Source: Dioscorea cayenensis subsp. rotundata | Taxonomy: Eukaryota > Streptophyta > Magnoliopsida > Dioscoreales > Dioscoreaceae | DNA length: 64,000 nucleotides | NCBI RefSeq assembly: GCF_009730915.1 | Contig: NC_052489.1 | Span: 30,807,916 to 30,871,915, forward strand | Direction of reading: 5' to 3' | Shown: positions 1 through 64,000 of the stretch, one piece after another | Position numbering within the stretch: the stretch's first letter is position 1 | Layout of the letters: each line of letters opens with the position of its first letter | Translations under genes and position numbers: made by a program | The notes under the pieces: generated by a model | Database searches by the model: none | Told to the model about the DNA's origin: nothing | Seen by the model: the letters and a program-made list of their open reading frames with translations, nothing else

Positions 1-606
1 CCGATGACAAAGGGGGTCGTCACGGCGGGTTAAATTTTTGTTTTTGAAGAACATGTCCCTGTATATCCCGAATGTCGATTTTGTTTTCGAATGTAAATCT
101 GGACAAATTCAATTCATTGTTTTCGTGTTCGAAGAGCATGACTTGTATATCTTAATGTAAATTTTGTTTTTTTGAATTGTAAAGCAGGTTAAATTCCATT
201 CAGTTTCATTTCATTGTTTAATTTACGTTCTAATTGTGTACATTTCACTTTCATTGTTTAAATATACTATATATCGTTTAAACATCAGTTGAAATGTTTC
301 AAATTACAGTGTATCCGTTTAAAATAACAATGTCTCTGTTTAAATACATTCAATTCGTTGTAAAGAGTAAGAGTTTAAATATAGAAAGTTGCCCATCAAT
401 ACACAATGTTTCCCACATCATCGTTGGCTTATTCTACGATGCCTAGTCGGCGACGAGTTTTATTGCGAAGATCTACGATTGTGACCGGGATCCATGGCGG
501 TACTGCGAATGTAACTTCGCGGACATCAAAGCGCTATGCGACTCGATCCTCTTTTTCGTCTAGGCCGCCCGGTCGCCTTCTCGTCGCGAGCGATCGCAAA
601 TGAAGC

Positions 607-963
607 TCACGATTTCCGTCCCGAAGGCTCGTCATCGTCGGGTATGGGGAATATAGCTTCCTGTACGCCGAGTTTGTAATTGTCGATGGTGAAGTACCCG
701 GTAATAAATCGATGTACGTTGGTGTCATGCTGCATTATTGCTCGCATAGCGTGTTTTGCGAGGGATACCATAAACTTGCCACCTTCGACATGAACAAGTT
801 CGATGGCGAGATACACGGAGTTCTCTGCCTGGTCGATCACTTCAGTAACTATCATCGACACAACGACCAACACGAAGATTTCGATCTGTCCCTCAACAAT
901 GATCTCTACCTTCGAATGTATGTGCGGGCATAAATAGGTCTCCCATTTGTTACGCTTGTTCAC
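607..963 (-). pseudogene. MULE C-terminal SWIM-type region (degenerate)
   Basis: The 118-residue minus-strand frame contains KFMVSLAKHAMRAIM, TNVHRFITGYFTIDNYK and IFPIPDDDEPSGRKS, which follow the C-terminal layout of MULE transposases (SWIM zinc finger, then the FxxxxY and IFPIPD segments). The first two Cys of the CxCxnCxH motif are replaced and a short deletion removes the third, so zinc binding is lost. The fragment lies downstream of the transposase core in the right order and strand, so I treat it as part of the same dead element. Confidence 0.75.
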
Positions 964-1545
964 GCGGGTTACATAACATGCGCATCAACTTGAACACAGC
1001 AAATAAGGTTAAACAAAGACGAGTGATGGTTAAATAATTCGTAAACATGGTTAAACATTATTGTAAATATTTAAACGAAAGGATTAATATTTAAAGTCAG
1101 ACAAGTGTAATTAAACAAAGATTGAGAATGTTTAAAGGGTAACACTAAATGTTAAGTGTAAACCAACATTCGCAGACCTTATGGAGTCGACCATTTTCGT
1201 CACCCGGTAAAATGACGAGCTTCCTTGATCCAAGCATTGAACGACTCGCGACGTTTGAATACATCTCACCCCAACGATCACCTCCCGAGCGGATAATTCG
1301 ACCAATGTGCCATATCCGATTTATTAATCAACCCGGTGATGAGCTTCGGGTGATGTGGCTGCGATTCATTCACGGTATCATCGAAATCTTTAGCCGTGGA
1401 TGCCCACGCAATGCGGAAGCATATAGACCCAGCACTCCTCCCTCAATGCCTTCCCAAGTCCGACATTGGCTTTTCATAAAATTGGCCTCCAAATGTCGAA
1501 GGCGATATGCATGTGGCGAAGAAGGGAAGACTCTCGCATTTCAGC

Positions 1546-2350
1546 TCACAAGGCCCTTGGACTGTCCGACACGAAGGTAATTATCTCATGATAATCTCCA
1601 TCCTCGTATAAGGCATCGCCTAACTTAGATATGAACCAAGTCCAATTGGCATCGGTCTCGTTGTCGACTATACCGAAGGCGACGTGGAAAAAACCATTGT
1701 TTCCATCTTTCCATGTGGCACCCAGTAGTGTACCCCGATATTTTCCAAGGAGGTGGGTACCATCGAGAAACAGCAGCGGCCTGCAAGCCCTCTTGAATCC
1801 CACAATACACGTGCCGAAAGTAAAGAATGCACGTTTAAAACGATCACCGTCTCTTTCCACGATCGCACGCTGCTGGGATTTGTCTCGAGCCACCTTATCC
1901 ACATGCCAAAAGCAAAGCGATCGTGGGCTGGAGATGTCAGCGCCGAGCCGAGGACCACCCGCACGTCTCTTTTTCCCAACCAAGCTCGCTTGTATGGTAT
2001 GTGGACACCATGTTCCCCGCAACACGCCCTTCCGAATGTCGATGGCCTTGCATACGAGGGGACGGTCCTTGAGATTCTGAATCACTCGTGCGCTAACCCA
2101 TTTTTTGGACGCTTTCGGATGCGACGCCGAACCTATGCCACCACCGCAAGTGTGTGACGGGTTGATTGTCTTGATTCTGAAAGTTTTTGTTATACTCTTT
2201 TTGATGCGTGAAGGCGCTGATGACAACCATCGGCGACAGCATTCCACGATCACTCGATGTTTTTTTCGTTCTTTATGAATTTGAAGTCAAAATTCCTTTT
2301 GATTGCATGATTTGGAAGTACATCCCTGAAATGTTCGACACCGTCAAAAC
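1546..2350 (-). pseudogene. MULE transposase, DNA-binding domain plus catalytic core (broken)
   Basis: The minus strand reads a MuDR N-terminal domain (GQRFDGVEHFRDVLPNHAIK, then FDFKFIKNEKNIE), a zinc-knuckle-like part (TKTFRIKTINPSHTCGG) and a MULE core with FLDGTHLLGKYRG, a GNNGFFHVAFGIVDNE segment and WTWFISKL. The Asp of LDGTHL matches the first catalytic residue of the family, and the Asp of FVSDSPRAL sits where the second is expected. The frame is broken near 2250 between the N-terminal part and the core, and again after about 1546, so the third catalytic residue is not in the open frame. This is a relic of a plain DNA transposon and not a host gene. Confidence 0.85.
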
Positions 2351-2699
2351 GTTGTCCAATATCCAACGAAAGCACTTCAGAATGATCTTACGAGAAAGGA
2401 AGACATCCCACGCCGTCAGGGTCACCATGGGAATGAACTGGAGTACTCGCAGAATCTGAATTCTCGCCAACACTTGATCAGAATGAAAAGATCAATATGT
2501 TAAGCGGAGAATATAATGTTTAAGTGATAATGACAATATTTAAAGCGTTAAATTAAATACTTAGCGATTAACTAATAACGTAAAGCGACTAGTACAAGAT
2601 TTTTAACTAGTGACGGACATATTTAAACACTAATGACCCCGCACAACTGGAACAATTAAAGAGAAGGAACTTACTGATGAGTAAAACTCGTTTTTCGTT

Positions 2700-3440
2700 A
2701 GGATTCGACAATGGCACATTTTTACGTCCTCGACGACAAGATCAACTACAGAGACATTTGAAAAATGGAGTGCACGCGACACATCCATCTGGAAGTCAAC
2801 ATCGCTTTTCTATTGGGCAAACCGTTTTATATCCATCCGGTGTGATGAACTTAACCCTCGACAATAGAAACTTGAGACCCCATCGCTCACAAATCTCGAC
2901 TAACACCAACTCCCAAGAAGTCTCGAGCAGTGAACATTAGCACTCTTCCCTCCCCGTTGAATCTAGCAATACCACAAAAACTCTCCATAATATATCGGCC
3001 GAAAACCAAATCGTACAAACCAAATGAAATGAAGAACAAAAATAAGCCGAAGAAGAAGAAGAAGAAGATGTAAACAACAAACAGCAGTCAGATAGGCAAA
3101 CAAAAAAAAGTGCATATATATATTAATAGTTATACATGTAAAGATAATGTTAAACGGAGATGGCAAGTATTAAACGGATATGACAATTATTAAACATATT
3201 AGTAATATATTTAAACGGATAATAGCAAATAGTTGAACATTATTTAAACAATAGTTCTTCTCGTCAGTAATACAACTTTTACAACCATAAAGCGAGAAGA
3301 CGACAATGGCACATCTCGTGCCTCGACAATAAAAATCGACTACGACTCATTTGAAGATGAAGTGCACTGACCCGATCCGATGGAAATCAATTTCATTTTC
3401 GTTTGAGAAACCGATGTATATATTTCGGGTATGATAATGA
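2700..3440. repeat. Duplicated segment near the MULE right end
   Basis: About 140 bases starting near 2705 (gacaatggcacatttttacg, then cattTGAAaaatggagtgca and a phrase around atatccatccgg) recur in diverged form near 3302 (gacaatggcacatctcgtgc, catttgaagatgaagtgca, atatatttcgg). The copies are about 600 bp apart in direct orientation and bracket an AT-rich TTAAACGG minisatellite. The segment could be a repeated 5' region of the element or two nested copies. Confidence 0.55.
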
Positions 3441-3705
3441 GGAGAACAACAAGATGTAATGCAACTTCTGGCATTGTCTATCGAAACCAGTAGAGCCCTC
3501 GAAAAGGTTGAACATGATGTTATTTTGGCGCTTTTTCTTTCCTACCATTTTCAGGCCAAAAATTGGATTTCACAACATGGACCCATTTGAAGTGAGCGGT
3601 GAGGGGTAAAAGGGAAGTTAAACACTAACGGAAGGGCTGTCCGGGGTGTGTAAAAGTAGGAGGGGGTTTTTGGGAAGTTTTGAAAATTACGAGGGGTGAA
3701 CAATA

Positions 3706-6016
3706 ATTTTCTCTTTTTTTTTATTATCTGATAATTTTCTATTCTTTTATTTTACATGTTCTTCCTCTTGTTTTTCCTGGTTTTTTAATATATTTTTGGG
3801 TGATTTAAACAAGATAATAATCCAAGAACATTTTGACTAATTTGCATTGTATGCTTGTTTAATTTTTTTAATACAAGATTTTCTTATTGGTCTAGATTTT
3901 CTTTGTCTCTTCACTTTTTAAGTCTGTTGAAATGTTTGTTTTTTAATTTTTTTAACTTATTTGTTTGATTAGGTGGGTTCAGTTCAAAGAAATAAATCAT
4001 TGAACTAATAGAATTAAGTTGAGTACATTACCAATTGTTTACATTGATTGCTTGAGAAATTAAAATTTCAACCATAAAAATTAATTAAGTTGATATGAAA
4101 TGAAACTTATGTACTACTGTTTATGATAAGTACCTTCATATATACCGGTCTTTTAGACAGTTAAGTGTTGAAAATATTTCACACATATGGCATATCCATA
4201 TCTACATATTAAATATCAATATTTATTTAATTAATCAATGATAATATCTTTGATATTTTTTAGTTTTCCAATTTTTTCAAGGAAATTATTTTTTTCTCAA
4301 GTATATATATAATGATAAATTTCATTTACTATTGATATTACCTTCATGAGGCCTAATAAAGAAATTTTATGCTTATAAAACAATGACTTAGAAACGAAGG
4401 CAACTGAATAAACAACTGAAAACTTTTTTGTCATTAAGCTTTAACAGTTGTCATTAAAACTTAATTAATCCATACTTGTGGTCATTTCTATTTTCTTTAA
4501 TTAAAATAATAATCCTCATCCATCACAAGCTTTATAATAACTAAACATAGTTATCACAAAACATTACATCCTCTGACACAAGTTTTTTATTTTTGTTTAA
4601 AGTTTACAAAATAAATACACACCATATAAAATATTATCATATTAAAACTTAATTAGTGTGTAAATAAAATTTTCTTTAATTAAGATTTAAATAAAGATTA
4701 GTAAGAGAGCATCCAAAAACAGTTGAATCTCTTTGCAAAAGGCCAAGCATGTGAAGAGCTTTGGAAAGATAGATTCTTATTTTATTTATTAATATATTTA
4801 TATATATATTTTCCCTTATATGATCATCTCCATCTCCACCAAAGAATAAGGTATGGATCAAAAAGGAGGAAAAAAGGGACCTCAAAGTTTAATGAGAATA
4901 AAAAATAATAAGAGTGGTGCTCTTTCTACAAAATGGTGGACCACACCCCAAGTCCACTTGCTTGGAAGCAAACAAAGAACACAAAGTGATGGGAAAAAGA
5001 AACAAGGAATTATAACTATTTATAATAATAATAATAATAATAATAATCCAAATCCCTTCCATACCTTATTATTATTATTATTAATTAAATAAACTATGAA
5101 AAGTAACAAAAAGTAAATTTTTACATTTTTAATCTGATGTAATTCTACTGTATTCCAATTGACAACAAACGGTTAAACTTTTGTTTAAAAAAAAAGAATT
5201 TTAATCAAATATTTGTTAAATTGATTATTTTAATATGAAAATCTATAATTTTTTTAAGCATCATTGATTTTAGTTTTTAATATATAACAAGATACATTTC
5301 ATAATAACTCAATATCTAATTTTTGAGCATATAATTAAGATAAATTGTGAAAAGAAAAAAATCCTTTTGTTTTTTGTTTTTAAATTAAATAAAGAAAAGA
5401 GAAAACTTTATGGTTAAGGAAAGGGGTAGGGAGTCAAGCAAAAATGGAAGAGGACAATGAATGTAATAAGAGGAATAGTGTCATTTCCAAGAATGCAAAC
5501 TTAAAGCCAGGAATAGTCCAAGTCATCCTAATCAGAATACCACATGAAACCAACCATCATCCAAACCCCACTTGCCTTCTTCCCACAGGCATGCACAACC
5601 CAAGAAAAACCTATATATATTAATTAATTAATTAATTAATTATTATTTTCTTAATGTTAGAAAAAGAAAAAAAAATCATAATAACTATTAACCACTAAAA
5701 ATGAAGGTGGTGATAATATATAGTAACCAAAAAAAGGAATGCAGTAATGGAAGAGCATTTGGTGAAAAAGGATGACATTTTTAGAAGCCATAAATAACAA
5801 GTTGCAACTTGCAAGTGGATGTGGAGTTGAAGAAGATTCATTCAAGATTGAGATTGGGATTTTATTAATTGATTTTTTTTAAAAAAAAATTAACAATTAA
5901 ATGAGAGGGTGAGAGCCCCACTTCAAAGAAGAAGAAGAAGAAGAAGAAGGTGGAGACCAAAGCCTCTTCTTTCTCTTTCTCTCTATCTCTATCTCTCTCT
6001 TTCAATCTTGTTTTTG
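3706..6016. other. AT-rich intergenic region upstream of the PAS-Raf gene
   Basis: No supported gene. It holds simple repeats (AAT near 5026-5046 and TTAATTAA near 5620-5642) and long A/T runs. Short open frames here lack codon bias or a recognisable domain. Closer to the gene are a GAA repeat (5928-5950) and a strong CT-rich tract (5965-6010), a pattern common in plant core promoters and 5' leaders. Confidence 0.6.
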
Positions 6017-6130
6017 ATGCTGTTCTTGTTGAAACCCATTGAAAAAACTTGATTTTGGAGAGAAGTTTGAGATAAAGGAGCCACCTTTGCAGCTGGACGT
6101 GTTCAAATGCTAGTAAAAATTCAATTTTGA
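6017..6130 (+). promoter_or_regulatory. Two short upstream ORFs in the PAS-Raf leader
   Basis: Two complete short frames start with ATG upstream of the main start: 6017-6052 (MLFLLKPIEKT) and 6107-6130 (MLVKIQF). If the transcript starts in or before the CT-rich tract at 5965-6010, both lie in the 5' leader, could lower translation of the kinase, and leave room for re-initiation at 6177. The transcript start is inferred, not seen. Confidence 0.4.
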
Positions 6131-6176
6131 GAAGAAGCTTGTTGGGATTTTGTGGTTTTTGGTTCTAGGTTTAGCT

Positions 6177-9100
6177 ATGGAGACACCTCCGGCTGAGGAG
6201 CTATTGAAGAAGATCCAGGAGCTGGAGGCTGGGCATGCTATGCTGAAGCAGGAGATGTCGAGGTTGATGCCGAGTGGTGGGGACGAGCGGCGGGCTGAAC
6301 GGCCTCGGTCGCAATCGGTTTCACCGCAGCGGTCACCGGCGCAGACGCGGAGGAGGAATAATGGAGGGTGTGAAGCGACTGGGTCCTCGGTTTGGCGTAA
6401 GGGCTCAGTGCCGTTTGGGCACTCGTCTCGGTTGCAGAGAGAGAGCAAGGACTCGAGCTCCAGAGCTGGTGAAGCTCCGGCTAGCATCGGTCTCTCCGAC
6501 CGACAGTATTTGAATATCTTGCAGTCCATGGGACAATCTGTGCACATCTTTGATCTCAGTGGCCGGATTATCTACTGGTGTGTTGAAGCTTGAATTCTTA
6601 TCTTCTTCTCTTCTTCTTTTTTGGTTGATTTTCATTGGTGGATTGTGTTTTTTCTCTTAGATTTTATTAATTTATTTTCTATGAGTTCACTGTTAATACT
6701 TTTTTCTTTTTCTTTTTCATTCAATCGAAACAGAACATCTATGAAATTTTGGTAAAGGAGAAGATTTTAGAGAGATTGATCTTGATATTTGTTGCTTGTT
6801 TTAGAGATAAATATCTTTGCTTGTTTCAGCAGCTTGTCATCTTTGATTGTGATATTTTTTTATTTTCCATTTCAACAATCTAAGCAATCTAGTTAGAGGT
6901 TCTTCTTCTTCTTCTCCACTTAAGCAACCTGCATTCAAATCTTCTTTGTAACTGTACAGTGGTTGATAGTACATGATTTTATTAAAATTTTGAATGAGCC
7001 AGGAATAACGCCACATGATTTTGTGTGTACTGTAGTTTGGATTGATACAGCAATGCAAATTTTTTAGGCCTGTAATGAGGCAGTGATTCAGAGGAGATAC
7101 ATGTAACTTTCGGTGCTTGATTGATGTAGGAACCGGACCGCTGAACGGTTGTATGGTTATTCTGCAGCTGAAGCCCTTGGCCAGGATGCCATTGAGTTGC
7201 TTGTCGATGGCCGTGACTTCAATGTTGCTAATAATATAATCCACCGGATAACCTTGGGGGAGAGTTGGACCGGGAAGTTTCCGGTCAAGAACAAACAGGG
7301 CGAGCGTTTTTTAGCTATGGTCACCAGCACTCCCTTCTACGACGATGATGGAAGTTTAGTTGGCATTATTTGTGTTTCAAATGATTCACAGTGCTTTCAG
7401 GATGCAATGTCTCCCCTTAGTTTCTCAAAGCCTAATGCTAGAATTGGTTGTGGTAACAAAGGTGTTTCTGATTCTCAACAGCCTCTCCAAGTTGCTCTTG
7501 CCTCCAAACTTTCAAACTTGGTGAGTTTATGACTGAAATCATTTGCTTCTCTGTCGAGTGTATGTATCTTGATTTTAGAATCACTGAAACAGGCTTCCAA
7601 GGTGACAAATAAAGTTCGCTCGAGAATTAGGACATCGGAGAATGGTTTGGAGCGCGAAAGTGCAAGTGGAGACAGTTTAGGTTCAGATCATGGCTGTTCC
7701 GATGCTGATCATAAGGAGGACGCGACATCGAGTGGAGCTAGCACTCCTAGAGGAGATGCACATCCTTCACCATTTGGTGTATCTTCTTCAGTGGCCTTTG
7801 ATGAGAAATCTCCGGGGAAATCAAGCAAAAGTAACAATGAGAAAGCTGATGGGAAGAGTGGAATTCACAAAATCATTAGCTCAAAGGCCGAAGCATGGAT
7901 TGCTAAGAAGGGGATATTGTGGCCCTGGAAAGGGAATGAGCATGACAGTACTGATAGTTCTGATACGAAGAACCCGAGCGATCAAGAGAATGATGTGAGC
8001 CATCCAAAAACTTCTGAATCTAATTTAAAGCCGGAAAACCAGGCGAACGAGAACAACCGAGCAGGAAACAATGAAGCCTCAGGGTCTTGGTCTTCCTTTA
8101 ATGCTAACAGTACAAGCAGTGTTAGCAGCAGTGGGAGCACCAGTAGCAGCGCGGTCCAGAAAGTCGATGGCGAGAATGACTGCTTGGATTATGAAATCTT
8201 ATGGGAGGATTTAACAATTGGTGAGCAGATAGGTCAAGGTAATCACCTCCGCCTCGGAGAACATGCTCCAACTTTATGCTCTTCATGGTTGGTTCTATGC
8301 TCAAATGTTTCCTTTTCTGGTCTTGCAGGTTCTTGTGGAACTGTGTATCATGCTCTCTGGTATGGTTCGGTATGTTCCAGTTGAAATTCATCCGGTTCTT
8401 CACTGTACTGCTATAAAATTTTAATTGATCGATATGTATAGAATGGCAAAACAAAAGTCAAGGATAGCAAATTCTGTTTCATTGTGAAGAATTTTGAGTT
8501 TCATTGCATCATTGTTTCAGAAAACTGTGTTTCTTTGCAGGATGTGGCAGTTAAAGTATTTTCAAAGCAAGAATACTCAGAGGATGTTATACTTTCATTT
8601 AGACAAGAGGTATTTTCAATTTTGTTGTTCTATTCTTCAATTTCTTTTCATGAATTTAAACAGTCAACTTACTCTAATTCACTATCGATAAAAGGTATCA
8701 CTCATGAAAAGGTTACGACATCCAAACATACTACTTTTTATGGGAGCTGTTACTTCTCCACAACGCCTGTGCATTGTGACAGAGTTCCTTCCACGGTTTG
8801 TTCTTTCACACTTTAATCTGTGGAAGCTGGTATTTTTTCCTAGCCAACTTCATGTATTAATTTTTTTACGTTATGGGTATTTATTCTCGACAAATTTCAT
8901 CGTGTAGGGGAAGTTTATTTCGGCTACTTCAAAGAAACACAACCAGGCTTGATTGGAGACGACGTATTCACATGGCTTTAGATATTGTGAGTACATACAT
9001 ATATACTTTCAATGTTTATTTTAAGTAATTTTTCTCTTATAGCGAGTGCTTAATATCCTCGTCTTGACAGGCGAGAGGCATGAACTATCTTCATCATTGC

Positions 9101-9677
9101 AATCCCCCGATCATTCACCGTGATTTGAAGTCATCGAACTTGTTAGTCGATAAGAATTGGACTGTGAAGGTATGTTCTTCGTTTTCGTTTAACATTAACT
9201 GCCTGTTTCACTTATTTGCATTAGATTTTCATTGTATTTATAATGATCAATAGGTCGGAGATTTTGGCCTTTCACGGCTGAAGCATGAGACATATTTGAC
9301 AACGAAAACCGGGAAAGGAACGGTAATAAATCTGCAAAATTCGCCTATCTGCAACTTTTGATTATGACACTCTGTTTTCTTTGTTTCTCTTCAGCCACAG
9401 TGGATGGCTCCAGAAGTTCTTCGCAATGAACCGTCCGATGAGAAGTACGTCTAGAGCCTAAGTTATATTTTTTCAGCATTGTATTAGGAGATCTAACAAG
9501 GAAATATTTTACTTGTCGAAACACAGATCGGATGTGTACAGCTATGGTGTAATACTATGGGAGCTTGTAACCGAGAAAATACCTTGGGATAGTCTCAATT
9601 CAATGCAGGTATTCTCTTGAATCATCACAGGAAGATCTGCTCCAATAGTTGGGTTTTCATCTCAAATGTATTTCTTG

Positions 9678-9725
<48 letters not shown>

Positions 9726-10035
9726 GGTGATTGGGGCTGTAGGATTCATGAACCAGAGGCTGGAACTGCCAAAAGATTTGGATCCTCAATGGGTGTCAAT
9801 CATTGAAAGTTGCTGGCATAGGTAACCTTTATTTGATTGCTGATTTTTCTGAAGCAATCATCATCGCTGAACTGCATTTTTCATTGACAGTGAACCAAGT
9901 TGCCGGCCGAGTTTCCAAGAGCTACTGGAAAGGTTTAAAGAGTTGCAGCGGCAAACCGTTGTCCAGTCCCAGATGCAACGTAACACTACTGCAGAAACGG
10001 CACAAACTGCACCAAAGTTGAATCCTCAGGATTGA
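6177..10035 (+). CDS. PAS domain-containing Raf-like MAPKKK (Ser/Thr protein kinase)
   Basis: Thirteen exons join in frame: 6177-6577, 7130-7520, 7593-8238, 8329-8369, 8541-8609, 8695-8795, 8908-8986, 9071-9169, 9254-9322, 9395-9444, 9527-9608, 9727-9821, 9891-10035, giving 755 residues. Seen: an N-terminal heptad-like helix (residues 7-30), a PAS domain (about 105-225, with [16 protein letters not shown] across the first splice), a long Ser-rich acidic linker, and a kinase domain from about 465 to 725. The kinase has [15 protein letters not shown], the VAVKVF lysine, HRDLKSSN (catalytic Asp about 594), DFG (about 612) and MAPEV. The PAS plus Raf-like kinase layout and length fit the Arabidopsis group that includes RAF10 and RAF11 (At5g49470, At1g67890), which act in ABA and seed-dormancy signalling. 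All key kinase residues are present. The start was chosen as the ATG that opens [12 protein letters not shown]. Confidence 0.93.
9680..9724 (+). repeat. (TA)n microsatellite abutting a splice acceptor
   Basis: An uninterrupted TA tract of about 40 bases ends directly at the ATGCAG acceptor of intron 11 (9609-9726) of the kinase gene. It takes the place of the usual T-rich tract. Confidence 0.9.
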
Positions 10036-10810
10036 TTGTATCTCCGGCTTAGTGCACCGGCCTCATTGCACAATGTTTGTGTGATGCTTGAGTGAAGATT
10101 TTTGCACAATTTCAGTCACAGGATGAAGTTTTAGATCAGCATAAGGCATGGGAAATACCATTGTCTTATTGTAATGTATTTGTGTCTCAGGCTGTGCTAG
10201 GTTTTGCTTGTCGGTTTCCATCCCGGAGAACATGGACAGAGAAGTGAAGTTGACTTTCTCTGCTTGTGAAGAGCATCAACAAGACCACAACTCTTGTAAT
10301 ATACAGTCTATACTCTTGTAATATTTTCCCCTTCTTTTCACCAACCGTTTACAGAAAGCTCTTCATATACAAAAGAGGTAATACACAGGCAAAAATTATT
10401 ACTACCCAAAAATGCAAGTAGAATTACAGTCAGACTGATTGAAATGGTATGTGGATGCTATAAAAGAAGACAAAAAGGGGTCTCTTAAGGATTACAACTT
10501 TAAACACTATCCATTAAAAACCAGTACTTAGATGGCCTTGCAGAAGTGAACTATCCTTTGGCACAGAGAATAAACATCATAGTACTCGAACATGATAACA
10601 AGGAAGCAGGTGTTTTTGTGTCATTTGAATAGTCCATAACTTGAGAAAGGGGGAAAAACAAGTCAAAACATGAATGATGAAGTGTAACACAAAACCCAGC
10701 TCTTACAGGTAGCACAAAAAGAGTTGCAGTTGCAGTATCTACTGTCAACTACAAGTAACTTTCTAGGCTTGATGCTGAACTAGAAGTCAAGGAGTATACT
10801 GCTCATGTTT
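10036..10810. other. Convergent 3' regions of the kinase and HYPK genes
   Basis: The interval between the two stop codons is about 775 bp. It holds no credible coding frame. It should contain both 3' UTRs; repeated TGTAATAT-type words near 10297-10325 may serve polyadenylation of the plus-strand gene. Overlapping antisense 3' ends are possible but not shown by sequence alone. Confidence 0.5.
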
Positions 10811-12403
10811 CTAACGAAGTAAATAGCGAATTGCGGCGACAGCATCACCTTTGTGCTCCCTAAGTGTTTGCTCGGCCACCTTCTTGTCTAACTGCATTAA
10901 AAACAAAGTATTGCAACAATCAAGAAAATGATGCACATCCTGCAATTAGTTAATATGCAGAAGAAGGGATTTTGACCTCAAGCTCATTTGCAATGATGTC
11001 TACATCCGCAGGATTGATCTTAACTGCAGCCAACTCTTTCTCTCTGATGGCAAATTAAGGTGGTGCACTTAATGTGATTAGCTCAGAGCAAATAACAGAT
11101 CAAAATTTTTCAATAAAAGAAAGTAATTCCAACAAGTACATTTATTTACAAACCCAATAAAGGGTGGCGTAACAAGCCATAAACTAACAGATCGTAGGGT
11201 AACCCCCCAGAAGAGATTCACAGATTCATGATGGACTTGTACATGTATTGACAAATATCGAAGTTAATTGATATAGACAAAACTGTTAATATCGAGTGAG
11301 ATGGTTTGCTTAATTGTTATAATCTAGAATAATTGGTATGCTCTTTCAAAGGACACATAAGTATCAGATTTCGGGTTGGAGAATAGGAAGTGAGTTCATA
11401 TTAATTAAATCTTCACATTGTATGCAAAAAGCAAAAAAAGCAATCATCAAGAGTATTCTACAAGCAGTAAATTCACTTGTTCCTCATATGAGAAATCCAA
11501 AAATGAGATGATAACCAAAATGGCACATTCATCTTTTCCTCATTCAGCATGTTGCATGGTTGAACAGCTTAGTGAATAGAAAGAAAACATTAAACCATGC
11601 CATGCAGGGCACAAGGACAAGCATGATAGATTGTGCTTAACCTTTGCATAAAATCTGTGAAGCTATCAATTTTATTCACAGATAATTTGTGGGCATTAAA
11701 CCAATAAAATTTACACCAGATAGGACCTACCTCATTCTCATTGCATTCCAGTCAGCTTCTTTTGATGAAGCAAGTGCTGCCATAGCCTGTCCACAACCAT
11801 AACCCAACATTAAACACAACAGCCTCAAACTGCAAACTCAACAACATTTAAACAACAAACCAAAAGCAAAATAGCTTTTCCTTAATAAGATCCTATGCTC
11901 CAAATACATAAGAGACTAAAAGGAACAATCTTTGCCACACGACAAACTTGATATTCATATTGTCACTTTTTTGAAACAAAAAACTGGCAAATCTAAAAAA
12001 TTCATCTACACAAAAAAACCCTGATATAATGGATTCAAAATGAAAATATAGGTTCTTCACATCTTAGTCTTTCCATCATCGAGAATTCTATGTCGACGAA
12101 AATTCAGCAAAAAGATGGTTTCTTTTAGGGAAAAAAGGCTAATCAGACAATTGATCCATCCCTAATTTCTTATTTTGAAAAACAAAAAAGAAAACTACTT
12201 AAAAGCAAGGAATTTAATTGAATTGAATCCATACGTTCTCCTAGCGCCAGTTAAAGGAGGAAGAAGAGTACCTCTTGGACACGGGTGGAGTTGAGCTGCC
12301 GGTCCTCCACACGATCCGTGAGCTTGTCCAATGCCTTGCTCTGCTGCTGCATGTCTTTCGAGTCTACCATCCGATCCACTGCCACCTCCTCTCCTCCCTC
12401 CAT
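10811..12403 (-). CDS. HYPK: HYPK-like NatA regulatory protein with UBA-like domain
   Basis: Four exons on the minus strand (12403-12272, 11786-11731, 11043-10977, 10891-10811) join in frame to 111 residues. Seen: an acidic N-terminus (MEGGEEVAVDRMVDSKD), a central helix (SKALDKLTDRVEDRQLNST, ALASSKEADWNAMRMREKE) and a C-terminal UBA-like fold (INPADVDIIANELELDKKVA then AEQTLREHKGDAVAAIRYLL). This matches Huntingtin-interacting protein K, a ribosome-associated regulator of the N-terminal acetyltransferase NatA. In plants HYPK stabilises NatA and affects growth and stress responses. All four introns' ends are GT-AG. The start is preceded by a CT repeat on the plus strand (12401-12424), that is a GA tract in the leader. 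Confidence 0.92.
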
Positions 12404-12550
12404 CTCTCTCTCTCTCTCTCTCTCTGAGCCAAGAACAAGCAAAGAAGAGGAATCCGCACTTGGAACAAGAACAACACGAGAAAGAGAAAATGAGAACTAG
12501 GGCTACAAGCGGGTCGGATTTGAGATCAAGATTTGAATCCGTCAAGGTCT

Positions 12551-12571
12551 AATCACGTGTAAAACACGTGA
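12551..12571. promoter_or_regulatory. Paired G-box/ABRE perfect palindrome
   Basis: ATCACGTGT, three A's, then ACACGTGAT form a perfect 9-bp inverted repeat with two CACGTG cores. It lies about 150 bp upstream of the HYPK start. CACGTG/ACGTGT are known binding sites of plant bZIP (ABF) and bHLH (PIF-type) factors. Position and symmetry are seen; use as a promoter element of HYPK is inferred. Confidence 0.6.
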
Positions 12572-13147
12572 TATAGTCGGTTAATAATAACAAAATAATA
12601 ATCTTATATGTTTAATCTACTAGAGTATTTCAAGTAAGCAATTTAATTTTTTTAATTATATTTTAATTTTTGTTTATATTAATTATAATATTAATAATTA
12701 AAAAATAATTACACTTATTTATTTATATAATAAATATTATGATACTTTTTAAAATTAAAATATACAAAACAATTATAGGAGTCATTTAAATAAATTATTT
12801 TCCCTTTATATTCTATTATAATATTATTTCAAAACTCTTAAAATTATAAAAACCCCTATGAAAAACCAGGAGTTTATCTAATAATAATAATAAAATATGT
12901 AAATAGTATAACTTTCACATATTTATCATATATATTTTAATAAAATTAAATAAATTGTATTAGTGATGATTGACTCTTCGTTAATTAATAGTTAATACAG
13001 ATGGATTCTCCATTTTAATACTTAAATTTAATTTGAAAGTAAAAAGCAGACAAAAGATAAAGAAATTTTTGAAGACATATATATTGCGGCTCATATGAAA
13101 ATTATTTTATTTTGTTAATTTAAAATTTAAATAATGTTTTCTGGGAG
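12572..13147. other. AT-rich intergenic region between divergent HYPK and PPR genes
   Basis: Almost pure A/T sequence with no coding frame or recognisable repeat family. It must hold the promoter of the DYW-PPR gene. Confidence 0.5.
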
Positions 13148-13158
13148 ATGAGCCATTG

Positions 13159-15208
13159 ATGAGCAGAAGCAGCACTTCGTTGCTGGGAAGAAGAGCACCA
13201 ACCCATCCGATATGCCTCTCGATCCTCCATTCATGCACGTCCATGTCCGAATTCCTCCAAATCCATGCTCTAATGCTCCGCATCTACCTCATGGACGATC
13301 CCTTCGCCGCCAACAAGGCTCTCGAGTTCTGTGCTGCTTCCCCTCATGGCAGCCTTCACCATGCTCGCAAGCTGTTCGACCAAATTCCCCAACCAAACAC
13401 CTTCGCCTACAACACCCTCATCCGCGCTTACGCCAACTCCCCGTTCCCGGCCATGTCCCTTCGCCTCTTCTCTGAGATGCTCTTTGGTAATGCGGTGCCG
13501 AATTCTTATACTTGTACTTTTCTCTTGAAGGCTTGTGCTAAATTGTCGGCCATTGGTGAAGGGGAGCAGCTTCATGGGTTCGTGATCAAGTCTGGGTTTC
13601 GGTTCTGATCTTTTCTCAACGAATGGGCTTGTCAGTATGTATGCTAGCTGTGGAAGGATCGAGTTTGGGCGCAGATTGTTTGATTTGAGTGTTGAGAAGG
13701 ATGAGGTTTGCTGGAATTCGATGATTTCTGGGTATGCTGAATGTGGGCTTTTGGATCATGCTCGGCTTCTGTTTGATGAAATGCCGGAGAGGGGGATTGT
13801 TTCTTGGAATGCGATGATCAATGGTTATGTCAAGGTTGGTGACATTGGTTCTGCAAGAGAGCTGTTTGATAGAATGCCTGGTCGAAATGCAGATTCTTGG
13901 AATACTTTGATTGCCGGCTATGCAAAGTGCGGCTTTGTGGATATGTCTCGAAAGCTCTTTGACGAGATGCTGGAGAAGAATGTTGTATCGTGGAGCGCCA
14001 TGATAACAGCTTTGGTGCAAGGAGGATTTCCAAAGGAGGCATTGGATTTATATGAAGAGATGAGGAGAGCAATGGTGTCACCCAATTGGGCAGCGATTGT
14101 GAGTGTTTTATCAGCTTGCTCGCAGCTTGGAGCATTAGAGCGAGGCATGCATGTTCACGCTTTTGCGGAGAGGAACAAGATGGAAGTTGATTCAGTAATT
14201 GGAACTGCTCTCATTGACATGTATGCTAAATGTGGGTGCATAGATAGAGCCCTTGAGATTTTCGATAAACTTGCTTCAAAAGATGTCTTCTCATGGACAG
14301 CTATGATAGGTGGACTCGCTGTGAATGGACATGGTGCTAAAGCATTAGAGTTTTTTGGTAAGATGGAGGAACAAGGAGTGAGGCCGAACAGGGTTACTTT
14401 TGTTGGTGTCCTATGTGCCTGCAGCCATGCAGGGCGAGTGCAATTTGCTAAGCGATATTTCCATTTAATGAGTACAAAATATGGAATTGAGCCCCAGGTT
14501 GAGCATTATGGCTGTATGGTAGATGCTTTGGGACGTGCCGGGCATATACAAGAAGCCGTATCTCTTGTGCAATCTTCGCCCGGGAAAGTGGATTCTGAGT
14601 TGTGGGTTACACTTCTTGGTGCATGTTGGATTCATGGAGATGTAAATACAGGCAAATATGTTCTAGAGCAGCTTGTCAAACTCAAGCCTGATGACGGAGG
14701 TGTTTATGTGCTCTTATCGAATATATACGCCACCAGAGGACAATGGGACGATGCTAGAAGACTGCGTTTGCAGATGAAATCAAAGGGACTCGAGAAGGTC
14801 CGTGGTCGGAGTTCAATTGAGATCGATGGACTTGTGCATGAATTCTATGTAGGAGATAAGTCTCACCCAAGGACAGTGGAGATTTATCAAATGTTAGCCG
14901 ACATTCATTGCAGGCTTAGACTTGCAGGATATGTACCAAATACAAATTTAGTGTTGTTTGACATTGCAGAGGAAGATAAAGAAAATGTTGTTGCTCATCA
15001 TAGTGAGAAGTTGGCCATTGCATTTGGGATGATAAGCTTGAATCCTAAAGCAGCCATTAGAGTTGTCAAGAACCTCCGAGTTTGTCTAGATTGTCACACT
15101 GTTGCAAAACTCATCTCTAAATTGTATAAAAGAGAGATCATCCTTAGAGACAGGCATGTTTTCCATTATTTTAGAGATGGTTCATGTTCATGTAAAGACT
15201 ATTGGTGA
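13159..15208 (+). CDS. DYW-type pentatricopeptide repeat protein (organelle RNA editing), one frame break
   Basis: Intronless; 682 residues if one surplus base near 13597-13600 is ignored. The break splits a conserved PPR phrase (VIKSGF / GSDLFSTNGLVSMYA). Seen: a run of PLS-type PPR motifs (for example FDQIPQPNTFAYNTLIRAYA, ARLLFDEMPERGIVSWNAMI, VVSWSAMITALVQGG), then E/E+ motifs and a complete DYW domain with HHSEKLA (the HxE active-site motif), CLDCHT zinc ligands and the terminal CSCKDYW. DYW proteins convert C to U at single sites in plastid or mitochondrial RNA; the DYW part is the deaminase. The target cannot be told from sequence. GC content is high in the first 400 bases and falls later. 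The one break could be a real null allele or a sequencing error; everything else is intact. A three-codon uORF (13148) ends in TGATG, overlapping the start. Confidence 0.88.
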
Positions 15209-15670
15209 TATCAAGATTCAAGAATAGTTTCTGTCATCTTACACACTTCACTGTAAACTCCATATGTAAATGTTAATATATATGACATGGTAAAACCTTC
15301 AGAATGCTTTTTCAAGCATTGCTATGTCTCAAGGGTCAAGAACACGCCATTATCTTCAAGAACAATGCAACTAGCTTCTAGTTTAGTGGCAATATTGTGC
15401 TTGTTTGGAAATCCAGAAACACCAACCCTAGGACCTCCATCCGGGTTTTAAGTGCTTCTTCACAGAGGAGCAGTTCCGGACCAGTCTATCTAACTAGCGG
15501 CATTTAAGTTTGGATAATCCAGACTTCAGTAATTCTTTTAATATTGTGTTTTCCAAGAAAATGGGGAACATTGACCAGTTCTTTATTGCAAATTGTTCTT
15601 TTATATTATGTATGTATTCCTTCTTTATTTTTATTAGGGTTTTTTGTTTCTCTTGTTTTTGTCTAAACCT
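15209..15670. other. 3' region of the DYW-PPR gene
   Basis: Non-coding. No motif beyond AT-rich runs and probable 3' UTR sequence. Confidence 0.4.
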
Positions 15671-16321
15671 GTGAAATTTTATTATTGTCTAAATGATAAT
15701 TTTATATGTCAAAATTACCTTAGAGTCATCACATCAATATTCAATCAGTACTCATGTACTGATTGGATTTTTTTTTTACAGTATTTTAAATGTAAAACCA
15801 CTGGGTTTTTTTTATTTTAGCCCATCTTTTTTTTATAATTATTTAAATAATTTATTTTTGGTTTTTTAACCTAATTTTAAAAAAAATATTATTAAAATAA
15901 AAAATATTCTTTGAAGTTATAATTATTTTTATTATTGAGAATTATTAAAGTGGGAATTATTTTAAATAATTTCATTAATATTTTGATTATTATTATAATT
16001 TCAACCCTAATAATAATCAAAATATTAATAAAATAATTTAAAATAATTCCCACTTTAATAATTCTCAGATTAATAATAATAATTTTAATTTCAAAGAATG
16101 TTTTTTTTTTTAATAACATTTTTCTAAAAAATTTGGTTAAAAAAATCAACAAAAAGCTAAAATGAAAAAAATTCAATGATTTTGCATTTAAAATACACCA
16201 ATCAGAAGCTCAATCAACAACCACTCAGTCAGTGCATAGTTGTTGATTGACCATTAATGTGATGGGGCAATTTTGACAAATAAATGACACTGAAATTATT
16301 TGAATAATAATAAAATTTCAT
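15671..16321. mobile_element. Foldback (hairpin) MITE-like element, about 650 bp
   Basis: Seen: two arms of about 320 bp that are inverted copies of each other. The left arm begins GTGAAATTTTATTATT and the right arm ends AATAATAAAATTTCAT; inside, AAGTGGGAATTATTTTAAAT (left) is mirrored by ATTTAAAATAATTCCCACTT (right), and the arms meet near 16001 at a short loop. The arms differ by many substitutions, so the copy is not young. No clear target duplication was found. The open frame on its minus strand is low-complexity and not a gene. Confidence 0.8.
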
Positions 16322-16733
16322 AAGGGCAATAAAGTAAAAAAGTTTTCTTATTATGTTTTTTCCTCAACAGGGTTCTCTTTCTCTACCAATCCAACCAGCT
16401 GTTCCTACCAATGGATCTCAACCATAATCAGGTAAGAGCTTTCAATTTTTGCATGGCCATGAAGGCAAGAACACTCTACAAACCTCTATAACATTATTAT
16501 ATTCTTTACCGACTCACTTTCCCTTTCTTTTGTGTCAAAGAATATAATATTATATCCTATAACACTCACTTTCTCTTGAAGATATATATAGATCCTTATC
16601 TGAAATCTATTAGTAGTCTAAACAAGTACACTTGTCCAACCAAGAGAAAGCCACTGCATGCATGTACTTTGCTTCTTTCCCACCTTTCTACACTGTCTTT
16701 GAATTTGTGTTGAGTTTCTTTCAATCTGAAACC
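16322..16733. other. Promoter and leader of the galactosyltransferase gene
   Basis: It contains a possible alternative first exon: an ATG at 16411 followed by a perfect donor (cataatcagGTAAGA, about 16424-16435). Whether this is spliced onto the main exon is unknown. Confidence 0.35.
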
Positions 16734-19544
16734 ATGAACACTAATGTTTTCTCATTATCTGATGGAAATCTTGCAATTAATGGAATCCCATTACTCTCTG
16801 AGGTTCCTAGTAATGTTTCATTCAGTACCTTCTCTTCCATATTTCAATCCACCAATGCACCCTCTCATCTTCTCCATCAAGTCCTGTCTCATTCTCACAA
16901 AGGTGGCTTCCTTGGTTTTTCCCAGCCAGAACCATCAAACAGGCTAACAAACTCACTAGGCAAGTTCCAAAGCAGAGATTTTCTCAGCATCTTCAGGTTC
17001 AAAACATGGTGGTCTACCATGTGGGTTGGTAACTCTGGTTCTGATCTTCAAATGGAGACCCAATGGGTTCTTTTAGATGTCCCAGAGTTGAGCTCTTATG
17101 TCCTTGTGCTTCCCTTGATTGAAGGCTCATTCAGGTCAGCACTTCATCCTGGAAATGATGGCCATGTTCTTATCTGTGCTGAGAGTGGGTCTACCACTGT
17201 CTTGTCTTCATCATTCACTGCAATAGCCTATGTTCATGTAAGTGACAACCCTTTTGCAGTGATGAAACAAGCATACACTGTTTGCCAGAGTTCATCTCAA
17301 CACTTTCAGGCTCTTAGAAGAGAAGACTGTCCCTTCTCTTATTAACAAGTTTGGTTGGTGTACTTGGGATGCATTCTATCTTACTGTTGATCCTGTTGGT
17401 GTTTTTCATGGCTTGAAGGACTTTTCTGAAGGTGGGATTCCACCAAGGTTTCTTATCATTGATGATGGATGGCAAAGCATTAGCTTGGATGGACAGACTC
17501 CATTGGAGGATGCCAAGAACCTTGTTTTGGGAGGCACACAGATGACTGCAAGGCTTTACAGGTTTGAAGAGTGTGATAAGTTTAAGAAGTACAAAGGAGG
17601 GAGTTTGCTCAGTCCTAGAGCTCCTTCTTTTGATACTAAGAAGCCCAAAGATGTTGATTTCTAAGGCTGTTGAGATTGAACAAGCTGAGAAGGCTCTTGA
17701 TAAGGCCATTCAATCTGGGGTCACTGACTTGAAGAGTTTTCAATCCAAACTGGAAATTCTGAGAAGAGAACTCAATGAAATGTTTGGTGGTGGAGAAGAT
17801 GATGATGTTGATGCTGATGATTCAAGTGAAAACTCATCTAAGTTTGGGTTTGAAGATGAAGGCATGAAAGCATTCATTAGAGATGTGAGAAGCAAGTTCA
17901 GTGGATTGGATGATGTTTATGTTTGGCATGCTCTTTGTGGTGCTTGGGGAGGAGTGAGGCCCGGAGCCACTCATCTGAATTCGAAGCTGATTCCGGTGGA
18001 GCTATCTCCGGGCCTCGCTGGAACAATGAATGATCTCGCCGTGGTGAAGATCATTGAAGGCGGTATTGCTCTCGTTTATCCTGATCAAGCAAATGACTTC
18101 TTCGATGCGATGCATAGCTATCTCTCAAATTCCGGGATCACTGGAGTGAAAGTAGATGTCATACATGTAAGTTCAATATCATTTTTTCTCTTTATTTATT
18201 TTAAATTTAGTACATTGATAATGTTAAGATTTACAGACGCTAGAGTATGTTTGCGAAGATTACGGTGGTAGAGTGGAGCTTGCAAAGAAATATTACAAAG
18301 GAATTACAGATTCCCTCATCAAAAACTTCAATGGAAATGGACTCATTTCCAGTATGCAACAGTGCAATGATTTTTTCTTTTTAGGCACTTGGCAAATATC
18401 ATTCGGAAGAGTAGGTAAGAACTAAGTTAACAGACTCATATACTTGTTATATATTTACACCAAAAAGCATGAAGTTATTTATGTAAATTCTGAATATATT
18501 CTACTCAAATACTAGTAAATATATTACTCTGTTGGACCAGGGGATGATTTTTGGTTTCAGGATCCGAACGGAGATCCAATGGGAGTGTATTGGTTACAAG
18601 GAGTACATATGATGCATTGCGCATACAATAGCTTATGGATGGGTGAAATGATATGGCCGGACTGGGACATGTTCAAGTCCGATCATGAATGCGCTAAATT
18701 CCACGGCGGCTCAAGAGCAATCTCCGGCGGTCCGGTGTATGTCAGTGACTCTGTTGGTGATCATGACTTCGAACTTATAAAAATGCTTGTCTTCCCTGAT
18801 GGAACAATCCCCAAATGCGAGCGTTTCGCACTTCCTACTAGAGATTGCCTATTCAAGAACCCTCTCTTTGATGGCCAAACCATCCTTAAGATTTGGAACA
18901 TCAACAAGGTAAATTAGTATATGTTAAAATAAGTATGCTAAGTTTTTAACTAGGCATACTAATTAAGCAAGTGCATGTCTGAATTTCAGTTTGGTGGAGT
19001 TATTGGAGCATTTAATTGCCAAGGAGGAGGATGGGACTCAAAGGAGAAAAGAATCAAAGGTTACTCACATTGCTACAAACCAATATCTGGCAAAGTTCAG
19101 GTGAGAGACATTGAATGGGAACAGGGGAAAGAAGAAGCAGGTGAAACATATGCAGTGTATCTGAACCAAAGTGAACAGCTGCTCTTAATGACATTTGATT
19201 CAGATGGCATTGAAATAACCATTCAACCATCCTCCTTTGAAATCTTTACCTTTGTTCCAGTTAAGATTGTCAGTAAGGACATCAGTTTTGCACCAATTGG
19301 ACTTGTTAACATGTTTAACAGTGGAGGAACAGTGGTTGAGTTTGAAACAGTGCATGAGGTTGTGAGGATCAAGATCAAGGGAGAAGGGAAGTTCTTGGCT
19401 TATTCTAGTGAGAAGCCAAAGAGTGTTTTGGTGAATGGAATTGATGAAGGATTTGAGTGGTTTACTGATGGGAAAAAGCTCATGGTTTCTGTTTCTTGGG
19501 TGAAAGTCAATTCTGGAGTTTCTCAAATTTGTGTATCTTATTGA
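16734..19544 (+). CDS. Raffinose/stachyose synthase-type galactinol-dependent galactosyltransferase (GH36), two frame breaks
   Basis: Four exons (16734-18166, 18237-18414, 18541-18908, 18990-19544) give 843 residues if two surplus bases are ignored (near 17284-17288, before RVHLNTFRLLEEK, and near 17643-17648, inside KKPKMLISKA). Seen: WWSTMWVG, KFGWCTWDAFYLTV, FLIIDDGWQSI, WHALCGAWGGVRPG, KVDVIHTLEYV (the family's nucleophile Asp), MQQCNDFFFLGT and HGGSRAISGGPVYVSD. The enzyme moves galactose from galactinol to sucrose or raffinose in the cytosol, making phloem and stress-protective oligosaccharides. An insertion at about residues 305-385 (EIEQAEKALDKAIQSG followed by an Asp-rich stretch) is typical of stachyose synthases rather than raffinose synthases, as is the total length. 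I lean to stachyose synthase but keep the call at family level. The first in-frame ATG opening MNTNVFSLSDGNL was chosen; an ATG at 16662 is also in frame. Confidence 0.88.
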
Positions 19545-20010
19545 TGCTTTTAATTACTGTTTTTTTCTTTTAAAATATAATTATTCTGTTCTGTTTATTC
19601 CTTGTTTATAATGATATGGTCATTCTTGGCAAGCATTGATGTGAAATCAAAGTTTGAAAAGTTCTCTGTTGGATTTACTTGAGAAAATGGTAACAATTTA
19701 AGACAAATGCATTCAATCTCTTTTTCTCATCATCATCACAAAAATATAACAAATATTTATATATAAGCTAGCACATCGTATCCTCTAAGGTCTTTAGTTT
19801 TTAGTTTTTTAAAACCTAAAGACAATGAATGGTAACGATCCGTTTATAATATAATAATTATTATTTATAGTGGTGATGTATAGAATTACTGTTAATTATT
19901 ATGTTTCAGCACTATTAAAATATATTAATATATAAATATAAATTATGCATGAATGTATCTGCTGCGGAATTTAATGGTCACTATGGTACATCTTTATATG
20001 ACATGGTCTC

Positions 20011-20045
<35 letters not shown>

Positions 20046-20576
20046 TAAGTCAATTAGGTTTGTTCTATGAACGTGTCAATATTTTTTTTTTTAAAAAAAA
20101 TGAGAGATAGAGAGAACCGGGTGGCGAGAGAGAAACCAACAACTTAATAACATGTAGCTAATGCATTATACTATGCACTGGTTGTTAAGTTGTATGTCTG
20201 ATCAGTTTTAATTTATATGGTAAATACATTCAATTTTTTATTATGTAACTGTTCATAAATACAATAATATAAATGATGAGAATTTCTGTTATTATATAAA
20301 TGGTTTGAAATCCAACCGATTGAAAATCTACAAACTTTTGTAGATGTCGAACTCTCATATGCAAATATACATACATATATGTTGTTATTATTATTTAGGG
20401 GAAAGGGAGATGGGTCAAGAAAAGAGGTCAGAATTTAGGGTGCGAATAGTGTTGGTGGGGGGTAAGACGTTTGGGGTACGGCATTGAAAGCTACAGCGAA
20501 CGAACCAAGAATTCTCGCTACTGAGCCGCCGTGCGCCTCCCCCACCGGACACGCTAACGTGCGCCACCCCAAATAG
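19545..20576. other. Intergenic region between galactosyltransferase and PP2C
   Basis: AT-rich, non-coding. It contains a TA microsatellite (about 20019-20042) and a GA-rich stretch (20101-20135). GC rises sharply from about 20400 towards the PP2C promoter. Confidence 0.5.
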
Positions 20577-20587
20577 CTAGGGTTTTT
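20577..20587 (+). promoter_or_regulatory. Telo-box in the PP2C leader/promoter
   Basis: CTAGGGTTTTT lies 81 bases before the start codon. The telo-box (AAACCCTAG) is common near the 5' ends of plant housekeeping genes. Confidence 0.5.
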
Positions 20588-20667
20588 CCGCGCCCTCTTC
20601 TCTCCCTCTTGGGAGGGGGAGCGATCTCTCCTTCCCTTTGCTTGAGGGTTTAGCTGAGAGATGTGGG

Positions 20668-23600
20668 ATGCCGGGGGGACTACTGATGAACCTGCTGTCC
20701 CGCTGCTGGCGCCCGACTGCCGGTGGTGGTGGAGGCGATGAGGGACGTGATGGTTTGTTGTGGTACCGCGACCTTGGTCGATGCTCCGCCGGGGAGTTCT
20801 CTATGGCCGTCGTGCAGGCCAATCAGGTCCTCGAGGACCAGAGCCAGCTTGAGTCTGGGACCCTTGGGAACTTTCGTCGGCGTATACGATGGCCATGGCG
20901 GACCTCACGCCTCTCGATACGTATGCGACCATCTCTACCGCCACTTCCGAGGTCGTCGATTTGCCTTTCCCTTCCTTTCTTTTTGATATATTTTGCTGGG
21001 ATTTTGTGGAATTGGTTTTGATCGAGTTAAAATTGAGATCTTGTTGGATATTGCTTTTTTTGCTGTTTAGTTGTTCGTTATCTGTGATATTACTTTCTCT
21101 TCTCATTTTAGCTTCTAAATTTAGTTCTACATGGTTTCTTTTTTTGATAGAATTTATGCATTTATTGTCCTGATGTTGACTTCATTTCTTTTGTCGAAAC
21201 CTTAGGTTGTAATTTTTTTATTCCTTCCTGATTTTCATGAAATCGATAGGCTTGAAATTTGGGAAAAATTCAGTTTTGTTCTAGATGTGCATTATTCAAT
21301 GAGGTTTCTGTTGAAACCCGAATTGAATTTGATGGATTTATGAAGGAAAATCTGTGGAGCAACCGGAGATGAATGTGGTTAGGCTTTTGTATGCTTTGAT
21401 TTTCCATCTCTTCTATTTAAACCTTCTCCAGCTAAAATGGATGTCTCTGTTGACCTTGTTGGCTTTCTAGATCTAGATTCTGTACTTGCCCTATTTTATA
21501 TGTTTGGCACTATCTTGTGCACATGTGTTACTACTTACTAGTTAGATTTTTCAGTTAGCTCGTGTGTTTTAGAACTGGATTTAATCCGTAAAGACTATGA
21601 TTGCCAAATTTGTTATGCTTTTTTGTAAGAATCTCTTTTGAAGTCCTACTCCAGCTGTGAAGTTATTGTTGTAATTTTTTCCCCCATTTTCACAGTTTAA
21701 TTTGCATTTCATTTCTAGTTAAATTGTAGCATGTAGTGCAAATATCTCATCTTAAATGTTCTCAAGGCCTAGATTCATCTTGTGTGTCATTTCTTTTGTC
21801 TGTTATATTTTTGGTGTTCCTTTCATGTAATGAAATTAAAAATCTCATCTTTTGGAACCATATGTGATTTGTTTCCATGTTAATCAATGTGGTTCTTGTA
21901 TATCACATGCCAATTTGATCTTTAATGTCACTTCTGTGTTATTCATTAAAAACATTAGCGTTGTCTCTGTGCAGAAATTTCTTCTGGGCCACAGGGGGTG
22001 ACACCTGATGGTCTTCGAAGATCCTTTTTAGCTACCGAGGAAGGTTTTATATCTCTTGTTTCCAATCTCTGGGACACTCGACCTGATTTGGCAACTACAG
22101 GTACATGCTGCCTTGTTGGTGTCATCAACCAGGGAACTCTCCACGTGGCGAATGCTGGTGATTCCCGTATTGTACTTGGAAAAAAGGTTGGAAATACAGG
22201 CGGGATTGCTGCAATCCAGTTGTCCGTTGAGCATAATGCCAATTCAGAGGATGTGAGACAGGAACTCAAGGCACAACACCCAAATGATTCCCAGATTGTT
22301 GTTCTGAAACATGGAGTTTGGAGAATCAAAGGCATAATACAGGTTAATATATTTCATGTTTAATTCCCTAATACTTCTGCAATATTTAGGTCAGCTCATT
22401 TTAATTTTTAATTAACTAAGGTTTGTTTTACTGCTTTTGACTGCTTTGGTTGATCATGATTTCTTATTCTGATAGTTGGAGGCAACCTGTTATATGTTCT
22501 TGTTTTAAGGTTAGTTGAAAAAAAATTGTTTCTGGGAGAGCTGAAGGATCAGGTAGTATTGTGCCCAGTAAATGGTGGATTAGGCCCTTGCTCAATATAC
22601 ACATGTTTCTGATGCCATCTTCTTAATTGATCATAATTTGTAATAATAAAACATAATGATAAGGTTGAACTCATTTGAAGATTATTTGAGGATGATTATG
22701 ATCAGGGTAAAATGGTTTCTATGATCATACCTAATACATGTTTAATAAATTATATTTGGTAATTTTTTTGTAAAAAAACAATTGTTTTTTGAAATTTCGG
22801 TAGCATAATCAGTTGGTTCCATCTGTGAAGTTCTATGTAAGAGTTTGAGGACGTCACTATGGATGCTTTAACCTATCAACTTAGGCAGCCTTTGTTGGTT
22901 CTACAGTATAGCACACAGGTGAATGCATGACGCTATGACAGGCTCTGCTTTTTTTGTTTCAGTAATAAGAGTACCAAGGTTTTATTTGTTTACTTTGTAA
23001 ACATTTCTCTCCTGGCCTGCTTTAGTTTTGATTTTACACTTAAGTTATCATGTGTAATTTCTATACCGTATTAAGCTGGCAGTTCTTTATTGTATTTTAC
23101 CTAAAGGTTGTGCATTCCTGAGCAACTATACACACATTTGACTTATTTAAATGAATTCTACAATTGAATGTATGATCCTCATCGTAGCTTGAACATCCTG
23201 TACTCTGCCTTAATTCTGTATACTGATAGAATAGATAATGTTTTAGATTTGAGGCTGCTGAATTATCACTTACTGAGGCAAATCTATATTGTTAAGTCTC
23301 TATTGTGTCCATTGCAGGTATCTAGATCCATAGGTGATGCATATATGAAACATGCGCAGTTTAACAGAGAACCAATCAATCCAAAGTTCAGAATTCCTGA
23401 ACCCATAAATAAGCCTATCCTGACTGCTGACCCATCCATTGTATCTTATCCTCTTCAACCAAGTGACTCTTTCGTCATATTTGCTTCAGATGGTCTGTGG
23501 GAACACCTGAGTAATGAGCAAGCGGTTGAGATTGTTCACAATCATCCCCGTGCTGTAAGACTGAAAAGCCTTTTATTATGTCTTTCTAGAATTTTTATAA

Positions 23601-24995
23601 TTTTTGAATTTTCTCTTTTATTGTGATACTGTGACTTTTCTACCTCTGTTTGGAATTATATTACCTAGATGGATGCACAGGTGTATATGATTACCTTGTC
23701 TTATGTAAAGATGGGTAGATGCAATTCCTGGTAGATGCGCAAACATAAGAATATACTTGGAGTAAGGGAAAATGGATGAAAAGAGATGGGGAAAAAAAAG
23801 AAAACATTAATGCATTTCTTTCACATGCTCACCTGTCTTATTTACTTCATGTAACTGACCATGGAGAAAGTAGTTGCCATTCTTTCTTTTCTATTGCTCT
23901 ATATTCCCTCACCCCAAGCACACCCTGTGGGGATGTAGGCTTGGCATGGTTCACAAGTAGATCCAATCTATTCACTCACAGTCTCTTGTTATTGTTGCAA
24001 ATCTGATGTAGAAAATGCAAGCCTGATTGGGTTTTGTCAAAAAAATTTTTCTCCGTCGTGGCGTGGCCGCATCAGAATCACATTTTGTTTCATTTTGCTG
24101 GCAGTTATATTATGACCTGCTAAGGCCTAGTTGAAAGCCTAAAATGGAAACTGCAGCAATCATGGTGCACAATCTGCAGACAATATCATGAGCTTGATCA
24201 TTATTGCTTATTCTCTTTATATTTTTTTTCTTTCTTTTCAGGATACTCGTGACCTATTCTTTAACCCAACTGCCTTATTGGCAAATAATTTGCCAATAAT
24301 ATGTGTCAATTGTCAATATGGGCAATATAATTTGTAATTCTCCAAATAGGTTAGTGGTGAGCCTGAAGGCTGGTGATGGAGCTCTTGTTGAAATTATAAT
24401 TAAACAGAATTCTTTTCTTTATTCCTATATATATATATATATATATATATATGTTTGAGATTAATGCTAGTAGTCATGCTTGCATACTTGGCAGTGTTTG
24501 TCAGTGCTGATTAATATTAAATAAATTTTGAGGGTAGATGCATATGTGAAATTTTTTGTAAGGTTTAATAGACTTTTGTCATCAATATCCATTATTTGTT
24601 TAAATTTAAAATGAAGTAGAACAGCATGGTGAGAATATAGATGTACTTCATTGGTTTCCATAATCAATATACTTGGTCTTTGCTTAATGCAAGCTATACC
24701 TTTTCATGGTTCAAATTATGTGCAAATGCTTTAGCTTCAAGTAGCTTTTTAACATGACATCTTAAAATTTTATTTGTAGCAGGGAATTGCTAGAAGGCTC
24801 ATAAAAGCTGCTCTTAGGGAAGCAGCTAGGAAACGAGAAATGCGATATTCAGATCTGAAGAGGATCGACAAGAAGGTTCGCCGCCACTTTCATGATGATA
24901 TAACAGTTGTTGTTGTATTTCTGAACCATGACCTTGCTGCTAGAGGTTACTCCCATGGACCAACCGCGTCAGTAAGAAGCTTATTAGAGCATTAA
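20668..24995 (+). CDS. Clade D protein phosphatase 2C, one frame break
   Basis: Four exons (20668-20951, 21975-22342, 23318-23554, 24783-24995) give 366 residues if one surplus base near 20856-20862 is ignored (LESG / [14 protein letters not shown]). Seen: the clade D N-terminus ([40 protein letters not shown]), [68 protein letters not shown] and [13 protein letters not shown]. The metal-binding Asp residues are present. PP2C.D phosphatases dephosphorylate the C-terminal Thr of plasma-membrane H+-ATPases and oppose SAUR-driven cell expansion. The intron 3 acceptor is a NAGNAG (TAGCAG, 24777-24782), so one extra Gln codon is possible. The intron 1 donor (GTCGTC) is weak. The ATG at 20668 gives the family N-terminus. 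Confidence 0.9.
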
Positions 24996-27060
24996 CAGCA
25001 TATGAAACCTGTTTCCTTTCAACAACAAGAAGGTCCATTCTCGTTAAGTGTTTGATCTTCAGAGTCATCAGAGATGGACACTGGGAAGGAAGATGGTCCT
25101 CTGAAACCACACTAAGCAGAGATCGAATACCTGTACTAAAATATGTTGTTATACAGGGTATTTTCAGCGACAAGGACTTGCGGTGCACAAGTCATTGACC
25201 GAATACTGTTTATGAAGAGCTGAGTGAAGAAACTTGTGCATTCCCTTTCAGATTTACATTCCATTGTAGATTCTTGTAGTTTGTGAGAATGTATGTTGTA
25301 TTGAGGTGGGGGGGAAATACCCTTTTTGTGTTGATAGGTAGAGAAACCTTCAAAAAAACAACCATGTATTTGTATTTTTGATGAAATTGTTATCAATTAC
25401 TCTTGATCAGGAATATGGTTGATTGCTATTTTGGCTGTGAATTCTTTGAATGGAATTCTAAATCATTGTCTATAAATTTTTTTGAATCAAAGTCTATCAA
25501 AAACAAAGAGTTTAGTGACAGAATGAAAAAGATAGGATATATGATTATCTGATTATATGATAATGATATTGGCTGTCCGTTCACAATGTAAGTAAAAAAT
25601 GACTTGACAAATGAGGAGAAGGCTCCAAAGTTTGACACCTTTTTTATTTATTTCTTAGCTGTCCATATCCCACTTTTGACAGGCATCTTTCTTTCCTACC
25701 CCCAGAACAAGACAACATAGCTCCATGATTATGGCCTTTCTGTGATCTGAAAACACTTGGCCATCTTTCAATCTTTGTTCACTCATTCATGGCAACCTTC
25801 CTACTCACTAGAGTTCCAAAACATTTCATCAAGGTCTTCTCACACTGGAGATACTCTGACTCACTCCTTTTCATTGCCAATTCAATGATGTGACATATCT
25901 TGACCTTTTCTTTCTTATTAAAAAACTTATCTGTTGATATCATCAATTTCATGGAGGAATTATACTCTCTTTTTTCTATTTTCTTTTTTGTTTTATTCTG
26001 TCAAAATTTTACAGGAGTGTTATGTTGGTTCTGTTTGCAAGTTGGCAAATGAGCAGAATATCAAAAGTTATCATGCTTTTAAAGATCACACAGAGTGGGA
26101 CCAGTTCTTTGAAAGTTGTATGTTTCTTCTTGTTTGAATGCTCTTGCATTGCATCATTTGCACACCACTCTTTCATTTCCTTGATCTCTATTATTTCTGC
26201 TATTTTTTTTTTTATTTTTTATTCTGATATAGTGTCCAGCCATTGCTTTCTTCCAAAAGACAAATATAAGTTTTAAATTCTGAAGACTTCTTTCAGAATA
26301 GTTTATTATTAATACTGTGTCTGATCAAAAGTTCAAGTCTTATTTATATATCATGCTCTCTAATTGCCTCTAATCATCATTAATTTTCCTAAATCATATA
26401 TATAAATCACCTCTCCAATTGTACATCATCTCCAAATTAAGTCTCTAATGATATTCCTTTTGCTTGGGACAAACCCAACAGTGGAAACTCTTTTAAGTAT
26501 TTATATATAGATTCATTATGATGTACTTTGCAAGTTGAAAACTAAAGACATAAATCTCTTCATGTCATTAGAATAATATCCACATGCAAACTCTAAAACT
26601 TAATTATTAATGATCAGTTAATCTCATTATAAGCACAAAATAAATCAAGCAGAAGTTTCAAAGAAATGATAACCAATCATACAACCACCTCAATGATTCT
26701 AAAGCAAAGATAGCATATATATATATATATATATATATGTCGGCGACAAACCGGTGATTTTGCCACCATACACGTAAACCTATCAAAATCCATAAATATC
26801 AAACAAATAAAAAAAAAAACAAAAAAATGCCATCTCATGGTTCATGTGTGGATTAAATAAGGGGACAGCTCTATCTCCACTATCCTTATCCTTACACTAA
26901 AATCTAATGCAAATATAAGGGACAAGACAGTACTGCATGGCCTATATATCATCTCATATCTAAACAAAACATCATTCATGACCATGACCATTATAAATTA
27001 TATATTATATATTGGCTCTAGCTAGTCTGATACCATGTTAAATCAATTACTGTGGCTTTA

Positions 27061-27091
<31 letters not shown>

Positions 27092-27413
27092 CCATGTTAA
27101 ATATGAATTGAAGGACCCACATGTGACTTGTGTTTGAGCTGGCTTAGTACAATGGATTTGAAAAGGAGAGGGAATAATCCAGGGTGTTTAGATGATGAAC
27201 AAGAGAAGATATATAGTGTTTATAAAGAGTTTTATATATTAAGTAGCTAGTGATTTTTAATTTTTTAGATGTTGGTTGTTCTAAGGTTTTGTATATATTT
27301 AATTTCATGTGATTGCATGTGCAACATGCCCATTATTAACTTGTTCTCTCTATAAATATAAACACTCACACCATAAGACTTCTCAAGTTCTCAACACCAT
27401 CAATATTGCACCA
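24996..27413. other. Intergenic region upstream of the UPBEAT1-like gene
   Basis: No gene could be supported over 2.4 kb. TA microsatellites lie near 26717-26737 and 27067-27090. A short frame at 25934-26137 is preceded by an acceptor-like TTTTACAG (26007-26014) but matches nothing I recognise. A TATA-like CTATAAATA (about 27349-27358) lies roughly 60 bases before the next start codon. Confidence 0.5.
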
Positions 27414-27755
27414 ATGGTTGCATCACTTCACTCAGTTCTATTGGTTCTTGACTCAAGTGAAGTTGTGAGACATAATGCATTAAGGAAGATGAAGATGAAG
27501 ATGAAGATGAAGAAGAAGAAGATGGTGAAGATTAATATGAAAATGAGAAGAAGTTCAACAAGTAGAGAGCCTTTAAGTCTTATTGAGAAGAGACTTAATG
27601 CTCTAAAGAAGCTCTTGCCGGCTTCCGATGAAGCGGCAGCTACCGGAGTTTTCGATCTTTTTCGAGACACGGCTGAGTACATTGCTTGTCTTCAAGCTCA
27701 AATCAAGCTTATGAGGTTCATGGTTCAAGTTCTATCACAGAATTCTGATGATTGA
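27414..27755 (+). CDS. UPB1: UPBEAT1-like atypical bHLH transcription factor
   Basis: Intronless, 113 residues. Seen: an N-terminal Leu/Val-rich part, a lysine/methionine tract (KMKMKMKMKKKKM, residues 25-37), then IEKRLNALKKLLPASDEA (helix 1) and VFDLFRDTAEYIACLQAQIK (helix 2) followed by LMRFMVQVLSQ. The second helix and tail closely follow Arabidopsis UPBEAT1 (LFRQTADYI, VMQTMVQVL). UPB1 represses peroxidase genes and sets the balance of reactive oxygen species at the root transition zone. The basic region lacks the His-Glu-Arg set of DNA-binding bHLHs, so DNA contact, if any, is non-canonical. Start: the first ATG after the TATA-like box that gives the domain in frame. Confidence 0.8.
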   Translation: MVASLHSVLLVLDSSEVVRHNALRKMKMKMKMKKKKMVKINMKMRRSSTSREPLSLIEKRLNALKKLLPASDEAAATGVFDLFRDTAEYIACLQAQIKLMRFMVQVLSQNSDD

Positions 27756-28092
27756 TTTCATATTAATAAATGTATTTATTGTAGCTCTTTATATGTATTA
27801 AAATAAGAAGTTCTCTCCATGTATGGATGTTATATGAAGTTAATTATAATTTTAAAAAGAAAAAAATTGGCGTATAAAATTAGTTTTTGAAAATTAGTAA
27901 AATTATGAGGGTTTATTTGATAAATTCCCAATGGCAATTGAAATTTTACAAAAAGGCCCTTGAATCATAACACTAGTGAGAGTCAAGGCTTTTGGTCTTT
28001 GAGAAGGCCTCTGAGCTCTGGCGGTGCTTCGAGGATCGCCGTCGTCGCCGGAGTTGCTTGGTTTCTCTCTCTGATATCTTGATCTAGATTCT
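27756..28092. other. Short intergenic region and prefoldin 3 promoter
   Basis: Non-coding. AT-rich to about 27970, then a GC-rich leader (28015-28070). Confidence 0.45.
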
Positions 28093-31000
28093 ATGGCTGC
28101 TGCTCCGGCGTCTTCGTCATCGGTGTTGACGGAGAGGAGGGGAATCCCGGCGGCTTCCTTTGTGGAGGATGTCCAGACCTATCTCACCCAGTCCGGCCTC
28201 GATGTTAACTCCTCACTGTCCTTCCTCCAAGAAAGGTTTCACCTTTCCCCTTCATTTGTGCTTGTTTGTATTGATTTTAATTTGTTCCTTTTGAAGGCTC
28301 GGTGTATGTCTCGATATGGATCTTTTGCTTTTCTAAATGAGAACTTGAGCAGTTTAGGGTTACTATGATTCTATTTTTATTGATTATAGTTGGTTTTGTA
28401 AAACGTTCAAAAATTTGATTTTGGTTCATGATTTTACTGCAAAAGAGGATAGATGGAGAAGTTACTAGGGTTTTAAGGTTGTTAGAAGTCCGAGAATCAG
28501 GGGCTTCTTGATCAGTGATGGTTTTGCATTCAGTTTTATGTCTTAATGTAAACACTGATAGGCTAACTTGAATGCTTGAAAATAGCATCTGTTTCTATTG
28601 GGATTGAATGTATATGAAAAAGGAATGAAAGGCTGTGCAAACTGGAATCATTAGTAAAGAAACTAGAATTATATATTCTATAATGATGTTCAGCAGTGTA
28701 TCTGATAAATGGTTACATGATAAAATCCAAATTATTCGAGTAAGCAAGCAAGAATGTGAGTTTGTTGGCCTTTAATGCTGTGCTTTATTTATTTAAAGCT
28801 TACATTACAAATGTGAAATACATCTGAATGAATTTATATTACTCCTTTTGCTTACCCTGATAGAGTGTCACCTATTTTATGCTGATATATTAAGGGAAGA
28901 AATTTTATTTGGCGGCTTGTGGTATGGACCTGTTTTAACTGTTTTGTTAGATTTTGGAAACTCCCATGATGATTATATCCAAAATCTTCTTTTCAGTGTC
29001 ATTTATGTAAGGTTCCGATATCGACAAAGGGTCGGTTACTTGAGATGAGAGACCAAAGGAAGAGATTTTATTTCAAGGTTTATAGTATTGAACTTTGGAA
29101 CTGTTTGCTAGATTTTGGAAACTTGCGTGATGTTTTAATTTAAAAAACTACCGTTTCATTGCCTTATATGTCAAGGTTCCAATAGCGACAAGGATTTGGT
29201 TGCTTGGGATGGGAGACTGAAGTTTTTTGGAATGATAGTTTCATAGGCTAAATTTGGTGATTTAATAACTTGCATGATGATTATATCCAAAATCTTCTTT
29301 TCAGTGTTATATATGCAATGTTCCAATACCGACAAAGTGTCGGTTACTTGAGATGAGAGACCAAAGAAAGAGATTTTATTTAAAAGCTTACAGCATGGAA
29401 CTTTGAAACTGTTTGCTAGATTTTGGAAACTTGCATGATGATTCTATCCAAAAAAACTACCGTTTCATTGCCAAATATGTCAAGGTTCTAATAGCGACAA
29501 GGATTTGGGTACTTGAGATGGGAGACCAAAATTTTTTGGAATGATAATTTCACAGGCCAAATGTGGTGATTTAGTGTATTTCTAAATATTTGTGTTCCTA
29601 TGCCGTTCTACTTTAGTTTTTATCATCAATGGCTAACTGCTAATCTTCCGCTTATTCTCAGTTGCTTTGAGTTCGGTTTCACTGTTGGAATTCATTTCAA
29701 GGAGTCTGTGTTGATTTGGTGCTAAATAACATTCATTGATATCTAAATTGAGTTAGGCAAATTTTCGGCTTCAAGTGCTCTGGGCATATTATTGGCCAGA
29801 CTGCTGGCAGCATTGGTATAGGGTGTGCCAAAAACTAGGGTTTATATGCTTTTGGGAATTTCATTTTTCCCTGAATGAATTTCATTGAAAACCTAAGCGC
29901 TAGATATGGTCAGTTGCAGTGATTTCTTTTTGTAAGTCTGTGCATGTGGTTGATTATCTTGGCTATGTAATTCTTCAAAAGGGGACTTTCTTGCTTATTG
30001 AGAATTTTTTTTCATTTGTGGCTTTGACATTGAGTCATGTGGTTATGACTTATGACTAGGATAACTTTTAGAATGAAGAAACTACTGGCTTAATTTCTAA
30101 GATATCCTCATCCACTAGTATTGTATCTTGTATCTTCCCTTGATGTATTTCTCTCCTCTCAGCACCTTGTGAGGTCTTGCTATCCATTTCTCCTGGATAT
30201 AGAGATTCTTGTATGACAACCTTGTCAACATTAGATACTCTTGCTTGAGAAAGGATTTCTAAACTGTTAATATGTACTACAAACCATATTAAGCGTGCAG
30301 CAATGGTTAATAATGTCCGTTTATTATGTGTGTTTTCTGGTGATTGACATGAGATTTTCAGCTTTTCTGTTTTTGTTACTTCTTATGATCTTCACTTTGA
30401 ATAATTATTTTGCTATTTTCATTTTCTTTTTCACAGGCTTCATCAATACAAGATAGTAGAGATGAAACTTTTAGCACAACAAAGGGATCTCCAGGTCCAG
30501 TGAATCAGTTAATAGTTATCATTACTTTTTCTGTCATTTCTGCTGAACTCTGTTAAAGTCTGACAAGAGACTGAGCATGACATTGAGAATGCAGAAGTTA
30601 CTGTGATCTCCATTTTTTGTGTGTTCATTTTTTCTCGACCTCTCTGGCACTACCCAGATTTATGAAAGATGAGTATGAAAGCTATAAGATAATGCTATGA
30701 CAGGCAAAAAAAATTTAGTTTCTTGGTTTCATTAGCATAAAAAGTCAAATGGTACCCTGAAAATGTTTTGGAAATGGACATCATTATAAATCCTATAACC
30801 TTAATTTGTTTGTAAGTCTTTTTCTTCCATGACTGAGTTGCTTTACTTTTGCCCTCACAGGCTAAAATTCCTGACATTGAGAAGTGTTTAGCTATTGTGG
30901 ATGCATTACAAGCCAAGAAAGTTACTGATGAGGTAATAATTTGATGTACTTTTACTGCTTAGACTTGTTTTAACTTATTGCAGTTTCAGATTTTCACTCA

Positions 31001-31717
31001 AGTTTCACAAGCCTAATAGTGACTTATATTGGTTATTTGATTGTTGATATTGGTGATTCTACTTTAGACTCATGTTTTTAATGGCTTTCTTAGACCCTAT
31101 TTAGAGTTATTTTCCCATGATATGTCCTTTAACCATTGCTATAAATACTCTGTAGAAATTACAAACCATAATTCAAATCATTAGTGTTAAATGAAGCATT
31201 CACCAAATGTTCATGTCCAGGCATTGGTTGCTGATTTCGAGGTTTCTGAGGGCATATATTCCCGAGCACGAATTGAGAATACTGACTCTGTGTGCCTTTG
31301 GTTGGGAGCCAATGTCATGCTTGAGTACTCTTACGAAGAGGTAGCCTCTGTTGATTGTACAATCATACATTCAATTTTTATAAATACATTCCTGGTTTGA
31401 GTTTGGAAAACCAGACATAATTATGTTAAATTATTATACCCTATTTCTGCAGGCTAATGCTCTTCTGAAAAAGAACCTGGAAAATGCTAAAGCCAGTTTA
31501 GAAGTCCTCGTTGCTGATTTGCAGTTCTTGAGGGACCAAGTGACCATAACCCAGGTACTTCCATGGATATAATTTTCTTTTTCCCTCTCTTTTACCCTGA
31601 AAACATTTCTTGTATCTTGACTTAAATACATTTCTTCAGGTTACCATAGCGCGGGTATATAACTGGGATGTTCATCAGCGAAGAATTCGACAAGCACAAA
31701 CAGCAAAAGAAACTTGA
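28093..31717 (+). CDS. PFD3: Prefoldin subunit 3
   Basis: Six exons (28093-28235, 30437-30494, 30861-30932, 31221-31340, 31453-31554, 31640-31717) join exactly in frame to 190 residues. Seen: [57 protein letters not shown], a central beta part ([19 protein letters not shown]), and a C-terminal coiled coil ([20 protein letters not shown]) ending [20 protein letters not shown]. This is the alpha-type prefoldin 3 (VBP1) layout and length. Prefoldin is a six-subunit co-chaperone that hands tubulin and actin to the CCT chaperonin; in plants it also acts in the nucleus. Intron 1 is long (2.2 kb) and carries a tandem duplication. Confidence 0.95.
28949..29575 (+). repeat. Tandem duplication inside prefoldin 3 intron 1
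   Basis: Four related segments start near 28949, 29111, 29259 and 29419, in an A-B-A'-B' order with a repeat period of about 310 bp. The A parts share TGATTATATCCAAAATCTTC and GGTCGGTTACTTGAGATGAG; the B parts share CTACCGTTTCATTGCC and AGCGACAAGGATTTG. A and B are themselves distant copies (GATTTTGGAAACT, a GTTCC/T.TAG/CGACAA phrase), so an older 155-bp duplication preceded the 310-bp one. Confidence 0.8.
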
Positions 31718-33206
31718 TTTTCCAATAACATGCATTCCATTTGGTCTTTTCAATTTCGATTATGTTGATTGGTATGAACAATGACTGTCACACATTTCGA
31801 GCTTTACCAGTTTGTTGTTCGATCATTGTAAGTGCAACTCCGTGCTCTTTTAGTTTAATGCTCAAAACATAACCATTTGGTTATCATTTTGCAAGCTTTA
31901 TCTCCACTAAATTTTGAGGATGTTCTACATTTTTAGAGTATTTTTTTTTTTTTTTATTTTCTATTTTATTTGTGTGTGTTAGTTTATATTATGCAAAATG
32001 TTGCTTAGGGGTGTTTGGTTTTTTGGAAGTAGAGATGGAAAGTGGATTATTTTCATCCATTTCTATGTGGTCACATTGCTGGATTTCCAGAATAATTTCT
32101 CCATTTTTTACTTCCATCTAAAACACCTGGAAGTGAAATTTTTATGAGAAATTTATTGAAATATGGAAGCCACATTTCTCTCAAAAATCTCAGTATTATC
32201 ACTTTATATTTTTCTCCTTTCTTACCCACTCATTTTGACTGCTGCTCTTGCTTAGTTTTCTTTGTTCTTTGTAGTTGTTGTTGTGACTACCTTTTCAAAT
32301 GCTCTTTTATCATTCATTTGGTTTTTCTACACAAGTCTTCTGTTTTTTCACTTAATCTTTAATACAGGGATGATTTCTTTTCATGTGATCTATCATGAGC
32401 CTCTGGGAAGCGGGGTGAATCCACTAGAGACCCCAAAGACATGTACAAGCTTCGATGAAATAAGTGGGGACTGGCCGTGCTCATGTGGGCACTCTGGAAC
32501 CATCCGTACACAATCACTATTTACAACTTTCAAAAATGTGCCTTCAATCGAGAATCGAACTCTCACCACTCCGTGAGATCTTTTTATCGACGACCCGTAT
32601 ATTCTTCTTATGTGATCTCTGATTTTCTCTAATTTATTTTTAGTGGGGTTGCCTCTTCTCAATAATTAAATATGATAAGATTTCATCTATATTTCCTTCT
32701 TTAACAAAAGGAGTTTTAATCCTTTCATTTGATCTTGGTTTTTCATTAAATTTTTTTTCCATTATTTGTTTGTTTTTTTATTATATTATTTGATGGATCA
32801 TTCTTACCATTGTGACTATTAAGTGATACTAATTTTAGTGGCGTAAAACCTATCAATTGTATTGTATTTGTAGATCATCATTTTTGTTAATTTGTTTTGA
32901 AGGATTTTTTTTTTTTTATTAATAAACTTGAGGCCAATTTTTTTTTCCCTTGTTTGTAAGATTTAGATTAATCTTATGGTTTTTAGTTTGCATAAAACTT
33001 ATAGAAAGAATGGTCTGGCTATGAAATCTAATTTTCATTGATTATTGAGTGTGCTGTGCATGGGAATAAAATTTAATTTGATCGATTCATTTAAAGAAAG
33101 AGTGAGTGAAATTGAATGATATATTTTTTTAAATTAGATTTTGAAAAGTCCAGTAGTGTTTTGTTTAAGCAATCTCATTTATTAATTTATATAATGAGAT
33201 ATTGCC

Positions 33207-33250
<44 letters not shown>

Positions 33251-34455
33251 ATCAATCTCATAAATAAAAATCTTAATATTTTTTATTTGATCACATTTAT
33301 ATAATATATTCTTTTTTGAACTTTTGTTTTTGGTTTATGGAAAAAAAAATTTACTTTGATATTTTTTCTCATTTATCATATTAAATTTTATATTTAAATT
33401 TGTCAAACATTACTAAAGAGATACCAAAAAATCAAAATCAAAATAACACATAAAGTGAAGATAATTTTTTTTAATTAATTATGGGGCAGCTAAATTAAAA
33501 TCAATGTTAAAATGACACCAACTATTTTGGTAATTATTAATAAGGTAATGCTTCTCCTGCTGCTTTAAATATTTAATTATATAAAAAAATTTAAAAACTT
33601 ATACTGTTATACATACGTAGAGGTATATAAAGAAACGATCATGGCTGACCATTTTTTGCCTCGGGATTAGTGTCCACCAATATTGATCAAATACAACGTA
33701 GACCAGCTTAGATTACGTGTTCCGGAGGAGCAGGAGACCGCCATCACACCATGACCAGTTAGGGCTTGGGTTTTTAATATCCGAAGTTCCATCCCTCGTG
33801 CGAGCGAGGGAGGAAGAGAGACGGAATCGCTGCCGTCCCTCGCGATTAGGGTTTAAGCCTGAGGTTTGTGCGCTCTTTTCCCTCTGCGATTCTTTTATCA
33901 ATTCTTCTTTTCTTTCTTTGTGTTTTTTTTTGGGTGTTTAATCGATTGTATTTAATGTTTTATCTCTGTTTTTTTTTGGATTGATTAGCGCCGAGTGTCT
34001 CAGAGGAGACATTTCTTGGTGCATTTGTGTTTTTGATTCGAAAGATTCTTTTTTTTACTGTTTGATTCTACTTTTTGATGATTTTTTATGAGAACTTTAG
34101 CGCTTATTAGGGTTTTGGATGGTTAACTTTGGTGATGGAGTGGATGAGATGTGGTGCTTTCTTGGCATGGTGGTGTTCTCTGATTCGTTGTAGCATTTCT
34201 TAGAATGTTTTGTTTGTTTTGTTTCATTGGGGTTTCTGATGAGGTTTCTTATCCTTGGTATTTCATTGGAATATTTTTTTTTAGCTTCAATGGCCGCTTT
34301 TTTGTTTTGGTAGTCTAAAGAATACCTTGAGTTTTGTTAATCATGTGAGTAAATTTTTATTTTTTATGTCCTTTTTGTATCTTCGGTTGACGAGAGTATT
34401 GAATGTGATTTCAGTGTTGCTATTCCAGTGTTGGTCTTGTTGGTTGCTTTGTTGA
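31718..34455. other. Intergenic region with SINE, and 5' leader of the zinc-knuckle gene
   Basis: AT-rich. It contains the SINE at 32392-32601 (own entry) and a TTA repeat (about 33208-33249). From about 33715 the sequence becomes GC-rich and has a telo-box-like TTAGGGTTT (33846-33854), consistent with a non-coding first exon and a 5' UTR intron of the zinc-knuckle gene. Confidence 0.5.
32392..32601 (-). mobile_element. tRNA-derived SINE, older copy
   Basis: Reading the minus strand, the element has ACGGGTCGTCGATAAAAAG, then GTGGTGAGAGTTCGATTCTC (B-box like), and a body ending in CGAAGCTTGTACATGTCTTTG. It aligns over most of its length with the SINE at 38764. Near-identical flanks of 17 bases (TTCTTTTCATGTGATCT at 32375 and TTCTTCTTATGTGATCT at 32602, two mismatches) look like a decayed target duplication. 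The poly-A tail is gone. Confidence 0.75.
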
Positions 34456-37400
34456 ATGGCTAGGGAAACAAGCCCGGATATAGATGATGAACTTTTTAAT
34501 GAAGTTTATGGAAAGGAATACACTGGTCCACCTCGGCCCACTTTTGGCAGTACAACAGTAAAAGCTCAGAATAAAAGATCGTCAGTTGAACTGCAATCGG
34601 ATGAGGATGATGGGCCTAGAGATCCAAATGCTGTTCCAACGGATTTTACTAGCCGAGAGGCTAAGGTATGGGAGGCGAAAGCAAAGGCTACTGAACGGAA
34701 CTGGAAGAAAAGAAAAGAGGAAGAAATGATTTGCAAAATATGTGGAGAATCGGGTCACTTTACGCAGGTGTGATGCATATCTCGCTATGGAAGTTTTTCA
34801 ATGGAATTTTGGTGTGTTTTTGCCTCTTAGAAGATGTTTTCTTCCTTAAACATCACTCAGCACCTTCTAAGTATGAAACTTTACTGCTGCCAAATTGTGT
34901 GTTTGGCCCATCATACTAATTTTTGAAAGTGTACGCATTTATAATCTTGATTCTGACTATCTCACTGGACATCTATCTGTCCCGAGATGAACATATTATT
35001 TCTTGCTTTAATTGTAATGCATGCCTACATCACTGCTTTCTCATTGAATATTGTTTTTGTAAATTTATATTATACATTAGTGCCATAACTTGTTAGGGTC
35101 CTTGTTTCCTCGTCTGGCATATTAAATTTTCAGTCATTAGTTCAAGGATTGCTTCAATATTTTGAACCTCTCTTACAGAACCATGCTATACTCAGTATTT
35201 ACTGGAAAGAAGAGAAAACTGTTTTGACATTCTCTCAATAACTTGGCAGCAATATTCAGTCGAATGTGTATGAGGTGGTAATGATGACAACTTTATTGCA
35301 TGGTTTGAGAGCCTGCTTTTGATTGGAGATCATATTAGGAATGCTGTCAAACATGTGGAATTGCAGAACAAAGACATGAAAGCAAACCCAGTGGTTTAGT
35401 GCTTGTATTAATATTAGTTTCTGTGATATTTTTAGTTTTTAAGCAATACTAGATACATCAGCTACAGCTCCGCTGTAAACTTGCGTAGCTTGATACATTA
35501 CAATACAGATTGGTACAGCTTTTCTTCTATGGTTGGCTGACTGAATCATTGCCATGTCTCACTTAGGGTGTTCTTGTTCTTTTTCAAAGCCTTGTTAAAC
35601 TTGTAGCTTCATTTACTGTGCTGCCATGCATGACAATTCTGAAATATGGTTGTGAGTTCATGTTTTTTGGTGATGTTTTCACTTTGTAGGGATGCCCAAG
35701 TACACTTGGAGCAAACCGCAAGTCTGCAGATTTTTTTGAGAGAGTGCCAGCAAGAGACAAGAATGTAAGAGCACTTTTCTCCGAGAAGGTTATCAGTCAG
35801 ATTGAGAAGGATGTCGGATGCAAAATAAGAATGGATGAGAAATTCCTCTTTGTCAGTGGGAGGGATAGGCTAATACTTGCGAAAGGTGTGGATGCTGTGC
35901 ACAAAGTGATTCAGGAGGGGGATAAGGATAAAAGGAAAGGCTCTGCTAGTTCTCACAGGTCTAGATCTAAGTCTCCAGATGGAAACTCGGGGGGTCCTTA
36001 TTTAAGACATGCTGAATCCTTGAGGTCTTATAATAGTCCGAGAGATACGTCAGGTTTCCAGAGTAGGAATTTTAATCATGATAGGATTGTTGAAGACCCT
36101 ATACGCCAAGATCAACAAAAGTTCAAGGGTTCACCGCATGGTAGGAACCTTTTCTTCTGTTATTCCAACTTCTATTTAGTAATTTGGGTCATGTTAAAGT
36201 AACATTTGTTCTTTTTCTCACTTCTGATGAGTTATGAAGTGACCTTTTCATTTATTCTTCCTTTTGCAGCAAGAGGTAAGTTCAAGCTTTTTGTGTTCAA
36301 ATATGAAGTAATTTTCTGCCCGGTTCTGGTCAGACATTGACTCCGATCTGAAGTTATTTACTAGTCACATATCCAGACTACTGTGGCATGGATGAGTTTG
36401 GATTTCTGTATTCTAAGAATCTAGATGGCATCATTGGTCATTCGAAATATTGTAGTTTAGACTCTTAGACATCTGAATCTAAAGCCCAATTTCTCTTACA
36501 TATTATTCATTTGCGAAGCTTACACTAATGAAGGAGGAAAAGGACAACCAGCTCGTTCAAAATCTCCACCACGCCCTGGTTTTGGTGGTGGTTCATTCGG
36601 TTCATATGACGACCACAATCGTAACAGTGGGATGCATGCTGCTGATAACTGGGGCATTGAGCGTCGGGGAGCAGAGTTCCATTCTGAACGCAAGTTTGAC
36701 TATCCTGTTTACCCGCAAACATTGGAAGAGCTTGAAATGGAATTTAAGAGGGAGGCTATAGAATTTGGCAGAATTCGTGATAAAGAAGAGGATGAAGAGA
36801 ACAACAAGCATCGTGAGGTATGATTTTAAATTGGACCTAATAGCTTCTTGTTTAAATCTAGAAAAACTTTGTACACATGCTCTCTGTTATAGGGACCATT
36901 TAATTTTGTTATATTTGTCCAGTATAATTACTTCACTGTTTTGGTTGTGCTTCATTGCTTCTGTAAGCATCCTTGTTTATATGTTCTATGACTTGTGCTA
37001 TGAAAATAGTTTTCATATACATATAATTTCATTCTAGTATCCATTGTGTAAAGCCTATGGTTTAAAATTTCTCTCTTGCTATTTCAATTCTTTAGCTTTA
37101 AGGTTTAGTACAATTACTTCACAAAAAAGTTTTAATTTGTGAAACCTTTTTTGTTTCATCTATCCAAAAGCGATACAGCCATGATACTTCAGTGTCTTAT
37201 ATTTCTCTTGATCCACGGAGCAATATTTTTACACCATCTCAATTTCTTATATTTCAATTTTTATTGTGCAGTGCATGAGAGAACTAAAAGAGAGTTACAT
37301 GAAAAAATTGGGTATTATGAGAGGCATGCATGCAAAGCAATGGGAAGAATTTCTTCAAAGAGATTCACAGAGGCGGCAACAAGGACGGCACAATGCTTAC

Positions 37401-37595
37401 AATCAACCGAGTTATTCTGAGCACGATCAGTCTGTCAGGAATGTTCCGTATATGGGTGCTAATTTGCCTGTGGACTCAAGGAACAGATACCCATATCCTG
37501 GTGACAATTATTCAGCTTCCAGGTCCCATGATGCATACCATGATTTTCATCATCAGAGACATGGTGACTATGCGAAGGATTATGGGCGATACTGA
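34456..37595 (+). CDS. CCHC zinc-knuckle protein with KH-like domain, RNA-binding, plant family of unknown role
   Basis: Exons 34456-34767, 35690-36140, a probable 6-nt microexon 36270-36275, 36519-36817 and 37272-37595 join in frame to 463 residues. Seen: an acidic N-terminus (PDIDDELFNEVYGKEYTG), a basic helix (EAKAKATERNWKKRKEEE), a zinc knuckle CKICGESGHFTQGC (CX2CX4HX4C, about residues 95-108, split by intron 1), a KH-like segment (SEKVISQIEKDVGCKIRMDE, FLFVSGRDRLILAKGV), an Arg/Ser-rich part (SHRSRSKSP, ARSKSPPRPGF), a coiled coil (LEELEMEFKREAIEFGRIRD) and a His/Tyr/Asp-rich tail. Zinc knuckle plus KH resembles splicing factor SF1/BBP in parts but the order differs. A role in RNA processing is inference. 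Confidence 0.85.
36270..36275 (+). other. Probable 6-nt microexon (caagag) in the zinc-knuckle gene
   Basis: CTTTTGCAG, then CAAGAG, then GTAAGT: an ideal acceptor and an ideal donor six bases apart. Joined to its neighbours it adds two codons (H-A-R-A-Y instead of H-A-Y). Reading frame is kept with or without it. Confidence 0.6.
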
Positions 37596-38763
37596 CTGAA
37601 GATAGAATCAAGGTGAGTTGACCTGTTCTATGAAAAGTTGCTTCCAGTAGAATATCAAATACTTTGATCTATTATTCCCTTTACATTTTACAAGCTGGAG
37701 CTTGACATGAAAATGGCAAAAGTTCATGATCAGAAGCCATCGGTAAGTTAGTATCCAGCTGAAATATGTTGAGTGATCTTCTCTGGGATTGTGAACTGGC
37801 TACCGTTTAATTGCCCTTGTCTTCTAACGAAGTAACTACCGTCACATTTTCAGGATTCAAAGTAGGGTGTGGTTCAAGAGTTAGCAGGGGGCCTGGGTGT
37901 TTGCTTAGTATTTATTGCCTCTCACTCTCCACTATGGAAATTTTGGTTATCAAAGTTTGAAGAAGATGCCGGTAAAGTTTCAGCCCGTTTAGGTGCAAGG
38001 TTTCTGTGTAGGCTGCCGTCATGTACTCCGTGGTAAGGGTGGCGTAGACAAAGTGTTTCTCTCTTTTGACTATTCAGGGCGAACATTACCTGATGACATT
38101 GAGTTTGGTTCATTAGAAAATTCAAATCACCATGGCATTTCTCCGGGTTGTCTGCAATGGTTGATGCTATTATTTTCAAATATCTATTGCCAAATCTGAA
38201 ATGCTCTTATCTTGTGACTGCTCACTAATACCATTGAAGTATTTCTCTAGTAAATAAGTTTATTGTCTTATAATTTTCTTTAATTTGCACTCGAGCACCT
38301 GTGTGTGTGTGTTCATTTTTGTTTGTGTTTTTTGGGTGGACCTAAAGAAGGAAAAAGGTATGCAAAGTTCAAATTGGACTTCTGATGGAAATGGATTTTT
38401 GTAGGAAAATATGGTTTCAGAATCTCAGATAGAAGAGGTTTGGAAATGGTTCGTTCGTTCCTTTTTTGTGTGTTTGTGTTCAAATCATAATTGTCCTCGG
38501 ACTGAAAATTTTATTTGGCAGATAAATCATAAATGTGTTCTACCAAATCATTTTGATTATAAGTTTTTATCTTGCTGCGTATAGCTGATATATTTGGATT
38601 ATATTTCTTCACCTTTTCATTTTGTAGTGTTTTTGTTAATAGTCAGCATTTTTTTCATTATGTTTTGCATCAATTAGAATACATATCCATATGCATCCTA
38701 ATTTTCAGGTTCATTTTGCTTAAAGATTCCATGTTCTTGTTCCCTTCAACTACACTTATTTTC
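37596..38763. other. 3' region of the zinc-knuckle gene
   Basis: No coding frame is supported. The segment just after the stop has splice-like GT/AG words (for example AAGGTGAG at 37610, TTTTCAGGATTC near 37852), so the 3' UTR may be spliced. 38748-38763 is the left target duplication of the SINE. Confidence 0.4.
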
Positions 38764-39001
38764 CGCCAATGACCAAATGGTCTATTGGTATATGGGTTGT
38801 CGATAGAGTTTTTCATCGAGTGGTGAGAGTTTGATTCTCGATTGAGAACATATTTCTGGGAGATGTGAGCAGTGGTTGTGTCTGGGTGGTCTTAACGCCT
38901 ATGCGTGTGCGGGTTTCACCTCCACTTGCTCCACTGAGGCTTGTGTACATCTTTGACGATTTAGCAGGGTTTTTTGACTGTCTGTTTTTCTTATAAAAAA
39001 A
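38764..39001 (+). mobile_element. tRNA-derived SINE with perfect target duplication
   Basis: The body has an A-box-like GGTCTATTGGTATATGG (about 38779-38795), a B-box-like GTTTGATTCTC (38829-38839) and a short A tail (38994-39001). It is flanked by a perfect 16-base direct repeat AACTACACTTATTTTC (38748-38763 and 39002-39017), proof of insertion by target-primed reverse transcription. The intact duplication suggests a fairly recent insertion. Same family as the copy at 32392. Confidence 0.92.
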
Positions 39002-39039
39002 AACTACACTTATTTTCTATGATGTTCAGTATATTTTGA

Positions 39040-41738
39040 CATGAGTTAGATGTTATTGATTTATTGTATTTTAAAAAATATTATTTCAAGAAAACAAAAA
39101 TGATAACAAAACTCTTACTTTTCATAATGTTTGATATATTTCGACATGAGCTAGATGTGACGGGAGTCCTAAATGGATATTTTGTAGTTTTTAAAGTTAA
39201 CTATTTAAAATCTTTAAATATGGCGCTTTTTGATAATTTTTCTTTATCCTTATACACCATGATAGATAAAAAGAAAAAAAAGTATGAGAAGGATTTTTTA
39301 TTTTTTTTATAATATTTCATATATTTTCACATGAGTTTGATGAGACCATTCTAGCCTATTGCATTTATTAAATTAAAAAAAAAACCCATTTCATATATCT
39401 CAAAAGAAATATCCATTATAGTCCCAAATGTACATTATAAAAAAAATATCCATTCCCAAATGGACATTATAAAAAAAAATATATCCATTAAAGTCCCAAG
39501 TGGACATTTTATAGTTTTTGGAGTTAATTACTTGAAATCTTTAAATATAATATTTTTGGTAATTTTTTTTGTTCTTGTACGTCATGACAGACAAAAGATA
39601 AGATAAAAACACTCGTTTTTCATAATATTCCATATTTGCACATGATTTAGATGTGACCATTCCAGCTTATTGTAATTTTTTTAAAAATGCATTTCAAGTT
39701 TCTCAAAAGAAATATCCATTATAGTTCCAAAGGTACATTCATAAATATATATATATATATATATCCATTATAGTTCAAAATGGGCATTTTATAGTTTTCG
39801 GAATTAACTACTTAAAATCTTTAAATATGACATTTTTTGAGTAATTTTTTGTTCTTATACATCATGGCAAACAAAAATATGATAGAAACACTAGTTTTTC
39901 TTGCATTCCATATTATTTCACATGAGTTAGATGTGACTTTTTTGATTTATTGCATTTTTTTTTTAAAAAAAAAAGACATGTCAAATTCCTTTAAAAAAAT
40001 ATCAATAGATCAAAATGGACATTTCTCAAAAGAAATATATATCCATTAGAGTCCCAAATGGACATTTTATAGTTTCTTTACAGAGAACTCATTTCTTAAA
40101 CAGAGAGCTCATTTTTTTAAACAAAAACCTCATTTCTTAAACAGAAAATTCATTTTTTAAACAGAAACCGTCATTTTTTTAAACAAAAAACTCATTTCTT
40201 AAACAGAAACATTGATATTTAAACAGAAAAACCAATATTTACGTGACAAATTAATCCTGGGTATAAAAACCAATTAATCTTGTCCACTCGTAGATATTTA
40301 AATAAAAACAACGGTATTTAAGCACTTTTTTAAACGTAAATGCAATATATTAAACAGAAACATCGATATTTAAACAAAGACAACCAAGCATAAAGACGCT
40401 CGTTCTTTATTATATGGAGATAACGGTATTTGCATTAAAAATTTAATAAGTTTGTGGAAAAGAATTTAGGTTAGCATGATTACATTATAACTACAAACAA
40501 ATTTATAACTATAAACAAAAGAATCTAGGTTAGCATGAAGAGTAATACATTTACTCATTTCTTAAATAGAGAACTCATTTATTAAACAGAGAGCTTATTT
40601 TTTTAAACAGAAACCTCATTTTGTTAAACAGAAAACTCATTTTTTAAACAGAAACATTGATATTTACATAGAAAAACCAATATTTACGTGACAAATTAAT
40701 CCTGGATATAAAAACCAATTAATCTTGCCCACTCGTACATATTTAAATAGAAACAACGATATTTAAGTACTTTTTTAAACATAAACGCAGTATATTAAAC
40801 AGAAACATCGATAGTTAAACAAAGACAACCAATCATAAAGACGGTCGCTCTTTATTATATGGAGTTAACGATATTTATATTAAAAAATTAATAAGTTTGT
40901 GGAAAAAAAGAATTTAGGTTAGCATGAAGAGTAATACATGTACTCAATTCTTAAATAGAGAACTCATTTTTTAAACAGAGAGTTCATTTCTTAAACAGAG
41001 AGTTTATTTTTTAAAACAGAAAACTCATTTCTTAAACAGAAACCTTATTTTTTTAAACAGCAAACTCATTTTTAAACAGAAACATTGATATTTAAACAGA
41101 AAAACCAATATTTACGTGACAAATTAATCCTCGGTATAAAAACCAATTAATCTTGGTCAATCGTACATATTTAAATAAAAACAACGGTATTTAAGCACTT
41201 TTTTAAACGTAAATGCAATATATTAAACATAAACATCGATATTTAAACAAAGACAACCAAGCATAAAGACGGTCGTTTTTTATTATATGGAGATAACGGT
41301 ATTTGCATTAAAAATTTAATAAGTTTGTGGAAAAAGAATTTAGGTTAGCATGATTACATTATAACTACAAACAAAAGAATTTAGGTTAGTATGAAGAGTA
41401 ATGCATGTACTCATTTCTTAAACAGAAAACTTATTTTTTAAACAGAACTTCATATTTTAAATATAAACCTCATATATTAAACATAACCCTCATGTTTTAA
41501 ATAGAAACTCATTGCACCCAAGGGCATTATAGTCAAACCTTGTCACACTGGCCACAACTTCCCACGCAAGGGACAATTTCGTCCAAAAAAAAATCCAAAT
41601 TAATTCTATCAATCACTGTTAGATGCTTGGGGGTTTTAAAAAATCATTGTATTCAAAAGAAAGGGGTTTTTATGGATATTAATTTCCACTTAAATATAAC
41701 ATTTTTTGATATTTTTTTGTTCTTCTACGTCATGACAG

Positions 41739-41779
<41 letters not shown>

Positions 41780-42969
41780 AAAAAAACTTATTTTTTCATA
41801 ATATTTCATATATTTTTACATGAGTTAGATATGACCATTATGGCTTATTGCATTTATAAAAAAAATCATTTCAGATACCTAAAAAGAAATATCCATTATA
41901 GTCCCAAATGGACATTATAAAAAAAAAAATATCCATTAGAGTTGAAATGGACATTTTATGGTTTTCAGAGTTAACTACTTGAAATCTATAAATATAACAT
42001 TTTTGGGTTTTTTTTATTCTTGTACACTGACAAAAGATATGATAAAAACACTCATTTTTCCATGATATTCCATATATTTTCACATGAGTTAGATGTTACC
42101 ATTTGAGCTTATTGCATTAAAAACAAAAAAAAGACATTTCAGATTTCTCAAAGGAAACATCCATTATAGTCCCAAAAGGACATTCATAAAAAAAATATCC
42201 ATTTTAGTTATAAATGAACATTTTATAGTTTTCAGAGTTAACTACTTGAAATATTTAAATATAATATTTTTGGGTAATTTTTTGTTCTAGTATGTGATGG
42301 ACAAAAGATATGATAAAAACACTTGTTTTTCATGATATTTCATATATTTTCACATGAGTTAGATGTGACCATTTTAGCTTCTTGCATTTTTTTTTAAAAA
42401 AAAGATATTTTAGATTTATTAAAAGAAATATCCATTATCGTCCCAAATGACCATTTTATAGTTTTCAGTATTAACTACTTGAAATCTTTAAATATGACAT
42501 TTTTGGATATTTTTTTTGTTATTGTACGTCATGACATAAAAAAAATATGATAAAAACATTCGTTTTTCATTATATTCTATATATTTCACATGAGTTAGAT
42601 GTAACCATTACTGTTTTATTGCAATTTTAAAGAAAAAAGGCATTTCAGATTCCTTTAAAGAAATATCAATGGATCAAAATAGACATTTCTCAAAATAAAT
42701 ATCCATTCGAGTCCCATGATATATAGACATTTTATAGTTTTTGGAGTTAATTATTCGAAGTCTTTAAATATGACATTTTTGGGTAATTTTTTGCTCTTGT
42801 ACATCATTACAAACAAAAAATTTTGATGGAAAACACTTGCTTTTCTTAACATTCCATATATTTTATATGGATTAGATGTGGCCATTCTGGCTTATTGAAT
42901 CTTTTTTACAAAAAGACATTTCATATTTCTAAAACAAAAATATCCATTATAATCACAAATGGACATTCC

Positions 42970-43008
<39 letters not shown>

Positions 43009-43420
43009 ATTAAAGTCCCAAATGGACATTTTATAGTCTTTGGAGTTAACTATTTTATAGTTTTCGGAATTTTTATTATAGACAAAAAAAAAATTGATAA
43101 AACACTCATTTTTCATGATATTCAATATATTTTCACACAAGTTGGATATGACGGTTATGACCTATTGCATTTAAAGATATTTCTGATTCCTCAAAAAGAA
43201 CTATCTATTATAGTCTCAAGTGGACATTTTATAGTTTTCAGAGTTAATAACTTGAAATCTTTAAACATGACATTTTGGAGTAATTTTTTGTTGTTGTACA
43301 TCATGTTAAACAAAAAATATGACAAAAAAAAAACTATTATTTTTCATAATATTTTATAATATTTCGTATATTTTTACAATGGTTAGATGTGACCATTCTG
43401 ATCCACTTCATTTAGATGCA
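39040..43420 (+). repeat. Tandem array of about 270-bp AT-rich units
   Basis: Twelve copies of an anchor near GAGTTAGATGTGACCATT occur at about 39045, 39147, 39333, 39643, 39923, 41821, 42086, 42356, 42592, 42870, 43138 and 43380. Units of 235-310 bp share further phrases in fixed order: ATCCATTATAGTCCCAAATG, GACATTTTATAGTTTTC, GGAGTTAACTACTTGAAATC, GTCATGACAGACAAAA and CATATATTTTCACATGAG. The first units are shorter and more diverged. No unit has an open frame. It looks like a local satellite or a decayed tandem MITE. The array is split by the insertion at 40076-41680. Confidence 0.85.
40076..41680 (+). mobile_element. Non-coding TTTAAAC-rich insertion inside the satellite array
   Basis: The 270-bp unit pattern stops inside GACATTTTATAGTTT (about 40074) and resumes at about 41690. 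In between lies a different sequence: three copies of a 430-445-bp block (anchor TATTTACGTGACAAATTAAT at about 40236, 40681 and 41109) separated by a 20-22-bp minisatellite of the form TTAAACAGAAACTCATTTT. The right part (41515-41680) is less AT-rich. No transposase frame is present. It is probably a non-autonomous DNA element; family is inferred from its likeness to the spacers of the MULE at 1-3705. No target duplication was found. Confidence 0.5.
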
Positions 43421-44000
43421 ATATAAACAATTTTAATTTTTGGTTTATGGATAAGTTTGGGTTAATTTTTGAATCGAGAAAATTTTATATTTAATATAAT
43501 AAAAGAATAAATAATAAATATGCATCATATGTTATGGTGGTGGTAATTTTTGCACAATTTAATGTAATTCTGATTTTGATTGATAGTTTAATTTTGAATG
43601 ATTTATATATTAACAATAAATATGCCGGTGTGGCCGGAAAAAGTTGAAATTATCTATAACTGGAATTTATTTAGCTGAAAATATATATAAATCAAGAATC
43701 ACCATCTCATCTTATGGGATAACATTTCTTAGTTTCTTCCTCTTAAATGAGACGCAATTATGTAGGGTTAGTTTGTTTATATTTTTAAATTTAAAAAATA
43801 AGATTAGAAATTTAAAACTAGAAAACATCACTTGTGACGTTTACAACTTTTTATGATTGCCCCAGATGCTAAAAAAATTATAATCACTACATTGCTTGGT
43901 GCCTAAATGAATTAAAAGAAAAATAACTTTGAATAGTATGGAATTTAGGTATATTAAAAATTTTAAAAAAATAAATGAAGTTTAAGGGCCGTTGTTGTTT
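43421..44000. other. AT-rich intergenic sequence between the array and the foldback MITE
   Basis: No coding frame, repeat unit or RNA gene could be supported. Confidence 0.4.
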
Positions 44001-44473
44001 TTTTATATATAATATTAAGATTGGTCTTTCTACTTTGTTCTCTCTTTTGGTCCATAGTCTGAAATTTGTTTTTTTTATCCCTCGCTATTTCAATTGGGTC
44101 AATTAAATCCGAAACTCCATTAGTGCTAATTGGGCCGTTATTTTTTCTTAAGATTTTTTTTAGATTAAAATATTAGTAAAAAATAATAAATTAAAAACTA
44201 ACTCCAAAACATGGTGATTAAGTATTTGGATCTTGATCCGAAAACTTAATCACTAAGATTTGAAGTTATTTTTAATTTATTATTTTTTAATATTATTTTA
44301 ATTTGAAAAAAACTACGTTAGCAGAAAATAACACCCCAACTAACGTTGGTGGGGTTTTGGACTTGATTGATCCAATCTAGATAGTAGAGGAACAAAAATA
44401 AAACAAATTCAAAACTAGGGATTAAAAGCGAAGACAGAGCAAAGTAAAGGACCAATCTTGGTATTATATATAT
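44001..44473. mobile_element. Foldback MITE, about 473 bp, full-length inverted repeat
   Basis: Left end TATATATAATATTAAGATTG and right end CAATCTTGGTATTATATATA are mirror copies, and similarity continues along both arms to a centre at GGATCTTGATCC (44229-44240). Arms are about 235 bp with moderate divergence. The outer words AAGATTGGTC..TTTGGTCC are like those at the ends of many plant Mutator-type MITEs. It lies about 300 bp upstream of the GPN1 start, so it may be part of that promoter. Confidence 0.85.
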
Positions 44474-44729
44474 AATTTTTAATTATTATATATCTATAAA
44501 TTATATATATATATATATATTCCACTTGGGATAGTTATTAATATTTCCCACCCTCGAGTTGGAATTGGACCTTGCATAGGAGAAACCCCAGATTGCAAAC
44601 CCTTGCTGCTGTGTGGGGAGCCTTCGCGAATCCGGCGCCAAGGGCCTCTCTTTTCTCACCCTCTCGTGTGGTTTTTCATTTTTAATCACCCTTCTTTTTG
44701 AGGAAATTTCAATTTTGCTTTTTTTTTTT

Positions 44730-44756
44730 ATGTCTTTTTCATCTTGTTTTGAATGA
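44730..44756 (+). promoter_or_regulatory. uORF overlapping an in-frame GPN1 start (ATGA)
   Basis: A nine-codon frame (MSFSSCFE, stop) ends in ATGA, whose ATG (44753) opens seven extra codons in frame with the GPN1 coding region before the ATG at 44774. It could favour re-initiation at 44753 or 44774. Confidence 0.35.
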
Positions 44757-44773
44757 AATCAAGGTCGGTTCTG

Positions 44774-47018
44774 ATGGATGTGGATGAAAGTCCCGAACGA
44801 ATGGATTTGGAGGAGTCGAAGAAGAGTGCGGTAATGAGTTTGATTCTATGATCGCCCTTGTTTTCTTTCTTTAATTTGGTTGATTATTGTTGTCATGATT
44901 TTATTCTATTTTCTAATTTTTTTTTGTCAAATGTTTGAAGTCGAAAGGGAAAGGAAAAGAGGAGCTCAGTGAAACCATGGAGAAGTTGAAGATAGCTGAA
45001 TCTGATATTACTTTCAAGAGAAAACCTGTTATAATCATCGTGGTTGGGATGGCAGGCATGTTCAATTTTCACTATCAAAATTTGATTTTTAATTCATTTT
45101 GCGTGTATATGGTTTGAGAGATTTTTTTTTTTCTTCCTGTTTTTGTAAATTGTGATGATTGTGGTGTTATAGGAAGTGGAAAGACAACATTTCTTCATAG
45201 ATTGGTTTGCCACACACTATCTTCGAATATCCGGGGATATGTGTTGAACCTCGACCCGGCAGTCACGACACTTCCTTTTGGTGCTAACATTGATATAAGA
45301 GACACTGTTAGATATAAGGAAGTGATGAAGGAGTATAACCTTGGGCCTAATGGGGGAATACTTACTTCATTGAACCTATTCGCTACCAAGTTCGATGAGG
45401 TAGTATTTTATTTTCAATGTGATTTTACTTTTTATTCTCATGTCTGTATTGTTAAAGTTGCTATTTTGTGGTTTTAGGTTATATCTGTCATTGAGAGGCG
45501 AGCTGATCAACTTGACTATGTGCTGGTTGACACCCCTGGTCAGATTGAGATATTTACTTGGTCTGCTTCAGGAGCTATAATCACTGAAGCTTTTGCTTCG
45601 ACATTTCCAACCGTAATTGCTTATGTTGTTGATACACCACGATCGGCAAATCCTGTCACTTTTATGAGCAACATGCTCTATGCATGTAGTATACTTTACA
45701 AAACAAGGCTGCCTTTGGTCCTGGTGTTTAACAAAGTTGATGTTGCTAAGCATGAATTTGCATTAGAGGTATTCAGTTCTCTGTTCTGTTATTATTTTTA
45801 TTTGTTTCTTTGTTTTCTGAAATTGCTTTGGCTTGAGGTACTGCTCAATAGTATTCTTATTACTTTTATTTCACTTTAGTAGGACACATTGTAAGAGTAA
45901 TGCCAAGGACTTAATTGATGTTTGATTTTTAGTCTTTAATCTCTCCACTTTTATGTCTTGGCTTTTCTCAATGTAATTCTATTTTTAGGGTATCTTATGT
46001 GTCTGCATATCAAAAACACTTGCAAGAGGACTCAAATTCTTGCAATTTAGATATTGCTTTAGCTTAGTCTTTTAAATCTTCTGTGAAACATTTTGTTCGA
46101 AACATTTTAGATTTAGAATGTGAGAATGAAATCTGAAGATGATCATTTAGAACTGTTGGTGAACCACAACCAAGATGAGCTGTGGTTACCTATGACTATA
46201 TTGAGAGTCTTTCAGATAGGATGCCATTTTTTAGTTTTGCTTTGTGGTTTTGTGTTGCATTGGTTCAATTGATTCCAATTAATTGTGGTTGCTTGACTTA
46301 CAAAATTCTATGAATTATTTTCATCCTTCCGTGGAAGAAAAAAATTTGAAAACCTCAGATATCCTATGGCCAATTGCCTTATAGAACAATTCTTTCTTTC
46401 TTTGCTCAAGAACTCATTTAAATTTTCCTCTTTTGGGAACAGTGGATGGAAGATTTTGAGGCATTCCAGGCAGCTATAGAAACCGATTCATCCTATACAT
46501 CAACCTTGACAAGAAGCCTCTCTTTGGTCCTTGATGAGTTTTACAAAAATCTAAAATCTGTGGGAGTTTCAGCCGTTTCTGGCACGGGGATGGAAGCTTT
46601 CTTCAGTGCAATCGAAGCCAGCGCTGAAGAGTACATGGAGAATTACAAGTACTACAAAACCATAAGACTCATTTGGAGAATAACTAGTTTTCTTTAGGTT
46701 CTGAAATTGTTTCTAGTTACATGACTTCTGAAACTTCCCAGGGTTGATCTTGATAAGAGGCGGGCCGAAAAGGAGAGGCTAGAAGCTGAACGCCGAAAAC
46801 AAAACATGGAAAAACTGCGGAAAGACATGGAAGAGTCTAAAGGTCAAACCGTAGTGCTGAGCACTGGTTTAAAGGATAAGAAAACTATAGCTGATCCAAT
46901 GGACGAAGAAGATGAGGAGGAAGAAGATGAAGATGAAGATGATTCTGTGAAGTTCTCTGAAGAGGATGAAGACGAAGATGAAGGTGAAGATGAGGAGGTT
47001 GCTCACTTTGCCTTTTAA
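44774..47018 (+). CDS. GPN1: GPN-loop GTPase 1 (QQT2/XAB1 type)
   Basis: Six exons (44774-44830, 44941-45055, 45173-45399, 45478-45768, 46443-46648, 46742-47018) join in frame to 390 residues. Seen: P-loop GMAGSGKTTF (split by an intron), LNLDPAV, the family-defining GPN loop ([16 protein letters not shown]), DTPGQIE (switch II), FNKVDV (base recognition) and a C-terminal coiled coil ([20 protein letters not shown]) followed by a long Glu/Asp tail. GPN1 dimerises with other GPN proteins and is needed for assembly and nuclear import of RNA polymerase II; Arabidopsis QQT2 is essential in early embryos. The intron in the P-loop starts with GC rather than GT. An upstream in-frame ATG at 44753 would add seven residues. 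Confidence 0.94.
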
Positions 47019-48089
47019 ATGGTATGCCAGCCAAAAAACCTACTTTTTTTTCCATGGATTAAATTTCAGTTCATAAATTCATCGATACAAAGAAATCAGT
47101 ATGGTCTTTTTATGAACTCAGATTATTCATCTTTTTCCATCATTTTTCGTCTTAAATGTTTTGGTTTTGTTCTATGTTTTGCAGGATTTATCCAAAATAC
47201 ACCTTAAACCAGCTCCTTCTGAGATCAGCATAGATTGTATTGTGCTCTCTGGTTTCTTACTGATTCTAGAGCACCAGTTGTTTAATGATGTTAGAGATGT
47301 GTAAAACCCAGCAAACAAATGTACACTGTCTTTTTTTATTATTATTTTCATATAAATGTTCGTTCCTATAATTTAAGGTATTTGGTTCGAAGATAAAAAT
47401 TGGCAAAGAGTATGGTAAAATTTCTTTTATCTACTCAGATAATTGGCCTCATCTATAAAATAGTGTATTATGTTTGTCTCTAAAATAGTGAGTTATGAAT
47501 TATGTTTAATGTTAAATTATTGTTAGTCATGAGTGAAAAATAGGTTGAATATTATTTGGAACTTTAATAATTATAATATTTTATTTATTAAATAGTTTTT
47601 AGCTATAAAATGAGTTATTTTAACCTTAAAAAAAAAATAAGCATTCCTTTCTGCCGTTAGATATAATATGCATCAACCATCTTCCAAGGAGAAGAATGGT
47701 AACTCCTGGGTGGAGGTGTGTAATTTGTCCACTATATTATAAATAAAAAATAAAATTGAAAGGTTGATTCTCTATAACTTTATAATAAAATTAAAAAAAA
47801 AATCTGAAATTTAGTAGTTTCTTTTTTATTTGTTCAATTTTTATCTCATTAAAATGGGCCTTCCAATCTAATTATTATTTTTAATTTATACATTTTCATA
47901 ATTTTTATTCCCAAAATACCCCTCTAAACCATCCATCAGATGGAAACCCGGTCCTTCCCTCTCTCGCTCTCTCTCCTTCTCCCTCCCTCTTCTTCCCCTT
48001 TCCGTGGCGCCGTCGTCACCGCCGGTTTTGGTGGCTCACCGGAACCCTAATCCAAATGCATCCTCTATAAACATCTCTGAGCCCGTACG
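47019..48089. other. Intergenic region between GPN1 and the P-class PPR gene
   Basis: The first 200 bases are 3' UTR, with an acceptor-like TTTTGCAG at 47178-47185 that may mark a 3' UTR intron. The rest is AT-rich. A TGGGCC site II-like word lies near 47855, and a CT-rich/GC-rich leader runs from 47945. Confidence 0.45.
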
Positions 48090-50658
48090 ATGCTCAAACT
48101 AACTGCTCGGATCAAGCAACGCCACCAACCACCTTTCCCTCTCCTTCTTCCTCTTGCCCTCTCCACCGCCCCTCTCGCCGAAACCATAACCCTAAATCCC
48201 CAAATCCTCGATTCTAACATCACTTCCGACCTTGTTTCCATCCTCTCTCTGCCCAACTGGCATCGAAATCCTTCTCTCCGCCGCCTTTCCCCCTCCTTCA
48301 CTCCCAGCCTCTTTTCCGATCTCCTCCAGTCCTCCAATCTCCACCCCTTCACTGCCCTTGACTTCTTCGATTGGCTCGCCCGTCGCCCTGGATTCCGCCA
48401 CTCCGTCCAGTCCCACTCCGCACTCCTCTCCCTCCTCCTCCGGTCCAAGTATCAAGCTCCGCTTGAAAGGATCACCACATCCATGATCAAATCATGCACC
48501 TCCGTACGTGACCTCACCTCCATTCTGGATTTCTTCAAGGCACGACCTGAGTTCTCGATCCGTTGCTTCAATTTGATGCTCATGGCGCTCGCCAGGTTCT
48601 CGATGATGAAAGAGATGAGGTCTTTATACTATGAGATGCGTAAAGGTGAGATCTTAATGAATGACCATACGTATAACACAATGATCAACGCTTGCTGCAA
48701 AGTGGGGGATTTGGATGGCGCGAAGGCTTATTTGTGTGATTTGTTGGATGGTGAATGGAGTCCGGATACGTTTACTTATACTTCGTTTGTGATGGGTTAT
48801 TGTAGGGTCGGAGATTTGGATGGGGCTTGCCGTGTCTTCCTGTTGATGCCTTTCAGAGGTTGCACAAGGAATGAGGTTACCTACACTGTCTTGATTCATG
48901 GGCTCTGCGAGAATGGCCGAGTGAGGGAGGCTTCTTACTTGTTTTCTAGGATGGAGGATGATGGGTGTTTCCGAGATGTGCATACTTACACTGTGATGAT
49001 TGGTAGTTTATGTAAGGAAAGTAGAATGCAACATGCCGAACAGATGGTGAATGATATGTCTGAGAAGGGATTGGTCCCCAATGTAGCTACCTACAATGCT
49101 TTGATTGATGGCTACTGCAAGGCAGGGAAGACTGATGTTGCTTTGGGTGTCATGGAGTTGATGGAGAAGAATGAGTGTAAGCCGAATGTGAGGACTTACA
49201 CTGAGCTGATATCCGGGTATTGTAAGGAGAGGAAAGTGCACAAAGGGATGTCCTTGTTGAGCAAGATGGTTGAAGCTGGGCTGGCTCCAAACCTTGTTAC
49301 TTACACAACATTGATTCAGGGGCAATGTGATGAAGGGCATGTTGATGATGCATCTCAATTGCTTGACTTGATGTATGGAGAGGGGATGGTTCCCAACCAA
49401 TGGACTTGTTCAATTTTGATTGAGGCACTTTGTAAAGTTGGCAGGATTGAAGAAGCTTGTTTATTCTTTGACTCTCTTGTACAGAAAGGCATTGGTGTAA
49501 ATCAGGTGGTTTATACAGCATTAATAGATGGATTGTGCAAGGCTGGAAAGATTGATATTGCCCATTCATTGCTAGATAAGATGATTTCTCAAGTTTGCCT
49601 TCCAGACTCTCACACCTATAGTGCTTTAATTGATGGACTGTGTAAAGATAAGAAATTGCAGGAAGCCACATTGTTATTGAATGATATGTTGGAGAAGGGA
49701 ATTATATGTACTGTAGCCACTTATACAATTCTTATTGATGCCATGTTGAAGGAAGGGAGACTCTCACAGTGCAAAGCGGATATTGGCCTCTATGATTTCT
49801 TCCGGGTGCAAACCTGATGTTTATGTCTATACTGTTTTCATTCGTGCTTACTGTAGTGAAGGAAGGATGGAAGAGGCTGAACAGATGATGGCAAAGATGA
49901 GAGAAGATGGAGTTCCTGGTAATTCATTTATTTATAACACATTACTAGATGGGTATCTTAGGATGGGATTGAAAGACCATGCTTTTCTCACTCTCAAAAA
50001 CATGATTGATTTTGCGTGTGAACCTGATTATGTAACATTTATCCATATTGCTCAAACTTCTTCTAGAGAAGAAGCAAGTAGGCCATGCCCTTAAAACCAC
50101 AGATATGTGGAATATATTGGAGATGGACTCTGTATTGGAGCTTATCGAAGAGATGATTAGGAATAAATGCAACCCTTCCATCAACACTTACAATATCCTC
50201 ATGGCAGGATTTCTGTAGAGTGGGTCAGTTAAAAGAAGCTAAATTATTGCTTTCACATATGCAAGAAAGTGGCAAATACTCCTAATGAAGTTACATACAC
50301 ATCTCTTATTGATTGTTGCTGTAAATTAAAACAGTATGAAGTTGGATTTGCCTTTTTAAACTCCATGTCTGAAGGTGGTTATCCACCCCGTTTAGAATCA
50401 TATCAACTTCTTATCTCTGGGTTTTGTGATGTCGGAAATTTTGAAAAGGCAAAATCAGTCTTCTGTAACTCACTTACGAGGGGATTTAATAATGACGAAA
50501 TTGTGTGGAAAATTTTTTACAGTAGCCTTCTTAGAAAGAGACATGTTGATGTATGCTCAGAGTTGCTGTCTATCATGGAGGAAAGAAATTGTCATCCAAG
50601 TCCTGTGACATATGATAAGTTGGTAAAGGAGATTAATGTAATGCAAATGAAGGAATAA
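48090..50658 (+). CDS. P-class pentatricopeptide repeat protein, four frame breaks
   Basis: Intronless. The first frame gives 575 residues; ignoring four surplus bases (near 49767-49772, 50038-50042, 50210-50214 and 50271-50277) the reading frame runs to 854 residues. Seen: an Arg/Ser/Leu-rich N-terminus fit for organelle import, then about 18-20 P-type PPR motifs of 35 residues (for example VATYNALIDGYCKAGKTDVA, LVTYTTLIQGQCDEGHVDDA, VVYTALIDGLCKAGKIDIAH), and a short C-terminus. No E or DYW part. P-class proteins bind one RNA strand and act in stability, splicing or translation in plastids or mitochondria. All four breaks lie in the last third and each is repaired in phase by the next PPR phrase. 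Either the 3' end is decaying or the consensus is poor there. GC content drops from high in the first 500 bases to low at the end. Confidence 0.85.
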
Positions 50659-52387
50659 TCTGGCCTCCTTTTTTGATCTCCTTCAACTCTGACCTACTTT
50701 CACACTGATCCCTGTTTCTTGGGCATATCTGTTTCTCAGATTCATAAAGCTGATGGAATGGGATATGATTTTACAGGGAATTTTCTTTTTGTAGTGCATG
50801 GCACTTGTGTGTCATTTGTTTATCTTATCTGATCCAATGACTGGCCCACGAAATCAGAGACAACAATTATTGGAAATTCCGCGGAGTCCTAACAATGAGG
50901 TTAATACATCAACACTTACTCCCATTTTTTATATTCTCTGTTATGATAATTGAATACTAATTGCTTTCTATATTTAGGCGCTCTGCTGATGGATGGACTC
51001 ACAATATGCAATCTGAGATGATACTTTGTGTTCACTTTATAGAACAGGATAATATCAAAAACATTTTTGACCAGAGAGGTAAGCCATATCCCCTGGACCT
51101 TATTGGTGTTCAAAATCTGTTGAAGTTAACCTCATACACTGCAGTAGTCTCTGTCTTATGCATGAATTCTGGGCAACCTATGTTCTCGTCTATATGACTG
51201 TTCATTTACTAACAGCTGTGACTGAATATGTACCTGCAAATCATCAAATTTCATTTTGGAATTTATCTTGCATTTTACTCTACATCTCTAGACATTATTT
51301 TCTTAAAGATATTATTAAAATCATCAGTGACACTAAATTTTAGATATATGAAATCCTTAAATGGGTTGAATGTGGGACAGTTTTTTTCTAGATATCTTGC
51401 TGCTTGATTTCTGAAAGTTAAAGGACCATGGTTTGGGAACAAGTTTGACATCAAATGCAGCTGTTTCTTTTGCTACAGCTTGACTGCAAACTCTAATTTG
51501 AGGGGGGCTGGCAGCAGGTAATAAACTCTAGTTGCTTGGTAAATTTTGGCTTTTGTCTGTTTTTTTTCTTATATATATATCATCATTTGTTTATTCTACG
51601 AGTAAGGTGAGTCTGTCACTTTATGCTCTTTATGCTCACTAAAAAACACATTTTCCTAGTTTATTATCGGTTCTTAAGTATATCTCTAATTTTGGCTCCG
51701 AAAACTTGATTGTGAATCTATGAATATATCATTGACTATGAAGTTCATGCACATATTTACTACAATTTTAAACAAGACTGTTGATCCTGGATCCGTCTTT
51801 GAGCAGCTTATGGTAGGGGCATCACATCATAAACACTTGAAATATGGACAAAGACTACCAATTAGTTACTAATATTTAATTAGGTAATCCTGGTTTTACT
51901 TGCTGAAAACAATGGGAACGGAAAGATTACAACTTTGATAGTTTGAAGGACTAATGAAGTCTCAAATATGGTCAACATTACAGAGAAATATCACCATATA
52001 AACTAGAAAAGAACTGCAATTAAGCATATGGACAAGAGAATAGCGGAAACCAGACATAATACAATAAGAAGGTAAATGTTACAGAGAAATATCTCCATAT
52101 AAACTACAATTCAACACTTTCCGCCTTTATTTTTAGCAAGGACGAAGATAACTGATGATTTCTAAATTCAACTGGAATTCTTCTTTGCAGATTAAACAGT
52201 GAAGAAATAAATGCTGGAGATGCCCGGCATTGCATTCTCTGCTTTTTTTTTCCCCTTTCCTCCAATTATCAACTGCAGGAGATGGCATTAGCAAAACCTT
52301 CTCCGGTAAACACACGCCATATCACTTACTGTTTCAAAGTATCACCGTTGTAATGTACTAATTGCTGGTTTTTTTAATAGAGCAAGC
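50659..52387. other. Intergenic region downstream of the P-class PPR gene
   Basis: No gene was supported. A direct repeat of about 31 bases (TTACAGAGAAATATCACCAT and TTACAGAGAAATATCTCCAT, near 51976 and 52078) is spaced about 102 bp. The last 250 bases should hold the 3' UTR of the minus-strand membrane protein gene. Confidence 0.45.
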
Positions 52388-52616
52388 TCACAAGGTGCAC
52401 CCACAGAAGATGTAGAAGAAACAGAGCATAGCCACCAAAGCCAGCGACTCAAACAGCACAACAAAGGCCCGGACAACGCTGTCAACCACTGAGAAGTTAA
52501 ACAGTTGACTCATCCTCAACATCCCCCAGGTTCAAGTCTGGCCACCGGAAGTAAGACTGCAATGTGCTCCTGCTCAGTCTGAACCACTCGTAGTCTGACC
52601 ATCTCCACCCTGCCAT
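52388..52616 (-). CDS. Small predicted membrane protein, unrecognised, one frame break
   Basis: On the minus strand an ATG at 52616 opens MAGWRWSDYEWFRLSRSTLQ and continues SYFRWPDLNLGDVEDES; after one surplus base (near 52500-52506) the frame runs LFNFSVVDSVVRAFVVLFES, then LALVAMLCFFYIFCGCTL and stop. Total 75 residues without the extra base. The N-terminal half is Trp/Arg-rich and polar; the C-terminal half has one or two hydrophobic stretches ending in a Cys-rich tip. I do not recognise the family. That both sides of the break look protein-like (aromatic-rich amphipathic, then a clean membrane helix with a stop right after) argues for a real gene. It is divergent from the acidic-protein gene, 463 bp apart. 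Confidence 0.55.
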
Positions 52617-53078
52617 TACTCCCACGGGCAATGCTACCAAGTACCAAATCAATACTAGCATTTAATCAAGTGTTTTTAGTACTTTTAATTTAATAATGCT
52701 CCTCATCCTGCTTTATTCCTTCTAGCCTTCTAGGGATGTCCATTGTCTTGAAGAAGTCTTCTTCTGAGTGCTTGTCACTGTAGTTGAGAGGACTGGAGAC
52801 TTCAGATCACTGCTGTTTGAGATGACGTCAGCCCTAGTTCATGTGTACATATGCTTTGCTCTGGACGGTTGGATTTTCTCCCACGTCAGAGTCGATCTTG
52901 GGATTGATGGATATGAACGGTCTAGATTGTCCCTTTCATTGGCATACAAGCTGAATTCTCACGCTGCCGCGGCTCTTTGCCTTGGCACTTTCGATCCTGT
53001 TCTTGAAAAAAAAATCGATTTTTTAAAACATTTTGTGAGGAGATTTTTGTGAAGGCGAGAGTTGAGGACGAGAGGAAG
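52617..53078. promoter_or_regulatory. Divergent promoter interval between the membrane protein and acidic protein genes
   Basis: 463 bp between two start codons pointing away from each other. An open frame on the plus strand (52768-53052) shows no recognisable domain and probably is leader sequence. Confidence 0.4.
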
Positions 53079-54521
53079 ATGGAGGATGCGAAGGCGGCGG
53101 TGAACGGCGTGGAATATGATGTTGAGAGTGATGATGACGAGCCGCGTGAGATTGTTAATGTCAAGGTTGATGATGGTGACGAGGATGAGGAGGAGCAAGA
53201 TGGGAGTGGAGATGACGAGGGTGAGGAGGAAGAAGATGGAAGTGACGACGATGAGGATGAAGAAGATAGTGACGACGATGACGATGAGGAGGCAGCTTCT
53301 GACGAGGTAGGTAGGCATTGTGACTTTTGCATTCTATATATATATATATATGTATATATTTCTTATCTTTTTCTACTTGAGGGCTTGCATTTATTGGTTT
53401 TTTTTAAAATTATTTTTTGATCATTTTGAATGGTTTCATTTGAGCTTGTTCATTTCCCCTAGTAGATTATATAGTTTTATACTTTTTATATTGTAATTTA
53501 TTTCAAAAAGTTGCTAGTTATTTGCTGATTTTTATTTACTTCCTTTGTTTTGGTGTTGTTCTCTTGATGATCAAAAGAAATAACTTCTTTTTTTTTTTTC
53601 AAATTACATCATACTGTAGCTTAAAGTTTGTAACGAGAGTTTGATTAATTTGTTTAAATTATGTACTTTTGTTAATATTACTATTCTTGCATCTATCAAA
53701 TAACCTCTACATTTTCTCTTATAAGAATTTTAGAATTTATTTTGTTATCTTGTGGTTAGTTGTTCATTAAGAGCTTCTCAAGCTTCTGCCTTTTCACTTA
53801 TTACATTGGAAAAAATTTCTATTTCTTATGTCCCCAACTCTTATATTTATTTTGCTTACTCCATTTTACTGCTATTGTTATTAGCAGATAAAGGTCAAAT
53901 CTTATATCTGTTATTCCTGTTTGTTTTTGGTGATGCAAGCTCCCTCAGGGTTCATTTTGCCGAGTCATGTAGAATGGAATTGTCTCCATCCGACAAACCT
54001 GGTATTCAATTCAAGGCAACCCAGTCGTGTTACACGAATCATACTATTGTTGGGATTGTATTTTATCTACTATAAACCTGTCCTAAAGTATGTAACCTTG
54101 ATTAATATCTTGCAAAAAAAAAAAAAACCTAAATCAAAATAAAGTTTATTGGTATATGTGGCCACTGTGCTTGCGTTTGGATTGAAATTCTAATGTGATG
54201 GCAAGTGTTCGCACTTTCGTTTTCGATGCCATTGAATCATTTTGTGTATGGTATTTTGCTGTATGTTGTCAGGAGGATCTCGGAACTGAATATCTAATTC
54301 AACCAGTTGGCCGAGCTGAAGATGAAGAAGATGCAAGTGACTTTGAGCCAAACAATGAGAGTGATGTGGATGAAGACATTGATGATGAAGAAGAAGAAGA
54401 AGAAGCTAATGATGATGATGCTGGCAGAGTTGAAGCCTCTTCCAAACGCAGAAGGCCGAGCACCGATGGTGCAGTTAGGAACGGTGAGGATGATGATGAT
54501 GAGAGGCCTTCGAAACGGTAG
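53079..54521 (+). CDS. Acidic nuclear protein, plant-specific, unknown function
   Basis: Two exons (53079-53306 and 54273-54521) join in frame to 158 residues. Seen: MEDAKAAVNGVEYDVESDDD, a very long Asp/Glu/Gly/Ser run (about residues 30-76), a more ordered segment EDLGTEYLIQPVGRAEDEED and SDFEPNNESDVD, a second acidic run, then a basic tail with KRRRPS and RPSKR that look like nuclear import signals. EDLGTEYLIQPVG is the only part that looks conserved. Composition resembles histone-binding acidic chaperones, but no fold supports that. The ATG at 53079 is the first in frame after the leader. Confidence 0.75.
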
Positions 54522-56534
54522 GTCATTTGGCATCAACTGGGCTTACTTATGTGAACCCCATGGCCTGAAAAAAAACTGACATCTAATGAAATCCCACCAG
54601 ATTGTTGAAAGAATTTTATTAGACTATGGATTGCAAAGTCCTTAGTTTGATGTTCTTCAGAAGTTTAATTTGGTAGTTAATTTCTTCCCGGAATTGTTGA
54701 TTGTGTTTTCCATTCCTCTGTTGTGTGCCAGGCTTTCCTGGTTTTTGGTTTTTAGTTTTGATGTTTTCCTTAACCTTCCACTTGTATGGTTTTTCTTGTG
54801 GATGAAATGCTTCTGGTCTGAATGTCTGATATTGATAATCCGAAATTTATAATATTCTATTAATAATTTGTGCAGATCTAGCTGGTCATAATAGTAAATT
54901 TATTGTTAATAATTTATAATATAAATATGAGCCTTTAATTTGATCACATTGAAGTTTTTAATTGGGGTAACTAGTGTTTTGTTTGGATGGTAAGGTACTG
55001 TTTTTAGATGAACACATGTTTGGAAACATGGTTTGAAGGGAATTTTTATCCGGTAGATTCATTTCATGGTAACTACCATGGAACCAAGACATGACATATT
55101 TTTAGCCATGGGTTTATAAATTTCATTGTTTTTTATTATATAATTTAGGGATATATTGGTAATTATCTTAAAAGATCTATACCTTTTACTTTAAAAATTA
55201 TTAAATCGAGGCAATCTAACAGATGTGGTTGAGCCATATTTCGCTTCTATAGTAACTATTACGAAACCGGTTCCGTGGGATCATCCCTCGTTTGAAGGAA
55301 GTTTGGTTTAAAGGGGATAAGATGAAGGATTGAATATTATGATAACATTTGGGTGTTTTGATAGTTTTATTGGACAAAAAAATGTTATCATAATTTTTAA
55401 TATTATCATTTGTATCCTTTATGATGAGTGAGCAAGGTTGATAAGAGATCATTTGAGGTCTTCTTTTAGACTCCATTTGCATTAGTATTTGTGGTAATAA
55501 TCTTATATTGTTACTGAAAATTAAAAAAGATGTTAAATTGTATTTTGTATTGTTGAATCTGATTATTTCTCCAAATGATATGTTTGAGATTGATAACAAA
55601 GTTTCTAGTTTATCTTGTTTTTGTGGAAACATATCACCCGTATTCATAATTGATATTTTATCTTTTGTTTTTTTGTTTTTTGTTTTTTTTAGTTTTAAAA
55701 ATGATTACTTTTAAAGTAAATAAAAAAATTTTTAAAAAAACTTTTTTATTATTAAAATCCACAACCTTTCATCTCTCCATGTCTGAAATAGCAAATACTT
55801 CGACATTTTAAAACATTTGTTTAATAAACTAAATGAGCATTTATTTAAAAAAATTTCAAAAAAACATTTTTTTATAATCTTAATATATAATCTTACACCA
55901 TTACCTTCAAACCAAATACTACACGGTTTAATAATTTTTTTACTCTACCTTTACGCCAAAGAGCGTTTGGTTCGCGGTAATGTAGCACGTGGTAATCTGA
56001 AAATATTACTATGTTTGGTATTACACCGATGGTAATCTGGATGGTAATATCACATTACCAACTTATAAATATTACTAAAAAAGTTGATAATTCTATTACT
56101 ACTAAATTTGGTGTCTATTTTGGATTACCGTGGTAATCTTATATCTTTTTATATTTTAGCAAATTGATTACCATAATAACCAAACACGGCAATTAATTAT
56201 TCCCAGTAATAAAAGTTCACAACCAAATATGGTTATATCAAACTACCGTAATTTTCACAACCATATAATATTTTCACTCATATTATTATGGTAATATGTC
56301 ATTACCACGAACTAAACGACCCCCAATAATTAAAGCTTTTTTTACCTCCTTTTACCTTCTAAGAAAAGGATAAGATGGAACCGGCTAAGCAAACTCAACC
56401 CCGCGGCACACGGTACCCACATCTACAAAGGCTAGAACAGTGAAAAGGCGCGACTTTTTTTTTTTTGTTATTTGGTCCCAACCTTCGTCTCTCCTCTTCG
56501 CCGATTGCGTCTCCATCGTCCTGCGGATCTCTCC
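54522..56534. other. Intergenic region with MITE remains
   Basis: Mostly AT-rich and non-coding. Contains the MITE at 55960-56323 (own entry) and a possible older one, about 54974-55925, whose ends share TTTGG(T/A)TGGTAAGGT-like words. A 15-bp perfect inverted repeat (ATTATGATAACATTT at 55336, mirrored at 55380) sits in it. Confidence 0.45.
55960..56323. mobile_element. MITE with TTTGGTTCG-type terminal inverted repeats, about 364 bp
   Basis: Left end GAGCGTTTGGTTCGCGGTAA and right end TTACCACGAACTAAACGACC (reverse complement GGTCGTTTAGTTCGTGGTAA) are inverted copies with four mismatches. Subterminal GGTAAT/ATTACC words recur inside. Such ends resemble Tourist (PIF/Harbinger) MITEs; the three-base target duplication could not be fixed, so the superfamily is tentative. 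Confidence 0.7.
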
Positions 56535-59500
56535 ATGGCCACCGATGCGCAGATGGAGTTGAATTCCCATCACTGGGAGGCCATACTCTCGCAGGTACCA
56601 CAAGCTCCTGGAGAAGCGGAAGAAGCTGCCCATTTGGGCCCATAAGGAGAAGTTCCTTGATGCTCTCGCCAAGCACCAGATCGTCGTCGTTGCCGCCGGG
56701 AGTGGCTCAGGGAAATCCACCCAGGTGCGGAGTCCTCCTCCTTTATCTTCCTCATTTGTTCAGAATCAAGGATTTGTGTAATGTTTGCATGGTTGAAGTT
56801 GGAAATCCTTTTGTTTATGATGTGAGTTTGTACTTTTAGAATGAATGCTGTTTTGTCCTGAGAAAACTTTTGCTTTCCCTTCAGTTATGGATTGAAGAGC
56901 TACATATGAGCTCAATTCTGTGGGTTTTGGTTGAAAAACCTTGTCTTGAGATTGTTGTGAATATGATTTTTGGACAAGGTAACGCAGGTTTACGTTCTTT
57001 ATGGGGATAGAGGACATGAGATTTCTTGGTTTTTTTAAAAAAATCAAGTCTAGGATGAAAATGCTGGCTTCTTCTGCTCTTCGCTGTCAGAGTTTGATGT
57101 TGATGATATTCTACATCAAAGAAAGAAATGGTTTTTGATCAATTGAACTGATTATAGGACTGAATTCTTATGACAATAGAGTTGTTCATACTGTGATTCG
57201 GATTATTTGATATTGAGATGGAGCGGAAATGCTGGATCATTGCTGACTTTTAGAAGTTGACTTGGGTGCAAAAATAATTATAGAATTAATTAAATAGTGG
57301 AGATTCTTTCATCCTATGGCTGCAGTATATGCCAGAGAAACCCAGGTTGGACAAACTCTGGTTTTGATGGTCGGAAAATAGAGGATAAAAAATACTTAAA
57401 AGTTTGATGCTGGGCAACATTCTAAAATGATGTGGACAATAACTTAAACATAGCTTAATAAACTTAAACATAGCTCACTCTTGTGTTTATTTGTAGTCCC
57501 TTCAATTAATGAAATCCATCTTATATTGATTTGTTTTGATCATTTGTTCTGCCTAGGGGCTTATAGTAGTTGTCAGCAAACAAGTTGTAGCCAGTGAGAA
57601 AACCCTACTTTGTTGATCAATTGTGGATCTGAAACTGGCACTGAGTTGACTTAGACTTCAGCTGGATAAGCTATCATTTTCTATGGAACCAACCCCCCTA
57701 GAGTACTAAATTACCACATGGCTTTCTCTAAGTGTTCACTGTACTAGCATCTCTATAATAGCAGGCCACACATAATTGCTGGTAACATGTCGAGTGCTCT
57801 CTGTGTTGTTTTCTTTTCATGGTCTGTATGCATTTGATAGAGTTTTCCCTTGAGATCTTCTGAAGTTTATGGTGTATTGTTCCCATGTGACAGATCCCTC
57901 AGTTTATCATCGAGGCAGGTTATGCAGGTCAAGGTAAGAAGGTTGTGTGCACTGAACCTCGCAGATTGATTGCTACAGCCATTTCTCGTCGAGTAGCTCA
58001 AGAGATGGATGTCACTATTGGGGCAGAAGTTGGCTACTCAGTGCTGTTTGAAGAGTGTAGTGGCCCAAAAACTACTCTGAAGTAAGTTTATGAGGGCAGA
58101 CCTTGAAGTCTATTTTGTAGTTCTGCGTTAAAAAATCAGAAGTTATCATCTCTTTTTCCGTTGTATCCTTTGGAGATATTGTCGGCTACTCCAACATTTG
58201 CTTTCTGGGTTATCTTAGGTATTTAACAGATGGAATGCTCCTTAGAGAACTTCTGGCTGATCAGCTTTTACAGAGTTATGGTGTGATAGTTCTGGATGAG
58301 GCTCATTTAAGGACATTGGCTACAGATATTCTTCTTGGTTATCTAAAAAGATTGATAGAAAGGAACTCTCAACCTGATCTGAAACTAGTTATAATGAGCA
58401 CGCAACATGAGGTGAAATGGTTTAAGGATTACTTCAAAGGTGCCAAGATTGTTCAAGTACAAGGATCACTTAATCCTGTTGAAATTATTCACACTTCAAA
58501 ACCAATAGGAGATTACTTGGAAGCATCAATTGAGAAAGTCTTAGAGATACTCACATCTGAACCAACTGGTGATATTCTTGTGTTTCTCCCAGGAGGGGAT
58601 GACATAGAAATTGGCTCCTCGAGGCTCACTGATCTGCTTAAAGACAGGACTAATGAATTTGGACCTGTGAGAGTTCTTCCGCTCCATTCAACACTGTCAA
58701 TTGAACATCAGAAGAAGATTTTCAAGGCTGCTCCACCCTCAACAAGGAAGGGTGGCCCTGTCGGAAGGAAAGTTATCATGTCAACTGACATTGCCGAATC
58801 GTCATTGGCTATCGATGGCATTGCTTATGTGATTGATTCTGGATTTTCAAAGCAAAAGGTTTATAATGCAGGTCTACATGCTGAGTCTTTGCTGGTTTTG
58901 CCAATATCAAGAGCAAGTGCATACAGGAGATCAGGATGTTGCCGAAGGTCAGTATCTGGGAAATGCTACAGGCTCTACACAAAGAAGTTTCTCGAAGCTT
59001 GTCAGCCACATGCATCCCCAGAGATTCTCCGTGCGAATCTTGCAGGCACAGCCCTCCTTTTGAAGAAGCTTGGCATTAGTGATATGCTACATTTTGATTT
59101 TATTAACCCTCCTGCTGTTGACATGATGACTAGTGCTATTGAGACATTAAACTGCTTAGGTGCTTTGGATGGAGATGGGAATTTGACTATAATAGGGGAA
59201 CTCATGAGTGAATTTCCTCTTGATCCTCATATGTCAAAAATGATCCTTTGCAGTCCAGAGTTCAAATGCTCCACTGAGATCCTCTCAATCACTTCCATGT
59301 TGTCAGGTATTCCTTTCATAATCTGGCACAATCATTTGTTATTTCATCTTGACATATCTATGCTATTAATTATCAGCATTTTTGCCATTAAGTAGTTCAA
59401 TTTAGCATTCATTATCTTATGAAGAATTTTGTGTTGTTTCTCATGCATCCCACTGATTTCTCAGCCTCTTCTGTTATTACCAAAATTCTCTTCTTTAGTA

Positions 59501-60355
59501 CCACATTGCTTCTTCCAACCTAGGGGAAAGAAGCATGATGCTGATGAAGCAAAGGCCAAATTTAGTCATGCTAAAGGGGATCACCTTACTCTTCTGACTC
59601 TCTATCAGGCCTACAAGAAACATAGTGAGAACCAGTTCCCTTTCTTTCCCAATCTATTCCCATTGACTTATTTTCCTTAATAGACCAATTCCTCCAGATG
59701 GCAGTTCTGCTTGGTGTGAAGAGAATTATGTTAATGAAGCAGCTCTGAAGTCTGCTGATAATGCGAGGTTCCAGCTCGAGTCCATCATGCGTAGGTTCAA
59801 CATCAAGCTATGTTCAACTGAACCCAGCAACTGTGATTACGAAAACAATATAAGAAAAGCACTACTCGCAGGGTATTTTATGCAAGCTGCAAAGCTTGAT
59901 ACTTCTGGTCACTATGTGACTGTCAAGAATCAACATGTCAGTAGTTCAATTACATCATCTTTCGGTCATTGTTATGTCTCCTTTAGTTTCACATTCAATT
60001 GGCATTATGCGCAGGTTGTGGAGCTGCATCCTTCAAGCTCTGTTGTGCCAAAGCCGACATGGGTCATTTACGACGATTTTGTTGTTGCCGGCAGGCCTTT
60101 TATTCGTATTGTCAGTGATGTGCAAGGAGAGTGGTAAGTTCATACAAGCTATTATTGTCCATATGCTTCAGTAAAAGTATTAAGTTGCTGAGAAGAAAAA
60201 CATTGATTATACACTCACTGATTGACTTGGTGATTAACATCTTTCTGTTTTCTTGACATTAAAATTAACATACTCAAACAATTGTCATGTTCTCTTGCAG
60301 GCTTGTTTCTATTGCTCCTCACTATTATCATATATCAGCTATTGGACGTAACTAA
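56535..60355 (+). CDS. Diverged DEAH-box helicase paralogue (Prp43/DHX15 type) with altered catalytic motifs
   Basis: Seven exons (56535-56724, 57894-58081, 58219-59306, 59499-59634, 59684-59936, 60015-60133, 60301-60355) give 675 residues if one surplus base near 56566-56573 is ignored. Introns fall at the same places as in the neighbour at 61269. Seen: GRPYSRRYHKLLEKRKKLPI, P-loop AAGSGSGKSTQ, CTEPRRLIATAISRRVAQEM, DEAHLRT (about residue 151), then MSTQHE where the family has MSATLE (motif III, about 184), TDIAESSLAIDGI, and YRRSGCCRRSVSGKC where the family has [14 protein letters not shown] (motif VI, about 362). The ratchet/WH and OB parts follow (WVIYDDFVVAGRPFIRIVSD, GEWLVSIAPHYYHIS), but the protein stops about 40-50 residues early. 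Family function: spliceosome disassembly and ribosome assembly. With motifs III and VI degraded, ATP-driven unwinding is unlikely. Confidence 0.85.
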
Positions 60356-60987
60356 GTTGGGAGCATCTCAATCTCAAAACTATAATTAATTCATGTAATT
60401 CATTACTCAAAGATTCTTACAGATGTGTTGATGCTTGATTTCAGTGTAAATATAACTCCATGAATCAAATACTAAGCTCCCAACTAATTTCTTAGTTTTG
60501 CTCTTACAACTTTTTTTTAAAATTTTTAATTTATATATATATATATATATATATATTAACAAATGTGATGAGTGCACACATAGTGCGGGGCATATTCACA
60601 GTGACAACAGTTTATACGTGCTCCTTTCACATTGCTAATATGGTTATTGGGTTATAAGCCTGCATCAATAGTCAAAGGATGTTTAACATCATTGTATTAA
60701 ATATGTTTTGAACCCGAACAATAAAAATTTATCTTAATGGACTATAGATCTTTAGTTACTCTTGACTTTTCTAAATCTAATTTATTCAGTTATTTATTTA
60801 CTTTATCAAAAAAATAATAACTAAGTGAAAACCATTAAATGAGCTCATATAAATTATACATATATATATATATATATAATAACAAAATAAGTATTTGTTA
60901 TATTATATCTATTTATAATTTTTCTTACCTGGCAGCTGGCGCGGATTCAATTCTACAAGCAGACAGCGCATAGAGAATGTTCGAGGA
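60356..60987. other. Intergenic region between the tandem helicases
   Basis: AT-rich, with TA microsatellites (about 60533-60556 and 60857-60878). No coding frame is supported. Confidence 0.5.
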
Positions 60988-61122
60988 TCCGACCCGATAA
61001 GCGGTTGAGAAGTGGAGGTCTTTTCGGTCATTTCAAATTGATCAAGAGTTTTTGACCCGACCCGATAAGGCGGTGGAGTAGAGGGCTTTTTGGTCATTTC
61101 AATTGGAGCAAGGGTTTTTGAC
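60988..61122 (+). repeat. Tandem 68-bp duplication upstream of the second helicase
   Basis: CCGACCCGATAAGCGGTTGA begins a unit ending CAAGAGTTTTTGAC; a second unit (from about 61057) reads CCGACCCGATAAGGCGGTGG to CAAGGGTTTTTGAC. Both contain a TTTTCGGTCATTTCAA-like phrase. It lies 150-280 bp before the start codon, so in the promoter or leader. Confidence 0.8.
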
Positions 61123-61180
61123 TTGTGTGGATCTATATATTCACGACGGTAGACTTAGCGAAACATTCGCCCCCAAAATT

Positions 61181-61190
61181 TCTAGGGTTT
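61181..61190 (+). promoter_or_regulatory. Telo-box in the second helicase leader
   Basis: TCTAGGGTTT, the reverse of AAACCCTAGA, about 80 bases before the start codon. Found near the 5' ends of many plant RNA-processing and ribosome genes. Confidence 0.5.
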
Positions 61191-61268
61191 CGAATTCGAT
61201 CAAGCCCTCAGAGCCATCGGAGCCAGAGGCAGTCAGTTCCAGGTTGGTGTTTGAGCTCTTAATCGGGG

Positions 61269-64000
<2,732 letters not shown>

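Follow-up and report, generated by a model that had tools for sequence, protein, structure and literature searches.

Does a DEAH-box helicase gene that has lost catalytic motifs still encode a protein that its plant keeps, or is it a duplicate in decay? The question is raised by copy A, a gene of seven exons at 56535-60355 of the window (the whole stretch of 64,000 nucleotides analysed here, C19:30807916-30871915). Copy A is a Prp43/DHX15 paralogue and lies directly 5' of gene B, itself a Prp43 gene. Prp43/DHX15 is the DEAH-box helicase that takes part in the disassembly of spliceosomes and in the assembly of ribosomes, and a reading of this DNA made from the letters alone (the sequence-only reading) had proposed that copy A is either a retained pseudo-helicase or a duplicate early in decay.

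Each of the six introns of copy A is of the GT-AG type, and the match in exon positions with the neighbour at 61269, described in the sequence-only reading, holds: A and B share an exon plan with near-identical lengths for exons 2 to 6 (188, 1088, 126, 239 and 119 in A; 188, 1086, 126, 239 and 119 in B). That reading had also counted about 675 open codons with one break; we likewise found one break and no stop, with the frame open for 654 codons, from GRPYS (56575) to the stop. The C-terminal tail is cut, as had been noted, with 8 residues after HYY in A versus 35 in B, and the N-terminal extension of B is absent from A and also from C, a third family member on contig C7 (L010) whose catalytic motifs are intact. 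When the PDB was searched with the A protein, the first 12 sequences were DHX15/Prp43/ddx-15 (E 8.5e-216 to 1.1e-189; one bears just the label RNA helicase) and DHX8 was the next family (E 1.8e-167), so that by this search the full-length similarity of A to Prp43/DHX15 stands above that to other DEAH proteins. The C-terminal winged-helix, ratchet-like and OB domains are all present (Pfam HA2_N, HA2_C and OB_NTP_bind above cut-off).

Table 1. Positions in the window of copy A, its frame break and neighbour B, and locations of the transposon copies that carry pieces of A.
Feature	Position	Strand	Content
Copy A exon 1	56535..56724	+	ATG 56535, context CCATGG; homologous frame from GRPYS 56575; P-loop AGSGSGKS 56695-56718
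Frame break in copy A	56565..56578	+	TCCCA-TCAC-TGGGA, perfect 5-base inverted repeat
Copy A exon 2	57894..58081	+	motif Ia TEPRR within 57951-57974; hook-turn RF -> LF within 58041-58055; in-frame Met 58005
Copy A exon 3, first motifs	58219..59306	+	Ib TDGMLLRE intact 58226-58249; DEAHLR 58295-58312; STQ for SAT within 58394-58411
Copy A exon 3, later motifs	58219..59306	+	motif V STDIAESSLAIDG 58781-58819; motif VI RRSGCCRR 58925-58948
Copy A exon 3, domains	58219..59306	+	Pfam Helicase_C, HA2_N, HA2_C above cut-off
Copy A exon 4	59499..59624	+	ratchet-like domain
Copy A exon 5	59698..59936	+	ratchet-like domain into OB fold; Pfam OB_NTP_bind above cut-off
Copy A exon 6	60015..60133	+	OB fold
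Copy A exon 7	60301..60355	+	stop codon 60353-60355; tail ends ..HISAIGRN
Neighbour B, Prp43/DHX15	61269..63524	+	motifs intact; exons 61269-61553, 62145-62332, 62439-63524; four more beyond window
MULE copies with A pieces	L022:1146-6461 (C14); L024 ~540-6479 (C3); L023, L025, L026 (C4); L027 (C1115)

Residue numbers below are those of ctPrp43, set by motif anchors, with the spacing to human shifting by 1-2 residues between anchors. Copy A departs from an active helicase in motif III, where SAT reads STQ and both A and T are lost, in motif VI, where QRxGRAGR reads RRSGCCRR (Q428R and R432C, with R435 kept), and in the hook-turn, where RF reads LF (R180L). Motif V carries N382D, T386S and T389A, the residue after DEAH is changed (E222L, DEAHER to DEAHLR), and R562Q is found at a position set by offset only. 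The STQ, the DEAHLRT for DEAHERT and the altered motif VI (RRSGCCRR) of the sequence-only reading are thus all borne out; the P-loop is altered as claimed, but in a different register, GETGSGKT having become AGSGSGKS with the lysine kept. Among the residues compared, K125, D218, E219, R162, R435, T195, R201, T381 and K403 are unchanged, T126 is a serine, and motif Ib is unaltered (0/8 departures). Copy A thus retains the Walker A lysine and the DEAH of an active helicase, together with the adenine-stacking arginine and most of the tested RNA-contacting side chains.

PMC5262380 places Glu219 with Gln428 and Arg435 in holding the attacking water, assigns phosphate contacts to Arg432 and Arg435, and lists N382 and R562, both changed in copy A, as RNA contacts of the published structure. 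It also describes the hook-turn RF motif and a double mutant of R180 and F181 to glycine with an unwinding rate of 0.68 versus 60.03 nM/min and an RNA-binding KD of 0.84 versus 4.98 uM (PMC5262380); as copy A alters R180 only and not F181, this mutant is an imperfect proxy. Residue-level G-patch contacts were not found in the parts of PMC9860317 and PMC11459146 consulted. Copy A has lost residues that fire and couple ATP hydrolysis (Q428, R432, the A and T of motif III and R180 of the hook-turn), and its likely working state would have been a Prp43-shaped protein able to bind nucleotide and RNA but not to translocate, acting perhaps as a clamp or competing with Prp43 for its substrates or partners.

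The sequence-only reading had named loss focused on catalytic motifs, with the OB region conserved, as the sign of a retained, non-catalytic role. Over 394 columns that are invariant among B, C, human and worm, copy A departs 129 times, 22/65 in motifs and 107/329 at other sites (Fisher P 0.89), and a concentration of loss in the catalytic motifs is therefore rejected. Motifs III and VI combined give 6/10 departures versus 123/384 elsewhere (P 0.086). With domain boundaries taken from PMC5262380 and placed approximately, departures number 32/113 in RecA1, 41/113 in RecA2, 17/48 in the winged helix, 20/64 in the ratchet and 19/56 in the OB domain. The absence of motif focus counts against that specific sign, and the even spread is no less compatible with general relaxation than with a new non-catalytic role.

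Protein identity is 57.8% for A:B, 55.1% for A:C and 82.2% for B:C, and identity to human DHX15 is 50.2% for A and 72.7% for B. Branch lengths (LG+G4) are 0.77 for A, 0.05 for B and 0.155 for C, and where human and worm agree A departs alone at 129 sites, B at 4 and C at 17. A, B and C have a derived state in common at 26 sites. A closer kinship of A with C, both of which are without B's N-terminal extension, was rejected, since A and B have 6 derived sites in common, A and C 1, and B and C 3; the A+B grouping itself has a support of only 56 (LG+G4) or 77 (LG+C20+G4). As a paralogue of plant Prp43/DHX15, copy A is old, and it most likely arose by tandem duplication of B. Comparison of the window with the analysed DNA of contig C7 revealed no synteny, as the 538 window frames matched only repeat-type proteins outside the Prp43 gene. 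Gene B is intact but for a single surplus base, an A in AAGG (63085-63088), which shifts its frame once and is probably an error of the assembly; C has GG in place of the expected GT donor after exon 3 (after TCAG, L010 reverse-complement near 6070), an N-terminus that is short (MQSGEMNRW) and a tail that ends early, at YAKC.

Synonymous sites are near saturation (pS 0.725 for A-B and 0.661 for B-C over 646 codons), with fourfold-site identities of 61/162 = 0.377 for A-B versus 0.292 expected at random and of 99/222 for B-C versus 0.285. DNA alignments of A with B are confined to exons, save for about 35 bases where intron 3 ends and a few more at other places. By the near exon-only alignment and the fourfold identity, a young duplicate is rejected. 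For simple decay, the sequence-only reading had expected a dN/dS near 1. In a three-branch codon model dN/dS is 0.07 for B and C and 0.185 for A, the latter being uncertain owing to synonymous saturation and, as a branch average, giving no date for selection. A single dN/dS for all branches is worse by 8.7 log units and a value fixed at 1 for the A branch by 36.6 (2dlnL 73), while among the values tried those of 0.12 or less and of 0.30 or more give 2dlnL over 5. Under a forced clock (A's time equal to B's), which fits worse (2dlnL 16.9), the A branch has a dN/dS of 0.31, and a value of 1 is still rejected (2dlnL 120).

The 654 codons hold no stop, where neutral change of 0.18 per site would be expected to leave 13.8 and change of 0.05 per site 3.8 (P 0.02 for the latter); a neutral phase of at most 0.02 per site would still be compatible (1.5 stops expected, P 0.22). 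A recent neutral phase can therefore not account for the excess change of copy A. Near-saturated synonymous sites, a dN/dS of 0.185 (0.31 with the clock) and the absence of stops together reject the early-decay duplicate, and six introns, a rejected dN/dS of 1, no stop and a single frame break are not those of a processed or young decaying pseudogene. Averaged over its branch, the protein of copy A was under purifying selection. It is improbable, in our judgement, that A is instead a duplicate whose constraint was weak and relaxing and which acquired no role of its own, the frame break being the last step: the departures are indeed even between motif and other sites and across the five domains, and far more frequent at fixed columns in A (129/394) than in B (16/410) or C (29/423), but synonymous sites this close to saturation behind an open frame need selection over most of the branch, and a useless copy should not persist so long.

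The history of copy A can be read further in transposons. With exon 3 as the query, a DNA search of the assembly (584.2 Mb in 2249 contigs) recovered fragments from six places besides A, B and C, and a search with exon 1 recovered A plus the same places, at least six in number. At each of them, inverted ends (186-349 aligned bases) enclose an element of about 5.1-5.9 kb that carries pieces of A. Target duplications of 9 bases, read by eye, flank the L022 and L024 insertions, the only two whose ends were read, and frames of L022, the sole copy scanned with Pfam, contain a MULE transposase domain and a SWIM finger. From the inverted ends, the target duplications and the transposase domain of L022, the element carrying A pieces is a MULE. 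Because L023, L025, L026 and L027 can be aligned with one another over ~10 kb, past the element ends, the six copies probably represent three insertions, one of which was multiplied with its surroundings.

The captured pieces correspond to 56520-57372, 57722-57886, 58678-58773 and 58915-59026, with ends that vary slightly in some copies; they exclude motifs II, III and V and the hook-turn, and they include intron, indicating that DNA was captured. The P-loop is clean as AAGSGSGKS in L022, L024 and L025, and motif VI is clean as YRRSGCYRRS in L022, L023 and L024; L025-L027 are locally scrambled at motif VI, yet TGCTA is at the same place, and it occupies the position of the motif VI arginine in 6/6 copies. 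As the altered P-loop and motif VI are both present in the transposon copies, both changes precede the capture. The local scrambles in L025-L027 (for example CTG to TCG) resemble assembly polishing errors in repeats.

Compared with all six copies, and leaving out the frame-break block, copy A shows 5 nonsynonymous and 7 synonymous differences over 123 codons (P 0.020, one-sided, if change were neutral), a small test of 12 fixed differences along a path that includes the transposon's own stem; at 58708, one of the five nonsynonymous sites, the transposon copies differ among themselves. Divergence per site is 0.018 for nonsynonymous sites, 0.072 for synonymous sites and 0.056 for intron 1 (44/792), so that nonsynonymous change is below that of the intron (P 0.011) and synonymous change is comparable with it (P 0.49). 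At two of these five sites copy A appears derived, at 56599 (H, versus Y in the copies and human) and at 59012 (A, versus T in the copies, B, C, human and worm). At a substitution rate of ~6e-9 per site per year, the intron value would date the capture to some 5 million years before the present, and the duplication that gave rise to copy A would be older than 100 million years, both being rough estimates. Catalytic loss coincides with selective retention for the past only, on small numbers after the loss of motif VI. Judged from these sequences, a pseudo-helicase role is likely for the past of copy A and uncertain for its present. Of the two fates offered by the sequence-only reading, retention therefore stands for the past, with P-loop and motif VI altered before capture and little nonsynonymous change later, while early decay falls away.

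What remains is the break in exon 1, which that reading had likened to artefacts found across the window. At 56565-56569 all six transposon copies (6/6) have GGGT, whereas A has TCCCA, a block of four bases replaced by five. The GGGT form is in frame (N-G-F-T-G-R-P-Y-S) and matches N-R-W-T-G in C, so that the in-frame form is ancestral and the break of A derived. A homopolymer artefact was rejected as the cause, given the exchange of four bases for five and the perfect inverted repeat with TGGGA, and the likeness to other breaks was not confirmed, as a block replacement is unlike the single-base break in B. The break is probably a real mutation, and TCCCA may have arisen by template switch at the quasi-palindrome in exon 1. 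We regard it as very improbable that copy A is intact and the break an assembly error like the neighbouring single-base breaks: such errors are suggested nearby by the insertion in B and the GG donor of C, and some transposon copies are locally scrambled, but five bases for four with a perfect inverted repeat do not look like a homopolymer error.

The frame from the first ATG, which has good context, stops after 36 codons, a TGA lies directly upstream of GRPYS in the helicase frame, and the next in-frame Met after GRPYS, at 58005, is past motifs I and Ia; by this reasoning from the sequence, this haplotype probably yields no full-length protein. It could be argued that A still works as a pseudo-helicase, the exon-1 change being confined to one allele in a heterozygous plant or the start lying elsewhere (for example at Met 58005, without motifs I and Ia), as the 654 codons without a stop, the six GT-AG introns and the low nonsynonymous divergence after capture would all suit a working gene. 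We think this unlikely, given where the first ATG leads and the TGA before GRPYS, and neither exon 3 nor exon 1, when used as a DNA query, picked up a further copy of A beyond those in the MULEs, although a collapsed assembly would hide an allele. That B is presumably functional, yet frame-broken in the assembly, counts against reading A as knocked out.

On balance, we favour with modest confidence the reading that copy A is a long-retained, non-catalytic Prp43-like protein whose frame was recently broken by a template switch and that is probably knocked out here. The order of events would be duplication, change of P-loop and motif VI under selection, capture by the MULE and then the frame break, with the switch from GGGT to TCCCA severing the start codon from the helicase frame after the capture. 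More speculatively, and with little confidence, A may be one of an old clade of plant pseudo-helicases descended from Prp43, which clamped RNA or sequestered Prp43 partners, without translocation, for more than 100 million years beside the parent, the broken allele either segregating or marking a recent loss in this lineage. The transposon copies are fossils of gene A, from which the order of P-loop and motif VI loss, capture and frame break is partly readable in one genome.

Copy A resembles Prp43/DHX15 in its C-terminal domains, in the exon plan of the neighbouring plant gene and in its best PDB matches, whereas its motifs III and VI and its hook-turn are altered, its terminal extensions are gone and its branch is ~15x that of B. 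Pack-MULEs are a known kind of gene capture, and the elements here resemble them in that MULE ends and target duplications surround host-gene fragments, intron included, but differ in also retaining MULE transposase and SWIM-finger stretches. A full-text literature search for the word, which yielded three papers, indicates that pseudo-helicases are seldom documented; the literature searched showed no plant Prp43 pseudo-helicase, and in a search for inactive Prp43 paralogues the phrase was met only for another protein. A Prp43-derived pseudo-helicase, if true, would raise the question of whether a non-catalytic rival also confronts Prp43's many G-patch partners. Vertebrate DQX1 is a Prp43-like paralogue with altered motifs, but of an independent lineage, and its resemblance to A is only a lead. 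A further comparison is the pseudohelicase Utp25/Def (PMC9539457), which like copy A is helicase-like with catalytic motifs that can be dispensed with, but Utp25 resembles DEAD-box proteins and is essential, whereas A is a DEAH-box Prp43 paralogue whose present function is putative.
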